Positions 1 to 64,000 of a DNA stretch of 64,000 nt are shown in pieces. The first letter of the stretch is position 1, and each line of letters opens with the position of its first letter. Under the pieces are notes generated by a model, which made no database searches, was not told where the DNA came from, and was given only the letters and a program-made list of their open reading frames with translations. This DNA is from Acidicapsa acidisoli (GTDB taxonomy: Bacteria > Acidobacteriota > Terriglobia > Terriglobales > Acidobacteriaceae): assembly GCF_025685625.1 (NCBI RefSeq), contig NZ_JAGSYI010000008.1, forward strand, positions 1 through 64,000, written 5' to 3'. The position numbers and the translations under genes are program-made.

Positions 1-1
1 C

Positions 2-196
2 AAAGCGTTTCTACTGGAGACACTACGCAATGGCCCTGTACCGTCGAAAGAACTTCTTGAGCACGCTCGCGAGACTCGCGACATCAAACGCGACACTTTG
101 ATTCGTGCTCAAAAGGCTCTCTCAATTACCTCCCGCAAGCTCGCCATGAATGGTGGATGGGTTTGGGAATTGCCCGTTGCTTTCAAGCTGCCTTGA
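2..196 (+). CDS. C-terminal end of a primase/helicase-type AAA ATPase of an integrative element (partial)
   Basis: An open frame runs in from the left edge and ends at a TGA at 194-196, giving 64 residues. It reads like the C-terminal winged-helix tail of RepA/primase-type AAA ATPases of integrative elements: a stretch rich in E/A/R with the theme 'GPVPSKELLEHARE', then 'TLIRAQKALSITSRK', then a terminal 'GGWVWELP'. That ending is typical of the family; the ATPase core would lie left of the window. Its 3' end overlaps the convergent small gene on the other strand by 14 bases. Together with the integrase at 922-2202 it suggests a satellite-like or ICE-like element. The assignment rests on the tail only. 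Confidence 0.5.
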   Translation, partial: KAFLLETLRNGPVPSKELLEHARETRDIKRDTLIRAQKALSITSRKLAMNGGWVWELPVAFKLP

Positions 197-392
197 CTGG
201 CTCAATGACTTCCCAATCCCCTGCTTCGATCTCATACCAGCTTAGATCGTAAGCAGACGGCTCGCCTTTGTAGGCACTGACAACCAAAGCGTCGCCTTGA
301 ATGAACATCACCGTTTCAGCGTCCCATGTTTTAACGCGTCGTACTTTCGCGCCTTGCCTCAATGCCATCGTCACACCATCAAATTTAGCCAT
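183..392 (-). CDS. Small Tad2/DUF2829-like protein
   Basis: A 69-residue protein. The ATG at 392 is chosen because GAGGAG lies 8 bases upstream; a longer reading frame to 476 has no such site. The layout matches DUF2829/Tad2-fold proteins: an N-terminal 'F..VTMALRQGAKVRRVKTW' (a helix, then a G-x-KVRR-x-x-W strand) and a C-terminal 'YEIEAGDWEVIEP', equivalent to the family's 'D.xAxDWEV' ending. Known Tad2 proteins are phage-encoded sponges that bind the cyclic ADP-ribose-type signal of Thoeris defence. Whether this shorter protein keeps that pocket cannot be seen. It sits in an element with an integrase and a replication ATPase, where anti-defence genes are common. The fold call is moderate and the function is inference. 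Confidence 0.45.
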   Translation of the reverse strand: MAKFDGVTMALRQGAKVRRVKTWDAETVMFIQGDALVVSAYKGEPSAYDLSWYEIEAGDWEVIEPVKAA

Positions 393-476
393 TACTGATT
401 CTCCTCGTAAGTTAGAGTGCACCTGCGAAGTCAGGCGCTCTTTAACTAATAGCACAGACTTATATCCTGATTGCAC

Positions 477-921
477 GCCTTGAATAGATATATTTTCCCC
501 GCTAGTTTCTTGCTCATTCTTCGATGTAGGCTATGACCTACAAAGACTATGCATCTCGATTCGTTCCCTGTAGGCCATAGACTACGAGAGCAGTCCATCC
601 GTTTCTTCGGCTGTCGGAAGGTCTGCATCCGCATCTTCGCAGAGGGAAGAAATGGACGAAGATACTGTATTAGTCTGTACATACATATATTCGATAAACA
701 AAGGACTTAGCTTCCACATCTTCGGAGAGTCCACAAGATCGAAGATGGGGAAGATACGGACGAAAAAGGATAATACGGAAGATGCGCACCTTCATAGACA
801 GAGAAATGGGAAAAGCCGTCTGCATCGACACAACGCCAGCGCATAAAAAGAGGCTGCATCGTCAATCGATCAACGATGCAGCCTCATAATCAATGGGTAG
901 CTTAACTATCTAAACGAAATG
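477..921. repeat. Intergenic region with paired palindromes and clustered GAAGAT motifs
   Basis: No convincing gene is visible. Two related imperfect palindromes, GTAGGCTATGACCTAC (526-541) and GTAGGCCATAGACTAC (570-585), lie 44 bp apart. The second is close to the reverse complement of the first (14 of 16 positions). Further right, six GAAGAT hexamers on either strand occur at about 634, 658, 719, 741, 750 and 778. Two of them sit in the longer repeat CATCTTCGSAGAG (632-644 and 717-729). Such an array resembles operator sites or iterons beside an integrase gene, but its role is inferred. Confidence 0.4.
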
Positions 922-2202
922 CTAACCGGCTTTGGTGACTAGCTGCGGTCCTGGCTTATTGCCAAAGCCGAACGAGGGTGCATTGGCTCGAATCATCTGC
1001 TTTTTGAAATCGTTGCTCAAGTGGGCATAATGGCGCATCGTGATTCGCGTATCCTTGTGTCCAAGTTGAGCGGCCAATACTTCAATGGGCATTCCGTTCA
1101 TTACCGAATGACTGGCGTATGTGTGACGCAGTATATGGAAGGTTACGCCTGCGATCTTTGCTGCTTCACACGCTGCGTCCATCGGCCTCTTTTGTTCGCT
1201 TTTCTTCCAAGTCGTATCATTCGCCTTCACGAAGATGCGATCCTTGCCGCTGCGTCCATGCGTCAACTCTGCGAACAGTGCGATACCCTCATCGTTCAAT
1301 TGAACATACCTTGATTCACCATTCTTGCTATCGGCGATGTAAACGGTTCCCTCTTTCGCTGCGAAATCCTTTACGGTCATTGCTGTTAGTTCTCCATAGC
1401 GGCAACCCGTGACCAATGCGCCTTTGACTAGATGGCCGAAGTCTGGTTCGCACGCTCGCATGAGTGCAGTCACTTCATCAGCAGTAAGAAATCGAACCTT
1501 GGGCACGTCTACTTTGCTGAAGGGCTTCACGTCCACCCAAGCGGCATCTGAGGCTATGCGCCTGGATTCCGATTTCGCATAGTTCAACGCAGCCTTGAGA
1601 ACCGTTAGAATCCGGTTCGCTGTGGCCTGCCTAGCGCGTTGCTGGCTTTCGTCCATCGTCCGATAGGCTTGGGGCTTCCCTGCCTTCGTGCGAACCCGTG
1701 GCGCGGCCTCTGCTAGCGAATCTCGCCACGCTTTGATCTTGCCGTGCCGGAGCTTGCCGAGTTCAACATCCCCCAACGTGGGCAGGATATGAGCCTTGGC
1801 GATTGCCCTTGTGCGATCTTGGGGCTTGCGCTTCACTTTCGTCAGATGGGCAAGGTATTCATCCACGGCTTGAGCAACAGTGAATCCGCCAGACTGTACC
1901 TCGCCGGTATCCTCTTGAGCTTTGAGCGATGCCCAATCCCGCGCTTTTGCTTGAGCCTGATCGAATGAAAGAACACGGATACCGTCAGCATCTTCAAAAT
2001 CATCAGCAACGCCTAGAGACGCTTTGCGCCTGCCTGTTGCCACAGTGAAGTGTTTGGCGATCCATGCTCCGCTGGTCGCTCCCTTGTAGTAGCCGACTGC
2101 AAGCCCTTTGGAGATGCTTCGCCAGTAGGGTTCTTTGCGTTGCTGTAAGGACGTACGGGCAGAGCGTGTATTGATTCGAGCGTCTTTTCGTGTGCGTGCC
2201 AT
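922..2202 (-). CDS. Tyrosine-type site-specific integrase (element A)
   Basis: About 426 residues, the usual size for phage/ICE tyrosine recombinases. In the numbering that begins three codons upstream (a TTG at 2211), the catalytic set is complete: Arg271 in 'TGCRYGEL', a Lys near 296, 'HILRH' giving His359 and Arg362, His385 in 'LGHKD' and Tyr395 in 'MRHYAHL'. A SAM-like core-binding domain (about residues 108-215) precedes the catalytic domain, and the N-terminus is basic. The ATG at 2202 is preferred over that TTG; neither has a clear ribosome site. It lies 150 bp from the tRNA-Glu att fragment, as expected for the integrase at the end of an integrated element. It should catalyse integration and excision at that site or a related one. 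Confidence 0.9.
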   Translation of the reverse strand: MARTRKDARINTRSARTSLQQRKEPYWRSISKGLAVGYYKGATSGAWIAKHFTVATGRRKASLGVADDFEDADGIRVLSFDQAQAKARDWASLKAQEDTGEVQSGGFTVAQAVDEYLAHLTKVKRKPQDRTRAIAKAHILPTLGDVELGKLRHGKIKAWRDSLAEAAPRVRTKAGKPQAYRTMDESQQRARQATANRILTVLKAALNYAKSESRRIASDAAWVDVKPFSKVDVPKVRFLTADEVTALMRACEPDFGHLVKGALVTGCRYGELTAMTVKDFAAKEGTVYIADSKNGESRYVQLNDEGIALFAELTHGRSGKDRIFVKANDTTWKKSEQKRPMDAACEAAKIAGVTFHILRHTYASHSVMNGMPIEVLAAQLGHKDTRITMRHYAHLSNDFKKQMIRANAPSFGFGNKPGPQLVTKAG

Positions 2203-2350
2203 GTCGGGCAATTATCGGGCAATTATGAGCCTGAATGCAAGAGAATTCCGGTGGACACTCGTGGACGATAAATCACGAATCGTCAATAACAATAGGGTTT
2301 TTGTAACATTTTCAGAATTCTATGAACGCTTCAGAATCGCGCATTTTCTC

Positions 2351-2396
2351 CCCTTTCACGGCGATAACACGGGTTCAAATCCCGTCGGGGACGCCA
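2351..2396 (+). other. Attachment site: 3' half of tRNA-Glu(TTC)
   Basis: The sequence runs from the anticodon loop (CTTTCAC) through GGCGATAACACGGG, TTCAAAT, CCCGT and the 3' acceptor strand to the encoded CCA, matching the 3' half of a bacterial tRNA-Glu. Upstream of the loop, pairing is lost: the 5' anticodon strand does not match and no D arm exists. It is therefore a duplicated tRNA 3' end, the usual core left by tyrosine integrases. The intact tRNA-Glu gene must lie outside the window. Two integrase genes flank this core, one on each side, suggesting tandem insertions. Confidence 0.75.
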
Positions 2397-3618
2397 AATC
2401 ATTCAACAACTTACGCTGTTGAATGATTTTCTCGTACGTCCGTTTTGTTCCAATAAGCCTGGGGCTCTGCTGATCTGCGTTTTCATCGAACAACATGTCG
2501 ACCAGGCGGCTCTGAGCCGTACGCTTGGCTTGTGTGACAGCTTGCGCGTACAAATTCATAGTTACCAGGCTATTGGCATGTCGCAATAGCTCCTGAACGG
2601 TCTTCACATCTTCCCCATTTGCTTTGAGAAGAGTTGCGTAGGTACGCCGGAAGGTGTGCCAACCGATCCGGCCCTGAATTCCGGCCGCCTGCACAGCCGG
2701 TTGCAAATGCCAGCGGTTCAACGTTCCGGGCCAGTATGGTTGTTTCCCCTCGGCATGTGGACTGGCGAAGACCCAGTCTTCGAGTCGCGGGTAGGCGCAG
2801 ATCGTCCGCCAATGCCATAGTGCTCCCGCGAGGCGAGCGTCTAGTGGCACCGGCTTTTGACTGGCTTCAGTCTTGCACTCGCCGACGTGCTGGAGTGAGA
2901 TCGAGCGAGTGACATGGATTTGGAATTTCTCGAAATCGATGTCTTCCCACTTGAGTGCGAGTAATTCTCCGACACGCAACCCTGTCATCACGTCGACCAA
3001 CACTGCGGTGCGCGCTGGCTCTTCCAGATGGAGGAGCAGCCTTTCCACTTCTTCCATGGTTAGCACGGTCGGGATGCTCATCCGCTTCGAGCTTTGGCGC
3101 ACTTGCGTGATGGGATTCCTGTCGTGCCACTCCCAGCGGACTGCGTGATTGAAGACGGCGTGCATGATGTTCCGGATCTTTGCTTTGCTGCCGTTAGAAA
3201 GAGCGAGGGATCGGAGCCATTCCTCGACGGCAACAGATTTCACATCCTTCAGGCGGTAGTTGCCCCATCGGGGTAGTATCCAACGCCTGAAGTAGCCTTT
3301 GTAGGTTTCGCAGGTTGCAAAAGTTTTGTTTGAATCCTCGCTCAGTTCCTTCTCTCGGTAGTGTTCGATCAATGTCTGAACGATAACTGCTTCGAGATGG
3401 AAACGTGGACTCTCCGAGTTGATGTTGACCAAGAGCGAAGCAACAGCGCGTTTCGCTGCTGTCTCGTTTGGATATTGATCGAGGCTTCCAACCACCAGGC
3501 TGCGGCGTTTGCGTTTTCCATCGGCCTTCGTTTCGTACCATCGGTACTCCCAGGCACGAGGACCGCGCTTGCGTTCCACAAGCTGAAGGTTCCCTTGTTG
3601 ATAGCGTGTCCGTCTCAT
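2356..3618 (-). CDS. Tyrosine-type site-specific integrase (element B)
   Basis: A 420-residue tyrosine recombinase. Recognisable parts are an N-terminal DNA-binding region with 'WEYRWYE', a SAM-like core (around residues 80-165), and the catalytic domain with Arg in 'TGLRVGEL', 'HTFRRTYA' (His-x-x-Arg), 'LLRHANS' in the second-His position and the Tyr in 'MNLYAQ'. Its last residues, 'ASPTGFEPVLSP', are the antisense reading of the tRNA-Glu T-loop, so the stop codon lies inside the att core. This is common for integrases sitting directly on attL. An excisionase-like gene ends 12 bp upstream on the same strand, forming an xis-int pair. The right end of this element is not identified. Confidence 0.9.
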   Translation of the reverse strand: MRRTRYQQGNLQLVERKRGPRAWEYRWYETKADGKRKRRSLVVGSLDQYPNETAAKRAVASLLVNINSESPRFHLEAVIVQTLIEHYREKELSEDSNKTFATCETYKGYFRRWILPRWGNYRLKDVKSVAVEEWLRSLALSNGSKAKIRNIMHAVFNHAVRWEWHDRNPITQVRQSSKRMSIPTVLTMEEVERLLLHLEEPARTAVLVDVMTGLRVGELLALKWEDIDFEKFQIHVTRSISLQHVGECKTEASQKPVPLDARLAGALWHWRTICAYPRLEDWVFASPHAEGKQPYWPGTLNRWHLQPAVQAAGIQGRIGWHTFRRTYATLLKANGEDVKTVQELLRHANSLVTMNLYAQAVTQAKRTAQSRLVDMLFDENADQQSPRLIGTKRTYEKIIQQRKLLNDLASPTGFEPVLSP

Positions 3619-3630
3619 CTCTTCTCCGAA

Positions 3631-3852
3631 TCAAGCGTGATGAGGCAGCACGGATAGCTGTTCCAAGCTTATATTTTCTCGAACGTTGCCGTCGAGATCT
3701 GAACCGCGAAATCGCCATAATCTATCGAAATGCAAAGCGACGACGAGACCCGTCGGGGCGCAGCGCGGAAGGGTTTTGGGATAGACCGTCAGTAGGTCTG
3801 CAGTCCGCTCTCTATCCAGCAGACGTTCGTAGCCAAAGGGGACATCGAACAT
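3631..3852 (-). CDS. Excisionase-like helix-turn-helix protein
   Basis: A 73-residue protein with the ATG at 3852; GAGGAG lies 10 bases upstream. The sequence follows the MerR-like/excisionase HTH pattern 'ERLLDRERTADLLTVYPKTL...ALHFDRLWRFRGSDLD', where the second half is the wing ending in W-R-F-x-x-S-D-L-D. Some family positions are altered: 'PRCAPTGLVV' stands where 'RMARSGLIP' is usual, so it may be weakened or decaying. It is read just before the integrase at 2356-3618 and probably serves as its directionality factor. The fold is moderately sure, the role inferred. Confidence 0.55.
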   Translation of the reverse strand: MFDVPFGYERLLDRERTADLLTVYPKTLPRCAPTGLVVALHFDRLWRFRGSDLDGNVRENISLEQLSVLPHHA

Positions 3853-4259
3853 GGTTCGCACACTCCTCATCCTCACGATCAATGAGTCTGGGTTCTCTGT
3901 CTAGGCCTTTCGGTTCGAGCTCTTCCACCTGCTCAAAGGCTAGAACGGAAGTCTAGAGGATAGTGAGAAACCGATGGGGATTGAGTGGAATTGGGGGGCA
4001 TCCTCAGAAACAATAAGCGCATTCTGATTTTTGATTTCATCGCAACGAGATGCTGGCAGCTATCGGCAAAGTCTACTTGACGTTCGCAAAGAGGACGGGG
4101 CATCGCGGAGGCGCAATTCGAGTCAATGGCCAACCCGCGGCAACAAATGGCAAGGCATTGCCACCAAGTTCGAGAGTAACGCCGGCCGCCCGATCGATGG
4201 CTCCCCTGCGCCCTAGTTTTACATTCACGCCGTCATCTTCAACGTGACGGAACAAGAGG
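3853..4259. other. Region without a clear gene; possible remnant on the minus strand
   Basis: No intact gene is recognised. Minus-strand frames in 4073-4318 and 4239-4472 have coding-like composition; the second contains a hydrophobic, histidine-rich stretch beginning 'HWFHAHSIALGIVFV'. They are out of frame with each other and match no family I recognise. They may be the broken remains of a membrane-protein gene that once lay against the truncated oxidoreductase downstream. Confidence 0.2.
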
Positions 4260-4940
4260 ATGGTTCCACCCGCGCGCTCCAACCGCAGAGCTTCTTTCGA
4301 TTCCCAGAACTTCGCCATAGCGGTCTATCAGTCTGCATTGACCAATCCGCCGACCGACGAGTCCGATGATGCCGACATCGACGCGCCTGCCAAGAAACCT
4401 GCCATGCACGAAGACGATGCCAAGGGCGATGCTGTGAGCATGAAACCAATGGAGATGCCGGAGAATGCTCATCAGGGCATACCGGGACTGCTTCTGACAC
4501 TGGCTGATGTGAGAAGACTACCGCGCATCGAGATGATAACGGAGTTCAAGTGTATCGAGGGATGGAGCGAAATCGTCTACTGGGCTGGAGTGCGCCTGCG
4601 TGACTTTCTTGAAGCATTCCCACCACGCATCGAGAATGCAAGCCAGTTCCATGATTCGGAATTTGTGAACAGCCTTCCCGAGTACATCGCTTTCGAGACG
4701 CCGGACGGTCAGTATTACGTCGGTATCGAACGCCAGGTGGCGCTGCATCCGCAGACATTGCTTGCTTATGAGATGAACGGGAAGCCGTTAACACTGGAGC
4801 ACGGAGCACCACTTCGCCTTGTAACACCGCTCAAGTACGGCATCAAGCAGATCAAACAGATTGGCCGAATCACCTACACAAACACAAGGCCGCGTGACTA
4901 TTGGCACGAACAAGGGTATGACTATTACGCGGGCCTATAG
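4260..4940 (+). pseudogene. Molybdopterin-dependent oxidoreductase (sulfite oxidase/MsrP type), 5'-truncated
   Basis: From about residue 78 the protein follows the sulfite-oxidase-like molybdopterin fold: 'LTLADVRRLPR', 'TEFKCIEGWSEI' with the Cys that binds molybdenum, 'WAGVRLRDFL', then 'LLAYEMNGKPL..EHGAPLRLV' and the ending 'YGIKQIKQIGRI'. These match the C-terminal two thirds of the family. The first 75 residues (acidic, Asp/Glu/Pro-rich) do not look like this family and lack the signal peptide and first strands, so the native start seems lost and replaced by unrelated sequence. It is the first chromosomal-type gene right of the integrase pair. Several ATG codons (4260, 4407, 4440, 4452) could be used, and I cannot decide between them. 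Enzymatic activity is doubtful. Confidence 0.6.
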
Positions 4941-5204
4941 TCTCGTAGAGCATGGGATGCGGACCACATAATACAAACGGGTACCACCTAACAGGTTGGG
5001 AAAGGAGCCGACCCACGTCCCTCCGACGGGCATCGATAGGGGCTTCCCACAGGCTTCGGCCACTATTGTGTCGGGTGATCGTAGGATTCGTGCGCCAGAA
5101 TTCGCCGACAGTGCCGAGCTGCAGCAGTTTGCCTAAGGCTGCTTCTGGGACTAGAATCCTTCTGTTCTGTGGGGAATCGAGGCGGAGGATGGGTCCCCTC
5201 ATGA

Positions 5205-8200
5205 ATGCAAGAACGAGAGACTCGCGTGATCACAATCCCTATCCGAACATGGCTGAGAGTGGCGCTTTGCTTGGTGGGGATACCTGTGTGTGCGGAGGTA
5301 CCTCAGGCTCATGTTAATCCAATACTCACAACTCTGCCTATTTACTACTCCAGCGATATTCGGTTCACGCTTATCTCTACAGAAGACGGGTTATCACAAA
5401 TCCGAGTCAGCAACCTCGTCCAGGACAATTTAGGCTTTATGTGGTTCGGTACCGAATACGGTCTGAACCGATTCGATGGATACACCTTCAAGGTCTTCGT
5501 CCACGAACCGAACAATTCAAACAGCCTGAGTGGAGTAAACATCCTTTTCTTGTTCAAGGATCGCAACGGCGAATTGTGGATCGACACCGAGCAGTCACTT
5601 GACCGTTTTGATCCGAAAACAGAGACCTTCATCCACTACCCGGTGCCGTTCGTCAAACACATCAGCCAAGACCGCTACGGCGTGCTATGGCTCTCCACCG
5701 CCAAGGGATTATACCGGCTCGATCAAACGAGCGGTCACATTCGCGTTTTCACACACGATGCAAGCGATCCATCGAGCCTCAGAAGCAACGACGTTCGGTC
5801 AGCTGCCGAAGACAGAAGCGGCAGATTTTGGGTCGCGGAGCCCGACGGCTTAGACGAGTTCGATCGCGACAGCGGCCACGTCAAATTCCATGTACCCATC
5901 CGGAATCCGTCCCGCGACTTCTCTTTTTTCGAGGAGAAGTCTGGGGTTTTCTGGATCTTCTACTCGTCGGGCAACGGGCTGGCACGTTTCGATCGTAAAA
6001 CCAAAGCCCTCACATACTATTCCTTCAACAGCAACAAAGCATCGACCACGGCCCTTAGCGGCGTAACTGCCATGCTGCAGGATCGGCAGGGAGATCTTTG
6101 GCTCGCGACGGAAGGCTCTGGTTTGTTGAAGCTCGATAAGGAAAATCACCGGTTCATAGGTTATCGATTCACCGTCGGCAACCCGGATGGCCTTGCAGAA
6201 GATCGAATCAATACTCTCTTTGAAGATCGTGAGGGATGTATCTGGGTTGCTCTTCGTGGTAAAGGCCTTCAACGCTTCGAACCAAAGCCTCCGATATTTC
6301 ACACAATCGGCGATCTCCTTAAAATTGGAAATCCAAATCAGTCGATTGGTTGTTTCTTCGAGGATAGTCACGGAAACAAATGGATAGGAACGCACCTCGC
6401 ACTGTACCGTATCGATGCTTCAGGCAAAAGATCTTCCATCGCACTCCTAAAACCTGGTATTCCACTTGATGCGATGAACATTATCGAAGACCGCTCCGGA
6501 ATAATATGGATAGGCACGTTCAATAATGGGCTCTTTCGTCTCGATCCAAAGACTCAACGTGTCAAACAGTTTCGACATGACCCGAATAACCCTTCGTCAT
6601 TGAGTAATGACGACGTAGGACATTTGTTGATGGATCGTGACGGAACTCTTTGGGCAGCGACCTGGGATGGGCTCAATCGTTTCGAACCTGAGGCGGAACG
6701 GTTCACGGTTTTCCGGGCCGACCCCCATAACCGGGAGCTGATCTATTTATCGATAGCGGAAGGTCCCAGCCACGATCTTTGGCTCGGAACTTACGGTTTT
6801 GGGCTTCAGCATTTCGACTCGCGCTCGGGCCAGTTTACGATCTTTAACGATGGCAATAGCGGCTTGAGTAACAACCAGATCGATTTCATCCACTTTACGC
6901 GTGACAGAAAGATGTGGGTTGCGACGGAGAATGGGCTCAATGAGTTCGACCCCGCAACGAGACGTTCAACCGTGTTAGGTGTTGGGGAGGGCTTGGCTAG
7001 TAACGGTATCTCTGGTCTGCTTGAGGATCGTCGCGGAAGGCTCTGGATGAGCACGGACAAGGGGATCTCTAGCTTCGACCCTTCAACCAGGACTTTCCGC
7101 AACTTCTCGACTGCAGATGGTCTTCCCGGACCAGATATGTCCGGTTGGGGAGCATGCCTGCGTTCCAAAAGTGATCAGATGTTTTTTGCTGGATTCGGCG
7201 GAGCCACCTTCTTTTTTCCGGATGCAGTGTCAGAAACCAGCTACGCGCCGCAGACTGTCATTACTGAGTTCCGGCTGTTCAGGAGCGTTCAAGCCCATAC
7301 CAAACAATCAGCGCCGAATCCTGTCATTTCTTACGCTTCCAAGATCATCATCCAGCACAATCAGAATCTGTTCTCGCTAACGTTCGCGACGCTCGCCTAT
7401 TCCAATCCTCGGGCAAACCGCTATCGCTACATGCTGCAGGGCCTGGACAGCTCCTGGAATGAGGTCGGAAGCGACGGCCGTACTGTGACATACACCAGCC
7501 TATCCGCTGGTACATATAGATTCCGCGCGCAAGGCGCCACGGTCAGCAGTCAATGGAGCGAGCCGGGTGCCGAACTTCAGATCGTTATTCTGCCGCCCTG
7601 GTGGATGACTCGGTGGTTCATGGCATTGTGGATCTCAGCTGCGCTTCTTTTGACTTGGCTCTTTTACCACTACCGTATGCTTCAGATCGCAAAGCAGTTT
7701 GAAATCCGGCTCGAAGCGAGTATCAATGAGCGTACGCGCATCGCGCGAGACCTGCACGATACCCTACTGCAGAGTTTCAACGCCCTGCTACTCCGTTTCC
7801 AGGCAGCGTCCGATTTGCTGAGTGCGCGTCCGGATGAAGCGAAACGCGTTCTCGACAGTACGATCGATCAAGCTGGTCAGGCACTCATTGAGGGGAGAGA
7901 TGCGGTTCAGCAGTTGCGCTCGACCACCCCAGTCACCAACGACCTCGTTTGCGCTATTGGTTCGCTCGGGCAAGCGCTGGCTGCCGATGGATCGAATCGC
8001 GATGCCCCAGCATTCCACATTGAAGTGGAAGGCACGCCCCGAGCTCTTCTTCCAATCGCAAGAGATGAAGTCTATCAAATTGCAGGCGAGGCGCTGCGGA
8101 ACGCCTTCCGGCACGCACGAGCCCGGCACCTCGAAGTTGAAATCCGCTATGATGCACGGCAACTGAGACTGAGGATTCGGGATGACGGGAAAGGGATCGA

Positions 8201-8414
8201 CCCACAGCTTCTTAGCGCAGATGGACCGTCCGGACACTATGGTTTACGGGGGATGCGTGAACGTGCCCAACTCTTAGGAGGTCAGCTCACTATCTGGAGT
8301 GAAACGGATTCAGGTACTGAGGTCGATCTTTCTATTCCTTCCTCAGGCGCCTATGCCAAGCCTGGTATTTCCGGATTCTGGCGTTTGGCGAGAAGAAGAC
8401 AGACGAAATCATGA
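5205..8414 (+). CDS. Hybrid propeller sensor histidine kinase (Reg_prop / Y_Y_Y / HisKA_3)
   Basis: A 1069-residue membrane sensor. A signal anchor (about residues 12-30) precedes a long periplasmic region of repeated two-component-propeller blades, each with patterns such as 'GFMWFGTEYGLNRFDG', 'GELWIDT' and 'GIIWIGTFNNGLFRLDP'. These form the two seven-bladed propellers of the family. A Y_Y_Y domain (about 725-795) leads to one transmembrane helix (about 798-825). The cytoplasmic HisKA_3 box 'RIARDLHDTLLQSF' carries the phosphoacceptor His851, followed by a HATPase with 'NAFRHARA' and 'DDGKGI'. It overlaps the response-regulator start by 4 bases. These kinases usually sense polymers or extracellular compounds; the ligand is unknown. 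The exported-protein cluster downstream is a plausible target. Confidence 0.93.
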   Translation: MQERETRVITIPIRTWLRVALCLVGIPVCAEVPQAHVNPILTTLPIYYSSDIRFTLISTEDGLSQIRVSNLVQDNLGFMWFGTEYGLNRFDGYTFKVFVHEPNNSNSLSGVNILFLFKDRNGELWIDTEQSLDRFDPKTETFIHYPVPFVKHISQDRYGVLWLSTAKGLYRLDQTSGHIRVFTHDASDPSSLRSNDVRSAAEDRSGRFWVAEPDGLDEFDRDSGHVKFHVPIRNPSRDFSFFEEKSGVFWIFYSSGNGLARFDRKTKALTYYSFNSNKASTTALSGVTAMLQDRQGDLWLATEGSGLLKLDKENHRFIGYRFTVGNPDGLAEDRINTLFEDREGCIWVALRGKGLQRFEPKPPIFHTIGDLLKIGNPNQSIGCFFEDSHGNKWIGTHLALYRIDASGKRSSIALLKPGIPLDAMNIIEDRSGIIWIGTFNNGLFRLDPKTQRVKQFRHDPNNPSSLSNDDVGHLLMDRDGTLWAATWDGLNRFEPEAERFTVFRADPHNRELIYLSIAEGPSHDLWLGTYGFGLQHFDSRSGQFTIFNDGNSGLSNNQIDFIHFTRDRKMWVATENGLNEFDPATRRSTVLGVGEGLASNGISGLLEDRRGRLWMSTDKGISSFDPSTRTFRNFSTADGLPGPDMSGWGACLRSKSDQMFFAGFGGATFFFPDAVSETSYAPQTVITEFRLFRSVQAHTKQSAPNPVISYASKIIIQHNQNLFSLTFATLAYSNPRANRYRYMLQGLDSSWNEVGSDGRTVTYTSLSAGTYRFRAQGATVSSQWSEPGAELQIVILPPWWMTRWFMALWISAALLLTWLFYHYRMLQIAKQFEIRLEASINERTRIARDLHDTLLQSFNALLLRFQAASDLLSARPDEAKRVLDSTIDQAGQALIEGRDAVQQLRSTTPVTNDLVCAIGSLGQALAADGSNRDAPAFHIEVEGTPRALLPIARDEVYQIAGEALRNAFRHARARHLEVEIRYDARQLRLRIRDDGKGIDPQLLSADGPSGHYGLRGMRERAQLLGGQLTIWSETDSGTEVDLSIPSSGAYAKPGISGFWRLARRRQTKS

Positions 8415-9043
8415 GTACAGCGCCGAACTCGATTCGCATTCTGGCGGTGGATGACCACCCAATGTTCCGCGAGGGAATCGGGAGTCTCGTGGCTGCTCAA
8501 TCTGATATGTGTCTTGTCGCGGAAGCGGCGACCGGGCAAGAGGCGATTCAGCAGTTTCGGGGACACCATCCAGACGTGACCTTGATGGATTTGCAGATGC
8601 CGGGGATGAGCGGCCTGGATGCCATGATTGCCATTCGAGGTGAATTTGCTGACGCTCGAATCATAGTGCTGACAACGTACAACGGTGACGTGCAGGTGCT
8701 GCGCGCGTTGAAGGCCGGGGCTCGAGGCTACCTGCTAAAAACATCTTTGAATAAAGAACTCGTGGATACAATCCGAGCAGTCCATGCAGGAAGAAAAGTA
8801 CTCTCAGCTGAAGTCTCCTTCCAAGTGGCAGAACACGCCTGCGACGATGCTCTCACTCCCGCAGAAATCAGGGTTCTTCGTTTGATTGCGGAGGGATATG
8901 CCAATAAGGAAATTGGAGCACAGCTCTCCATCAGCGAAGAAACTATCAAGAGCCAAGTCAGAAGCATCCTCTCAAAACTGAACGCGAACGATCGAACTCA
9001 TGCTGCCATGATCGGCTTGAGGCGCGGAATCATCGAACTCTAA
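8411..9043 (+). CDS. NarL/FixJ-family response regulator
   Basis: A 210-residue regulator: receiver domain with 'VDDHPMFREGI', phosphoacceptor Asp60 in 'LMDLQMPGMSG', the 'VLTTY' threonine and Lys110 in 'YLLKTS'; then a LuxR-type HTH from about residue 142, 'LTPAEIRVLRLIAEGYANKEI...ISEETIKSQVRSIL'. The start overlaps the kinase stop (ATGA), so the two are translationally coupled and are clearly partners. The LuxR-type output implies activation of DNA targets after phosphotransfer from His851. No further gene shares the operon closely; the next same-strand gene begins about 50 bp downstream. Confidence 0.95.
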   Translation: MSTAPNSIRILAVDDHPMFREGIGSLVAAQSDMCLVAEAATGQEAIQQFRGHHPDVTLMDLQMPGMSGLDAMIAIRGEFADARIIVLTTYNGDVQVLRALKAGARGYLLKTSLNKELVDTIRAVHAGRKVLSAEVSFQVAEHACDDALTPAEIRVLRLIAEGYANKEIGAQLSISEETIKSQVRSILSKLNANDRTHAAMIGLRRGIIEL

Positions 9044-9093
9044 TCCCTCAAAAGAGTGATTCAAACCAATCTTTCTGAGCTTTCGCCCGCGTT

Positions 9094-9501
9094 TTGGCAG
9101 ATACATACTCGGGTGTGCGGCGACTATTCTCAACATTCGCTCATGGCTGGCCTGGGGCTGGGCTCCTTTTGCTGCGAGTCACCGCGGGCATTCCATTAGC
9201 CGTTCGCAGCATTCTTGTGTTAGAGAACACACCGACCTTCGGAACCGGCATCTTTCAAATCTTCACAGCAACTGCCGGACTCCTGCTCATCGCTGGACTG
9301 TGGACTCCTATTGTCGCGGCGGTTGTGGGGCTCTTGGAATTGTGGCGCATCATCTCACGGCACGCAGACCCCGCAAGCGACATTCTGCTTTGCAACCTCG
9401 CCATAGCGATCGCTCTCCTTGGGCCCGGAGCCTTGTCGGTAGACGCTCGCCTTTTTGGATGGAAGCGGATCGAGATCGACACTCAAAAGGACAAACGCTA
9501 A
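9094..9501 (+). CDS. DoxX-like small membrane protein
   Basis: About 135 residues with four hydrophobic segments: 'GAGLLLLRVTAGIPLAV', 'GIFQIFTATAGLLLIAGLW', 'IVAAVVGLLELW' and 'LLCNLAIAIALLGPGALSVDA'. The arrangement and the ending 'GPGALSVDARLFGWKRIEI' are typical of DoxX/DoxX-like inner-membrane proteins. Only a TTG at 9094 or a GTG at 9115 can start the frame; neither has a strong ribosome site, so the N-terminus is uncertain. It follows the response regulator by 50 bp. The function of this family is not well defined; partners are often thiol or sulfur metabolism proteins. Confidence 0.7.
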   Translation: MADTYSGVRRLFSTFAHGWPGAGLLLLRVTAGIPLAVRSILVLENTPTFGTGIFQIFTATAGLLLIAGLWTPIVAAVVGLLELWRIISRHADPASDILLCNLAIAIALLGPGALSVDARLFGWKRIEIDTQKDKR

Positions 9502-9805
9502 CCACCTAATAAGTGTGACGAACTTACCTACCCTTCTAGTGAAACCTGACCCTCGATTTAGGTTTGTCGGAAATCGGAATTGATCGCACAGTGTATGAAG
9601 AAATGCCGATAGGGATTGCTGAATCGGCAACAAGCAGCTTTCATCGAGGAGAACGAATTATGACTCACGTCATGATGCGTTCAAAACACACGAAACCATC
9701 GCGCAGATGCAGCGCTTGGCAGAACTGTGGCACGAACAGCCTGACCAAGGGCCCGAAGAAGGTTGCAAGCGCGAGACCTACAAACCCCTGTGAAGGAGCA
9801 ACAAA

Positions 9806-10951
9806 ATGACGAATGACGGAAGTGTGATCAGCTGTTCTCCGAATCGGCGCAGCTTTCTGAAAACCGGATTGGCCACCGCCGGGGCAGTAACCATGGGAAC
9901 CGGTTTGCTCGCCCGCGGCACCAGGGCCTCTGCACAGCAGACGGGGTCCGGCAGCAGCCTTACTTCAGGTGATGTTGCCATGCTGCAGTTCCTGGCTGCA
10001 GGCGAAGCCCTCGAGGCTGACTTTTACGATCAATACAACGAACTGGGCGGACTCCGGGACGACGAAGTTTCGGGAGGAACCGGCAATCGAATCTACACCG
10101 AAAAACTGAGGAGAATCGATCGCAATTTCTCTCAATACATTCATGACATCGCCGACGACGAGATGAGCCATCAGGCTTTTCTGAATGCTTATCTTGTTTC
10201 GAAGGGCGCCGACCCCGTGGACATGGAACCGTTCCGCACGTTGCACGGCAGCACAGCGAGAGGATCCAGCGGGAAGTTGCGGCTTACGAACCTCATGCAG
10301 CTGACGATCAACACCAGTTGGTGGACTCGTTACCGCAGCAGCTCGAATAATCCCGACGTAAATCCCACTGCCTTCGAACAGGCGGTTCCGGATCTGAACA
10401 ACGGAAGCTTTCCCGCCATCCCAAGGACAGACGACGACCTGTATCCACACGAACACATTCAGGCCATTGCAAACACAGCGGCCTTCCACATTCCTACTGT
10501 GGAACAAGGTGGCGGGAGTTTGCGCCTGGCGCTGGCACAAAAAGCTACCAGCGTAGAAGTGCTACGACTGCTCATCAGCATGGGACCCATTGAGCTCATG
10601 CATTTTCAAACCTTGTCAGAAACGGCTGGCAATGCGCCGCCGCTCATTGATCCCACCAATGGGCTGAGATTTCCTGACCTCGACTGTGGCGTGGACCCTA
10701 ACACCGGAGCCAGAGGCGCCGCAATCAGGGAGATGTTCCAGACGAACCTGATCATGCCGGAACCGTGCCCCTTCATCAGCACGAGCCTGCCGGTATGTTC
10801 GGTAGTCCGTCCGACGAATACGACCGGAGTTGCTATGGGAGCGCTCAAATTCCTAACGGGCATGGGACTCTTCACTGGCCAGTCGGATGCGTTCTTCACA
10901 TTTCTAACTAATCTGGCCGAGGCGGCGGATGCCGCACAGCGCGAGGTCTAG
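9806..10951 (+). CDS. Tat-exported ferritin-like domain protein
   Basis: A 381-residue protein with a twin-arginine signal ('NRRSFLKTGLATAGAVTMG', cleavage near 'RASAQQ', about residue 45). The mature part is a ferritin-like helical bundle (Ferritin_2 type): 'AAGEALEADFYDQY' and 'IADDEMSHQAFL' carry the paired E and E/H ligands expected for a di-metal site, with a later helix holding 'IELMHFQTLSE'. The start is fixed by GAAGGAGC 8 bases upstream of the ATG. Such proteins are periplasmic and common in soil bacteria; the reaction is unknown. It opens a series of exported proteins read in one direction up to 18.9 kb. A strong hairpin follows the stop, so it may be its own transcription unit. Confidence 0.85.
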   Translation: MTNDGSVISCSPNRRSFLKTGLATAGAVTMGTGLLARGTRASAQQTGSGSSLTSGDVAMLQFLAAGEALEADFYDQYNELGGLRDDEVSGGTGNRIYTEKLRRIDRNFSQYIHDIADDEMSHQAFLNAYLVSKGADPVDMEPFRTLHGSTARGSSGKLRLTNLMQLTINTSWWTRYRSSSNNPDVNPTAFEQAVPDLNNGSFPAIPRTDDDLYPHEHIQAIANTAAFHIPTVEQGGGSLRLALAQKATSVEVLRLLISMGPIELMHFQTLSETAGNAPPLIDPTNGLRFPDLDCGVDPNTGARGAAIREMFQTNLIMPEPCPFISTSLPVCSVVRPTNTTGVAMGALKFLTGMGLFTGQSDAFFTFLTNLAEAADAAQREV

Positions 10952-10969
10952 CGACTTTGTCATTACGCT

Positions 10970-11005
10970 GTGGGAGTTACGGCAATCACGAGCCGCAACT
11001 CCCAC
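10970..11005 (+). terminator. Hairpin after the ferritin-like gene
   Basis: GTGGGAGTT and AACTCCCAC pair perfectly (9 bp), continued after an A/C mismatch by CGGC/GCCG around an 8-nt loop. It starts 18 bp after the stop codon. No clear T-tract follows, so it may be a weak terminator or an mRNA-stabilising structure. Confidence 0.5.
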
Positions 11006-11060
11006 TGTCCTCAATCGCCGATGCAATTGGAAACGCGCACCGAAAGACGAGGAATCAACT

Positions 11061-12461
11061 ATGAGTTCCGAAAGAATGCAGCACACCGCCAAGCTCCATG
11101 CGATGCATGAAGACGTCTCCAGCTGCACCCGGCGCAGCTTTCTTGCCGCGTCCGCTGTTGGCGGTACCTTCTTACTTCTCCTGCTGGCCGCTGCCAGCTA
11201 TGCGCAGACCGTTCGGACCGCCGATGCGCGGGCGTTTGTCACCAGTCCACTTCCCGGGAAACAGAGCGCACCGATCCAAGACGATTCAATCCGCACCTTC
11301 CACATCAATATTCCGGAAGAACAACTAGTTGATCTCCGCCACCGCCTGGCGGCGACCCGGTGGCCGGACAAGGAAACGGTCAATGACGAATCCCAGGGCA
11401 TCCGGTCGGCGGAGGTGCAGGAGCTGGTGCACTACTGGGGTAACGGCTACAACTGGCGCAACGGAGAAGCGAAGTTGAATGCGCTGCCGGAGTTCGTAAC
11501 CACTATCGACGGTGTGGATATTCAGTTCATCCATGTGCGTTCGCGTGAACCGAACGCGCTACCGCTGATCCTCACCCATGGTTGGCCCGGCTCGCCGCTG
11601 GAGTTCTTGAAAGTGATAGGTCCGCTCACCGATCCCGTCACCTACGGCGGGCGCGCGCAAGACGCCTTCGATGTCGTCATCCCCGCCATCCCCGGCTATG
11701 GCTTCTCGGGCAGGCCGACCGATCTCGGCTGGAATCCCGACCGCGTGGCGCGGGCCTGGGACGTGCTCATGAAGCGCTTGGGCTACACCCGTTACGTATC
11801 GCAGGGTGGCGATCACGGCTCGGTCATCTCCGACGCACTAGCGCGCCAGGCGCCGCCTCGACTGCTCGGCATCCATCTCACCATGCCGGCCACGATTCCC
11901 GCGAACTTGGTGAAGGGCATCAACAGCGGCGATCCGGCGCCCACTGGACTGACCGACCCGGAACGGCGGGCGTACAACGCCCTTAGTACCTTCTTCGGAA
12001 GAAACGCGGCCTACGGCGTGATGATGGTGACCCGTCCGCAGACCATCGGCTACTCGCTCACCGATTCGCCCAGTGGTCTGGCCGCCTTCACGTACGAAAA
12101 GATTGCCGAGTGGAGCCATAGCGACGGCCACCCGGAACGCGTGATCGGTCGCGACGAAATACTCGACGACATCACGCTGTACTGGCTCACCAACACCGGC
12201 GCCTCTTCGTCCCGCTTTTACTGGGAAAATAACAACAACAACTTCAGCGCCACGGCACAGAAGACCAATCAGATCAAAGTGCCGGTCGCCATCACGGTGT
12301 TCCCGCACGAGATCTATCGCGCGCCAGAAAGCTGGTCACGTCAGGCCTATCCGTCGCTGTACTCCTTCCATGAAGTCGCCAAGGGCGGTCACTTCGCGGC
12401 CTGGGAACAGCCGGAACTCTTCTCCGAGGAGCTGCGAGCTGCGTTCAGATCGCTGCGCTAA
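11061..12461 (+). CDS. Exported epoxide hydrolase (EHN-type alpha/beta hydrolase)
   Basis: The ATG at 11061 follows GAGGAATCAACT; the open frame continues upstream without a ribosome site. The 466 residues start with a twin-arginine-like signal ('CTRRSFLAASAVGG', cleavage after 'SYAQT'). An N-terminal EHN region ('FHINIPEEQLVDLRHRLAATRWPD') leads to the alpha/beta-hydrolase core: oxyanion motif 'HGWPGSPLEF', nucleophile Asp251 in 'QGGDHGSVIS' and His444 in 'KGGHFAAWEQPE'. This is the microsomal-epoxide-hydrolase-like family, which opens epoxides through an Asp ester. An exported version is notable because most bacterial relatives are cytoplasmic. The next gene downstream is a second exported hydrolase. 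Confidence 0.88.
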   Translation: MSSERMQHTAKLHAMHEDVSSCTRRSFLAASAVGGTFLLLLLAAASYAQTVRTADARAFVTSPLPGKQSAPIQDDSIRTFHINIPEEQLVDLRHRLAATRWPDKETVNDESQGIRSAEVQELVHYWGNGYNWRNGEAKLNALPEFVTTIDGVDIQFIHVRSREPNALPLILTHGWPGSPLEFLKVIGPLTDPVTYGGRAQDAFDVVIPAIPGYGFSGRPTDLGWNPDRVARAWDVLMKRLGYTRYVSQGGDHGSVISDALARQAPPRLLGIHLTMPATIPANLVKGINSGDPAPTGLTDPERRAYNALSTFFGRNAAYGVMMVTRPQTIGYSLTDSPSGLAAFTYEKIAEWSHSDGHPERVIGRDEILDDITLYWLTNTGASSSRFYWENNNNNFSATAQKTNQIKVPVAITVFPHEIYRAPESWSRQAYPSLYSFHEVAKGGHFAAWEQPELFSEELRAAFRSLR

Positions 12462-12585
12462 TTCAATAACTTCCGGTTTCGAGACAGATTTGATCTAAAC
12501 GAATCATCCGAATCAATCGTGGTCTGACGCCGGACTGAGGAAATAACTGAGCAAACTGCAATTAATCCAACTTGGAGAAAATGAA

Positions 12586-13653
12586 ATGTCTGACCAAGTT
12601 AACAACAATCGTCGCAGCTTCTTGCGTAATTCTGCCATCACCATCGCCGCCGCTGAGTTCGCCATGATGAGCTCCGCGTATGCACTACCGGGCGCACAAC
12701 CCACTAAGAAAGATATCGCCGCCGGTGCGCCGCCGACTAAGCCGAGCACAAACGCATCATTCGGCCCGCTGAAGCAGATTGATGCAGGCTTGTTGAATGT
12801 TGGCTACGCGGAAGCTGGGCCCGCCAACGGTCCTGCGGTACTTCTGCTGCACGGCTGGCCCTACGACATTTACAGCTTTGTCGATGTCACCCCTTTGTTG
12901 GCATCGGCGGGCTACCGGGTGATCGTACCGTATCTGCGCGGGTACGGCACTACGCGTTTTCTCTCTGACGATACATTTCGGAACGGGCAGCCGTCCGTGG
13001 TCGCTGTCGACATTATCAATTTTATGGATGCCCTCAAGATCGACAAAGCGATCATCGGTGGCTTCGATTGGGGTGCGCGGACAGCTGACATCATGGCGGT
13101 GCTTTGGCCGGAACGCTGCAAGGGGATCGTTTCGGTCAGCGGTTATCTGATCGGCAGTCAGAAATCCGGCAAGGCGCCGTTGCCACCCAACGCTGAGCTC
13201 CAATGGTGGTACCAGTTTTATTTCGCCACGGATCGCGGCCGGGACGGCTACGACAAATACCGTCGCGATTTTTGCAAGCTGATCTGGCAGCTGGCTTCGC
13301 CGAAATGGAACTTCGAGGATGCCACATTCGATCGCAGCGCGGCATCGTTCGACAACCCGGATCACGTCGCCATCGTGATCCACAATTACCGCTGGCGGCT
13401 TGGTTTGGCGGAAGGCGAGACGAAATATGACGAACTGGATAAGCGACTTGCCCAAAGCCCGGTTATAACCGTGCCTGCCATCACTCTCGAAGGGGATGCC
13501 AATGGGGCGCCACATCCCGACCCCGGCTCCTATGCTAAGAAATTCTCAGGCAAATACGCGCACCGGACTATTAACGGCGGCATAGGGCACAATTTGCCGC
13601 AAGAAGCTCCACGGGCCTTTACCAAAGCTGTCATCGACGTGGACGCTTTTTGA
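12586..13653 (+). CDS. Exported alpha/beta hydrolase, haloalkane dehalogenase / epoxide hydrolase type
   Basis: A 355-residue protein with a Tat-like N-terminus ('NNRRSFLRNSAITIAAAEFAM', cleavage near 'AYALPGA'). The core shows 'LLHGWPYDIYSF', nucleophile Asp161 in 'GGFDWGARTAD' and the catalytic His335 in 'GGIGHNLPQEAP'. Asp rather than Ser as nucleophile points to dehalogenase or epoxide hydrolase chemistry. The start follows GGAGAAAATGAA. It lies 124 bp after the epoxide hydrolase and probably acts in the periplasm on related substrates; the actual substrate cannot be read from sequence. Several family members are annotated only as alpha/beta hydrolase. Confidence 0.85.
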   Translation: MSDQVNNNRRSFLRNSAITIAAAEFAMMSSAYALPGAQPTKKDIAAGAPPTKPSTNASFGPLKQIDAGLLNVGYAEAGPANGPAVLLLHGWPYDIYSFVDVTPLLASAGYRVIVPYLRGYGTTRFLSDDTFRNGQPSVVAVDIINFMDALKIDKAIIGGFDWGARTADIMAVLWPERCKGIVSVSGYLIGSQKSGKAPLPPNAELQWWYQFYFATDRGRDGYDKYRRDFCKLIWQLASPKWNFEDATFDRSAASFDNPDHVAIVIHNYRWRLGLAEGETKYDELDKRLAQSPVITVPAITLEGDANGAPHPDPGSYAKKFSGKYAHRTINGGIGHNLPQEAPRAFTKAVIDVDAF

Positions 13654-13722
13654 TCGGGGTCAGTCTGCGCAGGCGAAGAGTTTCTGCAACAGAAATATAT
13701 CCATATCAAGGAGAGAGGTACC

Positions 13723-14502
13723 ATGATTAACGGTTTTGCGCTACCTAGCCTGCGAACCGCAAACAAGAATAGGAGTGTAGACATGACCCCACTACTGAAT
13801 GAGGTGCTTGATGCGCACGGCGGACTGACACAATGGAAACGATTCACAAAGATATCCGCTACGATCCGCAGTGGAGGTGATATGTGGGAGATGAAGGGTG
13901 TGCCGCAGGATCCTTCTCCCCGGCAAATGTCCGCCTCGCTGGATAAGGAGTGGTCCTCGGTTTTTCCATATGGCGCTCCAGACAAGCTGACTGACTTTAC
14001 GCCCAATCGTGTGGCTATCGTCACTGTCGACGGCACGTTGGTAGCAGAGCGATTTGATCCGGCGGAACATGCAGAGGGGAAGGATATAAACGCTCCCTGG
14101 GATGCATTGGATCGCGCTTACTTCAACGGCTACGCACTCTGGACCTATTTGAACGTGCCATTTCTCCTCTCTTGGCCAGGTTTTGATGTTGTCGAGATCC
14201 CATCCTGGCAAGAGGATGATGAGGAATGGCGAGGCTTGCGCGCGACGTTTCCCCCTAATATCGCAAGTCACAGTAAAGAGCAGGACTTCTACTTTGGGGC
14301 GGACGGACTCCTACGGCGTCATGATTACCACGTCAACGCATCGGGTGGCTTCGCAGCCACACAGTATGTTTCAAACTTCATAGAAGTTGAAGGGATAAAG
14401 CTGTCGACGACCAGACGCGCATATATGCGCGCAGGCAACTTGAAGCCACTCACCGATAGGTTGATGGTGTCGATCGATCTGAGCGATTTCGTGCTCTGGT
14501 AG
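13723..14502 (+). CDS. Hypothetical protein, LolA-like fold suspected
   Basis: A 259-residue protein that I do not recognise firmly. GGAGAGAGGT lies just before the ATG at 13723; an internal ATG at 13783 begins 'TPLLNEVLDAHGGLTQWKRF', which is where family resemblance starts. That opening and the many beta-strand-like stretches ('ISATIRSGGDMWEMKG', 'YFGADGLLRRHDYHV') resemble the outer-membrane lipoprotein-sorting (LolA-like) fold used by many uncharacterised periplasmic proteins. No clear signal peptide is visible, unlike its neighbours. It lies between the exported hydrolase and the thioredoxin-like gene, 17 bp before the latter, so probably co-transcribed. Confidence 0.55.
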   Translation: MINGFALPSLRTANKNRSVDMTPLLNEVLDAHGGLTQWKRFTKISATIRSGGDMWEMKGVPQDPSPRQMSASLDKEWSSVFPYGAPDKLTDFTPNRVAIVTVDGTLVAERFDPAEHAEGKDINAPWDALDRAYFNGYALWTYLNVPFLLSWPGFDVVEIPSWQEDDEEWRGLRATFPPNIASHSKEQDFYFGADGLLRRHDYHVNASGGFAATQYVSNFIEVEGIKLSTTRRAYMRAGNLKPLTDRLMVSIDLSDFVLW

Positions 14503-14518
14503 CCAGGAGTTCTCTGCA

Positions 14519-15640
14519 ATGAAGCATTATTTGCGTTTTGAGGCTTGGAACCGTCGCGCTCCGAGCGTGGCTTTGATCACGGGAGTCGCCGTTGTCCTAA
14601 TAGTGTGGGGCACGGGTTTACTCACAAGGTTTTCTGTCGTCAAGACGGCGAACGCCGCTTCTCAGCATCTCGTCAACGATGAAGGCGCCATGCCTGACTT
14701 GGACGGCGCCATCGGCTGGCTCAATTCAGTCCCCCTAAGCCGCCAGTCGCTTCGCGGGAAGGTCGTGCTGGTCAATTTCTGGACTTACACCTGCATCAAC
14801 TCTCTGCGGCCCTTGCCCTATGTGAAGAACTGGGCGTCAAAATATCAGCATGCAGGCTTTGTAGTGATCGGCGTCCACACGCCGGAATTTTCGTTCGAGC
14901 ACGAACCGATGAACGTGGAAAATGCGGTGCGCACTTTGAACATTACTTTTCCGGTCGCCATCGACAGCAAGAGCAGGATCTGGCAATCGTTTAACAATGA
15001 AGCGTGGCCCGCTCAGTATCTCGTCGACGCGAAGGGACAAATTCGGTATCACCACTTTGGAGAAGGCGATTATGGCGAAATCGAGCGCGTCATCCAGGAA
15101 CTTCTGAAGGAGAACGGAGCAACTGGCGTGGCTTCCGGCACGGCCAGCGTATCCGGTGTTGGTATCGAGGCCGCTCCCGATTGGACAGACGAGCGATCTC
15201 CCGAAACCTATATTGGCTATCGTCAGGCTCAGAATTTCGCCTCTCTCGAAAAAGTGCACAAAGATTCAAATCAGATTTTCAGTGCGCCCGGAAAACTTTC
15301 TTTAAATCATTGGGGATTGAACGGGTCGTGGAATGTCAATGCCGAGAGCGCCGTGCTGCAGGCAGCGCCGGGCAAGATCGTGTTCCGGTTCCATAGCCGC
15401 GACCTGAACCTGGTGCTGGCTCCCTCGAATGACGGCAAGCCCGTGCGGTTTGTCGTGCGACTCGATGGCGCCGCTCCCAGGGAAAACTCCGGCGTCGACA
15501 CGGCACCGGACGGCTCCGGCGAAATTCGAGAGCCCCGACTCTATCAACTCATCCGGCAAAAAGGCCCAATCGTCGATCGAACCTTCGAAATTGAGTTCCA
15601 AGATCCTGGCGTTCACGCACTTGATTTTACGTTTGGATAG
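14519..15640 (+). CDS. Membrane-anchored thioredoxin-like protein (DipZ-like) with CINS active site
   Basis: The 373 residues begin with a membrane anchor (about 17-38), then a redoxin domain: 'GKVVLVNFWTYTCINSLRPLPYV', 'GFVVIGVHTPEFSFEHEP', 'WPAQYLVDAKGQIRYHHFGEG'. These match the thioredoxin part of DipZ proteins. A second, beta-rich domain (about 215-373) carries 'GPIVDRTFEIEF', also found at the C-terminus of DipZ. The usual C-x-x-C is C-I-N-S (TGC ATC AAC TCT), so only one cysteine remains and normal dithiol exchange is unlikely; close relatives with C-I-N-W exist, so this may be a functional subtype. The DipZ membrane-electron-transfer domain is absent. Translation start ATG 14519 follows CCAGGAG. 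Confidence 0.85.
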   Translation: MKHYLRFEAWNRRAPSVALITGVAVVLIVWGTGLLTRFSVVKTANAASQHLVNDEGAMPDLDGAIGWLNSVPLSRQSLRGKVVLVNFWTYTCINSLRPLPYVKNWASKYQHAGFVVIGVHTPEFSFEHEPMNVENAVRTLNITFPVAIDSKSRIWQSFNNEAWPAQYLVDAKGQIRYHHFGEGDYGEIERVIQELLKENGATGVASGTASVSGVGIEAAPDWTDERSPETYIGYRQAQNFASLEKVHKDSNQIFSAPGKLSLNHWGLNGSWNVNAESAVLQAAPGKIVFRFHSRDLNLVLAPSNDGKPVRFVVRLDGAAPRENSGVDTAPDGSGEIREPRLYQLIRQKGPIVDRTFEIEFQDPGVHALDFTFG

Positions 15641-15722
15641 GACTTCGGGAGTCTCCGATGCTGGGCACACTTTTTCATCGTTCGCGGAACGGCAACGAAT
15701 AACTGCAAGGGGAGGGGGAAAA

Positions 15723-16130
15723 ATGGCTTTCAGAATGCGGTTCTTGTATTTAGCGGTGGTTCCAGTCGTCGCGGTCGCTGTGTGGACGCAAGATCACGCG
15801 ATGGGCCAGATGGCGACGCACGACACAAGCTGGGTAGCCTTGATGAAGAACATGGAAACGATGCACGTAGCCATGGCAGCCTTAGAACCATCCGGCAACG
15901 AAGATGTGGACTTCGCAAGCTTGATGCTGCCGCATCACCAAGCTGCCGTCGACATGGCGAAAACGGAACTCCTCTATGGCAATGACCCCCAGATGCGCCG
16001 GCTTGCACAGGAAATTATTACCGACCAGGAGTCCGAAATTCAGTTGATGCAGCTCTGGCTCAGCCGGCAGAAGGTCCCTACGAAGGTTCCGAGTCAACTA
16101 CAAGGTTCCGGCTCACGAAGGGAAAAATAG
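15723..16130 (+). CDS. DUF305-family exported protein
   Basis: A 135-residue protein with a signal peptide ('FLYLAVVPVVAVAVWTQDHAMG'). The frame is open far upstream into the previous gene, but GGGGAGGGGG directly before the ATG at 15723 sets the start. The hallmark 'MLPHHQAAVDMAKTELLYG' and 'LAQEIITDQESEIQLMQLWL' define DUF305, a ferritin-like helical family often found near copper-resistance and multicopper oxidase genes. The paired His and downstream E/D residues may bind metal; this is known only as a tendency of the family. The stop is 2 bases from the start of the propeller gene, indicating co-expression. Confidence 0.85.
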   Translation: MAFRMRFLYLAVVPVVAVAVWTQDHAMGQMATHDTSWVALMKNMETMHVAMAALEPSGNEDVDFASLMLPHHQAAVDMAKTELLYGNDPQMRRLAQEIITDQESEIQLMQLWLSRQKVPTKVPSQLQGSGSRREK

Positions 16131-16132
16131 CC

Positions 16133-17620
16133 ATGAGAATTTATAGAAGTGCAGGCATTCGGCTCTTGTACCTCGCTGCAGCGTTAGCTCTCGTTGAGTT
16201 CGCATTCGCTCAACAGGCTCCGTGGGGACGCCCCAATATTCCAGTCTCGACCCATGATCGCGTCTACGCCGCGGACCAGACTTCAAATACCGTTTCGGTG
16301 ATTGATCCCGCCAGTAACAAGTTGCTAGGGGTGATCCGTTTGGGCAATCCCGTGCCTGGGGCTTTGTCCCCGCTCTATGCAGGACAGCTTCTCGTCCACG
16401 GACTTGGCTACTCGCCGGACTCGAAGACCCTGGCGGTAGTTTCAATCGCATCGAATGCTGTGACCTTGATTGACACAGCCACGAACAGAGTGAAAGGGAC
16501 TGTGTACGTCGGCCGGTCGCCTCACGAGGCGTTCTTCACGGTCGATGGTCACGAATTGTGGGTGACTGTTCGGGGCGAAGACTACATCTCTGTCATCGAC
16601 CCAAATCAAATGAAGGAAATTCGCCGCATCGAATTGGCCAACGGTCCCGGCATGACCATGTTCGGAACCGACGGCAGATATGCCTTTGTATGCTCAAGCT
16701 TTACCCCCGAGCTTGTGGTGGTTGAGACGGCTTCGCATCAGGTCGTCAAGCGGATTTCCCAAGCAAGTCCTTTTTGCCCGAATATCGCAGTAAGCCCGGA
16801 AAATGACGAAGTCTGGATTACGCTGAAAGACACCGGCAAAGTGCAAGTATTCAGCGCCCGGCCGCCCTTCGAGCAGCTCGCTCTTCTCGAGACGGGACCG
16901 ATCACGAATCATCTAAACTTTGCGAATAACGGCAACGGCAAATTCGCCTACATCACGATCGGTGGCACCAACCAGGTGAAGGTCTATCAGCGCGGCCCCA
17001 GTCCAACTCTGGTCGCCACTATTCCGGTCGGGGATTTGCCTCACGGCATTTGGCCTTCCGGTGATGGGACCCGAATTTACGTCGCTTTGGAAAATGGCGA
17101 CCACGCGGTAGCGATCAATACATTGACGAACAAGGTGATCGCCAACATCCCCGTCGGTCAGACGACTCAGGCTCTCGTTTATGTTCCAGGAGCAGTTCCA
17201 TCGGGTAACGGCACGGATAACCTCGTCCCGCTCGGGAAAGCGGCCAACACCGGGCACGTCCGTTTGGAGGCTGCAGGAACGGCATTGCCAGCGGCAGAAG
17301 CGTCAGCGGCAGTCAACTCGCTGGGCCTTCTCGATCTTCTTGAGATTGCCGCGAAGGGACTGGCCTCCGGCGCTCAGTATCGGGTGTATCTTGCGCGGTC
17401 CAATCATCCCCCTTATGGGGATCTCGAACCATTGGCAATCTTCAAGGCAAATCCCGATGGCGCAGGAATCGTTCAGGCGCTCGGGCCGCTCAAAGCGCTC
17501 GTTCGCTCCGGCGCAGCTACCGCTGGAACGCTTCCACAGAGATTCCTGATCATTACCGAACTCAACGATCCATCGCGAGTCGTGCTCCGGCAGGCCGGTT
17601 TATCGAAGGGGTTCAAGTGA
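16133..17620 (+). CDS. Exported YVTN/YncE-type beta-propeller protein
   Basis: The 495 residues start with a signal peptide ('LLYLAAALALVEFAFAQQ'). The next ~330 residues are repeated propeller blades with 'VYAADQTSNTVSVIDPASNKLLGVI', 'VTLIDTATNRVKGTV' and 'HAVAINTLTNKVIANIPVGQ', the YVTN/YncE signature. A C-terminal region (about 375-495) looks like a separate beta-sandwich ('GHVRLEAAGTALPAAEASAAV', 'RFLIITELNDPSRVVLR'). Such propellers act in the periplasm or outside the cell as binding scaffolds and occasionally bind quinone or metal; no catalytic motif is visible here. It starts 2 bp after the DUF305 gene and ends just before a small gene whose start region overlaps its stop. Confidence 0.85.
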   Translation: MRIYRSAGIRLLYLAAALALVEFAFAQQAPWGRPNIPVSTHDRVYAADQTSNTVSVIDPASNKLLGVIRLGNPVPGALSPLYAGQLLVHGLGYSPDSKTLAVVSIASNAVTLIDTATNRVKGTVYVGRSPHEAFFTVDGHELWVTVRGEDYISVIDPNQMKEIRRIELANGPGMTMFGTDGRYAFVCSSFTPELVVVETASHQVVKRISQASPFCPNIAVSPENDEVWITLKDTGKVQVFSARPPFEQLALLETGPITNHLNFANNGNGKFAYITIGGTNQVKVYQRGPSPTLVATIPVGDLPHGIWPSGDGTRIYVALENGDHAVAINTLTNKVIANIPVGQTTQALVYVPGAVPSGNGTDNLVPLGKAANTGHVRLEAAGTALPAAEASAAVNSLGLLDLLEIAAKGLASGAQYRVYLARSNHPPYGDLEPLAIFKANPDGAGIVQALGPLKALVRSGAATAGTLPQRFLIITELNDPSRVVLRQAGLSKGFK

Positions 17621-17637
17621 AGGAAGAAGAGGACATC

Positions 17638-18009
17638 ATGATGCAGACTGAATCATTCTCGAACTCGTTGTACACCGACCAGATGCACTTAACAGAGCGC
17701 GAGTTATCAGCGTTCATCGCTGCCGTGGGAGCATCGCACGGCCCGGAGGAAGCCGTGCTTGCTGCGGAGGACTGGATCGAAGAATCGGAACTCATGGACA
17801 GTTCACTTCGATCTGAGGTCCGAAATTGGGGCGCGGTCACGATCGCAGCCTCGGTTCGGTTGGCAAATCGACTGACTGTTGCACTGCGTGGTCAGAAGCC
17901 GCTCGGCCCAGCGACAACTGGTACCGAGGTATCGCCAATAGCCGCTAATGTTGACTACACCGATAACCACGCAATCTTTGAGCAAGTCCACGAAGACCGA
18001 ATTCGCTGA
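17638..18009 (+). CDS. Hypothetical small acidic protein
   Basis: The ATG at 17638 follows GAAGAAGAGGACATC; a GTG at 17617 overlapping the previous stop is a weaker alternative. The 123 residues are mostly helical by composition and acidic at the N-terminus ('LTERELSAFIAAVGASHGPEEA', 'AAEDWIEESELMDS'). No signal peptide or motif is visible and no family is recognised. It lies tightly between the propeller gene and the SDR gene (12 bp), so it is probably part of the same transcript. Confidence 0.65.
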   Translation: MMQTESFSNSLYTDQMHLTERELSAFIAAVGASHGPEEAVLAAEDWIEESELMDSSLRSEVRNWGAVTIAASVRLANRLTVALRGQKPLGPATTGTEVSPIAANVDYTDNHAIFEQVHEDRIR

Positions 18010-18021
18010 ACGGAGGTTCTG

Positions 18022-18882
18022 ATGTCCAAAGTATGGTTGGTAACAGGAAGCGCAAGTGGTTTGGGCCGCGAAATCGCAGAGGCAGTTCTTGCATCTGGTG
18101 ATCGCCTGCTGGCAACGGCTCGCGATCCGCAGCTATTGGACGATTTTGTCGAGCGATATGGCGAACAAGTGTCTACGGCCTCTCTGGATGTTTCCAATGA
18201 GACCGCTGCGAAGGCCGCAGTCGCCAAGGCTGTAGATGTCTTCGGGCAGTTAGATGTTTTGGTCAACAATGCCGGATATGGAGACACGGCCCCCTTTGAG
18301 CAGCTGACTTCAGAGAGATTCCGCGCCTTGATTGAGACGAACTTCTTTGGAGTCGTTTCCATGACGCGAGCTGCCATTCCAATCATGCGTCAGCAAAAGA
18401 GTGGATGCATTCTCCAGATCTCATCGGTCGGCGGCCGGCTTGCGACCCCGGGAAGCGCCTCCTATCATGCCGCGAAATGGGCCGTAGGCGGCTTCACCGA
18501 AGCCGTTGCGTTGGAGGTTGCATCCTTCGGAGTAAAGGTATGCGCTCTGGAACCGGGCGGCATGCGGACCAACTGGGGCAATCGCGCAGTTGCGGATGTC
18601 CCTGATCTTTTGCCGGAGTATGAGCCGTCCGTCGGCGCGTTGGTTAGAACGCTTGCAACGTATTGGGGACATGAGACGAGTGACCCTGCAAAGGTCGCTC
18701 AGGTCATCCTGCATCTCGCCACCAAAGAGGGGCTTCCTCCTCACCTGCTGCTCGGCAGCGACGCTGTGCAGTATGCCCGGGCTGCCGACGACAAGCGGGC
18801 GTCTGACGCTAGGGCGTGGCTTGACGTCAGCGTTTCAACTGACGCAGAGGGTGTGCATGAACAGCCCGGTTTGCAACTCTGA
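18022..18882 (+). CDS. Short-chain dehydrogenase/reductase
   Basis: A 286-residue SDR with the NAD(P)-binding 'TGSASGLGREIAEA', 'NNAGYGDTAPFE', catalytic Ser in 'ILQISSVGG' and 'SYHAAKWAVGGF' (Y-x-x-x-K). The C-terminal part follows the classical SDR shape used for small carbonyl or alcohol substrates ('EPGGMRTNWGN'). The start is set by GGAGGTTCTG before the ATG. It is the last gene of the same-strand run and is cytoplasmic, in contrast to its exported neighbours. Substrate and cofactor preference cannot be read; the Ala/Arg after beta-2 ('ATARD') would allow NADPH. Confidence 0.92.
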   Translation: MSKVWLVTGSASGLGREIAEAVLASGDRLLATARDPQLLDDFVERYGEQVSTASLDVSNETAAKAAVAKAVDVFGQLDVLVNNAGYGDTAPFEQLTSERFRALIETNFFGVVSMTRAAIPIMRQQKSGCILQISSVGGRLATPGSASYHAAKWAVGGFTEAVALEVASFGVKVCALEPGGMRTNWGNRAVADVPDLLPEYEPSVGALVRTLATYWGHETSDPAKVAQVILHLATKEGLPPHLLLGSDAVQYARAADDKRASDARAWLDVSVSTDAEGVHEQPGLQL

Positions 18883-19159
18883 TAGAGTGCGAGAGATCAG
18901 GGCCCGGGCGGCGTGAAACGTGGCCGCGTAAGCCTTTTGCGTTTGAGCAGTACTCATTTTGAGACTTTGGTATTGACTTATCCCTTCGTCCAGTAGATTC
19001 TCTCCGGCGTTCTTGCGGTACTCATCATTGCCAACTCATATTTCCCGATGTTTTAGGTAGCGGAAAAAGCATTGGCTTGATATTGCCATTCCAAATTCCC
19101 GAACCCTCGCGTCTTTGGACGCGTGAATTTCCGGAGGGGTGCCGTTATCCATTGATTGA

Positions 19160-19656
19160 GCTGCAAAAGAAACGCATGGTGACAGAGGAGTGCCGGGCGG
19201 TCTTTCGTTTTCCGAGTTCAAGGGATTCGAAGATTGGTCGGTGATCGCGGTTAGCCAGAATGGACCAAATATCTCTGCGATTCTTGGAAATCCGACGGTC
19301 ATAGACGCCTTCAAGTGCGGGATTCCCGGCAATGGCAAGCCTTTCCCTGACGGCTCCAAGATGGCAAAGGTGCACTGTATACCGACGAAGGACGTGACGG
19401 AGACGGGCGGACCACTTGTGCCGAGTGGCTTGCGGGACATTGAGTTCATGTTGAAGGACAGCAAGAGATTCAGAGACAGCCACGGGTGGGGCTATGGCGA
19501 TTTTCATTGCGAGGCATCATCCAATAGCTCAATAGCTGGCGACCTGGAGATCTCCAAGACAAACCGCCGCAGGGGAACAATGCAAAATGCGGGGCTGCCT
19601 GCCATGAGTCCGTGCCGGATCGAAACTATGTCTTCACTCACTATGGGCCACGTTGA
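19160..19656 (+). pseudogene. Cytochrome P460-type protein, degraded
   Basis: One frame gives 'LSFSEFKGFEDWSVIAVSQ', 'FPDGSKMAKVHCIPTKDVTE' and 'DSKRFRDSHGWGYGDF', a clear P460 domain. Near 19555 the frame must shift by one base to read on as 'QGNNAKCGAACHESV' and 'DRNYVFTHYGPR', the haem-binding C-terminus. Upstream there is a TGA at 19157 and no start or signal peptide. The gene is thus 5'-truncated and frameshifted. Relatives occur at 61126-62100 (intact) and 40745-41590 (broken), so this family has been repeatedly duplicated and lost here. Confidence 0.75.
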
Positions 19657-19841
19657 TGCAAGTTGACAGCGCGCTTCGACTGATTAGGGAGGAACGCCCA
19701 CGCTGTACCCAGCCAGAATGCAGTTTTGTCCGAATTCTGAAGTGACATCCAATATGGAACCTGAGCCCAGCGCCTGTTGCCGATTTCGCGCTCGCCGTCT
19801 TCATTGAGGCGGATCGCTGGCTGCCATGACTTTCCCGACAA
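19641..19841 (-). pseudogene. Remnant of an SRAP (YedK/HMCES-like) gene
   Basis: The minus-strand frame from 19841 to about 19734 reads 'WQPAIRLNEDGEREIGNRRWAQVPYW', very close to the SRAP-family core in which R-W-G-L-x-P-x-W follows 'P.IRL'. The Gly-Leu pair is replaced by Ala-Gln, and the catalytic N-terminal Cys and later active-site residues are absent. It is a short decayed fragment. SRAP proteins crosslink abasic sites in single-stranded DNA and often occur on mobile elements. Confidence 0.4.
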
Positions 19842-20114
19842 TCGGATCGGAATAGATGAAGTGCTATACTATTGATAGTAAACCACTTACGTCCGATAAC
19901 GAAACTTCTGTAACGTGGCCTTATTAGCGCCGGATAGAAATGTCATGTTCCCGCCCTTGAGGGCGGACGGACATTTGAATACGGGCTGGCGATCGACAAG
20001 AAGTACGGCACTGGCTGGGCAACGTTTTTGAATCAGCTCTCGAGGCAGATCAAGCCGTGGACAATCATCGAGCTTCAACAGTTGAGATCAGCGGCGAAAT
20101 GGGACCAAGAGTTC

Positions 20115-20408
20115 TTAATCTGGTGTACTTCGAGCTTCACCCTCACCACGCGCTCGCACCACGAACGGTCCCTCGCACCACACGATAAAACCATCCTCGA
20201 ATTCCTCGACCTGGAAATCATCAAGGCGGTGAGGTCGCTGGAGATTTTCGTTGATCGTGATGCCCCGATTGAAAAGCCGAACTTCCGACTCAGCCCATTC
20301 CCGCGACGGAATTTTCATCGCATCCTTCGGGGAAGTGGAGAACCAGTAGTCAACGATTCCGTGATCGGCAGATTCCCGCGTTTTGTAGCCGACGATGTAT
20401 CCCTTCAT
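20115..20408 (-). CDS. Hypothetical protein of a mobile region
   Basis: The 97-residue frame starts with an ATG at 20408 after GAAGGAGCGGGT, a good ribosome site. The sequence has a mixed alpha/beta character with a basic N-terminus ('MKGYIVGYKTRESADHG') and an acidic centre ('HRLDDFQVEEFEDGFIVW'). It has no recognised family. It is transcribed away from the tRNA-like gene and shares with it an AT-rich divergent promoter region of about 70 bp (TTGACA at 20434 on the plus strand). Confidence 0.55.
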   Translation of the reverse strand: MKGYIVGYKTRESADHGIVDYWFSTSPKDAMKIPSREWAESEVRLFNRGITINENLQRPHRLDDFQVEEFEDGFIVWCEGPFVVRARGEGEARSTPD

Positions 20409-20477
20409 ACCCGCTCCTTCGCTAAATCTTCTATTGACAATATGGTAAACTATATGAGAAAACCGTGTTGGTAAATT

Positions 20478-20572
20478 GGGCTATTAGCTCAGTGGTAGAG
20501 CGGCGGTCTGCATCAAGACCGTAGGCCAAAGAAAACCGCGCGTCGTGGGTTCGATCCCCACAGAGTCCACCA
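20478..20572 (+). tRNA. tRNA-like gene with a 20-nt insertion in the anticodon loop
   Basis: If 20513-20532 are removed, a canonical 75-nt cloverleaf remains: acceptor GGGCTAT/AGAGTCC (one A-G mismatch, one G-T pair), D arm GCTC/GAGC, anticodon stem GCGGT/ACCGC with loop CTGCAAA (anticodon GCA), variable loop GCGTC, T arm GTGGG/CCCAC with TTCGATC, A73 and encoded CCA. With the insertion, the anticodon arm can instead fold as CGGTCT/AGACCG with a 6-nt GCATCA loop. The acceptor has G3-T70 and A73, which are alanine identity elements, while the GCA anticodon is that of cysteine. Isotype and function are therefore unclear; it may be a pseudo-tRNA or a specialised tRNA. It lies in mobile sequence. 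Confidence 0.7.
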
Positions 20573-20660
20573 ATACCTTTAACGCCTACGGCACGAAAGC
20601 TCTCCCTAGTGGAGGGCTTTCGTCGTATTTGGGGCAAGGCGCAGAGTTTCAGGAGGCCAG

Positions 20661-21014
20661 ATGGTCACGAAGGTCAAATGTGTCACAAAAGGTTGTGAGT
20701 GGGAAAATCAGGTGTTCCCGGTATCAGTTCTCTTCATCAACAGAATCGCTCCGCTTGACGGTCCATACCCGTGTCCAAAATGCGATCAGGAAATGAAGGT
20801 CGTTGCCCGTGTCCTGGCCAGCTATAAGCCAGGTTCCGGCGCGAAGGCTGCACCGCGCAGAGCCGCATCAAAGCCTACGAAGAAAGCGGTCGGCAAGAAA
20901 AAGTTCAAAGGCATAAAGGTCAAAATGTCGAACCCTGTTTTGGGCGGTAGGAAATCATCCAAGAAACCATCTCCCAAGAAGCCAGGGCCGAGGAAGCGCG
21001 GACCCGGCAAGTAG
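20661..21014 (+). CDS. Small zinc-ribbon protein with a Lys/Pro-rich basic tail
   Basis: A 117-residue protein with ATG after CAGGAGGCCAG. The N-terminal half has two cysteine pairs ('VKCVTKGCEW' and 'YPCPKCDQEM'), a likely zinc ribbon of about 45 residues. From residue 60 it becomes an extreme Lys/Pro/Arg/Gly-rich tail ('KPTKKAVGKKKFKGIKVKM', 'KKPSPKKPGPRKRGPGK'), resembling histone H1-like bacterial proteins. This suggests nucleic-acid binding. It starts 89 bp after the tRNA-like gene and may share its transcription. No named family is recognised. Confidence 0.6.
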   Translation: MVTKVKCVTKGCEWENQVFPVSVLFINRIAPLDGPYPCPKCDQEMKVVARVLASYKPGSGAKAAPRRAASKPTKKAVGKKKFKGIKVKMSNPVLGGRKSSKKPSPKKPGPRKRGPGK

Positions 21015-21031
21015 CTTGACGTACACCGGTT

Positions 21032-21517
21032 ATGCTTAAGGCAGCGATGAAGAACCCTTGGAATCTGCCGAAGCGCCAGATTCTTATCCAGGAGACGGAA
21101 CGCGGATGTTCTGTGCCTGTGTTCGCCCAACTCGCAGGCATCTCAACAAACGATCTCAAGCGTGAACTTCCAGGAGCAATTCTCGGCCAAGTCACAGTGA
21201 ACGAATGGATCGTATGGCTAGAAGGCAAAGGCTTCGCCGTTCTGAAGCGCGACGGATGTCCCGTTGATATTGTGCCGTGCGTTCACCTTGTTGCGCACTC
21301 ACCCCAGAGCGAGCTTGATTTCCACTGGGTGTACCGGGATACCGAGGGAGACGTTCACGATCCATCGCCGGTATCGACGTGCATGGGCGCAGACGATCCC
21401 CGGATGCGGGATCTTAGCTTCTACGAAACGAAGCAACTGACCATTTCGGTCGAAGGCTATTCGGCGGCTTCCTCATCGGCGGGGAGTTCGATCGGTCCGA
21501 CCGAAGCAAGCGTCTGA
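21032..21517 (+). CDS. Hypothetical protein
   Basis: The 161-residue frame begins 15 bp after the zinc-ribbon gene. An N-terminal basic stretch is followed by 'VPVFAQLAGISTNDLKREL' and 'VNEWIVWLEGKGFAVLKRDGC', which resembles a helix-turn-helix-like region and then a papain-like/peptidase C39-like pattern ('IVPCVHLVAHSP...DFHWVYRDTEGDVHDPSP') seen in small uncharacterised phage proteins. Its C-terminal 20 codons overlap the convergent gene at 21457-21765. Two start codons (21032 and 21047) are possible. No function is claimed. Confidence 0.55.
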   Translation: MLKAAMKNPWNLPKRQILIQETERGCSVPVFAQLAGISTNDLKRELPGAILGQVTVNEWIVWLEGKGFAVLKRDGCPVDIVPCVHLVAHSPQSELDFHWVYRDTEGDVHDPSPVSTCMGADDPRMRDLSFYETKQLTISVEGYSAASSSAGSSIGPTEASV

Positions 21518-21765
21518 CCAGCCTTGTCTTCAAGAATTTTCGCCAGCTTCTTGGCGGTTTTCTCATCAGGCGTTTTCATCGAATAGGTCACTTTGTAATT
21601 TCCGAACATGCCAGTGAAATCGACGCGGCTGTCCACAACGCGCGTGACATCCTTCACGGTAACTTCTTCAGTTCCGGTCGGAACCGTTGCGCCGCGCTCC
21701 GGACCGCTCAGTGCAGGCGGTGGAGGCCAATGCGGTAAATCCATGACTCGCAACTTTAATCCCAT
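21457..21765 (-). CDS. Hypothetical protein, convergent overlap with previous gene
   Basis: The 102-residue frame has a proline-rich N-terminus ('DLPHWPPPPALSGPERG') and a charged, mostly beta/alpha C-terminal part ('VDFTGMFGNYKVTYSMKTPDEKTAKKLAKILEDKAG'). The last 61 bases overlap the end of the plus-strand gene; both frames have coding-like composition outside the overlap. No family is recognised. Its small size and place among mobile-type genes suggest a phage or element accessory protein. Confidence 0.45.
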   Translation of the reverse strand: MGLKLRVMDLPHWPPPPALSGPERGATVPTGTEEVTVKDVTRVVDSRVDFTGMFGNYKVTYSMKTPDEKTAKKLAKILEDKAGQTLASVGPIELPADEEAAE

Positions 21766-21892
21766 ACCCTCAGTTTACGCCTGAGCCCACGTTCCCATCA
21801 CCACGACTTCGAGTGCATCCTGCCTCGTCCTGATCCAAGGCGCGTAGTGCATCTCTGTGGCTCGGAAGGGTTGCGGCATATCGGTCGGTAGC

Positions 21893-22315
21893 TCAATCTT
21901 TCTGAGCGGGCTCAAAGTTCAGTGGCACACGTTGAGCCGGTGGACTAAGAACGTTGAAATCAAGATACGTCTGTTCGTGGCCTTGGGGGTGCTGTTCCCG
22001 CCACAATATCAGCAGAAGCGGCGGAAACTCCGTAAGGACAACCTTCGTCCGGTGGACCTTCGCGTGACATCCGGCACAGAGAGCGATCATCAGATGCAGC
22101 ACAGATTTGCCCGGCTCCCGATGATGCACTCCTGGATCGGGATCGCCGCACACCCTACAGGCGTGTCCATCGCGCTCTAGGACTTGTTCTCGCAGGCCGC
22201 CGAAATACTCGGCATCCTGCCGTTTCAGCGTGTAGCAGGTCGCGCAGAGGCCCAGGGCGAGGATCTTCTCGTTCCCGCAGGGACAGCAAATTGCGGTCTG
22301 GACCCCTTTCTTCAA
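21893..22315 (-). CDS. HNH endonuclease-like protein
   Basis: A 140-residue protein. A first zinc-binding segment ('ICCPCGNEKILALGLCATCY') is followed by the HNH core: 'LERDGHACRVCGDPDPGVHHREPG', 'LHLMIALCAGCHAKVHRT'. The H-H pair, the central Asn position taken by Ile/Ala in 'LMIAL', and the last C-x-x-C-H-x-x-x-H fit the small HNH family of phages and mobile elements, with a weakened Asn. It would cut or nick DNA if active. It lies 5 bp downstream of the coiled-coil gene on the same strand, so it belongs to the helicase operon. Confidence 0.7.
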   Translation of the reverse strand: MKKGVQTAICCPCGNEKILALGLCATCYTLKRQDAEYFGGLREQVLERDGHACRVCGDPDPGVHHREPGKSVLHLMIALCAGCHAKVHRTKVVLTEFPPLLLILWREQHPQGHEQTYLDFNVLSPPAQRVPLNFEPAQKD

Positions 22316-22319
22316 GGCC

Positions 22320-22562
22320 CTACTCCTTCGCCTTCAGCTTGGAGTCGTTTTCGCGGATGAACGCCTCGATCTCCGGTGCACTCGCCAGTATGCGGAGCCA
22401 TTGTTCCTTGTAGAGCGTGACCGGAAAGCGGCCCATGCCGTACAGGGAGAGCCCGCCTTTCTCGCTCACCTTCAACGTGAGGCCGCCCTTGTCTTTGCTC
22501 TTGAGCTGGGCATTCTCAGCCCGCAGGCGCTCCAGCTCCGCTTGCATATCCACTTCACTCAT
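22320..22562 (-). CDS. Small coiled-coil conserved hypothetical protein
   Basis: An 80-residue protein starting at an ATG whose bases overlap the stop of the upstream chimeric helicase gene (ATGA). The first 22 residues form a heptad-like helix ('[19 protein letters not shown]'); the rest, '[24 protein letters not shown]', is a short motif found in small phage and plasmid proteins of unknown role. Tight overlap means translational coupling to the helicase-like protein. Function unknown. Confidence 0.65.
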
Positions 22563-24697
22563 CGTTTCCTTCCTCCGATCGTTCCCAGCTTGATGTCTAC
22601 GTCGATCCAGCCCAGTTTCCACGGTTCCGTCCTGTGCTCATCGAATCTGATTCCATTCACACGGGCGTCCCCGCCAATGTCGTAGAGGGTGATCCTGTAA
22701 GCATCGTCCACGTAATCATTGCCAAGGAGGTAGGCCGTGACCATTGTTGCGATTTGCGGCGTGACTGGAACGTCTCCCGTCGCCGTCTTGAGCACCTTCC
22801 CGGTGAAGAATGCTTCGTCGGCCTTCTGCGGGCGGGCTGAGAGCACGGCGGCGATGTCCTTCTGGAGACCGGCGACGAATTCCTTGTAGCCTTCACTTGC
22901 GACAACGGTGAGGACATTCAACTCGTGAACGGTAGCTGGATCGTCCATTCGATCGCCGTTCTGGTTGACTGAGAGCCGCAAACCGCGTCCGACTTCCTGC
23001 CTGCGGGTCGTCGTGTTATCACTTTTCTTCAGCATCCCTATGACGAACACATTGGGGTTATCCCAACCCTCGCGCAGTGCCGAGTGGGAAAACAAGAACC
23101 GCACAGGCTCATCAAGTGAAAGCAGCCGTGCTTTGTTCTTGAGGATGAGATCGTAGGCGTCTACGTCATCGGACTCGGTTGAGCGAGCCGCGGTTTCAGG
23201 GTCAACCAAGCGCTTGCTCCGCTTGTCCACGGAGAAGTAGCCCTCGTGTGTTCGGTCTGTCGGGATGCCGCGGAGATATTGGTTGTACTTGCTATCTTCT
23301 AGGCTGAGAATCTCGTTCAGGCGGGCGTTGTACTCCTCCTCGAAGAGCTGGGCGTACTCACCCTGCTTCGCTTCATCTCCCTGATAGACGCGATACTTCG
23401 CAACTTCGTCGATGAAGAAGAGCGAAAGGACCTTGATACCCTTCGCAAAGAGTTGCTGTTCTTTCTCGAAGTGGGCGGCAACTGCTTCACGAATTTGAAG
23501 TCGGCGAAGCACGGTTTCGTTCACGTCGCCCACAGCATCGCCAGCGGACAGCACCACTCCATTCGTAAAGCTGAGAGTGTTGTCGAGTGCGTTGATGTCT
23601 GAGACCACGAAGCCTTTGTACTGGTCCAGTTCGCCAGACTTCGCGTGGAGATTATCGCCTTTGGCCAGGTTGCGTGTATCGGCTTTGATGCCGCTGGCGC
23701 GACGCATTTCCAGCTCGACTCGGGCCACTGGTGGCTTGTCTCTGAAAACGTCGATCCCTTGCAGATACAGGTAGGCGCTCGTTCCGGCTTGCCCCTTGAG
23801 CGAGATGCCGCGTACTGCAATCTTCTTGACCAGTTTCCGGTTGTAGGCATCGAGAGCATCGAGCCGGTAGACCCTATTGTGTTCCTGTTTGTGCGTGGCG
23901 GAGTAGCGAAGGATGAAGAGAGGCTTGAACTCCTTCAGCGATTCAACCGTCTTCGCTCCCTCCATCTTCTGGGGCTCGTCCAAAATCAAGATTGGACGAT
24001 TCCGAGCGATCACGTCGATTGGTCTGCGTGTTTGGAAGTCGTCCAGCTCCTCATAGATTCGCCGTGCATCTTTGCCGCGAGCATTGAATGCCTGGGCGTT
24101 GATGACCATCACGTTGATGCCGGCGTCGGCGCTGAAGCTCTCAAGCTCGTGCAGTTCCTTGGAGTTGTAGATGAAGAAGCGAACTCGCTTCCCGTACCGT
24201 TCTCGAAGCAGCGGCGAAAGATGTTCGTACAGGTAATCGGCGGTGTCCGCGAAAGCTGTGAAGACGAGCACCTTGCGATTACCCGGATTGATCGGAGCTT
24301 CGATCTTGGCCTGAATGTGCTCTTTCAAGTGTTGCAACTTGGCGTCGTCGGCTGGGGAGACCTTTTCCATCTCACTGAGGAGCGTCTCGATCAAACCGAG
24401 ATCGGCCTTCAAGTCGTGCTCCCAAGAGGCGAGGTCCATGTCTCCGAGCTGGATATTCACCTTACCTCCGGTCTGCTGATCGGGCGGCACCTCTTCGGGA
24501 TCGAAAAATTCGAGATCCTCGTCGGGACTGGCGTCCTCGAATGTTGCGGAAATGTCCGCGAAGGTGCCGTCCTGTCCCGTCTTGCGGAAGTTTTCGATGC
24601 GGCCTAGTGTCGAAAGGTGAATCTGCTGGAGCTTCTTAAGCGTGATGCGGAACGACGCAACCGAACTTTCCAAGCGCTTGAGGAGATTCACGGTCAT
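22559..24697 (-). CDS. Chimeric ORF: SNF2-PLD helicase C-part fused to type III restriction Res subunit
   Basis: A 712-residue frame with two origins. Residues 1 to about 168 ('[16 protein letters not shown]', '[17 protein letters not shown]') are the middle part of the SNF2-type helicases with PLD-like N-terminus. From about 170 it switches to a type III restriction Res protein: '[18 protein letters not shown]', Walker-B-like '[13 protein letters not shown]', '[21 protein letters not shown]', and the motif V/VI region '[10 protein letters not shown]' and '[10 protein letters not shown]'. The Res Walker A half and SNF2 motifs V-VI are lost, and the C-terminus lacks a visible nuclease. The junction lies near 24180-24200. 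The frame is continuous with the upstream helicase except for one TGA. It is probably non-functional or a new hybrid. Confidence 0.75.
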
Positions 24698-24703
24698 CAG
24701 GGA

Positions 24704-26434
24704 TCACAAGCTCTTCTCACGGTCGATCTGTTTCAGCTTTCCACCGCCACTGCTCACCTCGGTATCGTATAGGTCTTCGTAAAGAGACAGACGACTCGGC
24801 AGGATGTAGCTCACAGGCGTGTAGACGCCCAGCTTCAAGGTCGTCAGATTTAGGAAAATCTCGTTGAAGCCGATCACATCCTGCCGATGAGTGAGTGGCG
24901 AGTGGAAGGATAACGGCTTGCGGCGGGTTGGGAACTCTCCAATTTCAGTCGTGTCATAGAACGTCGTGATATGGCGACGAGAACGAGCGATTGTCACCGA
25001 GTCCAAGAGCTCGAAGAAATCGAAGTCTAAAGTGGCGAGAATCGCCTGTGGCGTGCGCTCGTCCGCTGGCAATTTCGACCAGGCATTGAACGCAGCTTGT
25101 GCACGACGGAAGATCTGGTCAACGTTTCTGGTCGCCTTCAGCTTTGAGCTGAGGGTTTCTGGCTCACCCTCATAGGCGAGAGCAAGCTGGTTCTTCAGAT
25201 CATTAAATCGGTTGTTGACCGGCGTGGCCGACAGCATGAGCACCTTCGTGCGAACGCCCTGCTTGATGACCTTATTCATCAGGTACTGGTAGCGGGTTTC
25301 ACGATCTTTGAATGCGTCGTCGTTGCGGAAGTTGTGCGACTCGTCGATGACGACCAGATCGTAGTTGCTCCAGTTCACGCGATTCAATTTGAGCCCTAGC
25401 GACTCTCCGCGATCCCGGAGGAGATCGGTATGGCACAGAACGTCAAAGCAAAGACGATCCTTCAGTAGCGGGTTGTTCTTCAGATTGCCCTTGTACGTTA
25501 GCCAGTTGTCGGCAAGCTTCTTAGGACACAGGACCAGCACCGATTTGTTGCGAAGCTCGTAGTATTTAATGACGGCCAAGGCCGTAAACGTCTTGCCTAG
25601 ACCCACGCTGTCAGCTAGGATGCAACCGTTGAAGGTTTCCAGTTTATTAATGATTCCGGTCGCGGCGTCCTTCTGGAAGTGATAGAGCTTTTGCCAGATG
25701 ACGCTGTTCTGGTAGCCGGTACGCTCGTTTGGCAGGACGTCTGCGCTGATGTCCTCCAGAAATTCACTAAAGATGCTATAAAGCATCAAGAAGTAAATAC
25801 GCTGTGGCGAGTTCTCCTGGTAGACCGAGGCGATGTGGTCACAGATTAGGTCGGTGACATCAGCCACCTTGTCTACGTCCTTCCAAATCTGATCGAAGAG
25901 TTCAATGAAGCTCCGGGTTGCCGTGGGCTCATCGATGCGGCTGATGAAGTTGGAGACCGCATTCCCTTGTTGATACCCGAGATCAACGGCGGTGAATCCG
26001 TGCAAGGGCATATACACAGCTTCTTCCGTAGACTTCACACACACGAATTGCTGCATGGGGGCGCCGCTCCGATTGGAACGGAATTGAGCCCTCCGTCGAA
26101 TCCAGTCCGCACACTCTTTAGCGATTGCACGCTGGGTGAGCTTGTTCTTTAGGCGAAGCTCGAAGTCGGTTCCGAAGAATCCCTTTTCTCTTGAAGGCAG
26201 AGGAATATGAAACTCTCGCACTTCTCGGCGTGCCTTGTCCGTGACTTCACTCGGAACGAAGGTGGGGGTCGTGAAGATGAACTGTAGAGACTCTATGGAT
26301 TCAAGTTCTCGCTTGAGTGCCTCAAAGGCATAGATCGAGAAGCTCGATGCAGCAATGGCGACTCTGGCGTTTGGAGTAATCGACCGCTTTAGGTCGTCCC
26401 CGAGGAAGCGATTTACATTATCGATGACTTCCAT
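24704..26434 (-). CDS. SNF2-family helicase with PLD-like N-terminal domain (N-terminal part)
   Basis: 576 residues: a PLD-like region (about 1-160, 'ARVAIAASSFSIYAFEALKREL'), then the SNF2 RecA-1 domain with Walker A Lys281 in 'LADSVGLGKTFTAL', DESH at 363-366 ('VVIDESHNF') and motif III 'LMLSATPVNNRFNDL'. Family members run on for several hundred residues, but here a TGA at 24704-24706 stops the frame after 'REKSL'; the next codons (TCC CTG ATG ACC) continue the family sequence in the same frame. A CGA-to-TGA change would explain it. Relatives are found in defence islands, often with nuclease or methylase partners; here none is evident. DNA translocation needs the missing RecA-2 half. Confidence 0.8.
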   Translation of the reverse strand: MEVIDNVNRFLGDDLKRSITPNARVAIAASSFSIYAFEALKRELESIESLQFIFTTPTFVPSEVTDKARREVREFHIPLPSREKGFFGTDFELRLKNKLTQRAIAKECADWIRRRAQFRSNRSGAPMQQFVCVKSTEEAVYMPLHGFTAVDLGYQQGNAVSNFISRIDEPTATRSFIELFDQIWKDVDKVADVTDLICDHIASVYQENSPQRIYFLMLYSIFSEFLEDISADVLPNERTGYQNSVIWQKLYHFQKDAATGIINKLETFNGCILADSVGLGKTFTALAVIKYYELRNKSVLVLCPKKLADNWLTYKGNLKNNPLLKDRLCFDVLCHTDLLRDRGESLGLKLNRVNWSNYDLVVIDESHNFRNDDAFKDRETRYQYLMNKVIKQGVRTKVLMLSATPVNNRFNDLKNQLALAYEGEPETLSSKLKATRNVDQIFRRAQAAFNAWSKLPADERTPQAILATLDFDFFELLDSVTIARSRRHITTFYDTTEIGEFPTRRKPLSFHSPLTHRQDVIGFNEIFLNLTTLKLGVYTPVSYILPSRLSLYEDLYDTEVSSGGGKLKQIDREKSL

Positions 26435-26497
26435 ATCTCTCGTGTGTCAACATGCGGTGCAACTAGAATCAGCAAATTGCGGATGCTTGAGAGGCAT

Positions 26498-26794
26498 TCA
26501 GCGGCGCTTAGCCCGGTAGCCCTTAGGCAATTCGTCTCCCGATTCCACGGGATTGCTGCCAGCTTTATCGAGCAGGATCAATGCTCTAGCAGCAAGTTCC
26601 TTCGTCGGCTTTTTGCGGTTTCGCATCCATTCCTCGTGTTCCAGGTGCGCCAGCTTCTCAGCGACCGCGACATTGATGAACTGGTTCAACGAGACGCCCT
26701 CTTTTTCTGAAAACACCTCTGCGGTTCGCCGCACCGACGGCATCAGCCGCAGCGGAAACTTCGGAATTGCGGTCTTACGCGCTTCAGTCGCCAT
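26498..26794 (-). CDS. RHH/HicB-like antitoxin
   Basis: A 98-residue protein. The N-terminal half 'PKFPLRLMPSVRRTAEVFSEKEGVSLNQFINVAVAEKLAHLE' is a ribbon-helix-helix fold in the HicB/CopG antitoxin style, with a short basic tail ('DELPKGYRAKRR'). Its ATG lies one base after the TGA of the PIN toxin gene, so the two are co-translated with the toxin first. It should bind the promoter upstream of the toxin gene and neutralise the toxin. Confident as an RHH protein, with the pair assignment based on adjacency. Confidence 0.85.
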   Translation of the reverse strand: MATEARKTAIPKFPLRLMPSVRRTAEVFSEKEGVSLNQFINVAVAEKLAHLEHEEWMRNRKKPTKELAARALILLDKAGSNPVESGDELPKGYRAKRR

Positions 26795-26795
26795 C

Positions 26796-27224
26796 TCAGT
26801 TCCCCTCCCTCATCTTCTCTAACAATTCTGCCGGGGAAAGCACCGGAATTCCAAACCTCTTCCCTGCCCCTGCAAAATGCTTCGTGTTGTTCGTAACCAG
26901 CGCCTCTGCCCGTCCGTTGATCGCAACATCCAAAACCATGTCGTCGCTCGGATCGGGGGACAAGGGCCGGGGCTTCATCACGACTTTTACCGGCTCCGCG
27001 AAGGCTTCCATTGCTTCGATCAACTCCAAAATCTCTCGCTTGCTCAACGCCGACGCTCTAACGTGTTCCGAACGAAGTGCGACATCCCGATATTCCAAGC
27101 CCAGCTTGAGGTCCATCAGAGGCACGAGCTCTTCACGAAATATCATCCGCAACACTTCTCCCGCAGCCCCATCGCTCGACCGAACAGCCGTCACGAACGA
27201 TGCCGTATCGAGCACAATTCTCAC
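26796..27224 (-). CDS. PIN-domain toxin
   Basis: A 142-residue PIN protein starting at GTG 27224 ('VRIVLDTASFVTAVRSSDGA'), chosen because PIN domains begin with such a strand; the frame is open upstream without a fitting start. Acidic residues of the PIN site are visible: Asp in 'VLDTASF', Glu in 'DLKLGLEYRDV', Asp in 'DPSDDMVLDVAI' and 'LVTNNTKHF' in the C-terminal part. The family cleaves RNA. The toxin gene precedes the antitoxin, unlike most VapBC operons but like many COG1569-type pairs. Confidence 0.85.
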   Translation of the reverse strand: MRIVLDTASFVTAVRSSDGAAGEVLRMIFREELVPLMDLKLGLEYRDVALRSEHVRASALSKREILELIEAMEAFAEPVKVVMKPRPLSPDPSDDMVLDVAINGRAEALVTNNTKHFAGAGKRFGIPVLSPAELLEKMREGN

Positions 27225-27689
27225 AAAGGCATGATACCACCCATGATGCCACACAAAGCGCAGATTTAAGAGAGGACGTTTCCTCCCTGCTCCAGCCGGC
27301 GATCGGGCTGCCGTCTTCCGACACCCTCCTCTGCGGGCCGTTCCTTCCCGCAACGCCCTCCCAAAAGCATTCATGCGCTGCGCGCAAAGCCAAGGAAACC
27401 AAGCCTGCTAAGGAGTGAGTGTACCGGGACATGCATTACGTTGTGGACCTGAGACATTCTTTACAAGCCCCTTGCGGTAGCGACGGTTCGAGTTGAGGGG
27501 ACACGAGAAAACATATATCCAGTCGTCGAGGCCGCGGGAATGTGGGAATCCCGAAGGGATTTCCAAAGAGTGTGGGAAGAGTGGGAAGCCGGTTTCATGG
27601 CTTTCCATGCTTTCCACACTCTGTCATTTCCATGGCCTACTTTTCGCGCGGCCAATGCTGGATAAACCGAAGCGCAAGTTTGAGAGGCC
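27225..27689. other. Intergenic region with a hairpin-forming repeat
   Basis: No gene is supported. The stretch holds a near-perfect inverted repeat GGGAATCCC-GAA-GGGATTTCC (27544-27564) followed by a second partly complementary run around 27597-27622 (two GGCTTTCCATG-type segments). The sequence style resembles dispersed intergenic palindromes seen in other soil bacteria. The upstream part (27225-27420) is the toxin promoter region. Confidence 0.35.
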
Positions 27690-28733
27690 CTAGGCAAGTT
27701 TGTGAGATCTGCCCGTGCCTGTCACGTCGTTGATTTCTACGACGACCTTGCCAAATGGACCGCGATCGAGGTGATCGACGGCATCGGGTAGTGCGTTGAA
27801 ACTGTATCTGGCATCGATGATCGGTGAGATTCGATGGTTTTCAACAAATGCCAGCAACTCTTCCATGTCGTCTCGCGAGCCGACGCTAACGCCCTGAAGT
27901 CGTAAATTTTTGGCCATCGCGGCCAGAATCGAAAATGTCGTAGTAGGACGATCCATGATGCCGATCAAGGCAATATGTCCTCCCCATGCTGCTGCCTGAA
28001 TGGACATGGGTACAGCGTCCCCTCCGATGACTTCGAGGACGTGGTCGACACCGCGTCCATGGGTGAGCTCGAGTACGACCTCATCCCACGTTGCGTTCGT
28101 ACTCGTATCGATAACCTCTGCCGCTCCCAATTGTTTCAGGCGCGCAATCTTGCCTGGGCTTCTGGAAGTCACCAACACGCGAGCCCCATGTGCCACCGCC
28201 AATTGCAGAGCGAACAGGGAGACACCGCCGCTTCCCTGAAGCAGAACCGTCTCTCCCGGCTTCAGATTGCCGTGCTTGAACAACGCTACCCAAGCAGTAA
28301 TTGCAGCCACCGGCAGGGTCGATGCTTCCGCCGGTGTCAGATAGTCGGGATAGACGAGCGCGCCTTGGTCAGAGAGCAAGACATACTCGGCGAGCACGCC
28401 CGGAAGTGGGCCCCCGAGGTTTTCGCGCATCGCCTCGGGCGAAGGCACTCCACGGAGCCACTTCGGCCTAAAGAGGGAAATCACTTGGTCGCCCGCTTTG
28501 AGGCGAGATACTTCGGAACCGACCGCGACAACTTCGCCCGCCAGGTCCGATCCAAGCACCAGAGGATATAACATGGGCACGGGATATTTGTCTTCAATCA
28601 CGAGCTTATCGCGATAGTTCAGTGATACGGCCTTGGTGCGAACGAGAATCTGGCCAGCCTGCGGCTGGGGCGTCGGACTCTCGATTAGGTGAAGGTTTTC
28701 GTTTCCGCTTTTCTTCAACTGCCAGCTCTTCAT
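27690..28733 (-). CDS. Zinc-independent MDR quinone oxidoreductase-like alcohol dehydrogenase
   Basis: 347 residues starting at the ATG 28733 (GGAGAACTGT upstream). A GroES-like N-terminal domain ('ILVRTKAVSLNYRDKLV', 'VLGSDLAGEVVAVG') leads to a Rossmann domain with 'GETVLLQGSGGVSLFALQLA' and 'TSRSPGKIARLKQLGAAEVID'. The zinc-binding Cys and structural-zinc cysteines of zinc ADHs are absent, which fits the quinone oxidoreductase branch using NADPH. It ends the minus-strand efflux operon, about 120 bp after the outer-membrane factor gene. A degraded paralogous 3' end is found at 36348-36480. Confidence 0.88.
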   Translation of the reverse strand: MKSWQLKKSGNENLHLIESPTPQPQAGQILVRTKAVSLNYRDKLVIEDKYPVPMLYPLVLGSDLAGEVVAVGSEVSRLKAGDQVISLFRPKWLRGVPSPEAMRENLGGPLPGVLAEYVLLSDQGALVYPDYLTPAEASTLPVAAITAWVALFKHGNLKPGETVLLQGSGGVSLFALQLAVAHGARVLVTSRSPGKIARLKQLGAAEVIDTSTNATWDEVVLELTHGRGVDHVLEVIGGDAVPMSIQAAAWGGHIALIGIMDRPTTTFSILAAMAKNLRLQGVSVGSRDDMEELLAFVENHRISPIIDARYSFNALPDAVDHLDRGPFGKVVVEINDVTGTGRSHKLA

Positions 28734-28853
28734 ACAGTTCTCCGATGATTGAGTTATCGTTCGAATTGTTCCCGATCGCAGGTGCACTATTCGACTCTTT
28801 GCCCCAGAGAGGAAGGTTGTTTCATAGGTTGCGATAAAAAGAGGGTGTATCTT

Positions 28854-30296
28854 TCAGGGTCTTCCGCCTTTCGCAGCCGGAGGAAGAGTTTGCGGCCAAC
28901 CGCCAGCAAGCGATTTGTAGAGTAGAACGGCAGAAAGGGCGCTGTTGGAATGGCTTTCCGCATAAGCATCTTCGGCCTGCAGTTCAACTCTCTGTGCGTC
29001 CAGCAGGTCCAGTAAGCCGGTCGCTCCATTCTTGAAACGAACACTGGCGAGATCGGCTGCACGTTTACTATCCTTGGCCGCGAGCTGGAGTTGAACGTCA
29101 CGGTCCTGCGACCTCGCATAACTCACAAGAGCGTTCTCCACATCCTCGAGAGCCAGGAGAACCGATTGCTGATACTGGACAAGTTGTGCATCGCCATCGG
29201 CTCGGCTTGCGGCGATTCGAGCGCGAACTCTTCCTCGGTCGAGAAAAGACCAATCGATGTTCAATTCCGCCAGATTCACAGCGCTGACTCCGTCAAATGG
29301 CGTATCCCCATGAAACTCGTTCAGCCCAATAAGGCCCGCGAAGTTGACACGCGGGAAAAGGTCCGCCGTGGCAATACCGATCTGTTCCGTTGCGGCATGC
29401 AGGCGTTCCTCCGACGCGCTTACGTCGGGGCGACGGCGTACAAGATCAGCTGGTGTTCCGGGATTGATACTCCCAGGAAGGGCGGGGAGTGGCCTCGCCA
29501 CTTCAAGCTCAGAGACGAGAGCATCTGGGGAAAGCCCGCATAGCACGGCAAGGCGATGTTCATCGAGTGCGATCGCAGCGAGCAGTTCCGGAATGCGCGA
29601 GGTCGTTGTCTCAAGAAGAGCGCGTGCTCTGGCCGTATCGAACTGTGTCCCTCTACCGGCTGAGTAAGTCGCATTAACTAGCCGTACTGTCTCCTGCTGG
29701 TTCTCAACGTTCTCCAGCGCTACCCGAAGAAGTTCCTGCCGTCCACGGAGGTCTATATAAGTGCTTGCCACGTCTCCAACCACGGTAACCTGCATCGCAG
29801 CAAGATCACTTGCATCCGCAAGAGTCCGCTGGCGTTGTGCCTCTATGTTGTGACGAACGCGACCAAAAAAATCGAGCTCCCAACTTGCATTGATCTCTGG
29901 GTTGAAAAAGCGATTATTCCGCGGATAGCCAAACGCCTGAAAAGAGCTGAACTTCTGTCTTCCGACGTTCGTGCTCATCGTTACCGTGGGATAGCGGTCG
30001 AATTTTGCTTCACGCAATAAGGCATTGGCGCTGTCGTAATGGGCCAGCGCGGCGCGCAGATCGTTATTTGCGGTAAGCGCACGCTGCACAAGCGAGCTGA
30101 GTTCTGGGTCATTGAAACTATGCCAGAACTCTGGATCGCTCGCGTCCGCATGGGGGCTGACACCAATGCTTGCCGTATCTGGGGCGGTGAACTGTTGCGG
30201 AAGTGCGAGCGTTGGCTGTTTGTAACGGGGACCAACGGAACATGCTGTAAGCCCAAGCAAGAGCACTGTCGCTAGAATTGATTTGCGATTAAGCAT
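28854..30296 (-). CDS. Outer-membrane efflux lipoprotein (OprM/NodT family)
   Basis: A 480-residue lipoprotein: signal with lipobox 'LLGLTACSVGPRY' (Cys19) and the family start 'VGPRYKQP'. Two repeats of the TolC fold are recognisable, including 'NASWELDFFGRVRHNIEAQR' and 'IDWSFLDRGRVRARIAAS', with 'RRPDVSASEERLHAATEQIG' at the end of the first half. Length is normal for OprM. The gene begins 8 bp inside the end of the RND pump gene. It forms the outer-membrane channel of the tripartite pump. Confidence 0.95.
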   Translation of the reverse strand: MLNRKSILATVLLLGLTACSVGPRYKQPTLALPQQFTAPDTASIGVSPHADASDPEFWHSFNDPELSSLVQRALTANNDLRAALAHYDSANALLREAKFDRYPTVTMSTNVGRQKFSSFQAFGYPRNNRFFNPEINASWELDFFGRVRHNIEAQRQRTLADASDLAAMQVTVVGDVASTYIDLRGRQELLRVALENVENQQETVRLVNATYSAGRGTQFDTARARALLETTTSRIPELLAAIALDEHRLAVLCGLSPDALVSELEVARPLPALPGSINPGTPADLVRRRPDVSASEERLHAATEQIGIATADLFPRVNFAGLIGLNEFHGDTPFDGVSAVNLAELNIDWSFLDRGRVRARIAASRADGDAQLVQYQQSVLLALEDVENALVSYARSQDRDVQLQLAAKDSKRAADLASVRFKNGATGLLDLLDAQRVELQAEDAYAESHSNSALSAVLLYKSLAGGWPQTLPPAAKGGRP

Positions 30297-33200
30297 TGCT
30301 CTCCTCCATTTCCTCGCGACCCTCTGCCCATTCTTCGCGAAACTCTTTCTTCGTCCATGTACGCAGGGCTACATAGGACACTGGAGTCAGAAAGAGACCA
30401 AACAGTGTCACACCGAGCATTCCAGAGAAGACAGTGATGCCGGTCGCGGCGCGAACTTCGCTGCCGGCTCCGTGCCCCAGGAGCAATGGGATAGAACCAC
30501 CGATAAAGGCGATCGAGGTCATCACAATGGGCCGCAGACGCATGCGGCAGGCTTCGAGTGCCGCTTCGACGATGCTTTTGCCCTGGAGCTCCAGCTCCCG
30601 GGCGAACTCCACGATGAGGATTGCGTTCTTACAAGCGAGGCCCATCAAAACAACTAAGCCCACTTGCACGAACACATTGTTGTCGCCACCTTCGAGCCAC
30701 ACGCCAAGAAGTGCTGCACACATGCACACGGGCACAATCAAAATGACTGCAAGCGGCAGCGTCCAGCTCTCATAAAGAGCGGCGAGCACGAGGAAGGCTA
30801 GCATCACAGAGAGTGGAAATACGACAGCGGCCGCGTGGCTCTGGGTCACCTGCTGATAGCTCAGATCTGTCCACTCGAGTACGATGCCACGGGGCAGCAC
30901 CTTGTCGGCAATCTCCGTCAGTTTGGTAACGACCTGTCCAGATGAGAGGATGTGGGGATCGGAATCGCCGATAAGGTCGGCAGCGGGGTAGCCGTTATAA
31001 CGCATGACGGGATCAGGCCCATAGGTCGGCACTACCGTCACGACCGAACCAATGGGAACCATCTCGCCTCGCGAATTGCGCACGCGCAGATTGCCGATGT
31101 CCTCCACTCGCTGGCGATAGGTGGTATCCGCCTGCGCCATCACCCGGTAGACACGCCCGAATACATTGAAGTCGTTGATATACACCGAGCCAAGATAGGT
31201 CTGCAGGGTGTCGAACAGATCGGTTAACGCAATCCCCTGTGCCTTGGCCTTCACTCGATCCACCTTGATCTCGAGTTGCGGGATATTGGCCTGGTAGGAG
31301 CTGACGGGATAGCTCATCCCAGGTGTTTGCGCGACAGCGCTTTGGAAGGTACTCAACGCGTTCTGCAAAGCACCATACCCGAGCCCAGCTCGATCCTCCA
31401 GATAAAGCGAATATCCTGAGCCGTTGCCGAGACCCTGAATGGGCGGCGGCATCAACGCATAGGTAAAGCCATCCTTTATGTTCGCAAACTTGGCGTTGAG
31501 CTCTGCATTGATTTGCGCTGCGCTGCGGCGCCGCTGATCGAACGGTTTGAGGATGATATAGGCCACTGTAAGATTCGGCGTATTGACTTGCTGCAGGGCA
31601 CTAAAGCCTGAGTTCGCAGCCACCATATCGACACCATCCACACTGTGCGCTACCTCGATCATCCTGCGCGTAACCGCGTCTGTGCGGGCATGCGAAGCAC
31701 CTTCAGGCAGCTTGGCCCCGGAGAAAAGATAAAGTTTGTCCTGGGTCGGAATGAATCCTCCCGGAACTTTGTTGAACAACAGTGCGGTCGCGGCCAGCAG
31801 AACCGCATATACGGCGAACACGACTCCTCGGTGTCGGAGTGTGCGCCCCACCGTGCCGTGATAGGTCTCTGAACTACGCTCAAAGAAGCGATTAAACGGA
31901 TGAAACAGCCAGCCGAACGTGCGCTCGATGCCACGCGCCAGCACATCTTTGTGCCCATCGTGCCCTCTGAGCAGCTTTGCTGCGAGCGCCGGCGATAATG
32001 TCAACGAATTGACCGCAGATATCACAGTCGAGATCGCGATGGTTACCGCGAATTGTCTGTAAAACTGGCCGGTCACGCCGGAGAGAAACGCCATAGGTAC
32101 GAATACCGCGCAGAGCACGAGCGCGATCGCAATGATGGGGCCGGATACTTCTCTCATCGCCCTGTGGGCAGCGTCACGCGGACTCAAACCATCCTGAATA
32201 TTGCGCTCGACATTTTCGACTACAACAATGGCGTCATCGACGACGATGCCGATCGCCAGCACCAGGCCGAACAGCGTCAGTGTGTTGATCGAGTAGCTCA
32301 ACAGATATAGCCACGCAAATGTGCCGACCACAGAAACCGGCACCGCAATGAGCGGAATGATGGAGGCGCGCCAAGTCTGCAGGAACAGAATCACGACCAG
32401 CACGACCAGCACTACGGCCTCGACTAACGTATGCTCAACCGAGCGAATCGATTCACGCACAAACACGGTTGGGTCCCAGATTGGCTTGTAGGCCATACCG
32501 GTAGGGAAGTCCGCAGACAACTCGTGCAACCTCTTATACACCGCATCGGCAACACCCAAAGCATTGGCGCCGGGGGTAAGGAATATCCCTATCGCCTCAG
32601 CTTTTTTGCTGTCGGAATACATATCCATGGTGTAGTCGCCGGAGCCTAGTTCCACCCGCGCCACATCGCGGAGATGCACGATCTGGCCGTCCCCGCCATC
32701 CTTGAGCACGATGTCCCCAAACTCCTGCGCGCTGCGGAGGCGGCCTCGCACGTTGAGTGAGATCAGAAAGTCGGTTGTGTTCGGCGAGGGTTCGGCGCCG
32801 AGTTGGCCTGCTGACACTTGCACGTTCTGTTCACGCACAGCGTTGACAACGTCGGAGGCGGTGAGGCCGCGCGAGGCGAGTTGATTCGGGTCGAGCCAGA
32901 GACGCATTGCATAGTCGCCTGAACCTATCATCTGGACATCACCGATACCGGGCAGGCGCGACAGCTCGTCCTTGATATGCAAAACCGCGTAGTTGCGCAG
33001 GTACAGTGAGTCGTAACGATTGTCCGGAGAATACAGGCTCACATACATAAGCGGCGTGGGAGATTGTTTCTGTGTCGTCACACCGTATTGGCGCACCTCA
33101 TCGGGCAACCGCGAGAGTGCCTGGCTGACCCTGTTTTGTACGCGTACGGCTGCAGTATCGGGATCGACCCCGGGCCGAAAGGTGACCACGACCTGAAGGC

Positions 33201-33465
33201 TGCCATCGGATCCCGCGACAGACTTCATGTACATAATGCCTTCCACACCGTTGATCGCCTCTTCAAGCGGTTCTGCCACCGACTCGGCGATCTCCTTCGG
33301 ATTGGCTCCCGGATAGGTAGCACGGACGACGACACTGGGAGGGACAACCTCGGGGTATTCCCCGGAAGGAAGCATAGGAATCGCAATCAATCCGAGAGAA
33401 AAGATGATGATGGATAGGACGATTGCGAAGATCGGACGGTCAATAAAGAATTTTGAGAAATCCAT
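30289..33465 (-). CDS. RND efflux permease (HAE-1/AcrB family)
   Basis: 1058 residues, full AcrB length. N-terminal 'DFSKFFIDRPIFAIVLSI' is the first helix signature; helix 4 holds 'GLVLAIGIVVDDAIVVVENVERN' with the paired aspartates of the proton relay, and 'SAVNSLTLSPALAAKLL' follows. Periplasmic docking and porter domains show 'NEQ/REQNVQVSAGQLGAEP' and 'MPPPIQGLGNGSGYSLYL'. It pumps drugs, solvents or other amphiphiles using proton flow. It lies between the adaptor (14 bp) and the outer-membrane gene (8 bp overlap). Confidence 0.96.
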   Translation of the reverse strand: MDFSKFFIDRPIFAIVLSIIIFSLGLIAIPMLPSGEYPEVVPPSVVVRATYPGANPKEIAESVAEPLEEAINGVEGIMYMKSVAGSDGSLQVVVTFRPGVDPDTAAVRVQNRVSQALSRLPDEVRQYGVTTQKQSPTPLMYVSLYSPDNRYDSLYLRNYAVLHIKDELSRLPGIGDVQMIGSGDYAMRLWLDPNQLASRGLTASDVVNAVREQNVQVSAGQLGAEPSPNTTDFLISLNVRGRLRSAQEFGDIVLKDGGDGQIVHLRDVARVELGSGDYTMDMYSDSKKAEAIGIFLTPGANALGVADAVYKRLHELSADFPTGMAYKPIWDPTVFVRESIRSVEHTLVEAVVLVVLVVILFLQTWRASIIPLIAVPVSVVGTFAWLYLLSYSINTLTLFGLVLAIGIVVDDAIVVVENVERNIQDGLSPRDAAHRAMREVSGPIIAIALVLCAVFVPMAFLSGVTGQFYRQFAVTIAISTVISAVNSLTLSPALAAKLLRGHDGHKDVLARGIERTFGWLFHPFNRFFERSSETYHGTVGRTLRHRGVVFAVYAVLLAATALLFNKVPGGFIPTQDKLYLFSGAKLPEGASHARTDAVTRRMIEVAHSVDGVDMVAANSGFSALQQVNTPNLTVAYIILKPFDQRRRSAAQINAELNAKFANIKDGFTYALMPPPIQGLGNGSGYSLYLEDRAGLGYGALQNALSTFQSAVAQTPGMSYPVSSYQANIPQLEIKVDRVKAKAQGIALTDLFDTLQTYLGSVYINDFNVFGRVYRVMAQADTTYRQRVEDIGNLRVRNSRGEMVPIGSVVTVVPTYGPDPVMRYNGYPAADLIGDSDPHILSSGQVVTKLTEIADKVLPRGIVLEWTDLSYQQVTQSHAAAVVFPLSVMLAFLVLAALYESWTLPLAVILIVPVCMCAALLGVWLEGGDNNVFVQVGLVVLMGLACKNAILIVEFARELELQGKSIVEAALEACRMRLRPIVMTSIAFIGGSIPLLLGHGAGSEVRAATGITVFSGMLGVTLFGLFLTPVSYVALRTWTKKEFREEWAEGREEMEESNA

Positions 33466-33479
33466 GATCTGCCTCTTCC

Positions 33480-34676
33480 TTACTTCTGCACTGCCTGAGT
33501 GGAAGCGGTCGCACTACCGCCAGTCACAGACCCCATCGTGACTTGTGCCGGAGTGACAGGCGTACCAGCGACGTAAATCCTTTGCAATCCGCTGACGATC
33601 ACTTTCTCTCCTGGAGTGAGGCCAGATTGAATCACACGCAGGCCGTCTGCTATGGCTCCAGTTGCGACATCTTTGCGTTCCGCCACGTTACCGGGGCCAA
33701 CTACGTAGACATACTTCTGGTCCTGATCCGTAAGAATCGCCTTGTCATCCACCATGAGTGCCTGCACGGTACGTGTGCTTTCGAGCTGAACGCGCGCATA
33801 AAGACCTGGGGCGAAGAGATGGTCGGGATTGGGAAGGACAACGCGGGCACGAATGGTTCCGGTCGATGGATTGAGCTCGTTGTCGAGAAAATCGATCCTG
33901 CCGACATGAGGAAAGCCGGTCTCATTGGCCAACGCGACACGCACGGGGTTCGCCGAGCTCACTCCGCTTCCGCGATGTACTCTCTCCTGGAAACGTAAAT
34001 AACTCTGCTCATCGCAATCGAAGTACACATAGATGGGGTCTTGTGACACAACGGTGGTTAGCACTGTCTGATCGGCTTGCGCAAGATTTCCGCGCGTGAG
34101 CAGCGCCCGGCTGGTCCGTCCATCAATAGGAGATCGGACTTCCGTAAAAGATAGATTGAGTTCCGCCGTTGCAACCGCAGATTCTGCCTCATGCACGCGA
34201 GCAGTGCTCTGCGACAGATCGGAGTCACGATTTTGATATTCCTCTTGCGAAATCGCTTCGGAAGCATTCAGCTTTTGCGCCCTTTTCTCCTGAATGTCCG
34301 CGAATGCCGCCGCTGCTTGCTCTCGTTCCAGGCTCGCCTTTGCACTGTCGAGAGCATCACGGAAAGGTCGCGGATCAATGACGAACAGCAGATCACCGCG
34401 CTTTACGCTGTCTCCCTCCCGATACGCGACCTTATCGACATAGCCTGTCACCCTGGCCCGCACATCTACGGAATTGATGGATGCGACGCGGCCGTTGAAT
34501 TCATCAGACAGACGGATGGGCTTGGGCATGACCGCAGCTACTTGTACTGCCGCCGGTGAAGACGGTTTCTTGTCTGCTGCGGACTTACATCCTGCAAGCG
34601 GGATTGCCAGAGTCGCCGCACAGGTGCAGACAAGCAGAAGATGGCTGAACGGAATTCGACGTGCGAAGAAATGCAT
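33480..34676 (-). CDS. RND periplasmic adaptor (MexA/AcrA family)
   Basis: 398 residues with a lipobox ('AIPLAGCKSAADKK'). A biotinyl-lipoyl half-motif ('VRARVTGYVDKVAYREGDSVKRGDLLFVIDPRPF') precedes the coiled-coil hairpin rich in Ala/Glu/Arg (about 105-175) and the beta-barrel 'RSPIDGRTSRALLTRGNLAQ'. C-terminal membrane-proximal domain contains 'VIQSGLTPGEKVIVSGLQRI'. The gene starts 42 bp after the SRPBCC gene stop and leads into the pump gene. It joins the pump to the outer-membrane channel. Confidence 0.95.
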   Translation of the reverse strand: MHFFARRIPFSHLLLVCTCAATLAIPLAGCKSAADKKPSSPAAVQVAAVMPKPIRLSDEFNGRVASINSVDVRARVTGYVDKVAYREGDSVKRGDLLFVIDPRPFRDALDSAKASLEREQAAAAFADIQEKRAQKLNASEAISQEEYQNRDSDLSQSTARVHEAESAVATAELNLSFTEVRSPIDGRTSRALLTRGNLAQADQTVLTTVVSQDPIYVYFDCDEQSYLRFQERVHRGSGVSSANPVRVALANETGFPHVGRIDFLDNELNPSTGTIRARVVLPNPDHLFAPGLYARVQLESTRTVQALMVDDKAILTDQDQKYVYVVGPGNVAERKDVATGAIADGLRVIQSGLTPGEKVIVSGLQRIYVAGTPVTPAQVTMGSVTGGSATASTQAVQK

Positions 34677-34718
34677 TTGAAGTTCTCCATTGTGATCCTG
34701 CGTTCTACTGGTGCGGAT

Positions 34719-35333
34719 TTACAAAACCGGGCTACGATCTGTCGCAGAGCGTTGCTTGAGGTTGCTCAGCCAGAGATCATGTGCGTTATGCATCGCCTCC
34801 GGTTCCTTCTTGCGTAGTTCGACTGCCCCGGGCCCTTTCACAACTTCTTCCGTCACAACATGGCAACCGTCGGTTGTTTTCGACAGAAGGTATGTGTGAT
34901 AGCCATTCGTCCTTGGAGCGTCGCCAAACCACCCAATGCGGCTGTTTGGCACGAACTCATGCACGCGGCTCTCAACGTGGTGACCGTTGGTGTCCCACGA
35001 AAACTGCGTTCCCTCATGCAGCTTTCCATCGGGGCTGTTCAGCAGCTTGACATTGTGGGAGTTCGGATACCACGTAGGCCAAGCCTGAGCATCAGCGATA
35101 TCGGCGAAGACCTTGTCGCAAGATGCGTGGATAACAATTTCGTTGTGAACAAACAGGTCTGCCTGCTCCGGATGAAAGCCCTCCGGCCAATGTGTGTCCT
35201 TGGAGCGCAGTGCTCCGTCTGAGTTGAAGGTCAGAGCCTCATTCGTAGCTTTCGATCGTGCCGGTTGAGCGCGACCCATAGTGACGGCTACCGTTACCAC
35301 CACGAACAACATCACAACTCTCCAGACTGACAC
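34719..35333 (-). CDS. Exported SRPBCC/START-like protein
   Basis: A 204-residue protein with a signal peptide ('VVMLFVVVTVAVTMGRAQPA'). The rest matches the SRPBCC/polyketide-cyclase fold: 'IVIHASCDKVFADIADAQAWPTWYPNSHNVKLL', 'FSWDTNGHHVESRVHEFVPNSRIGW', 'HVVTEEVVKGPGAVELRKK'. Such domains bind hydrophobic ligands in a helix-grip pocket, here presumably in the periplasm. It is the first full gene of the efflux operon, 42 bp before the adaptor, so it may hold or present the pump's substrate. This link is inference. Confidence 0.8.
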   Translation of the reverse strand: MSVWRVVMLFVVVTVAVTMGRAQPARSKATNEALTFNSDGALRSKDTHWPEGFHPEQADLFVHNEIVIHASCDKVFADIADAQAWPTWYPNSHNVKLLNSPDGKLHEGTQFSWDTNGHHVESRVHEFVPNSRIGWFGDAPRTNGYHTYLLSKTTDGCHVVTEEVVKGPGAVELRKKEPEAMHNAHDLWLSNLKQRSATDRSPVL

Positions 35334-35397
35334 TTTGTTTTTCTCCGTAGTTTTCTATAGTGAGGAGCGGACCGAACGAGTGCTGAGTTCCGTTCTG

Positions 35398-35514
35398 CTA
35401 AGACAACCCGTAGTATGCCGATTCGACCAGGATGCTCGCTGTGGCGTAGCCGATTTCTGACGAAACGCCCGTAAGGACAATGGTTCCTTGCTGCTTTGCA
35501 TCCGACTTGCTCAT
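35398..35514 (-). pseudogene. Truncated SDR (N-terminal 38 codons)
   Basis: The minus-strand frame reads 'MSKSDAKQQ', then 'GTIVLTGVSSEIGYATASIL', which is the first strand and dinucleotide-binding loop of a short-chain dehydrogenase, and stops after 'AYYGLS'. The remaining ~210 codons are missing. It lies directly opposite the TetR gene with the operator pair between them, so it is probably the former regulated target whose body was deleted when the efflux genes came to lie downstream. Confidence 0.65.
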
Positions 35515-35551
35515 TGCCGGCCTCCAGTGAAGCGTCGATACCGCCCATATA

Positions 35552-35595
35552 CAAGTAGATACTTATATTCAAGAAAGGATGCAAGTACTTACTTG
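35552..35595. promoter_or_regulatory. Paired palindromic operator of the TetR regulator
   Basis: Two sites of the form CAAGTA-NN-TACTTR occur 30 bp apart in the divergent promoter region: CAAGTAGATACTTA (35552-35565) and the perfect palindrome CAAGTACTTACTTG (35582-35595). They lie between the TetR start (35618) and the minus-strand SDR stub/efflux operon (start 35514). Such spacing is typical of autoregulated TetR repressors. Predicted as the binding sites of the neighbouring protein. Confidence 0.65.
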
Positions 35596-35617
35596 GAAAA
35601 TGTGAGAACATCAAGGC

Positions 35618-36241
35618 ATGTCAGTTTTTGTCCCAGATCGGAAGCGAAACGTTCGGGGAGAACGCCGTGTGGCAAGCCTGCTCGACGCCGCCGGCAGCGT
35701 TTTCGGAGAGCTTGGCTACCACGCGGCAACCACGAACGCCATTGCTGCCGAAGCGAAGGTTTCCCCGGCAACGCTGTATCAGTTCTTTCCAGACAAGGAA
35801 GCTATCGCCGATGCGCTCGTGGCCCGTTACGCAATGGATCTGGCGAAAGAGGAACGAGCTGCGGACACTCAGAAACTTGCGTCAGCGTCTTTGGAAGAGG
35901 CCATCCGGCAGGTCACCGGAGTCGTGATCGAGTTTCATCGGAAGCATCCTGCATTTCGTACTCTATACGCAGAGGCTCCTCTTTCGAAGGACACCGTCGA
36001 ACAAAAACGCCTCCTCGTTCAAACCTTCATCGACATCGTCTCCAAGGTGCTAAGTACAAGAAATCCCAAACTCGATAAGCGGGACGCTCTCTGGAGTGCA
36101 GAAATTGTCCTGACCGCCTTGATAGGTTTCCTGCCGGCTCTGGCAGGTCGCAAGGCATCTGACCGGTCGCGAATGATCGACGCCTTAAATCAAATGCTGG
36201 CGCGCTACCTGGAGCCTGTGCTCAAGCCGCCTATACGTTAG
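35618..36241 (+). CDS. TetR/AcrR-family transcriptional regulator
   Basis: A 207-residue regulator. HTH: 'RVASLLDAAGSVFGELGYHAATTNAIAAEAKVSPATLYQFFPDKEAIADAL' (residues about 17-67), with a larger helical ligand domain behind it containing 'FHRKHPAFRTLYAEAPLS'. It is read away from the SDR-stub/SRPBCC/RND operon and has the operator pair in its own promoter, so it likely represses both itself and the efflux genes and is released by a small ligand. The inducer cannot be read from sequence. Confidence 0.93.
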   Translation: MSVFVPDRKRNVRGERRVASLLDAAGSVFGELGYHAATTNAIAAEAKVSPATLYQFFPDKEAIADALVARYAMDLAKEERAADTQKLASASLEEAIRQVTGVVIEFHRKHPAFRTLYAEAPLSKDTVEQKRLLVQTFIDIVSKVLSTRNPKLDKRDALWSAEIVLTALIGFLPALAGRKASDRSRMIDALNQMLARYLEPVLKPPIR

Positions 36242-36347
36242 GGGCCGGTTCTTCACGCCGGCGGAGATGATCGCTTAATTTGATCAAATTCCGTCTACGC
36301 GATCTAGAAAATCGGCCATTCGCAATGTGGACGGCCGGGTGATCCGC

Positions 36348-36480
36348 TCAATTGATTTCCGCGACGGCCTCGCCAAATAGGCCGCGATCGAGGTGATCGA
36401 CGGCGTCGGGTAGCTCCGAAGGGAGTCTGGATGGGAACGCCTGTAAACGCCGACGGTAACTCCGCGAACCAATCTCATAA
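36348..36480 (-). pseudogene. 3' fragment of a second MDR quinone oxidoreductase
   Basis: The minus-strand frame ends 'LPDAVDHLDRGLFGEAVAEIN', nearly identical to the ending of the intact gene at 27690-28733 ('LPDAVDHLDRGPFGKVVVEIN'). Before it 'IGSRSYRRRLQAF' aligns with 'VGSRDDMEELLAF' there, with a gap of about 14 codons. About 130 bp survive; the rest is gone. It shows that this locus carried a second copy of the oxidoreductase. Confidence 0.7.
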
Positions 36481-36784
36481 GCGTTAAGACGGGTCTGGGC
36501 GGCGGAGACATTTGCAGTTGAGGCTATCCAAGAATCAGGAAAGCTGGCCCCACGCAAGCAAACATGCCTGAATTCTGGTCCTCATGAAAGTCGGCTAGGC
36601 TCCATGGTTTCACGGGCCGGGAACTAGACGAGAAATAGCCCCTCTCGTACAGGCGCCAACTTTTCAATTGTCGCCAACAGGCGTGTGTGTTGAGAAAGTC
36701 GATATCCACGCTCAGCCGAGAAACCGATCAAAGGACGACTTAAGGTGTCAGGGGTGGCCGAATGATTCGTATTGGGCGGCAGGC

Positions 36785-37495
36785 TCAGACCACTCTTCGC
36801 GCAGCTCTAAAACGAAGCTCTTCCACATTGAGCTCTCCAATCTCCATGTCTCGAAAGAAGACTCTGTAAAGCCCTGGTGTGATTAACTCAAATCCTAACT
36901 CTTCGAAGCGGAATACTTCGCTGATGAAAACTCTGTTCTTGTGCCAGCTGATGTCGCCGCTATTGTTCACCCGTCGCAGCAGGAGAGCCTTCGGGTACGT
37001 AAACTCTGGAAACTTGCGCGGCAGTCGGATCGAGCTAGGGATGTAGAGACTTGCGGGAACTTGGTTGTGCAGGCCCTCATGCGGGCGCTCGTTATTGAAC
37101 ACGTAGCGAAAGTTATCGAAGCGGCTCTGCTGTGCGCGAAGGGATGCCGCAGGCGGTTTCGTCGTGTCCTCCTTCAGCGTGCGATGCATCCGCTCATGGC
37201 GGCCGTTTTGTTGCGGTCGGCCTGCTTGAATGCGTTCATGCACGATCCCGAGCTTCATCCAGCCGAGCGAGAGCTTCGACAGCCCCAGAAGCCCCGTGCC
37301 CGCAAACGGTGCGCCGTTGTCGGTCCTGATCCGTGCTGGGACCCCGTACTCTCGCATGGCTGCTTCGCAGATCGCTCGAACCTGGCTGAGGTCCATACGC
37401 GAGACGATCTGGCAACGAATCAAAAAGCGACTATGCGCGTCAGTGATCGTGAACGGATCACAGCGCTTGCCGTCGCCGGTGGTGAAGTAGCCTTG
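36785..37495 (-). pseudogene. IS481-type transposase, 5'-truncated by a group II intron
   Basis: The frame reads from about 37492 to 36785: 'GYFTTGDGKRCDPFTITDAHSRFL', 'RTDNGAPFAGTG' (DDE Asp), 'GIVHERIQAGRPQQNGRHERMHRTLK' with the catalytic Glu, and a C-terminal tail. This is the rve-type integrase core of IS481-family elements; the N-terminal HTH half is not found. The upstream edge coincides with the 3' end of a group II intron at 37495, so the intron inserted into the transposase gene and the other half was later lost. The outer IS end may lie near 36745. Confidence 0.8.
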
Positions 37496-39550
37496 TAGGG
37501 TCGAGCATCAGCGCCGTGCGGCATTGCTGCCGCCGGGTTCTGATGCCCGCCCTCCGAACCGGACGTGCACCTTTCGTTATGCATCCGGCTCTCCGGGAAC
37601 ACTGATGTATGCAGGAGTGCGCATCCAGCCTCTGCGGAAGCGTTCCACGCGCAGCATGGAGAGAAGGAACTGCTCGACATTGCCTTCACGCCATAGCTTG
37701 CGAGTAGGACGAAGTAGACTCGGCAGTCGCACTAGCCGTGTCCTCTTGTGATGGAGCTTCTTATGCTTCTTCATCAGCCAACGCCAGATGCAGTCCCCGA
37801 CATAGAAGTCGAGTGCGGCGAACTGACGGCTTGCGCCGGTGCAGAAGCGATAGTAGTTTCCCCATCCCCGCAGAACAGGATTAAGTTTCTGGAGAAGCTC
37901 AGACAGCGACCAGAGCGTATTAGCGCCCTTGGTCATCTGCTTCACCATGTACCGAAGGTCCGCTCGTTTGCTGGTCGGTATCTCGATCCTCGGCATATAA
38001 CCGAATCGCGGATGCCATTTATAGCGCACCCGTTGACTGAGGAACTGGAAGCCCTCGGTCAGATCAGAGACCCGCGTCTTATCGATGGATAGCTCCAACT
38101 TCATCGACTCCCGCAGGTAATTCGCAAGGTCTGCCTTTTCCTGCTCAGCTTGCTCGCGAGTACCAGATACAAGAACCACGAAGTCATCTGCATATCGAAT
38201 CGGGAAGAACACTGCCCGTCCAGCTTTACGGTCCGTCATGCGTGCCCACAACGCCGCTGTCGTAGAATCACTCTTGCGGCGGGCCTGGAGTTTTCGACGA
38301 TGGTGCGTCCACCGCTCGTATCGTTCCTCGATGATGCCGAGGGCGATGTTCGCAAGCAGCGGTGAGATCACACCACCTTGCGGAGTGCCTTTGTCTGTCG
38401 GAAGCAGGAAGCCGTCCGCTAGAACTCCAGCCTTCAGGAACTTTGCGATCAACCTCGTGACCTTGCCATCGATGACGCGAGCGCGAACCCGCTTCATCAA
38501 CTGATGGTGATCGATGTTGTCGAAGCAGCCCTTGATATCTCCTTCGATGACCCACTGGTAGGGCGTCCTCTGACGCCGGCCATCCTCTGCCGTCGCTCGC
38601 GGTCGCATGCACATCCGGATATGCTCCAAGGCGCCGTGGCAGCCTCGGCCGGGCCTGAACCCGTACGACACATGCCAGAAGCCAGCCTCGAAGATCGGCT
38701 CCAGGATATTCTTGACCGCGCATTGAACTACGCGATCACGCACGGTCGGGATCCCGAGGGGTCGGAACTTCCCCGGTTGACGTGGCTTGGGGATCAGCTT
38801 CCGCCGTGAGGGGCTCGGCTTGTACCGGCCACTCTTCAGGTCGCCATGGAGTTGTTCGAGGAACAACTCCATACCCATCGCCACTTTGATTCCCGCTATT
38901 GTCATCCCGTCGACCCCGGCAGTACGACGCCCTTTGTTTAGAGCGATTTTCCGCCAGGCGCACCGCAGATTGCGGAGGTCTGTAATCCAGTTCCACAAGT
39001 CGCGGTAGCTGTCTTCAGGATGTGTCCTGCTCCATTGATAGAGCTTGCATTGCACGCTGAGGAGCCAAGCCTCATCAGCCTGATCACCCAAGTCCATGGA
39101 TGGTTCCTCCGTCTTCGCAACTCTGTCAGTTCCTTGCCTGCCTTCGCCATGCACACGGCTTTCCCGTGTTCGGACTACTACGCAGGCTCCGCCCCGTCGA
39201 TTCACCATCTCCAGTCTCCGTGGCTAGCCCGGCTCCGTTGCCGGGCGGTCAATCGGGGTTCCCATGTTCCAGTTCTCGACCTTCATCTCGTAGGTGGCAT
39301 ACTTTACCCCTGGCGATTCAGAGCGACGATCCATGAGGAGATCACCGTCGCTGAGTCCGATTTCCGGACCCGCCAGTGGAGAACTTCAAGCCCCACCAAC
39401 TCAGATCGCATAAACTCCCGGTCCCATCTGACCTACTTCGGGAGCATTGAGCTATTCAAGACAGAGGCGTCCATAAGAACAAATCAACGCCGCGAATCGC
39501 GCCACGGGCGTCCTACGTTGCGTGAGGACAAACGCATCCGCTGGATGACA
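37495..39550 (-). mobile_element. Group II intron with maturase ORF
   Basis: The 3' end is well supported: domain V (37556-37591; helix GAGCCGGATGC / GCACGTCCGGTTC on the minus strand) followed by domain VI, whose arms GGGCATCAG and CTGATGCTC (37540-37548 and 37503-37511) enclose a GC-rich loop, then the terminal ACCCTAC at the junction with the transposase. Domains II/III are suggested upstream of the ORF by the 'GCGTAGTAGTCCGA..ACGGGAAAGCCGT' block near 39160-39190. The 5' end is set only by loss of homology with hydrolase upstream DNA near 39550 and is approximate. EBS/IBS pairing was not determined. Confidence 0.75.
37577..39097 (-). CDS. ltrA: Group II intron reverse transcriptase/maturase (LtrA-like)
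   Basis: 506 residues from ATG 39097 (GGAGGAACCATCC upstream); an upstream open part to 39208 lies in intron RNA. RT motifs: 'KFRPLGIPTVRDRVVQCAVK', 'SYGFRPGRGCHGALEHIR', 'VIEGDIKGCFDNIDHHQL', 'GTPQGGVISPLLANIAL' and the polymerase site 'IRYADDFVVLV'. A maturase X domain follows ('LNPVLRGWGNYYRF'). No C-terminal HNH endonuclease with paired CxxC is seen, so it likely uses endonuclease-independent retrohoming. The stop codon lies within intron domain V, as is usual. It looks intact. Confidence 0.95.
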   Translation of the reverse strand: MDLGDQADEAWLLSVQCKLYQWSRTHPEDSYRDLWNWITDLRNLRCAWRKIALNKGRRTAGVDGMTIAGIKVAMGMELFLEQLHGDLKSGRYKPSPSRRKLIPKPRQPGKFRPLGIPTVRDRVVQCAVKNILEPIFEAGFWHVSYGFRPGRGCHGALEHIRMCMRPRATAEDGRRQRTPYQWVIEGDIKGCFDNIDHHQLMKRVRARVIDGKVTRLIAKFLKAGVLADGFLLPTDKGTPQGGVISPLLANIALGIIEERYERWTHHRRKLQARRKSDSTTAALWARMTDRKAGRAVFFPIRYADDFVVLVSGTREQAEQEKADLANYLRESMKLELSIDKTRVSDLTEGFQFLSQRVRYKWHPRFGYMPRIEIPTSKRADLRYMVKQMTKGANTLWSLSELLQKLNPVLRGWGNYYRFCTGASRQFAALDFYVGDCIWRWLMKKHKKLHHKRTRLVRLPSLLRPTRKLWREGNVEQFLLSMLRVERFRRGWMRTPAYISVPGEPDA

Positions 39551-39624
39551 GCCTCATCAGCAGAGACGGTTCTTGGTCTTTGAAACCCACCGCAGAACTC
39601 AACAAAAAGGAACTGGAGACAGCT
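39209..39624. other. Intron 5' RNA region and hydrolase upstream region
   Basis: 39209 to about 39550 has no gene and should form the intron's domain I-III RNA (minus strand). From 39551 to 39624 the DNA (for example GACGGTTCTTGGTCTTTGAAACCCACCG) matches, in opposite orientation, the region 63783-63836 upstream of the third hydrolase copy, so it is the conserved promoter and leader of that hydrolase family. Confidence 0.55.
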
Positions 39625-40401
39625 ATGTTCAATCGATTCGCCGTATTCGCCACAATGTTATGTGCTGCCGCCCTGTCGAGTCCCCTAAACTTACAAGCAC
39701 AGCAATCCGAAGTGAAGAATATCGTTCTCGTCCACGGTGCCTGGGCGGACGGTTCGGGCTGGAGGGGCGTTTACGACAACCTTGTCAAGCGTGGCTTCAA
39801 CGTCAGCATCGTCCAAGAGCCGGAGACGTCGTTTCAGGATGATGTCACCGCAGTGAAGCGTATCCTCGCACTGCAAAACGGACCGACCATCCTTGTCGCA
39901 CACAGCTACGGGGGATCCGTTGTCACCGAAGCGGGCACCGATCCATCCGTTGTCGGATTGGTGTATGTCGCAGCTCACATGCCTGATGCGGGAGAAAGTG
40001 AATCTGCGGATGGAAAGCTCTTCCCAAGTGCTCTCAGCAAATCTGACGCAGAAAAGACGACGACAGATGGGTTCACTTATCTCGACCCCACGCAGTTTCA
40101 TTTTTTCTTTGCAGCCGATCTGCCTGTTGAGCAGGCCGACTTTATGTCCCACTCCCAGGTATTCAACAACGCCGTGAATTTCAAGGCAGTCATCACCACG
40201 CCCGCATGGAGAGAAAAACCGAGTTGGATGGTAGTCGCTGGGGCGGATAGAACGATCAACCCGGACCTCGAACGGTTTTATGCGGCGCGAGCCAACAGCG
40301 ACACGATCGAAGTCGCAGGCGCGAGTCATTGCGTTTATGTGTCCCACCCCAAAGAGGTCGCAGATGTAATTGAGAGTGCCGCACGAGCGGTTTCGAAATA
40401 G
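39625..40401 (+). CDS. Exported alpha/beta hydrolase (copy A)
   Basis: 258 residues with a signal peptide ('AVFATMLCAAALSSPLNLQAQQ'). The ATG at 39625 follows GGAGACAGCT. Core motifs: oxyanion 'VLVHGAWADGSGW', nucleophile elbow 'AHSYGGS' (Ser94), acidic 'ADRTINPDLE' and His235 in 'GASHCVYVSHP'. This is the salicylate-esterase/AB-hydrolase type often annotated only as alpha/beta hydrolase. It closely resembles copy B at 58645-59430 and the fragment at 63617-63766; all share leader sequence and the 'VLVHGAWADGS' start. Substrate unknown; probably an ester cleaved in the periplasm. Confidence 0.88.
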   Translation: MFNRFAVFATMLCAAALSSPLNLQAQQSEVKNIVLVHGAWADGSGWRGVYDNLVKRGFNVSIVQEPETSFQDDVTAVKRILALQNGPTILVAHSYGGSVVTEAGTDPSVVGLVYVAAHMPDAGESESADGKLFPSALSKSDAEKTTTDGFTYLDPTQFHFFFAADLPVEQADFMSHSQVFNNAVNFKAVITTPAWREKPSWMVVAGADRTINPDLERFYAARANSDTIEVAGASHCVYVSHPKEVADVIESAARAVSK

Positions 40402-40514
40402 CTCGAACTGCGCGAGGAGTCCGCACACCCGGACTTCGTCAGCGGCAGCAAACCAGGGCCAATGGCGTCGGTCGCCAATTCGTGCCCTCGATTAAGCGCT
40501 GGCAGCGTGGTGGA

Positions 40515-40547
40515 GACTCCCCCTGAGCTTTTCAGCTCGGGGGAGTC
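40515..40547 (+). terminator. Strong hairpin downstream of hydrolase A
   Basis: GACTCCCCC-T-GAGC pairs with GCTCGGGGGAGTC around TTTTCA: 13 base pairs with one bulged T. No T-run follows. It lies 113 bp after the hydrolase stop in an otherwise empty stretch (40402-40744). Confidence 0.5.
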
Positions 40548-40744
40548 CTACGTGTGCGTTTTGCCTATCAGACAAGAACTGACGCCAAGCGGAAGTAACT
40601 AAGGCCAGCGTGGGATGTTAGAGCGCGTTTGAAAAGTCTTTCTACGTCGTGGGGAAGGCTGAGTCGAAGTTGGTCGCAGCGTTGACCGAACAAACTGTGT
40701 CGCACTGTAGTGGAAAACCCTTGTTGTACGTCTCGAGAAACAAT

Positions 40745-40969
40745 CTAGTAGGCTGGCACTAATCGGTCGAACCACGGCAATTCAGTTTCGTTAGAGTGGC
40801 AGCTATAGCAAGAGTGCTTGAGTATTGCCTTGACCTCAGGAGGAGCCTGTATATCAGCGCTTACCGGTGGATTCTTCAGTTCAGGCCGGACGAACTGAAG
40901 TCCCGCGAAAATGAGCACTCCAATCCCGAAGAATCGAAGCAGCATCGGAAGGTACGGAGCCTTTGGCAT
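40745..40969 (-). pseudogene. N-terminal part of a Haem_bd-P460 cytochrome, inverted
   Basis: The 74 residues read 'RFFGIGVLIFAGLQFVRPELKNPPVSADIQAPPEVKAILKHSCYSCHSNET...LVPAY' and stop. This is the anchor and haem-binding half (C-Y-S-C-H) of the protein intact at 61126-62100, nearly residue for residue. The frame ends where the intact gene continues 'WIVSSDVQRARAHL'. The rest of the gene lies on the opposite strand from 41176. An inversion of about 440 bp (40745 to about 41175) therefore split the gene. Confidence 0.75.
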
Positions 40970-41175
40970 AGAACGGTTCTACAAATAGCTAAGTGTGGGG
41001 TATCTAAGCAACAGGTTGACTCCTGTTCACCCGCCTCCTAAAGTCCCGACGAGAGGCACCGAGGTAGTCACGCCTCCGTGCTCTGGTAAAGACGGGAACC
41101 CATTTTTCCCTGCGCCCAAGCTTGAGGGCGGAAACTTGGTTTGTAACCAACCGGATGCCTGCCACTCAGGCCCGG

Positions 41176-41590
41176 GCGCACCTGAACTTTTCAGAGATCG
41201 GAGCTCTTCCCGAAGTGCAGCAAAAGTCGGCCTATTCGACGCCTTCAATCAGATTCGGCTAGTGCGATGCTTCCCCCGAGATATCAGACGGTACATTCGG
41301 ACTCGGTTGTCACTCTGGAACAGCTGGCCATTCTGCGGAAGTATCTAACAACTCTATCGCTGGACTCTCAGGCCACCCCCTCCCAGGCTAAGGCAGCAGA
41401 CGGCGAATACATGCGGTGGATCGAAGGTTGTGGAAACATTCGCACCGTTCAGAGCATGCTTGCCGAAGTGCCCTTCCATCCAGAGTACAAGACGTGGAAA
41501 CAGATCAGCAGCACGGAGAGCGCTTCGCGAAAATCCTGCACCACGCTGCAGGCTGCTCTTCAGGCGCTGGTCTCACAAAAACCAAGCTGA
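41176..41590 (+). pseudogene. Remainder of the split Haem_bd-P460 cytochrome
   Basis: Three frames carry successive pieces: 'AHLNFSEIGALPEVQQ' from 41176, then 'GLFDAFNQIRL' in a second frame, then 'VTLEQLAILRKYLTTLSLDSQ' to 'HPEYKTWKQISSTES' in a third. All align with residues about 83-205 of the intact protein at 61126-62100. The P460 haem end is missing. It is a decayed pseudogene continuing the inverted fragment at 40745-40969. Confidence 0.75.
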
Positions 41591-41629
41591 GCCTGCACTC
41601 ACGCCACCACATGAAAGAGACGTAACGAT

Positions 41630-41908
41630 ATGAGCCGCATTTTCATCGCCAGATCTTCAGACGGACTTGGACTGATGGTGGCGCAATTGTTACTCGAACA
41701 GGACCACTCCGTCGTCTTACATGCGCGCAGTGTCCAACGCGCTGAAGCAGCCCATCGCAGACTTCTTGGGGCCGAAGCCATCGTCACCGGCGATCTCGCC
41801 AGCCTGCAACAGATGCGTTCGGTGGCAGATCAGGTCAACGTACTCGGGACCTTCGACGCCATCATTCACAACGTAGCTGTCGGCTACCGCGAACCGCGGC
41901 GCGTCGAA
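41630..41908 (+). pseudogene. N-terminal fragment of a short-chain dehydrogenase
   Basis: The plus strand reads 'MSRIFIARSSDGLGLMVAQLLL', 'HARSVQRAEAAHRRL', 'GDLASLQQMRSVADQVN', 'FDAIIHNVAVGYREPRRVE': a typical SDR beginning up to the region before the catalytic Tyr. After about 41905 the frame stays open for 160 more codons, but these are the antisense of the response-regulator and sigma-factor genes. The SDR body has been lost at a junction with the truncated response regulator. Confidence 0.7.
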
Positions 41909-42058
41909 CCGGAGGAACTTCGACACGTCATGCTCCAGAGCCATCAGCGGGCAGTTCACGACGGTCACGGAGTAACCCTCTTCTTCGAGGAGAACTGCCC
42001 TGGCTTCAGGGCCGCTGACATCATCGTCGACGCAGAGACTGCAATATCTTTCACTCAT
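41908..42058 (-). pseudogene. N-terminal fragment of a response regulator
   Basis: The ATG at 42058 overlaps the sigma-factor stop (ATGAGTGA). The frame reads 'MSERYCSLCVDDDVSGPEARAVLLEEEGYSVTVVNCPLMALEHDVSKF', i.e. the first strand with the acidic pair and first helix of a receiver domain, then meets the SDR junction before the phosphoacceptor Asp. The overlap indicates it was coupled to the sigma factor. Confidence 0.65.
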
Positions 42059-42797
42059 GCGGCATTCGTTTCGATAAATCCGGTGGACGTTGAACACACG
42101 CCAGAGCTTTCGGGTCGATTCCACAAGGTAGATATTTTGCCTTTTCAAGACGTGCGCGGATCTTCGATCTTGCGCGAAGAAGACGCGATTTTACTGCTGA
42201 TTCGGAGATACCCAGCATCTTCGCGATCTGAGCTACAGAAGCGTTTTCTCGATAGCGGATCTGCACTACAACTCGAAGAATTGGCGGCAAATATCGAATC
42301 GCGCGGATGCACTCATTTTCCAAAGCATTCGAGATGCAGGCTTCTTCGGGATTATGCGCGGTCTCCGTGGGTTCAGGTAACTTAAAGTCGTCTCGATCAA
42401 CACCACCCTCAAGGCTGAACACATAATGTGAACGTTTCTTCCGTGACAACATCAAAGCGGAATTGATCGCGATTCGAGTGAGCCACGAGGAAAAGGAGCT
42501 TCGTCCTTCAAATGTCCCGATATGGACATATGCCTTCAACAAGGTCTCCTGTAACGTGTCTTCAGCATCTGCAACGTTGCGCGTAATCCTTAGAATCGTC
42601 CGAAGAAGTTGTTTTGAATGTCGACGGCACAGCTCTGCGTATGCCTGATGGTCTCCGTCTTTGGCAGCAGCGACCAAGAAGATATCGGAGGTATCGGCCG
42701 TGATTCCGATAGGCGATCCTTTTGCGACATAAGCCAGCATGTGTGGAGTTTGGCCCGGATCCACTCCTGCATAGGCTGACGAAGTTGATATATCCAT
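42051..42797 (-). CDS. ECF-type RNA polymerase sigma factor
   Basis: A 248-residue sigma factor with an N-terminal extension of about 45 residues. Region 2: 'DGDHQAYAELCRRHSKQLLRTILRITRNVADAEDTLQETLLKAYVHIGTFEGRSSFSSWLTRIAINSA'; region 4: 'LPPILRVVVQIRYRENASVAQIAKMLGISESAVKSRLLRARSKIR'. The GGGAG ribosome site is 13 bases upstream of the start. Downstream, its stop overlaps a broken response regulator. A STAS-like gene precedes it upstream on the same strand (89 bp), so the ensemble may be a partner-switch-like control unit. No anti-sigma gene is visible nearby. Confidence 0.93.
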   Translation of the reverse strand: MDISTSSAYAGVDPGQTPHMLAYVAKGSPIGITADTSDIFLVAAAKDGDHQAYAELCRRHSKQLLRTILRITRNVADAEDTLQETLLKAYVHIGTFEGRSSFSSWLTRIAINSALMLSRKKRSHYVFSLEGGVDRDDFKLPEPTETAHNPEEACISNALENECIRAIRYLPPILRVVVQIRYRENASVAQIAKMLGISESAVKSRLLRARSKIRARLEKAKYLPCGIDPKALACVQRPPDLSKRMPHE

Positions 42798-42886
42798 CGA
42801 ATGTGCTCCCGAGTGATTTATTAGTCATTACTCCCGTCTGCCGCTTCCTCATCACGTCCACAGAGTTATATCCGTAGGTCCGTCCA

Positions 42887-43141
42887 CTACAACTCGCGCA
42901 TCCACTCCCGAATGAACCCCGGGCAATTTCTGAGCCGAACGCCCCGCTCATCCAGAGTTGCAAGAAACTTGACCGCCTCGCGGTCTACGAGTGTTACCTC
43001 TCCTAAATCAAGAGCCAGAGGATCTGTCTCTTTCGTAAGAAGGTCGTCGATCATGTTTATGTGCATTTCTTGAAGATGGCCGCTTATGTGAAGCAGAACT
43101 AAACGGTTGCGGTCGATCAGTCGAACGACTTTGCATGTCAT
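42887..43141 (-). CDS. STAS-domain-like small protein
   Basis: 84 residues: 'RLVLLHISGHLQEMHINMIDDLLTKE...LALDLGEVTLVDREAVKFLATLDERGVRLRNCPGFIREWM'. The central strand-turn-helix with 'LDLGEVTLVDREAVKFL' fits anti-anti-sigma STAS domains, in which Ser/Thr after 'V' is phosphorylated; here the position is Asp/Arg, so classical phosphorylation seems absent. It lies between the sigma factor and the sigma-54 activator on the same strand. The role is inferred. Confidence 0.55.
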   Translation of the reverse strand: MTCKVVRLIDRNRLVLLHISGHLQEMHINMIDDLLTKETDPLALDLGEVTLVDREAVKFLATLDERGVRLRNCPGFIREWMREL

Positions 43142-43308
43142 CCCCTCGCCTTTTCGGCAAGCATCGCGTGAATACTTGCACTTCTCAAGGAATGCATGTA
43201 GAACGCCATTTTGAAGTGATTGAAAACAAAAGGAAAGGAAGAGGAGGAGAGCCGTGTGAATTGCGTCAAATTCGGCGAAATCGCTAATACTGTCAATTCT
43301 CTTGACGT

Positions 43309-45132
43309 CTAGCCAAGCTTGAATAGGCTTTTGCGGATCTTCAGCTTCTGGATGCGAGAATTTAATGTTGAGGAAGGCAATCCAAGTACCGTCGCCGCGC
43401 CTCTCGGCCCAGATATTCGCCCGCGGCTCTGTGTCAGAGCGGACTCAATCATCTTCCGCTCGTGTTCAGAATCGTCATCACTCACGTCATCGCGCGTCTG
43501 CGGTATGCGCTTCGAACAAGGAATCGACGGTAGCCATGAGTTATCGACACAAAATACGTCGTCAGGGCTCAGGATCACCGATCTCTCAACGATGTTTTGG
43601 AGTTCGCGGACATTGCCAGGCCAATCGTATGCCTTAAAGAACTCCAGCGTATGTTTATCAATGCTCTTGAATACCTTGCGTGCCTGGTGGGCATATCGAT
43701 GGAGGAAATATTCGAGCAGCATCACAATATCCTCTGGACGTTCTCGAAGCGGCGGGACATGGACCGGAAATACATTCAAACGATAGAAGAGATCCGAGCG
43801 GAATGTTCCATTTGCCTGCGCCACGTTTAGATCGCGATTCGTTGCGGTGACAATTCGAACGTCGATCTTTATCCGTTCTTTTCCTCCAACCCGCTCGAGC
43901 TCTCTTTCTTGCAGAACCCTCAGGAGCGCGATTTGCGTATCCAATGGCAACTCGCCCACTTCATCCAGAAAGAGGGTGCCACCATTCGCCAGTTCGAAGC
44001 GACCTATACGGCGTTGAGTTGCGCCCGTGAATGCCCCCTTTTCATGACCGAACAATTCAGATGAAATCAGCGAAGGGGCGAGCGCGGCGCAATTTACGCT
44101 GACGAAGGCACGCTGAGCACGACGCGATCGCTTGTGAATAGCTCGGGCGATTAGTTCCTTTCCAGTTCCCGTTTCACCCGTGATGAGGACCGTAGAGTCT
44201 GTGGGCGCGACTTTTGTAACGCGGGCAAGGACCGTGCTCAATGCAGTCGACTCTCCCACAATCTCTTCAAACATGGAAGAGCGATCCACTTCCTCGCGGA
44301 GTGCAACATTCTCGTTTTGGAGGCGCTGTTCAGCCACCTTGCGGTCGTCGATGTCGGTTGCGGTCGCGTACCAGCGGATAATCCGGCCTTGCTCGTCTTT
44401 CAGTGGATTGTACCGACTGAGGAACCAACGATACTTGCCATCTCTTCCGAGGACCCGCTGTTCGGTCTCGAACGGAACACCCTTCGGTAGCCCATTTTGC
44501 CGAATGATTCGGAACCTCTCCACATCATCAGGATGAATGACACGGTCGCGGAAACTTTCGGCCTGCACCTCCTCAAGCGACAGACCCATGTACTCGAGCG
44601 TTCGCTGATTTAGATAGATCGGCCAGCCTTCGGGGCTATAGACGATGATCAGTTGCGGAATGACATCGGTAATGCGGCGAAGCTCATCTTCATCTTGCCG
44701 GCGTTTCTCCTCTGCTTCTTTTGCCGCGCTGACATCTATTGCGGCGCCCAAAAATTCGAGGTTGCCCGATGCAGTTGTCAACGCGCGAGCGGCAACGTAG
44801 AGATGCTTGATTAAGCCGTCCGGCATCAGCCAACGGTATTCAAGATGAAAGTCGGCTTTTGTCTCAGATGCCCGGATGAGAGCCTCTTGCACACGACCTC
44901 TATCATCGGGATGAATTCGTCGCAGCACCATCTCCAACGTAAGGTTTGGCGCTCGATCATGTTCAAAGATATTGTAGGTTTGCTCGGACCAGTAGACTTC
45001 TCCACTAGCAGCACTCCAGCCGAAGCATCCAGTCCCAGTCAGGCTCTGTGCGATAGACAGGAAAGTCAGGTTGCGTTGTAGCTCCAAATAGAGATCAGCG
45101 TTCTCCAGCGATATCGGCAATTGCAGGTTCAT
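43309..45132 (-). CDS. PAS-PAS sigma-54-dependent transcriptional activator
   Basis: 607 residues from ATG 45132. Two PAS/PAC domains (about 25-145 and 150-275; 'LEYRWLMPDGLIKHLYVAARAL', 'VIHPDDVERFRIIRQNG') precede a linker and the AAA domain: Walker A 'GETGTGKELIARAIH', the GAFTGA loop in 'HEKGAFTGATQRR', Walker B 'GGTLFLDEVGELP', and arginine-finger region 'FRSDLFYRLNVFPV'. A Fis-like HTH ends the protein ('GAATVLGLPSSTLNSRIQKLKI'). It senses an internal signal and activates sigma-54 promoters. A 355-bp copy of its start lies before the malonate operon (49692-50044), so the operon may be its ancestral target. Confidence 0.92.
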   Translation of the reverse strand: MNLQLPISLENADLYLELQRNLTFLSIAQSLTGTGCFGWSAASGEVYWSEQTYNIFEHDRAPNLTLEMVLRRIHPDDRGRVQEALIRASETKADFHLEYRWLMPDGLIKHLYVAARALTTASGNLEFLGAAIDVSAAKEAEEKRRQDEDELRRITDVIPQLIIVYSPEGWPIYLNQRTLEYMGLSLEEVQAESFRDRVIHPDDVERFRIIRQNGLPKGVPFETEQRVLGRDGKYRWFLSRYNPLKDEQGRIIRWYATATDIDDRKVAEQRLQNENVALREEVDRSSMFEEIVGESTALSTVLARVTKVAPTDSTVLITGETGTGKELIARAIHKRSRRAQRAFVSVNCAALAPSLISSELFGHEKGAFTGATQRRIGRFELANGGTLFLDEVGELPLDTQIALLRVLQERELERVGGKERIKIDVRIVTATNRDLNVAQANGTFRSDLFYRLNVFPVHVPPLRERPEDIVMLLEYFLHRYAHQARKVFKSIDKHTLEFFKAYDWPGNVRELQNIVERSVILSPDDVFCVDNSWLPSIPCSKRIPQTRDDVSDDDSEHERKMIESALTQSRGRISGPRGAATVLGLPSSTLNSRIQKLKIRKSLFKLG

Positions 45133-45372
45133 GGCGAGCACAGCAACCGGTCTCCCTCACACATCCCGGTGACAGGATGCGCTGACTAGTTCCTCTTTCT
45201 CTGTTTTATCAGTTGCAGCATGGATGAAAAACGCACGGATGTGACAAACTTTCGCTGAAAGTCACTGATTTATAGAACTCATCACGGTAATAAGAAACTA
45301 CAAATATCCCTATCACCAACCTTAGACTCTAACCTCTAGTGAAAGACAAAGGAGCAACCGAATGAGCGAACA
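45017..45372. repeat. Direct repeat, left copy (activator 5' end plus promoter region)
   Basis: 45017-45372 matches 49692-50044 with few substitutions and small gaps: it holds the first ~38 codons of the sigma-54 activator, the divergent promoter region and ATGAGCGAACA, the mdcA-type start. On this side that start leads into 19 codons ('MSEQPRTNYLE...') and a TAG. The 4.3 kb between the repeats carry a hydrolase, DUF2490, FUSC-like and broken dehydrogenase genes. Confidence 0.85.
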
Positions 45373-45585
45373 GCCGCGCACTAACTATCTCGAAAGCAAC
45401 CGCCAAGGCTCGCCTGTATAGAGCGCGTCAACGGCTTTAGACGGCACATCGCCTCAACGTTCCGTAAGGCCGCTGACGCAGAGCATCTGAGAGAGGCAAC
45501 TCCACTTTTTTGTGGGTGTCACTCAGCTTCCGGGCTGGGGACCCCCGCCACGTTCACTGATCGCGAATTGAAAGAAGAGGTTGTC

Positions 45586-46668
45586 ATGAATCGTCGAGTC
45601 TTCACATCGAGTGGATTAGCAGCCGCATTTGCCGCGATGATCCCTAATGCGGCAGATGCACAGTCTAAATCTGCCCCAAGCCCATCCGATCTTGCGCAAG
45701 AACTCCCCAGCGCCCAGCCAGTGCCGGGGGTTTGTGCCAGTCTAAGCGAACTCCCTGAACCACCATCTGCGGCTACCTCGCAGAAACTCCTGCCCGGCTT
45801 CCAAGCTCGGAGAATTCGGACATCCGGTGCTGAAATCAACGTTCTCACCAAAGGAAACGGCCGGCCGTTGCTGCTTATCCATGGCCATCCTGAGACACAC
45901 CTGACATGGCACAAAATCGCACCTGCACTCGCCGACGAATACACCGTAGTCCTTCCGGATTTGCGAGGCTACGGTGATTCGAGCAAGCCAGGATACAGCG
46001 ACGAGCACATTAACTATTCCTTTCATGCCATGGCTCTTGATCAGGTCGAAGTCATGCGACAACTTGGACACGAGCGCTTCCTCGTAGCCGGCCACGATCG
46101 CGGCGGACGAGTCGCCCATCGCCTTTGTTTGGACCACCCCAGCAGCGTCGAGAAGGTAGCCGTGCTCGATGTAGCGCCCACTCTGACAATGTACGAACAA
46201 TCGACAAAAGAGTTTGCGACTAAGTATGTATGGTGGTTCCTTCAAATTCAACCTGCACCGATGCCCGAACACCTGATAGGCCTCGATCCTGCTTACTACC
46301 TCAGGGATCATCTTGCCGTTCAAGGCAAGACACCAGGTGCGATCTCGCCAGAGGTAATGGCGGAGTACATTCGCTGCTACTGCTGCCTTGGTACCATTCG
46401 CGCTGTATGCGAAGACTATCGCGCTGCAGCTGGACTGGACCTCGAACACGATCGTGAGGATGAGAGTAGGAACAAGTATATTCAAGCTCCCCTACTCGCT
46501 CTATGGGGGGCAAAAGGCACAGTCGGCCACCTTTGGGATGTCCTCGCAACGTGGAGAGCCAAAAGCAACAATACCGTCTCCGGCAAACCGCTCCCATGCG
46601 GTCATCTACTCCCGGAGGAAGATCCAGAGGGTGTGCTCGCTGAGTTTCGGGAGTTTTTTAAGTCATGA
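45586..46668 (+). CDS. Exported alpha/beta hydrolase, haloacetate dehalogenase-like
   Basis: 360 residues; the ATG at 45586 follows AGAAGAGGTTGTC. A Tat-like start ('MNRRVFTSSGLAAAFAAMI') ends near 'NAADAQS'. Core: 'LIHGHPETHLTWH', nucleophile Asp171 in 'AGHDRGGRVAHR', 'VLDVAPTLTMYEQ', a cap region with 'CYCCLGTIRAVCEDYRAAA' and His340 in 'PCGHLLPEEDPEG'. The GHDRG elbow and the acid/His positions match fluoroacetate/haloacetate dehalogenases; the cap Trp/His/Tyr set that binds fluoride cannot be checked confidently. It overlaps the DUF2490 gene by 4 bases. Confidence 0.85.
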   Translation: MNRRVFTSSGLAAAFAAMIPNAADAQSKSAPSPSDLAQELPSAQPVPGVCASLSELPEPPSAATSQKLLPGFQARRIRTSGAEINVLTKGNGRPLLLIHGHPETHLTWHKIAPALADEYTVVLPDLRGYGDSSKPGYSDEHINYSFHAMALDQVEVMRQLGHERFLVAGHDRGGRVAHRLCLDHPSSVEKVAVLDVAPTLTMYEQSTKEFATKYVWWFLQIQPAPMPEHLIGLDPAYYLRDHLAVQGKTPGAISPEVMAEYIRCYCCLGTIRAVCEDYRAAAGLDLEHDREDESRNKYIQAPLLALWGAKGTVGHLWDVLATWRAKSNNTVSGKPLPCGHLLPEEDPEGVLAEFREFFKS

Positions 46669-47459
46669 CGCGAAGCCGACGTTGGACAGTCCATATCTTT
46701 GTTCTGCAATTGATTGCTTTACCTGCTTTCGCCCAGGCACCGCAGCCCTCAGGGGGCACCGACCGCAGCGTTTGGCTCAGCTATTTCGGAGACCAACCCA
46801 TTACGAAACTATGGGCTGTCCACCTGGAAGGCTCTTATAGAAGAACTCTAGGGCTTTCCCAGTTCGAGCAGTTGGAACTGAGACCAGGCATCACTATGAA
46901 TGAAAGCCCCTCGCAAGAGTCACTTGTCGCTTACACGTTTTTTCGAGCTCAGCCGACGGCGAATGGTTCTTTTGGCCCACCGCCAATCGTTGGGAAGCAG
47001 ATAGAGAATCGGATTTTCGAGCAGCAACAGATGACCTACAGACTGTTTGATAAAGAAGATTCCGCTCCCCAACTGATTCAGCGTTTTAGGCTGGAGCAAC
47101 GCTGGCAAGATACCGCAGTGGAAGGCAAGGGATACGAAGATAAGAGTTTTAGTCAACGAGCCCGTTACCGCTTGACTGTCAAGATCCCGCTCGGCCGTTC
47201 GGGGCTCCCTGAGCATTACTTCGTTGCTTATAACGAGGTTTACCTAAACGTTACCCGCAAGGCGTCGTCGTTGTTCAACAACGACGTCACGTATAGCGCT
47301 TTCGGTTCTCGGCTAGGAGAACATTGGGCGGTTGAGGTCGGCTATCAGTTTCGCCAGAGTCCTGCAGCTAACGGAGTCACTGGACCGCAAGACCACTCAT
47401 TGCAGGTGTATCTGCTATCCACTGCCCCCTTCCGACGCATACGTAAGGGATCTGACTAG
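46665..47459 (+). CDS. DUF2490-family exported protein
   Basis: 264 residues with a signal peptide ('IFVLQLIALPAFAQAPQP'). The mature part, with alternating strands ('LWAVHLEGSYRRTLG', 'QRFRLEQRWQDTA', 'YFVAYNEVYLNV', 'EHWAVEVGYQFRQS'), matches the DUF2490 outer-membrane-barrel-like family. ATGA overlap with the preceding hydrolase implies co-translation. Function unknown; a porin-like or carrier role is inferred only from the barrel look. Confidence 0.75.
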   Translation: MTRSRRWTVHIFVLQLIALPAFAQAPQPSGGTDRSVWLSYFGDQPITKLWAVHLEGSYRRTLGLSQFEQLELRPGITMNESPSQESLVAYTFFRAQPTANGSFGPPPIVGKQIENRIFEQQQMTYRLFDKEDSAPQLIQRFRLEQRWQDTAVEGKGYEDKSFSQRARYRLTVKIPLGRSGLPEHYFVAYNEVYLNVTRKASSLFNNDVTYSAFGSRLGEHWAVEVGYQFRQSPAANGVTGPQDHSLQVYLLSTAPFRRIRKGSD

Positions 47460-47672
47460 ATCTGCCGCGTAGAGTCGAGCTAAACAGACCGTACGTATGG
47501 ATACATTCCCGCGATTTTGTGCACGCGCACCGCTGCGGAGAGGAGTGAGATAGATGGAGAAAATTGTCTAAGCTGTCCCAATGACGCTGTGCGTTGATTC
47601 GCAGCGTCTTTATTTGAACTTCGAAAGAGCAACCTCAATTGTTTCTACTTGTACCTGACAAGGAGTGAACTT

Positions 47673-48242
47673 ATGGCGACTGGACAAACAGAGAGCGGCG
47701 CATCGCAACGGGGCCCATTATTCCGCATGAGCCATGCAGTTGGCTCAGCCACGATCCTGGCGATTGCCTGTCTGCTCAGTTATTGGTTAATTACAACTGT
47801 CCTGACTCGCGAATACAGCGTTTCAAGAGATGATGATTTGCTTGGTGGCATGTGGGCGGTGGTTGCCACCATCTTTGTGTACCGCAGTAGCTACCAGAAG
47901 ATGGCTCGCGCCGTTGTGTCGCGTACAGTTGCAACGCTGGTAAGTTTTGCCGCCTGTCTCGGATACCTGCTTTTCTTCCCGTTTCACATCGTAGGAATGG
48001 TCGCATTGATCGGGATAATTGCAATCATTTTGGCGCTGGTTCGCCGATCCGAGGACATCGTCATGGCGGCCATTACAACAGCTGTCATCTTGGTCATCGC
48101 CGACTTTAGTCCGCAGAATGCCTGGATACAGCCCATTTTGCGTCTCGTCGACACCGCTGCAGGGATTTTGGTCGGCATCGCAGCCTCATGGATCAGCCTA
48201 GGCTTGGGTCTGAGTTCGAGCCTGGAGCACAATGGCGAGTGA
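47673..48242 (+). CDS. FUSC-like small membrane protein
   Basis: A 189-residue protein whose ATG at 47673 follows AAGGAGTGAACTT; an upstream TTG/ATG frame lacks such a site. Six hydrophobic segments are visible: 'ATILAIACLLSYWLITTVL', 'GGMWAVVATIFVYRSS', 'TVATLVSFAACLGYLLFF', 'IVGMVALIGIIAIILALV', 'IVMAAITTAVILVIADF' and 'ILVGIAASWISLGLGL'. The pattern 'GGMWAVVATIFV' plus 'S..K...R...T' resembles the FUSC/aromatic-acid exporter membrane half. The large cytoplasmic half is absent, so it is a compact variant or a fragment. Confidence 0.65.
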   Translation: MATGQTESGASQRGPLFRMSHAVGSATILAIACLLSYWLITTVLTREYSVSRDDDLLGGMWAVVATIFVYRSSYQKMARAVVSRTVATLVSFAACLGYLLFFPFHIVGMVALIGIIAIILALVRRSEDIVMAAITTAVILVIADFSPQNAWIQPILRLVDTAAGILVGIAASWISLGLGLSSSLEHNGE

Positions 48243-48382
48243 GAATTGCCCCAGTAACAAAGGAGGATAGCTGTTTCGGGGACTGACGAAGATCGAAGCT
48301 TCTTCAGCATGACCATGCGCCAGGAGTTCCCTTTACAGACACAGCTGGCTGGAGCAAACGCATCACTAGCGGGAAGGGAGAA

Positions 48383-49484
48383 ATGCTCATGAAGAAATTC
48401 CATATTGCTTGCTTGCCAGCAGACGGAATTGGACCTGAAGTGATTACTTCCAGCCGTCAGATTCTCGAGAAGCTCACGCAGCTTGATGGTGGCATCGCTT
48501 TCAACTTTCAATACTTTGACTGGAGCACCACCCGCTACCAGGAAAAAGGCGCCTTGATGCCCGAAGATGGCCTGCAACAACTGGAGCAGGGAGGCTTTGA
48601 CGGCATTCTGTTAGGGCCGGTTGGAAGCCCTCATGTTCCCGACCACATCACGCTCTGGGGTTTATTGCTTCCAATCCGCCAAGGACTCGACCAATATATC
48701 AATCTCCGTCCCTTACGACTGCTCGAAGGAATCGATACCCCCCCTTCGAAATCAGGGATCGCACTTTCTCGATATGGTCTGTGTCCGAGAAAACTCCGAA
48801 GGAGAGTATGCCGGCGCTGGCGGACGTGTCCACATTCATAAGCAGGAAGAGGTCGCCATCCAGTCGATAGTATTCACGCGCAGCATCACTGAACGGCTGA
48901 TGCGATTCGCCTTCGACTGGGCGGTAAAGCACGATAGAAAACGGGTGACGAGTATAACGAAATCGAACAGCATGCAGCACAATATGGTCTTCTGAGACGA
49001 TGTCTTTACGCAGATCTCAGGCGAATACCCAAGTATTACTTCAGATAAGCAGCTGGTTGACTCGATGACCGTACGAATGGTCAGCCAGCCGGAAACGCTG
49101 GATGTTTTTGTGACCTCAAATCTGTTCGGAGACATTCTGTCAGATCTTGGTGCGGCGATCACTGGAAGTCTCGGCCTGGCGCCAAGCGCGAACCTCAATC
49201 CGGAACGCCGTTACCCAAGCCTTTTTCAGGCGATTCATGGGTCTGCATTCGAGTTGGCGGGAAAAAATCAGGCGAACCCGATCGGCAGTATCTGGTCGGC
49301 GCAGATGATGCTGGAGTTCCTTGGAGAGAGAGAACTCGCGGCTCTCCTGATGCATGCGATCGAGACAGTGCTAAGGAAGCGAGAGGTCAGGACTCGTGAC
49401 CTTGGCGGAAACAACTCGACCACTGAGATGACGGATGCTATCTGTGATGCGTTGGAGGTTGGATCGAAGAGCTCGGAAGCGTAA
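48383..49484 (+). pseudogene. Tartrate/isocitrate-type dehydrogenase, broken by one frameshift and one stop
   Basis: Three pieces in one gene: 'FHIACLPADGIGPEVITSS...ILLGPVGSPHVPDHITLWGLLLPIRQGLDQYINLRP' (from 48383), then after a run of seven C's near 48740 the frame shifts to 'RNQGSHFLDMVCVRENSEGEYAGAGGRVHI...FTRSITERLMRFAFDWA', then after an in-frame TGA at 48993 (Trp expected: 'VF-W-DD') it continues as 'DVFTQISGEYP...SNLFGDILSDLGAAITGSLGLAPSANLNP'. This is the decarboxylating IDH/IMDH/tartrate dehydrogenase family. Both lesions would kill the protein; the C-run could also be a sequencing error. Confidence 0.8.
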
Positions 49485-49677
49485 TGGAGTAGACGGTGCT
49501 CGCGGGTAGAACGCGATGGAGAGGCGGACTTTCGGAAAGATAGTGTTACGGGACTTGGATCTTCTTTACCTCGTTCTTCGAATATTGTTACTTGCGCCCA
49601 ACGACATCGCGCTTCTCATCCAACGGAAGAGACGACAGCCCAATTCTTCCAACACCGATACTGCGGAATTCAATGCC

Positions 49678-49803
49678 TTAGACGATCCCAACAGCCGAAG
49701 CATCCAGTCCCAGGCTCTGTGCGATAGACAGGAAAGTCAGGTTGCGTTGTAGCTCCAAATAAAGGTCAGCGTTCTCCGGCGATATCGGCAATTGCAGGTT
49801 CAT
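49678..49803 (-). pseudogene. Truncated duplicate of the sigma-54 activator start
   Basis: The ATG at 49803 opens 'MNLQLPISPENADLYLELQRNLTFLSIAQSL', as in the full activator at 43309-45132, then 'GLDASAVGIV' and a TAA at 49678. It is the coding part of the right-hand direct repeat. It has no ATPase or DNA-binding domain and serves only as a duplicate trace. Confidence 0.8.
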
Positions 49804-50044
49804 AGCGAGCACAGCAACCGATCTCCCTCACACATCCCGCTTGCAGGATGCGCTGACTAGTTCCTCCTTCTCTGTTTTATCAAGTTCAGCTCGGATGAAA
49901 AACGCACGGATGTGACAAAAAGTTCGCTGAAATTCACTGATTTATAGAACTCATCACGATAATAAAAAACTACAAATATCCCAATCGCCAACCTTAGGCT
50001 CTAATCTCTAGTGAAAGGCAAAGGAGCACCCGAATGAGCGAACA
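49692..50044. repeat. Direct repeat, right copy (activator 5' end plus mdcA promoter)
   Basis: It matches 45017-45372 closely: activator start, ~230-bp divergent promoter region, AAGGAGCACCCGAATG and the first codons of mdcA. This copy sits directly before a complete mdc operon, so the operon's control region is here. No clear -24/-12 element could be assigned by eye. Confidence 0.85.
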
Positions 50045-51689
50045 CACACTGCAGCAGAGAACGTCCTGGACGACCAGGCGTGATGAGAAGGCGCGGCGGA
50101 TGCGAGCCCTGCAAGCCTGGATGAGCGGTCCAATCCTGCCTCGAGAGAAGACCGTCGACGCCCTTGAGTCTGTCATTGTGAGTGGCGATCGCATCGTGAT
50201 GGAGGGAGATAATCAGAAGCAAGCGGACTTCCTCTCGCGCTCTCTAGTCAAGGTTGATGCGATGAAGATTCACGATCTACATCTCATCATCTCCAGCATT
50301 AGCCGCCCTGAGCATCTCACACTCTTCGAACTAGGTATCGCCAAGAAGGTGGACTTCGCATTCGCAGGTCCCCAGAGCCTTCGGGTCGCGCAACTTCTCG
50401 AAGATGGTGTGCTTGAGATCGGGGCTATTCACACCTATGTCGAGCTATACGCGCGGTTGCTGGTCGACCTCGTTCCGAATGTGGTTCTAGTGTGCGCCGA
50501 ACAGGCCGACCAAGGGGGCAATCTCTTTACGGGGCCGAACACCGAGGATACACCGGTCATTGTTGAGGCCGCCGCGTTTCACGATGCGATCGTGATCGTA
50601 CAGGTCAACAAGATCGTCGATAAACTTCCTCGGGTAGATATCCCGGCATCCTGGGTCGACATTGTGATTGAGGCGGATAAACCATTCGCTGTAGAGCCTC
50701 TCTTCACACGTGACCCGCGGCACATCAACGATCTCCAAATCCTCACTGGAATGATGGTCATTCGCGGCATCTACGAGATGCACCTGGTTCAGTCGTTGAA
50801 CCATGGTATTGGTTTTGATACAGCAGCCATTGAGCTTCTCCTTCCCACCTACGCTGAGTCGTTGGGGCTACGCGGGAAGATCTGCAAGTACTGGGCTCTC
50901 AACCCGCATCCGACTCTAATTCCGGCCATCGAGAGTGGCTGGGTGGAGAGCGTGCACTCTTTCGGTAGCGAAGTTGGAATGGATGAATACATTCGGGCTC
51001 GTCCTGACATCTTCTTCACCGGCCGCGACGGTAGCCTTCGCTCTAACCGTGTTCTTTGCCAACTGGCAGGACAGTACGCGGTGGATGCATTTATCGGAGC
51101 GACCCTTCAGATGGACGGAGATGCTAACTCTTCCACAGTAACGACTGGACGCCTGGCTGGTTTCGGCGGAGCGCCGAACATGGGAAGTGACCCCCATGGA
51201 CGGAGGCACTCTAGCGCTACGTGGCTCGATCTCAAAACAGATCCTAGTCCGACAGCTCGAGGACGTAAGCTCGTGGTTCAGACGCTGGAAACCTTCGCCA
51301 GTGGTGGGGTTCCTGCCTTCGTTGAAACACTGGACGCGGTCGAGGTCGGGAAGCAGGCCGGAATGCCCATTGCGCCAATCATGATTTACGGGGACGACGT
51401 GAGTCACGTCGTGACGGAAGAAGGAATCGCCTATTTGTATAAGACCGAGGGTATCGAAGAGCGCCGCCGCGCACTGGCGGCAGTCGCGGGCGTAAGCCCT
51501 GTCGGCCTGAAAGCAAAACCTGAAGAAACCGCTGAACTCCGGCGCAAGGGAATCGTAGCGTATCCCGAAGACATCGGGGTTCATCGCCTTCAGGCCAACC
51601 GTTCTCTGCTTGCCGCGCGAAGTATGGAAGACCTGGTTGCGTGGTCCGGCGGCCTCTACCAAGCTCCCGCGAAGTTCAGGAACTGGTAA
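50034..51689 (+). CDS. mdcA: Malonate decarboxylase alpha subunit
   Basis: 551 residues, the normal length for MdcA, which transfers the acyl-carrier-bound thioester from acetyl to malonyl. The two CoA-transferase-like halves are visible ('RIVMEGDNQKQADFLSRSL', 'NHGIGFDTAAIELLLPTYAESLGLRG', 'SEVGMDEYIRARPDIFFTGRDGSLRSNR') with 'GAPNMGSDPHGRRH' in the second half. AAGGAGCACCCGA fixes the start at 50034. It is the first of eight tightly packed mdc genes. The subunit assembles with MdcC, D and E. Control may come from the divergent sigma-54 activator copy region just upstream. Confidence 0.96.
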   Translation: MSEHTLQQRTSWTTRRDEKARRMRALQAWMSGPILPREKTVDALESVIVSGDRIVMEGDNQKQADFLSRSLVKVDAMKIHDLHLIISSISRPEHLTLFELGIAKKVDFAFAGPQSLRVAQLLEDGVLEIGAIHTYVELYARLLVDLVPNVVLVCAEQADQGGNLFTGPNTEDTPVIVEAAAFHDAIVIVQVNKIVDKLPRVDIPASWVDIVIEADKPFAVEPLFTRDPRHINDLQILTGMMVIRGIYEMHLVQSLNHGIGFDTAAIELLLPTYAESLGLRGKICKYWALNPHPTLIPAIESGWVESVHSFGSEVGMDEYIRARPDIFFTGRDGSLRSNRVLCQLAGQYAVDAFIGATLQMDGDANSSTVTTGRLAGFGGAPNMGSDPHGRRHSSATWLDLKTDPSPTARGRKLVVQTLETFASGGVPAFVETLDAVEVGKQAGMPIAPIMIYGDDVSHVVTEEGIAYLYKTEGIEERRRALAAVAGVSPVGLKAKPEETAELRRKGIVAYPEDIGVHRLQANRSLLAARSMEDLVAWSGGLYQAPAKFRNW

Positions 51690-52606
51690 TGGCAAACATG
51701 ATTCCAATGACGAAAGCGGCCGCCCCGTTTCACCCCCTGCTGGATACGGATCAGTTGGCAGAGTTGGCCCTTCAAGCGCTGGTCGCTGAAGCGGAGCTAA
51801 CCCCAAAGCCGGGTCTGGTGGACCGGCGAGGATCTGGCGCGCATTCGGATTTGTCGCTGGACATCATGCGACGATCCGCGTCGGCCATCGCCCCGTACTT
51901 CACAGCCATGGCTGCCGCATCGTGCAACGCTCGGATGGATCAGTCATTGCGAGCAAAGGTCGCTGCCATCGGACGGGAAGCAGAGGCTGCGATGTTGCGA
52001 GAAACCGGGGGTAGTAATGCTCACAAAGGCGCTATCTGGGTGTTAGGGCTCCTAGTCACGGCTACGGCACAGAGTGGCAGTCTCCATCCTGGAGCCATCG
52101 CGAAAGACGCGGGTCTGCTCGCCCAACTTCCTGACTACGCGCGCCCTCAACTTGTATCCCACGGCGATCTGGTTCGGAGCCGGTATGGAGCAAAAGGGGC
52201 TCGGGGAGAGGCATGTGCCGGCTTCCCCCACGTAGTAAAGGTTGGTCTTCCTGCCCTTCGCGCTGCTCGCGAGTGCGGACTATCGGAGACAAACAGTAGG
52301 CTCTCATCGCTCCTTGCCATCATGGCGAGTTTAGAAGACACATGTGTTCTCTATCGTGGCGGAGACGAGGGGCTGCAGACGGTAAAACACGGTGCGAGAG
52401 AGGTGCTCGCTTCAGGAGGGCCTGGCTGTGCGGCCGGAGACGAGATGCTGCGTCGCTTCAGTCGCGCACTTTTTGCCAGAAACATCTCGCCGGGAGGAAG
52501 CGCGGATCTGCTCGCCGCTACTCTCTTTCTGGACGCAATTGAACGACGTCTGTACGACGTGGAAAGGGACAACAGTCTTTTGGAGGAATCATATGGAACA
52601 GATTGA
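51689..52606 (+). CDS. mdcB: Triphosphoribosyl-dephospho-CoA synthase
   Basis: 305 residues; the ATG overlaps the mdcA stop (TAATG), so the longer open frame further upstream is not used. Family motifs: 'ALVAEAELTPKPGLVDRRGSGAHSDLSLDIMRRSA', 'ETGGSNAHKGAIWVLGLLV' and the 'GARGEACAGFPHVVKVGLPAL' region of the CitG/MdcB synthases. It makes 2'-(5''-triphosphoribosyl)-3'-dephospho-CoA, the precursor of the decarboxylase prosthetic group, from ATP and dephospho-CoA. The mdcC start lies 14 bp before its stop. Confidence 0.95.
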   Translation: MANMIPMTKAAAPFHPLLDTDQLAELALQALVAEAELTPKPGLVDRRGSGAHSDLSLDIMRRSASAIAPYFTAMAAASCNARMDQSLRAKVAAIGREAEAAMLRETGGSNAHKGAIWVLGLLVTATAQSGSLHPGAIAKDAGLLAQLPDYARPQLVSHGDLVRSRYGAKGARGEACAGFPHVVKVGLPALRAARECGLSETNSRLSSLLAIMASLEDTCVLYRGGDEGLQTVKHGAREVLASGGPGCAAGDEMLRRFSRALFARNISPGGSADLLAATLFLDAIERRLYDVERDNSLLEESYGTD

Positions 52607-52889
52607 GTTCGATTATCCGACGGCGAACCGTCGCATCACGAAGAAGGCTCATGTCGGCGTAGTGGGGTCTGGAGATATGGAAGTCCTCATGGAGCCGGCC
52701 GACGGGGACGGGGCACACGTCACGATCACTACTAGCGTGAATGGCTTTCAGGACTCGTGGAAGGCCGTCTTTGATCGCTTCTTCTCGAAGTTCAATGGAG
52801 CCATAAAAATCCAGATCAACGACGCAGGCGCAACCCCAGGAAGCGTGCTGTTGCGGTTGGAACAAGCAGTGGAGGCGATTGAGCAGTGA
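52593..52889 (+). CDS. mdcC: Malonate decarboxylase acyl carrier subunit (delta)
   Basis: 98 residues, ATG 52593 with TTGGAGGAATCAT upstream; overlaps the mdcB end. The prosthetic-group serine is seen as Ser26 in 'VGVVGSGDMEVLMEPADG', the site where the phosphoribosyl-dephospho-CoA is attached by MdcG. C-terminal 'LLRLEQAVEAIEQ' is typical. It carries acetyl and malonyl groups between MdcA and the MdcDE decarboxylase. Confidence 0.95.
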   Translation: MEQIEFDYPTANRRITKKAHVGVVGSGDMEVLMEPADGDGAHVTITTSVNGFQDSWKAVFDRFFSKFNGAIKIQINDAGATPGSVLLRLEQAVEAIEQ

Positions 52890-53761
52890 GCACAGCAGAG
52901 AACTTTCCCGCGTTCGTAAATCGCAAGAGCTTTATCGAGCTTGATGGCAGGGCGCGTGCCCGAAGCCTGTTTGACGAAGGAACGGCAAAGGAGTTGGTCG
53001 GCCCATTTGATCGAGTCCAATCTCCTTGGCTTCCAATACAGGGCGTCGCTCCACAAGCCGACGATGGCTGCATCGTGATTAAAGGCAAGATCGGCGGCCT
53101 TCCAGCAGTCGTTGTCTCGCTTGAAGGAGCGTTTCAGGGAGGCAGCATTGGTGAGGTGTCGGGCGCCAAGATGACAGCGGCTCTGGATCTTGCAACGAAA
53201 GACTCGGAAACCGGAACAAAGACTGCCGCCGTCCTCCTCCTTGAAACAGGTGGAGTTCGACTTCAGGAAGCGAATCTTGGGCTCGCTGCGATAGCCGAGG
53301 TAATTTCGTCGATTCTCGCCTTGCGCCGGCACGCCCCAGTGATCACCGTTGTAGCCGGCACCGTTGGCTGTTTCGGCGGCATGTCCCTTGCAGCTGGTGT
53401 GTCAAGCTACGTCATCATGACCAAAGAGGCTCGCCTTGGACTCAATGGTCCTGAAGTCATCGAACAAGAGTCTGGCATCGATGAGTTCGATGCATCTGAT
53501 CGCGCTCTGATCTGGGCAATTCACGGCGGCGAACAGCGAGTCGGTATCGGAGAGGCAGATGAGCTCGTTGAAGACGACGCAGGGAGGATTGCGTCCGCGA
53601 TTCGTAGTTATGTTCAGGCCGGTCCCCCGTCCGAGTATAGAAGCGAACAGGTCAAACTCAACCGCGATCGTATCGCTACGCTGGATATGTCCAAACAGAT
53701 CGATCCGATTAGTCTGCGAAAAAAATGGAACGGCAATGACACCACGGGAGGTGCGCGATGA
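52886..53761 (+). CDS. mdcD: Malonate decarboxylase beta subunit
   Basis: 291 residues from a GTG start overlapping the mdcC stop (GTGA). Crotonase-like carboxyltransferase fold: 'FQGGSIGEVSGAKMTAALDLA', 'VLLLETGGVRLQEANLGLAAIAEVI', 'GTVGCFGGMSLAAGVSSYVIM', 'RLGLNGPEVIEQESG'. With MdcE it decarboxylates the malonyl thioester. Length is normal. The stop overlaps the mdcE start (ATGA). Confidence 0.96.
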   Translation: MSTAENFPAFVNRKSFIELDGRARARSLFDEGTAKELVGPFDRVQSPWLPIQGVAPQADDGCIVIKGKIGGLPAVVVSLEGAFQGGSIGEVSGAKMTAALDLATKDSETGTKTAAVLLLETGGVRLQEANLGLAAIAEVISSILALRRHAPVITVVAGTVGCFGGMSLAAGVSSYVIMTKEARLGLNGPEVIEQESGIDEFDASDRALIWAIHGGEQRVGIGEADELVEDDAGRIASAIRSYVQAGPPSEYRSEQVKLNRDRIATLDMSKQIDPISLRKKWNGNDTTGGAR

Positions 53762-54591
53762 GCGAGCACGTAGGGTTACGCGGAAGAGCTTGGTTTCAGG
53801 CTTTGACCGGAAAGAATGAGCCGTTGGCAGGCGATCCAGGCTCTGTGCTCGCCTCGAATAGCTTACTTGGCAACGAGACCAGCCTGTTTCTGTGCGTTGT
53901 GCCGAACACTGAAAGCCGATTCCCCTGTGTGCGGGACGGACAAGTCGGTTTGGAAGAGGCTTACACGCTGGCCATACGAGTACGTGAAGTGATGGCCGAA
54001 GATCGTGACAAACCTAAGTCAAAAAAGCGGCCGATAATTGCGCTAGTCGACGTCAAGAGCCAAGCATACGGTCGCCGCGAAGAGACGGCAGGAATATTCC
54101 TGGCAGCAGCGACCTCAGCAGATGCCTATGCCTCCGCGAGAATGGCAGGTCATCCGGTAATCAGCCTAGTTGCAGGGCACGCGTTCTCTGGGGGGTTCCT
54201 GACTCACGGCTATCAAGCGAACCGTATTCTCGCCTTCGACGATGCAGGAATCGTCATTCATGCCATGCACAAAGAAGCAGCAGCAAGAATTACGCGGCGG
54301 TCCGTGGAGGAACTCGAGCGGCTCGGCCATGAGATTGCTCCCATGTCGTATGACGTCAAGGACTATGCAAAACTTGGCTTGCTCTACAAACTGCTCCATG
54401 TCGAGAATCCTCTGCAGCCTACCGCATCCGAAGTCGAAATCGTGAAGCAGGGCCTGATTGGGGCGGTTCAGGACGCGCGATCTGGATTAACCGACCTCAG
54501 TAATCGTTTAGAATCCGACGCCGCAAAACAGACACGTAAAGCCAGTATTGCGGTCCGCGCAATGCTCGAAGCGCAGTGGAAGAAGTCCTAA
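53758..54591 (+). CDS. mdcE: Malonate decarboxylase gamma subunit
   Basis: 277 residues, ATG overlapping the mdcD stop. It is the partner crotonase-fold subunit: 'PIIALVDVKSQAYGRREETAGIFLAAATSADAYASARMAGHPVISLVAGHAFSGGFLTHGYQANRILAFDDAGIVIHAMHKE' contains the family's 'AGHAFSG' oxyanion-hole region, though that hallmark usually continues in this way. It forms the decarboxylase with MdcD. Nine bases separate it from the transporter gene. Confidence 0.95.
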   Translation: MSEHVGLRGRAWFQALTGKNEPLAGDPGSVLASNSLLGNETSLFLCVVPNTESRFPCVRDGQVGLEEAYTLAIRVREVMAEDRDKPKSKKRPIIALVDVKSQAYGRREETAGIFLAAATSADAYASARMAGHPVISLVAGHAFSGGFLTHGYQANRILAFDDAGIVIHAMHKEAAARITRRSVEELERLGHEIAPMSYDVKDYAKLGLLYKLLHVENPLQPTASEVEIVKQGLIGAVQDARSGLTDLSNRLESDAAKQTRKASIAVRAMLEAQWKKS

Positions 54592-54600
54592 GGAGCCGCA

Positions 54601-55548
54601 GTGATCACTGTTCTTCTTGATGCGCTCGTACCGATCTTCGTCGGTCTGCTGTTGGGGTATATCGCAGGCCGGCGAGGCGTCATGGATAACGTGAATGTCC
54701 GAAACCTAATAGTGCTTGTCATGAACTTCACGATCCCCTGCGCCCTGTTTTCAACCATCATCCGAACCTCGCGAGAAGACCTCGAGCAACAAATTCCAAC
54801 GGCTCTGATGATCGCACTTGTATTCACTGTGCTCTATGCCACCGGTTATATATGGGCACGGCGATCGCTCAAGATGTCGATCTCCGACGCTTCGGTGTTG
54901 GCTCTTACGATTGGATTTCCAAACTCCGCCGCTATTGCGCTGCCTTTGTTCGCCACATCGTTTGGCCCTGCGTCCACTATCACGGCAGCAATGTCCATTG
55001 CAGTGGGCTCTATTACCATCTCCCCACTTACAGTGGCGCTTCTCGAAGCAGATAAGCAATCACACGGAACCGGAATCAGTATTCGAAATGTGCTTCATAG
55101 TTTTGTTCGGGCTCTCGCCCGGCCAGTAGTATGGGCTCCAGCACTTGCGCTGATTGGCGCCTACTTCGGTGTACATCTACCCAGCTACGCTAACGACACC
55201 CTCATAACCCTGGGAAGTGCGGCAACAGCTTCTTCGCTGATCCTCACGGGAGTAGTTGTCTCAGCACAGCGATTTCGATTCGACCAGAGTGTATTTTGGG
55301 CGACCATCACCATCCTGTTATTCCAACCGATCTTCGCTCTTAGTATGACTCTCCTCTTCCATATGAGCCGCGATCATGTTCGAGACATCACGATCATTAG
55401 TGCAATTCCAGGCGGCTTCTTCGGGCTCGTTTTCGGTAAAAGCTTTGACGCAACACCTGAAGCGGCCAGTTCAGGACTGATCGCCTCCTACGGCGCTGGA
55501 TGGCTTTCGCTAGCACTATGGATGCTGGTAATGACGAAGTACTTTTGA
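54601..55548 (+). CDS. mdcF: Malonate transporter, auxin efflux carrier family
   Basis: 315 residues with about ten membrane helices, e.g. 'ALVPIFVGLLLGYIAGRRGVM', 'LMIALVFTVLYATGYIWA', 'ALTIGFPNSAAIALPLFATSFG', 'ALIGAYFGVHLPSY' and 'ITIISAIPGGFFGLVFGKSF'. It starts with a GTG after AGGAGCCGCA. The AEC fold and its position between mdcE and mdcG match MdcF of the Klebsiella-type operon, the malonate carrier, in contrast to the MdcLM pair of other bacteria. Inner membrane. Confidence 0.85.
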   Translation: MITVLLDALVPIFVGLLLGYIAGRRGVMDNVNVRNLIVLVMNFTIPCALFSTIIRTSREDLEQQIPTALMIALVFTVLYATGYIWARRSLKMSISDASVLALTIGFPNSAAIALPLFATSFGPASTITAAMSIAVGSITISPLTVALLEADKQSHGTGISIRNVLHSFVRALARPVVWAPALALIGAYFGVHLPSYANDTLITLGSAATASSLILTGVVVSAQRFRFDQSVFWATITILLFQPIFALSMTLLFHMSRDHVRDITIISAIPGGFFGLVFGKSFDATPEAASSGLIASYGAGWLSLALWMLVMTKYF

Positions 55549-55554
55549 GGTTTT

Positions 55555-56211
55555 ATGGTTGGCGCTATCTATGATGTACCGCGAGTACATGATCTCCTCT
55601 ACCTGAGATCAGAAACGATTCATCCAGCATGTATGACTGAGCTTCCGTGGGTGCAGATGGCGATGAGGCGCATCCCGTGGGTCGTTGTGCGGCGGGTGAA
55701 CGCGCCAGCCAGCAAGATTGCGGTCGGAATTCGAGGAACTAACAGGAATCAGCGTTGGGGAGGTTTGGTGGAAATGACAGATGTGGTCTTGATTAAACAA
55801 CCTCTCCAACTGCGCACCTCCCTCGCACATGACTCACGCAAGGCCATTCCAGCGCTCAAGACCCTTGCGTTAGTTGAGGAGGAATTCGCGGACCTCGATT
55901 TGAACTGGGGACCAGTCGGAAGTGTCGGTTTTGAACTTGCTACCGGCGATTGCGTGACTACCGAATCAAGTGACCTAGACCTTGCGCTATTCGCTTCGCA
56001 GAGAATAGCCCATGCTATCGCTCACGATCTATGGAGCACCTTGAGCTCGTTGCCAGCGAAGGTCGATGTGCGTGTCGAAACTCCATGTTGTGGATTTTCG
56101 CTTGAGGAGTACGCTCTTCGACGATCCGCAAAGATTATGATTCGCACTCCCGATGGGCGACATCTCGTTGAGGATCCTTGGGACGTGGCAGGTGAAGGTG
56201 GCTTGAAATGA
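55555..56211 (+). CDS. mdcG: Phosphoribosyl-dephospho-CoA transferase
   Basis: 218 residues, ATG 55555 after TTTTGAGGTTTT. Nucleotidyltransferase-like pattern: 'WGPVGSVGFELATG', the acidic 'SSDLDLALF' and the substrate-handling tail 'RVETPCCGFSLEEYALR..KIMIRTPDGRHLV'. It transfers the phosphoribosyl-dephospho-CoA group from the MdcB product to Ser26 of MdcC, making the holo-carrier. The stop overlaps the mdcH start (ATGA). Confidence 0.93.
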   Translation: MVGAIYDVPRVHDLLYLRSETIHPACMTELPWVQMAMRRIPWVVVRRVNAPASKIAVGIRGTNRNQRWGGLVEMTDVVLIKQPLQLRTSLAHDSRKAIPALKTLALVEEEFADLDLNWGPVGSVGFELATGDCVTTESSDLDLALFASQRIAHAIAHDLWSTLSSLPAKVDVRVETPCCGFSLEEYALRRSAKIMIRTPDGRHLVEDPWDVAGEGGLK

Positions 56212-57125
56212 ATACAGGCTTACTCTTTCCAGGACAGGGTTCGCAAAGACCACAGATGCTTCACGATCTCGTCCAGCATCCAGCCGTTGATGAAACATTA
56301 GCCGAAATAAGTGAGGCCCTGGGGATCGACGCCCGGACTTTAGATTCCGCGGACGCTCTGCGCTCACCCGTTTCAGTTCAACTCGCTCTTTTTGCGGTAG
56401 GTGTGTCTACTGCGCGAGCCCTGCAGCGGAGCGGTGTGCGACCATTCGCGGTAGCAGGGCTTTCAATTGGTGCCTTCTCAGCAGCCGTCGTAGCTGAAGC
56501 GATTGAACTCTCAGATGCAATACGGCTAGTGCGCTCGCGAGCCGAACAGATGGAGCATATGTACCCTACCGGGTATGGGTTGGCGGCCATAGTGGGGCTT
56601 AGCGAGGCGCATGTAAACAGGTTGGTTATATCGGTAAACACGACGGAGCATCCCGTGTTTGTTGGGAACATCAATGCTCCGCTACAGATTGTAATTGCCG
56701 GTTCCATTGAAGGGATGAAAGCGGTGTTAGCGAAGGCCCTACTGCAAGGGGCGAGGAAGGCAGAGCTGCTCGATGTGCCCGTACCATCCCACTGCCCGCT
56801 CTTACAGCCCATTGCAGACTCGCTTCGAAAACAGTTGGAAGCAATTTCGGTTCAAGATCCAAAGGTCATTTATATCAGTAACGTGAACGCACGAGCTGTG
56901 CGCACTGCGAAGGGCATAGCAAAAGACCTGGCCGACAACATCGCCCACGGAGTGCGTTGGCACGATGCTACAAGCATCGCGCAGGAACTCGGTTGCGAGC
57001 TACTTCTCCAGTTACCTCCCGGCCACACCTTGAGGGACTTGGCACAGGAGAATCTCTCGAATATCAAAGCCAATGTGATCACGCCGGACAACTTCGACAA
57101 GCTACTGCATCTTGTCCTGAGTTAA
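56208..57125 (+). CDS. mdcH: Malonate decarboxylase epsilon subunit, malonyl-CoA:ACP acyltransferase
   Basis: 305 residues. Acyltransferase motifs: 'LFPGQGSQRPQML' at the start, the nucleophile elbow 'VAGLSIGAFSAAVVAEAI' and 'PVPSHCPLLQPIADSL' with the His. MdcH loads malonyl from malonyl-CoA onto the carrier, priming the cycle. It is the last canonical mdc gene and ends 48 bp before the TolC-FUSC fusion. Confidence 0.95.
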   Translation: MNTGLLFPGQGSQRPQMLHDLVQHPAVDETLAEISEALGIDARTLDSADALRSPVSVQLALFAVGVSTARALQRSGVRPFAVAGLSIGAFSAAVVAEAIELSDAIRLVRSRAEQMEHMYPTGYGLAAIVGLSEAHVNRLVISVNTTEHPVFVGNINAPLQIVIAGSIEGMKAVLAKALLQGARKAELLDVPVPSHCPLLQPIADSLRKQLEAISVQDPKVIYISNVNARAVRTAKGIAKDLADNIAHGVRWHDATSIAQELGCELLLQLPPGHTLRDLAQENLSNIKANVITPDNFDKLLHLVLS

Positions 57126-57172
57126 TTCAACATTTTAGGTTTCGAGAGACGAGCGAGATTAGCGGCAAGGAC

Positions 57173-58489
57173 TTGAACATCAAAACACAATTCCGATTCG
57201 CAAGAATATTCCCAGTCGATCTAGGACTCATACTTTACACCGGCGCGCTACCCTTACTTGCGCAAAGCGGGGACTGGGACAACTGGGGCTCCTCTTCTAT
57301 GCAGTCGCATCTAGGTGATCTTGAAAGGTCTCGGTCGAACTGCGGGATCATTGTGACATCAAAAGACGTAAGTCGTTGCATCGGAGCGACACGCACTGCA
57401 GTTCCAATCCCTCGTGTTCTTAACGGCCATATTTATGGCTTAACTGAGTTGATCGACATCGCAGAAACTTCAAGTCCCGAGGGATGGATCGCGTGGATTG
57501 AAGCTAAACGTTCTTTGGAAAGGGTCGGTGTCGATGAGGCTCTTTATCTCCCTCTTCTTACGTTCGCAGCACAAGGACGCGACACACGTCTTATCTTCCC
57601 ATTTCCGATGCCGATTGCCCCGCGCGAATATGTCACCGTAGAGGAGCCTCTCGCGCAGGCTCAACTGGAACTGCAGTATTCCCTTCTCGATTTCAGCCGC
57701 AAATCGCGGCATGAAGGCAGTAAGGCGTTAGAAATTGCACCGACTCTGCAGTTGTCGCGAGTCCATCAGACGATCGCCTACAACACCGCGATTGAGTTTT
57801 ATCGCGTGCAGCAGGCATCTGGGCAACTTGACGCGGCTATGACAACAGGCGCAATTAGACAAAAACAACTGTACCGCCTAGCGGGCGCACTTCTGGGAGG
57901 TGTACTTGGCATTGCCACGGTCTCATTGCTGTACCCCAACATGGATTCCATCTCTTCTTTGATCATAGTCGTCGCCGCAGTCTCATTTCTCTCAGGATGG
58001 GTCTTACGGAGTCCACGAATGAGTTATGTCGTCGTACAGATTGGGTTTGGCTTCTTTTTGACGGCATTGCTCGGCTTCAGTTCCACCTCAAATATATCGC
58101 CCGCGCGAGATCGCGTGATCGGTGTCGCGCTCGGTATTTTGGTCATGTGGTTCATCTTTGATCAACTTTGGCTTTCTCGTACAAGCGACGTGTTATGCCA
58201 ATGCCTGGTAATCATTAATAGCGCTACAAACCAACTTAGACGGATCCTTGAACATTGTCTCGACGCCGCGGACAGAATCCACTTCAATGCTCTTCGAGAG
58301 TCTGTGTCGTCGGAGTTGGCAAACGTCGACCAACTAGAGTTCGGGGTCTATTTTGAAGGTGGTCAACATCGAGCACGGGAGATCGCCCGAACCCGACATC
58401 TCATCCGAGAGATCGAGTCATCTGCAGGTGAGTTCTACTTATTAGCAAAAGATCTTTCTCACGCATCGTTTCGCTCCAGATCACCTTAG
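57173..58489 (+). CDS. In-frame fusion: TolC-type outer-membrane protein N-part with FUSC membrane domain
   Basis: 438 residues starting at TTG 57173 (AAGGA 6 bases upstream); an open frame upstream runs inside mdcH and is ignored. Residues 1 to about 225 are a TolC-family N-half: signal peptide 'FPVDLGLILYTGALPLLAQ', 'YGLTELIDIAETSSPEGWIAW', 'TVEEPLAQAQLELQYSLLDFSRK' and 'FYRVQQASGQLDAAMTTG'. From about 228 the sequence is FUSC: 'RQKQLYRLAGALLGGVLGIATVSLLYP', 'SYVVVQIGFGFFLTALLGF', 'ARDRVIGVALGILVMWFIFDQLW'. FUSC and TolC genes are usually neighbours, so a deletion has joined them. The protein could not form a working channel or pump. Confidence 0.75.
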   Translation: MNIKTQFRFARIFPVDLGLILYTGALPLLAQSGDWDNWGSSSMQSHLGDLERSRSNCGIIVTSKDVSRCIGATRTAVPIPRVLNGHIYGLTELIDIAETSSPEGWIAWIEAKRSLERVGVDEALYLPLLTFAAQGRDTRLIFPFPMPIAPREYVTVEEPLAQAQLELQYSLLDFSRKSRHEGSKALEIAPTLQLSRVHQTIAYNTAIEFYRVQQASGQLDAAMTTGAIRQKQLYRLAGALLGGVLGIATVSLLYPNMDSISSLIIVVAAVSFLSGWVLRSPRMSYVVVQIGFGFFLTALLGFSSTSNISPARDRVIGVALGILVMWFIFDQLWLSRTSDVLCQCLVIINSATNQLRRILEHCLDAADRIHFNALRESVSSELANVDQLEFGVYFEGGQHRAREIARTRHLIREIESSAGEFYLLAKDLSHASFRSRSP

Positions 58490-58644
58490 TTTGGTAGAAC
58501 GCGGCAACGCCAACGCTACTTCTATTTGCTCCACTTATTACAGAGCAGAACCTGTACAACCAAGTTTATGACTGATGGACGCCTCTAATCAGAAGTGTGG
58601 CAAGCGGAATGAATTGGCGGCCACTCACAGAAAGGTCTATACAC

Positions 58645-59430
58645 ATGAACAACCCCACTAAAACACTCGTGTTGGCCGCCGCATTGGCAGGCGTCCTCGT
58701 GAGTACTCCGGCTCGCTTGAACGCACAAGGCGAAGCGCATCGCATTCGGAATATTGTCTTAGTTCACGGCGCATGGGCAGATGGCTCTGGCTGGAATGGC
58801 GTCTACGAAATTCTCACAAAGGATGGCTACAAGGTGAGCATCGTTCAGGAGCCAGAGAGCTCTTTCAAAGATGACGTGGCGGCCACCAGACGTATCCTCG
58901 CGCTTCAAGACGGCCCGAGCATTCTTGTCGCCCACAGCTATGGAGGTGCTGTCATTACAGAGGCGGGCACTGACCCCTCCGTTGCTGGTTTGGTGTATGT
59001 TGCTGCGCACATGCCTGATGCTGGCGAAGACGAAGCTGATGATGGCAAACGCTTTCCGAGCGACGTGAGCAAGTCGACCGCAATCAAGAAGACCGCTGAT
59101 GGCTTTACATATCTCGATCCCGCACAATTTCATGAATACTTTGCTGCGGACTTGCCTGCACAGCAGGCCGAGTTCATGGCACATTCGCAGGTCCTCAACT
59201 TTGCTGAGAACTTTAAGGCCGTCATCAAAACAGCTGCATGGCGCAGCAAGCCGAGTTGGATGATCGTAGCGACCAAGGATAGGACGATCAATCCCGAGTT
59301 GGAGCGATGGTATGCTGCGCGCGCCAAGAGTCACACCACAGAGATTGTAGGTGCGAGCCACTCGGTATACGCCTCGCGTCCGAAGGAAGTTGCGGCGGTC
59401 ATCGAAGAAGCTGCAGCGCACGCACAGTAG
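58645..59430 (+). CDS. Exported alpha/beta hydrolase (copy B)
   Basis: 261 residues; ATG 58645 after AAAGGTCTATACAC. Signal peptide 'TLVLAAALAGVLVSTPARLNAQ'. Motifs as in copy A: 'VLVHGAWADGSGW', Ser98 in 'AHSYGGAV', 'KDRTINPELERW' and His239 in 'GASHSVYASRP'. About two thirds of residues are identical to copy A by eye. It lies upstream of the multicopper oxidase by 131 bp on the same strand. Substrate unknown. Confidence 0.88.
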   Translation: MNNPTKTLVLAAALAGVLVSTPARLNAQGEAHRIRNIVLVHGAWADGSGWNGVYEILTKDGYKVSIVQEPESSFKDDVAATRRILALQDGPSILVAHSYGGAVITEAGTDPSVAGLVYVAAHMPDAGEDEADDGKRFPSDVSKSTAIKKTADGFTYLDPAQFHEYFAADLPAQQAEFMAHSQVLNFAENFKAVIKTAAWRSKPSWMIVATKDRTINPELERWYAARAKSHTTEIVGASHSVYASRPKEVAAVIEEAAAHAQ

Positions 59431-59561
59431 CCATCCGACTTTAGACTCCTGCTTTGGCGCGGTACCGGATCGTAACTCTCGGTACTGTGCCGAGCACCAA
59501 CCCGTAGCTTAAGGCGAGAGAAGACGTCTCAGCGCTCGAATCGCGAAGGAGATTATTTCGT

Positions 59562-61073
59562 ATGTGGACGACACGGCCCAACACGTCAAAGGCGGCAATT
59601 CATTGTGCCGTTCTGCTTTGTCTCTCCGCTCAACCTTGCCTCCAAGCACAACAGTCGGGAACTTCCAACGACGGTGTCACTCTTCCAACACTTCCCGAGG
59701 TGCATGGACCCTTTGTTCTATATGCGGTGAACGATCCGACGAGTGGGAAGGGAGCATTTTCCTTTGAAGGTCACAACATTCCTCCAGTCATCCGGGTGGA
59801 GCCAGGCGGGAACATCCGCGTGGAGTACGTCAATCAGATGTCAACGAAATCCACGGAGTTATGTGTCGACGGCCCCTGCATGAACATGACAAACCTGCAT
59901 TTCCATGGGCTTCACGTCTCGCCGCATTCTCCTCAAGACGATGTTCTTTCAATGATGGCCATGCCTGGTCAATCGCTGCACTACATGGTCGACATCCCCC
60001 AGAATCAACCTCCCGGGTTGTATTGGTATCATACCCATCCCCATGGGGAGAGCTATCAGCAGGATCTCGATGGGATGTCAGGAGCCATTGTCATTGATGG
60101 CATCGACCGATATGCCCCTGAGGTGCGCTCGATGAGGGAGCGCATTCTCATCCTTCGTGATGCGGAATTGCGCGAGAACGACGCAACGTCTTCCTATCTG
60201 AAGGAGCGGGTACAACTCTCTCCGACAGCCTGTGGCGCGGCCGCTGGCGACCCCCAACGGATCTTCACTGTGAATGGTGTGGTCCGACCGCAGATAGGCA
60301 TTGGACCCGGAGAGAAACAGTTCTGGCGTATCGTCAACGCATCTCCCGACTTCTATGCCGACCTGGAGATCGACTCAGAACAATTGACGGTAGTAGCGCT
60401 GGATGGAATGCCGCTCGGCTATCACGACCCCAATCGCCGAACTGAGTCATTGCGGCATGTTCTAGTCGCGCCGGCGGGACGCGTTGAAGCGATTGTTACC
60501 GGACCGAAGCCAGGCGTGCACGCTTCGCTCAGGACACGTTGCGTCGACACAGGGAGCGATGGTGACCCAAATCCTGCGATGGTCGTCGCAGATCTCAGCG
60601 CAACGGACGCAACAACAGATCAGTTTCCCTCGGTAACTCCCCATACAAGCAAGGCTGTGTATAAGACGCTTTCTCCTACCCTAGTGCGGACGCTGGAGAG
60701 CAGCACGCCCGAGTTCATCGTGACGTTCTCCGAAGATGTGCATGGTTTCTACGTGAACGATAAGAGGTACTCGCCGAGCGACGGACCCTTGCTCACTGTG
60801 AAGGTTGGGCATTACGTACATTGGCGTGTCGTCAATCACTCCCATGAAATTCACCCGTTTCATATCCATCAGGTGCATTTTCTCGTTTTCCAAGAGGACG
60901 GTAAGAAGACGGCACAGCCTGAGTGGCTAGACACAGTAAACGTCACGCCGGAGGGCTCTGTTGATCTGATTATGGATTTTACCGATCCGCTTATCCGCGG
61001 GATGTCTGTCTTTCATTGCCACTTGTTGAAACACGAAGACAAGGGAATGATGGCCAAGATTCTCTTTCAATAA
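59562..61073 (+). CDS. Exported multicopper oxidase
   Basis: 503 residues with a signal peptide ('AIHCAVLLCLSAQPCLQAQQ'). Copper ligands are all present: 'NLHFHGLHVS', 'YWYHTHPHGESYQQDLDGMSG', 'HEIHPFHIHQVHF' and 'VFHCHLLKHEDKGMM' with the type 1 Cys, His and Met. Three cupredoxin domains fit the length. It oxidises a phenolic, metal-ion or cytochrome substrate while reducing O2 to water in the periplasm. The following genes encode haem proteins of the P460 type, a likely electron-transfer link (inference). The start is the first ATG after a weak AAGGAG at about 59548. Confidence 0.93.
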   Translation: MWTTRPNTSKAAIHCAVLLCLSAQPCLQAQQSGTSNDGVTLPTLPEVHGPFVLYAVNDPTSGKGAFSFEGHNIPPVIRVEPGGNIRVEYVNQMSTKSTELCVDGPCMNMTNLHFHGLHVSPHSPQDDVLSMMAMPGQSLHYMVDIPQNQPPGLYWYHTHPHGESYQQDLDGMSGAIVIDGIDRYAPEVRSMRERILILRDAELRENDATSSYLKERVQLSPTACGAAAGDPQRIFTVNGVVRPQIGIGPGEKQFWRIVNASPDFYADLEIDSEQLTVVALDGMPLGYHDPNRRTESLRHVLVAPAGRVEAIVTGPKPGVHASLRTRCVDTGSDGDPNPAMVVADLSATDATTDQFPSVTPHTSKAVYKTLSPTLVRTLESSTPEFIVTFSEDVHGFYVNDKRYSPSDGPLLTVKVGHYVHWRVVNHSHEIHPFHIHQVHFLVFQEDGKKTAQPEWLDTVNVTPEGSVDLIMDFTDPLIRGMSVFHCHLLKHEDKGMMAKILFQ

Positions 61074-61125
61074 TTTGATTTACTAAACCGGCTTTCGGCA
61101 TATACATGCAATACGGAGATCGCTC

Positions 61126-62100
61126 ATGAAACAGACCTCGTTTTGTAAGCTAATATTGCCAGCCCTGGGGATTGCACTGATGATCTTCGTTGGCTTGCAG
61201 TTTATGCGGCCAAAGCTAAGTAATCCTCCAGTAACAGCTGAGATCGTGGCACCACCCGAGGTTAAAGCGATCTTTAAGCACTCGTGCTATAGCTGCCACT
61301 CGAACGAAACAAGACTGCTGTGGTTCGATCAAATGGTGCCGGCCTACTGGATTGTTTCCAGCGATGTCCAACGCGCACGTGCGCATCTGAACTTCTCCGA
61401 GATTGCGGCACTCCCGGAAGAACAGCAGCGATTAGCTCTATTCGATGCCTTTAATCAAATTCGACTTGGCGCGATGCCACTTCCTTCCTATCGAATGGTG
61501 CATCCGAACTCCACGGTCACTCCTGAGCAACTGGACATTCTGCGCAAATACTCGACGACTCTATCAGAGGATCCTCAAATAGCCACGTCATCTCAAGTTG
61601 ATGCAGCGGAGCGCGAATATGTTCGTTGGGTAGATGGAAGTGAAGCCATTCACACCGTACAAAGTACACCTGACGGCATTCCATTCCATCCCGAATACAA
61701 GACGTGGAAGCAGATTGGCAGCACCGAACGCGTCGAGAATCACACCATACGTGTTGTTCTGGGCAACGATCTTGCGGTAAGGGCGATCGCTGACAACCAT
61801 ATCAATCCGTGGCCGGATGGAGCCATGATCGGAAAGGTCACCTGGCATGAAAAGCGGGACCAAACCGGAATGATCGGGCCCGGACAGTTCGTCCAAGTGG
61901 AGCTCATGATTCGCGACAGTAAAAGGTATCAAACTACGGCAGGTTGGGGCTGGGGAAGATGGATCGGTACCGATCTGAAGCCCGATGGGCATACGGCGGA
62001 CTTCGCAAGCACTCACTGCGTTGACTGTCATCACGCGGTCAGACGCAATGACTATGTCTTTACGATGCCGATAAATGCACGGCAAGGAGGTGCGAAGTGA
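61126..62100 (+). CDS. Membrane-anchored Haem_bd-P460 dihaem protein
   Basis: 324 residues: anchor 'LPALGIALMIFVGLQFMRP', the Haem_bd domain with 'HSCYSCHSNETRLLWFDQMVPAYWIV' and 'LFDAFNQIRLGAMPLPSYRMVHP', then a P460 domain with 'EYKTWKQIGSTER', 'WPDGAMIGKVTWHEKRDQTG', 'DSKRYQTTAGWGWGRW' and the second haem site 'HCVDCHHAVRRNDYVFTMP'. Both C-x-x-C-H sites are intact. It overlaps the following lipoprotein by 4 bases and sits 52 bp after the multicopper oxidase. Likely a periplasmic electron carrier or P460-type oxidase. Two decayed relatives exist in the window. Confidence 0.9.
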   Translation: MKQTSFCKLILPALGIALMIFVGLQFMRPKLSNPPVTAEIVAPPEVKAIFKHSCYSCHSNETRLLWFDQMVPAYWIVSSDVQRARAHLNFSEIAALPEEQQRLALFDAFNQIRLGAMPLPSYRMVHPNSTVTPEQLDILRKYSTTLSEDPQIATSSQVDAAEREYVRWVDGSEAIHTVQSTPDGIPFHPEYKTWKQIGSTERVENHTIRVVLGNDLAVRAIADNHINPWPDGAMIGKVTWHEKRDQTGMIGPGQFVQVELMIRDSKRYQTTAGWGWGRWIGTDLKPDGHTADFASTHCVDCHHAVRRNDYVFTMPINARQGGAK

Positions 62101-62591
62101 CTACCGTTCGCTTACTTGGGGCGATCATGTTGATATTCTTGACTGCATGCTCGCAGCCAAGTGCTCGTATACAAACCAGACTCAATCGTGACGCCGAGTT
62201 ATCGGGAGAGCTTCCATACAACCCTCTCACCTGGGAAGTCATATCATCCACCCTCAACCCCGTTGACCATACATTGGCAACCATCTCCGGCAATGAGCAG
62301 GCTATCGCATATGCGCGGCATCATGCTTCGAGTGACTATCCGGCAGGATCCGTTCTAGCCGTCGTCACTTGGGGTCAGCAGGATGACCCTCGATGGTTCG
62401 GTGGAAAGATACCCGGAGGTGTCCGATCCGTTGAGTTCCTAGAAGTGCAAACAGCTGCTGATAGTGGGCATAATTACTTATACTCCTTGTATAGCGGCAC
62501 ACCGTTGAGAAAGTCGGTCTCTATTGCGGAGAAAGCACCCACAACCCGTGCGTCTTACCTTTTGGCGCAGAAAGCGGCAATAATGCCGTAA
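62097..62591 (+). CDS. P460-like lipoprotein without haem motif
   Basis: 164 residues from GTG 62097 overlapping the previous stop (GTGA). Lipobox 'MLIFLTACSQPSAR'. The remainder, 'ISGNEQAIAYARHHASSDYPAGSVLAVVTWGQQDDPRWFGGKIPGGVRSVEFLEV', resembles the P460 fold, with 'WF' and the 'AGSVLAVVTWGQ' strand, but no C-x-x-C-H. It may bind or anchor the dihaem protein with which it is translationally coupled. The role is inferred from coupling. Confidence 0.7.
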   Translation: MTTVRLLGAIMLIFLTACSQPSARIQTRLNRDAELSGELPYNPLTWEVISSTLNPVDHTLATISGNEQAIAYARHHASSDYPAGSVLAVVTWGQQDDPRWFGGKIPGGVRSVEFLEVQTAADSGHNYLYSLYSGTPLRKSVSIAEKAPTTRASYLLAQKAAIMP

Positions 62592-62676
62592 AGCGTGTAG
62601 GAAGTCGTTGACAGCAATCTTCTACAGATTCGTGAAAACTATCGTTCGAGCAACGGTCACAAAGAATGTTCGTCAC

Positions 62677-63612
62677 CTAAGCGGGGCTGTTTACCCGGCC
62701 CATGGTGACGCGCGATGTTCTATTGATTCGGCCTAACTCTGTCAGAGCGAAGGATCTGAAGTTCTCGACGATGGGTCGTCGGTTTCTCTTACTTACGGCG
62801 AGGCCGATCTCTGACAGCGGTATCACGTCGGCAATCTCACAAGCAGCAACGGCCGCGCCACTATGCTTGACCGCGGACGCTGGCAATATAGAAATGCCCA
62901 TTCCGGAAGCGACCAATGAGATCAGCGTCTGCATCTGTCCTGTAGTGTGACGGACGTTGGGAACAACACCGGCATCACGCATCATTCCAAAGATCAGGTC
63001 ATGGCAATCAGGAGCAGCTGTTCGTTCGAGCATTACGAATTCCTCAGCAGCTACCTCACGTACTTGCACGTTCTCTTTGCCTGCCAGCCAATGGGATGCG
63101 GGTACCACGAACACAAATGGTTCACGATGAATTGGATCGACTTCAAGATCGCAATGCTCTCCAATTGGCAGGCGAATAAATCCAACGTCCAGCGAACCTG
63201 CGTCCAGCATCTGAATCTGACTCAGCGTGTGGATATTGTGGAGAGAGAACTCTGCCTCTGGATTCGAATCCCCGAAGTGGCGAATGAGATTGGGCATGAT
63301 TTCGTTACCGGCAGTTGGGATGAGGCCTACTCGCAGCCAACCGACTTTGCGGTTCTCTGCTAAGCGCGCGCGACGTACGGCCTGCTCAACCTGCGCTATC
63401 GCAGCGATGGCATGCTCGCGAAAAGCCAAACCAGCAGCGGTAACTTTTGTTCCCCGTCGGTTTCGCTCTAAGAGTTTGACGCCGACCTCCTCTTCAAGTG
63501 CTTGAATTTGGAGGGTCAGAGCAGGTTGACTGAGATGAATTAGAGTTGCCGAGCGGCCGAAGTGCAGGGTCTCAGCAATCGAGAGAAAGGATTTGATCTG
63601 TTGGAGTAACAT
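62677..63612 (-). CDS. LysR-family transcriptional regulator
   Basis: 311 residues from ATG 63612. The HTH 'IKSFLSIAETLHFGRSATLIHLSQPALTLQIQALEEEVGVKLLERNRRGTKVTAAG' is complete, followed by the periplasmic-binding-like effector domain ('VGWLRVGLIPTAGNEIMPNLIRHF', 'ASGMGISILPASAV'). The ribosome site is poor: GGAG touches the ATG because a hydrolase fragment is joined directly upstream, so the original 5' region has been replaced. It is read convergently with the multicopper-oxidase/P460 genes. A long in-frame extension to 63813 is the antisense of the hydrolase fragment and is not used. Confidence 0.85.
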   Translation of the reverse strand: MLLQQIKSFLSIAETLHFGRSATLIHLSQPALTLQIQALEEEVGVKLLERNRRGTKVTAAGLAFREHAIAAIAQVEQAVRRARLAENRKVGWLRVGLIPTAGNEIMPNLIRHFGDSNPEAEFSLHNIHTLSQIQMLDAGSLDVGFIRLPIGEHCDLEVDPIHREPFVFVVPASHWLAGKENVQVREVAAEEFVMLERTAAPDCHDLIFGMMRDAGVVPNVRHTTGQMQTLISLVASGMGISILPASAVKHSGAAVAACEIADVIPLSEIGLAVSKRNRRPIVENFRSFALTELGRINRTSRVTMGRVNSPA

Positions 63613-63616
63613 CTCC

Positions 63617-63766
63617 TTAGACGCTCCTCCAAGCCGAACCGTCCGCCCAGGCGCCGTGGACGAGAACGATAGTTTTCGCTTCGGAATGCTGTAGCGGTAC
63701 GTTTGGTGTGCTCGACACGACGGCAGCACACAACTTTGTGGTAAATACGGCGAATTGATTGAACAT
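63617..63766 (-). pseudogene. N-terminal fragment of a third alpha/beta hydrolase (copy C)
   Basis: 49 codons read 'MFNQFAVFTTKLCAAVVSS', 'EAKTIVLVHGAWADGSAWRSV' and stop at a TAA. They match the first 55 residues of copy A (39625-40401) closely, including leader DNA up to about 63836. The catalytic domain is lost and LysR begins 4 bases later: a deletion joined the two genes. Confidence 0.8.
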
Positions 63767-63852
63767 ACTGAACTCCTGTTCCCTGTTCCGTTGAGTTCTG
63801 CGGTGCGTATCAAAGACTAAGAACCGTCACGGCCGGTGAGGCTCTCCTCTAT

Positions 63853-63999
63853 CTAACCCACCTCTTCAAGCAAACCTCGGCTGACTTGGCTTGAGACATT
63901 TCGGTGAGCCCTTAATACTCGGCTCTTCAGCGCGGGGACAGTGATACCCAACTCATCGGCTGCTCCCCGAACTGCCTCACAACACTTGAAGGCAGTGCC
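63853..63999 (-). CDS. C-terminal end of an RNA polymerase sigma factor (partial)
   Basis: 49 codons entering from the right edge end at TAG 63853: 'EAVRGAADELGITVPALKSRVLRAHRNVSSQV' is the region 4 HTH of an ECF-type sigma factor ('LGIxxxxLKSRxxRAR'), followed by a short tail. The rest of the gene lies to the right of the window. Confidence 0.6.
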   Translation of the reverse strand, partial: GTAFKCCEAVRGAADELGITVPALKSRVLRAHRNVSSQVSRGLLEEVG

Positions 64000-64000
64000 G

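What the first reader, a model, noticed from the sequence alone, without database searches (positions are those of the whole stretch)
20478..20572. tRNA gene with a 20-nt anticodon-loop insertion and alanine-type acceptor but GCA anticodon
The cloverleaf becomes canonical (75 nt) only when 20513-20532 are removed, leaving a GCGGT/ACCGC stem and CTGCAAA loop. Small non-group-I introns are not expected in bacterial tRNAs. The acceptor carries G3-T70 and A73, known alanine identity elements, while the loop reads cysteine GCA. If charged with alanine it would misread Cys codons; if unprocessed it would be a decoy. Other readings are a duplication-derived pseudo-tRNA or an element-borne specialised tRNA. 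It lies amid mobile-type genes, with a basic zinc-ribbon gene directly downstream.
Basis: partly seen in the sequence, partly recalled or inferred. Interest (0 to 1): 0.75.

Follow-up and report, generated by a model that had tools for sequence, protein, structure and literature searches.

The report
tRNA-like gene with enlarged anticodon loop
A mobile region of a bacterial genome carries a transfer-RNA-like gene whose amino-acid end looks made for alanine but whose codon-reading arm is spoiled by a 20-base insert; genes of similar build turn up in viral sequences, so it may be a tRNA that does something other than read codons, or simply a dying gene.

Summary
Window 20478-20572 is a tRNA-like gene (Rfam tRNA, 50 bits). 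Acceptor, D and T modules and CCA are intact except for one A6.G67 mismatch. A 20-nt insert sits in the anticodon loop. G3.T70 occurs in 3 of the 49 other ARAGORN tRNAs of the genome, all three tRNA-Ala. RtcB and EndA were not found in the genome, so protein splicing of known kind is unlikely. The build is not unique. Of 102 viral tRNA-like genes with an overlong core, 28 share it (1.3 expected by permutation). One viral tRNA-Gly family has a covarying 24-nt hairpin at the same loop site and an insert-free phage homologue. No sequence homologue of this insert was found. Best reading: an accessory, non-decoding, possibly alanine-charged tRNA-like RNA. A decaying tRNA gene is a close rival.

The parts
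20478..20572 (+). tRNA-like gene, 95 nt with encoded CCA
   Evidence: ARAGORN, Rfam RF00005 50 bits
20478..20484 (+). acceptor 5' strand GGGCTAT; G3 pairs with T70 (20566)
   Evidence: sequence; G3.T70 in 3 of 49 other genome tRNAs, all Ala
20487..20501 (+). D-arm GCTC-AGTGGTA-GAGC
   Evidence: sequence, Rfam alignment
20503..20507 (+). anticodon stem 5' strand (27-31) GCGGT, shared by both alternative stems
   Evidence: sequence; folds
20508..20512 (+). loop positions 32-36 CTGCA with the GCA triplet
   Evidence: sequence
20513..20532 (+). 20-nt insert TCAAGACCGTAGGCCAAAGA; holds AGACCGT (20516-20522), which pairs with 20503-20509
   Evidence: sequence; pair probability 0.89-0.98; shuffle control
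20533..20544 (+). 37-38 AA, stem 3' strand 39-43 ACCGC, variable loop 44-48 GCGTC
   Evidence: sequence; statistics on viral sequences of the same build
20545..20572 (+). T-arm GTGGG-TTCGATC-CCCAC, acceptor 3' strand AGAGTCC, A73, CCA
   Evidence: sequence
20588..20626 (+). strong hairpin downstream, possible terminator or processing signal, without a long T run
   Evidence: -22.3 kcal/mol, z -5.4; the consensus scan found no terminator and no promoter
20661..21014 (+). 117-aa lysine-rich protein with CxxC pairs, no known family
   Evidence: no Pfam, PHROGs, NCBIfam or PADLOC match; 1 weak partial match, with stops, in 199 other genomes of the family

Best explanation
An accessory tRNA-like RNA gene in a mobile/defence region. 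The parts used by RNase P, the CCA end, AlaRS (G3.U70, A73) and the elbow (D/T loops) are kept, while the decoding arm has been remodelled by a 20-nt insert at 36/37. Shown here: the anatomy, the alanine signature, the competing hairpin (by prediction only), no EndA or RtcB match, and recurrence of the build in viral sequences. Inferred: that it is transcribed, processed and alanylated, that it does not decode, and that it is kept because a tRNA body without a working anticodon is useful to the element, for example as a decoy for tRNA-binding or tRNA-cutting proteins or as a sink or donor of alanine.
For: Intact modules and Rfam score. G3.T70 only in tRNA-Ala among the 49 other tRNAs; the bacterial Ala determinants listed in PMC9976931 lie in the acceptor plus G20, none in the anticodon (passages). 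No EndA, no RtcB match. 28 of 102 viral tRNA-like genes share the loop-insert build, 1.3 expected. Acceptors of 116 unique unfiltered viral hits pair 7 of 7 in 79 and 6 of 7 in 24, though the pattern did not ask for it. A viral tRNA-Gly family has an insert at the same site with 3 pairs of its hairpin changed on both sides and an insert-free homologue in phage RcXuper. The only other case left after artefacts in two samples of relatives, L287, also has G3.T70, A73 and CCA.
Against: No homologue of this insert found by blastn in 100 relatives, phages or plasmids, or by patterns in 399 genomes of the class and in viral contigs, so no conservation can be shown for this gene. A6.G67 mismatch; 47 of 49 other genome tRNAs pair 7 of 7. 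G20, a further bacterial Ala determinant, is absent here (T20) and in L287 (C20). No consensus promoter. Neighbouring helicase/restriction genes match models only in pieces, so the region may be decaying. The insert does not form a hairpin of its own as in the tRNA-Gly family. L287's predicted fold is not a cloverleaf. G3.T70 with A73 is in only 3 of 102 viral cases, so alanine is not a mark of the wider set.
Confidence: 0.45

Rival explanations
1. A decaying tRNA pseudogene: a captured tRNA gene suffered a 20-nt insertion or partial duplication of its 3' anticodon strand and now drifts with the rest of a broken island.
For: A6.G67 mismatch; no relatives of the insert found; AAGACCG and AAAACCG near-repeat in the sequence; adjacent Snf2/restriction genes match models only in pieces; no consensus promoter.
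Against: Every other arm, the tertiary-contact bases of D and T loops and the encoded CCA are intact; the build recurs far above the permutation control in viral tRNA-like genes, with paired changes in one family.
Confidence: 0.35
2. A tRNA with a true small intron, removed to give a 75-nt tRNA with GCA anticodon.
For: Removal gives a canonical loop CTGCAAA; the insert site 36/37 matches the viral tRNA-Gly insert, whose phage homologue lacks it cleanly.
Against: No EndA or RtcB match in the genome (other ligases were not searched); the precursor is predicted to fold another way; 20 nt is far too short for a group I intron and Rfam reports none there.
Confidence: 0.07
3. A long-variable-region tRNA like the phage tRNA-Ile(TAT) type: stem GCGGT/ACCGT with G27.T43, then a 22-nt variable region.
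For: Same 22-nt length, same G27.T43 and C28-G42 and similar ends as L264; the fold prefers this stem.
Against: The loop would be 10 nt, or 6 nt after two more pairs, not 7; the CAGATAA-like loop of that type's variable region is missing; the acceptor is of Ala type.
Confidence: 0.08
4. An attachment-site remnant or chimera of two host tRNAs left by integration of the element.
For: 18-nt identity to the tRNA-Phe gene in the D-arm and 20-nt identity to a tRNA-His gene in the T-arm; two integrases at 922-3618.
Against: Both identities lie in the most conserved tRNA parts; blastn of the gene against its own genome at E 10 gave no second copy; the two acceptor strands pair with each other.
Confidence: 0.05

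Closest known systems
tRNA-Ala (bacterial)
   Same: G3.U70, A73, G2-C71, C4-G69 as in this genome's tRNA-Ala(GGC), CCA
   Different: No Ala anticodon, no G20, anticodon arm not canonical
Viral tRNA-Gly(GCC) with 24-nt hairpin insert (loci L168, L172, L280; noticed here)
   Same: Insert between loop positions 36 and 37, 5-bp stem and 5-nt variable loop kept
   Different: Its insert is a self-contained covarying hairpin; ours pairs with the anticodon stem strand; no sequence likeness beyond tRNA consensus
Archaeal intron-containing tRNAs
   Same: Same build in sequence (14 of the 17 loop-insert cases of the genome collection are archaeal by title)
   Different: Bacterial genome without EndA or RtcB match
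tmRNA (recalled: alanine-charged by G3.U70, no anticodon)
   Same: Ala acceptor on a body without usable anticodon
   Different: No mRNA-like domain; D-stem present. Not compared here
Bacillus cereus pseudo-tRNA 'tRNA-Other' (recalled)
   Same: A non-decoding tRNA-like RNA
   Different: Different host; sequence not compared here
allo-tRNAs (PMC7609411, passages)
   Same: Non-canonical tRNAs reported from Acidobacteria among others; G3:U70 discussed for them
   Different: Their mark is a 12-bp acceptor domain in 8/4 or 9/3 form; ours is 7+5 with an altered anticodon loop

Membership tests
tRNA (Rfam RF00005) | Score above gathering cut-off | tested here: met
   50 bits against 29
tRNA (Rfam RF00005) | 7-nt anticodon loop on a 5-bp stem | tested here: not met
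   27-nt loop, or 10/6-nt loop in the alternative stem
tRNA-Ala identity (bacterial) | G3.U70, A73, G2-C71 | tested here: met
   sequence; own tRNA-Ala genes; determinants from PMC9976931, passages
tRNA-Ala identity (bacterial) | G4-C69 and G20 | tested here: not met
   C4-G69 (as in own tRNA-Ala(GGC)) and T at position 20
tRNA-Ala identity (bacterial) | Alanylation by AlaRS | not testable with these tools
   needs biochemistry
tRNA-Cys | U73 and GCA in a canonical loop | tested here: not met
   A73; both real tRNA-Cys of the genome have T73
Protein-spliced tRNA intron | EndA-type endonuclease and RtcB-type ligase in the cell | tested here: not met
   no match to PF01974 or PF01139; other ligases not searched
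Group I intron | Catalytic core | tested here: not met
   20 nt; Rfam at gathering cut-off reports none here
Phage tRNA-Ile(TAT) with long variable region | 7-nt TTTATAC loop and CAGATAA-like variable loop | tested here: not met
   sequences side by side
Loop-insert tRNA-like genes of viral contigs | Acceptor at least 6/7, T-stem at least 4/5, 27-31/39-43 5/5 with 5-nt variable loop and overlong loop | tested here: met

The most novel reading that the evidence does not exclude
Phages and mobile elements of bacteria keep a broad, undescribed set of tRNA-shaped RNAs whose anticodon arm is replaced by inserted hairpins or other structure. They are folded, processed and in some cases charged, but do not decode. 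The window gene is an alanine-accepting example in a bacterial defence region, acting on AlaRS, EF-Tu or tRNA-cutting defence enzymes rather than on codons.
Probability: 0.25. Interest if true: 0.8.

Novelty: new variant of a known kind. Interest (0 to 1): 0.5.

Why it matters
Small inserts in the anticodon loop did not come up in term searches of three phage/virus-tRNA papers. If such RNAs are made and used, part of the phage and mobile-element tRNA repertoire is not for translation. That would bear on the open question of why phages carry tRNAs, and on how tRNA-targeting defences are met. If they are spliced, an unknown tRNA splicing route exists in bacteria. Either answer needs only RNA sequencing and an aminoacylation assay.

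Tried and rejected
Closer homologues of the whole gene: blastn in phages and plasmids at E 1e-5 with 211 bases (none) and at E 10 with 95 bases (0 of 450 phage and 0 of 488 plasmid records with a match have one place covering 80%); 100 relatives (besides the gene itself, 2 partial matches to the conserved arms); a 21-mer with up to 3 mismatches in 399 genomes of the class (42 genomes, the gene itself exact, one place at 2 mismatches, the rest at 3; ARAGORN on the 20 places that became loci found a tRNA only at the gene itself; the other places were not run); a 16-mer in viral contigs (32 stretches; ARAGORN's single call there, in L096, spans 1.2 kb and is not over the motif). GCA-specific insert pattern in viral contigs: 4 stretches, ARAGORN found no tRNA in any; L283 shows a T-arm and a tRNA-like 3' end. 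Neighbour gene as a guide to the same element: nothing useful; the next gene gave nothing in plasmids.

Enrichment in viruses over cells: not claimed.

Alanine acceptor as a mark of the whole viral set: rejected (3 of 102). An Ala-acceptor pattern in viral contigs gave 2 stretches.

Rows dropped: 166 pattern rows (165 from 161 loci, and the window); 134 passed the arm filters, 128 unique: window 1, viral 102, genome collection 25. Artefacts seen by eye and left in these counts: tandem tRNAs (L109), assembly gap (L242). In one search, 2 of 4 genomes are artefacts by reading (N run in G813, repeated segment in G943).

Literature: searches; no title or abstract start in those (capped) listings mentions small anticodon-loop inserts in phage tRNAs. 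Only passages found by term were seen of PMC10264068, PMC11555353, PMC10865867, PMC7609411, PMC9897764, PMC6409571 and PMC9976931. bioRxiv and most subscription journals are not held, so absence from print is not shown.

Full report
What is there. The window is the first 64 kb of a 72.8-kb contig in a 7.1-Mb, 18-contig bacterial genome whose organism I did not name. The only tRNA gene ARAGORN finds in it is at 20478-20572, isotype undetermined. Rfam scores it 50 bits as tRNA. The genome gives 51 tRNA-family matches. I fetched 42 stretches holding the other 50; ARAGORN finds 49 tRNAs in them and nothing in one weak locus, C1:2062266. Two ordinary tRNA-Cys(GCA) are present.

Anatomy. Acceptor GGGCTAT/AGAGTCC pairs 6 of 7 (A6.G67 does not). 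The D-arm, the T-arm, the contact bases U8, A14, G15, G18, G19, C48, T54, T55, C56 and A58, and the CCA are present (read). G3.T70 occurs in 3 of the 49 other tRNAs; all three are tRNA-Ala and have A73. Bacterial alanine determinants in the table of PMC9976931 (passages) are A73, G2-C71, G3.U70, G4-C69 and G20, with nothing in the anticodon. Here A73, G2-C71 and G3.U70 are met; 4-69 is C-G, as in this genome's tRNA-Ala(GGC); G20 is not met. Charging with alanine is plausible, not shown.

The anticodon arm. Two stems share the strand 20503-20507. The other (20503-20509 with 20516-20522) gives a 7-bp hairpin with loop GCATCA. The second is predicted at 0.89-0.98 pair probability, the first at about 0.001, and the two whole-molecule structures differ by 6 kcal/mol (MFE). 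A competing helix of that length is reached in 1% of 300 plain shuffles of the loop; among the other 45 loop-insert genes in that test only one (L135, 3.7%) fell below 5%. So this insert is peculiar in holding a second 3' strand.

Is it spliced? No match to the tRNA endonuclease family PF01974 or to RtcB PF01139 in the genome; the same searches rang in 4 and 9 of 14 control genomes. Other ligases were not searched. Splicing of a known protein kind is unlikely.

Does the build occur elsewhere? After arm filters 102 viral and 25 genome sequences remain. A perfect 27-31/39-43 stem with a 5-nt variable loop, that is, an insert in the anticodon loop, is found in 28 of 102 viral (permuted 1.3) and 17 of 25 genome cases (permuted 2.1; 14 of the 17 archaeal, 3 bacterial by title). 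Of the 28, 11 have T33 and 4 have both T33 and A38, so many have no recognisable anticodon. Some viral contigs could belong to archaeal viruses; I did not type them. In 45 of the 102 the fetched stretch holds other tRNAs.

The clearest parallel. Viral loci L168, L172 and L280 carry a tRNA-Gly(GCC) with 24 nt after loop position 36. The Rhodobacter phage RcXuper tRNA-Gly(GCC) aligns to it without the insert. The inserted hairpin keeps all 8 pairs in all 3 sequences, with 3 pairs changed on both sides (only 3 sequences, and 9 of 500 shuffles reach the covariation score of the whole structure). The fetched stretch of L172 holds 15 other tRNAs. Inserts at this loop site are therefore real in viral tRNA genes, and in this family the paired changes point to selection on structure. 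Our insert is at the same site but has no hairpin of its own.

Relatives of the host. The overlong pattern hit 2 of 297 genomes of the phylum and, slightly widened, 4 of 398 of the family (the samples overlap). After two artefacts the same two remain: this gene and L287 in G020. L287 has an unrelated 28-nt loop but also G3.T70, A73 and CCA; its predicted fold is not a cloverleaf. It converges on a gene with a weak PIN match, below Pfam's cut-off. Its region is found in full only in G020 among 45 genomes of the genus; two others match 36-38 nt. With a 3-in-49 background the shared alanine mark is suggestive only.

Setting. The 117-aa gene downstream is an orphan. Further on lie an HNH-like gene, helicase and type III restriction genes that match models only in pieces, and a HicB-like/PIN pair. 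A strong hairpin follows the tRNA-like gene (-22.3 kcal/mol, z -5.4), but the consensus scan found neither promoter nor terminator.

Judgement. I take the gene to be an accessory tRNA-like RNA that does not decode as transcribed and may be charged with alanine; whether it is kept for a function or decaying is nearly even. What lifts it above the ordinary is the recurrence of the build in viral sequences, with paired changes in one family. Term searches of three papers on phage or viral tRNAs found no mention of such inserts (PMC10264068, PMC11555353, PMC6409571; passages only).

Noticed in passing
L168:1120-1218, L172:4450-4548, L280:11540-11638 (viral contigs): tRNA-Gly(GCC) with a covarying 24-nt hairpin inserted after loop position 36; insert-free homologue in Rhodobacter phage RcXuper.
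   Followed up: partly
L151:10265-10361, L152:3847-3945: Pair of viral tRNA-like genes with the same outer parts (GCGGAAAA...TACCTAATCCGC) and inner hairpins that differ in sequence but still pair.
   Followed up: partly
L108, L136, L195, L216, L220, L225: Viral tRNA-like genes that cluster by sequence and share an inner motif (CTCATGGTGAAGGACC-like) in place of an anticodon arm; acceptors differ.
   Followed up: no
L125, L128, L160, L264, L267, L269-L276; phage records HQ316582, PQ768828: tRNA-Ile(TAT) with a 21-25-nt variable region in viral contigs and two alphaproteobacterial-titled genomes; similar genes annotated tRNA-Ile in Vibrio phages.
   Followed up: partly
L206, L215, L221: Viral tRNA-Gly(TCC) with a shared 15-nt variable region AGGCGAATAGTTYAC.
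   Followed up: no
L230 (Cryomorphaceae MAG, two genes): Two tRNA-like genes with loop inserts in one bacterial contig.
   Followed up: no
L287:1494-1590 (G020 contig 14): Second alanine-type tRNA-like gene with an overlong loop, converging on a gene with a weak PIN match; full region in 1 of 45 genomes of its genus.
   Followed up: partly
L046 (own genome C1:2001490-2001563): tRNA with GTG (His) anticodon on a body close to the genome's tRNA-Asp of L031, with G73 instead of the C73 of the other tRNA-His.
   Followed up: no
window 22559-26434 (-): Helicase and restriction genes matching HKD+Snf2 and type III restriction models only in pieces; they look broken or mosaic.
   Followed up: no
window 37495-39208 (-): Group II intron with reverse transcriptase/maturase, beside a piece of an IS481-type transposase at 36785-37423.
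   Followed up: no
window 922-3618 (-): Two tandem tyrosine integrase genes.
   Followed up: no
window 26498-27374 (-): HicB-like gene next to a PIN-family toxin gene.
   Followed up: no
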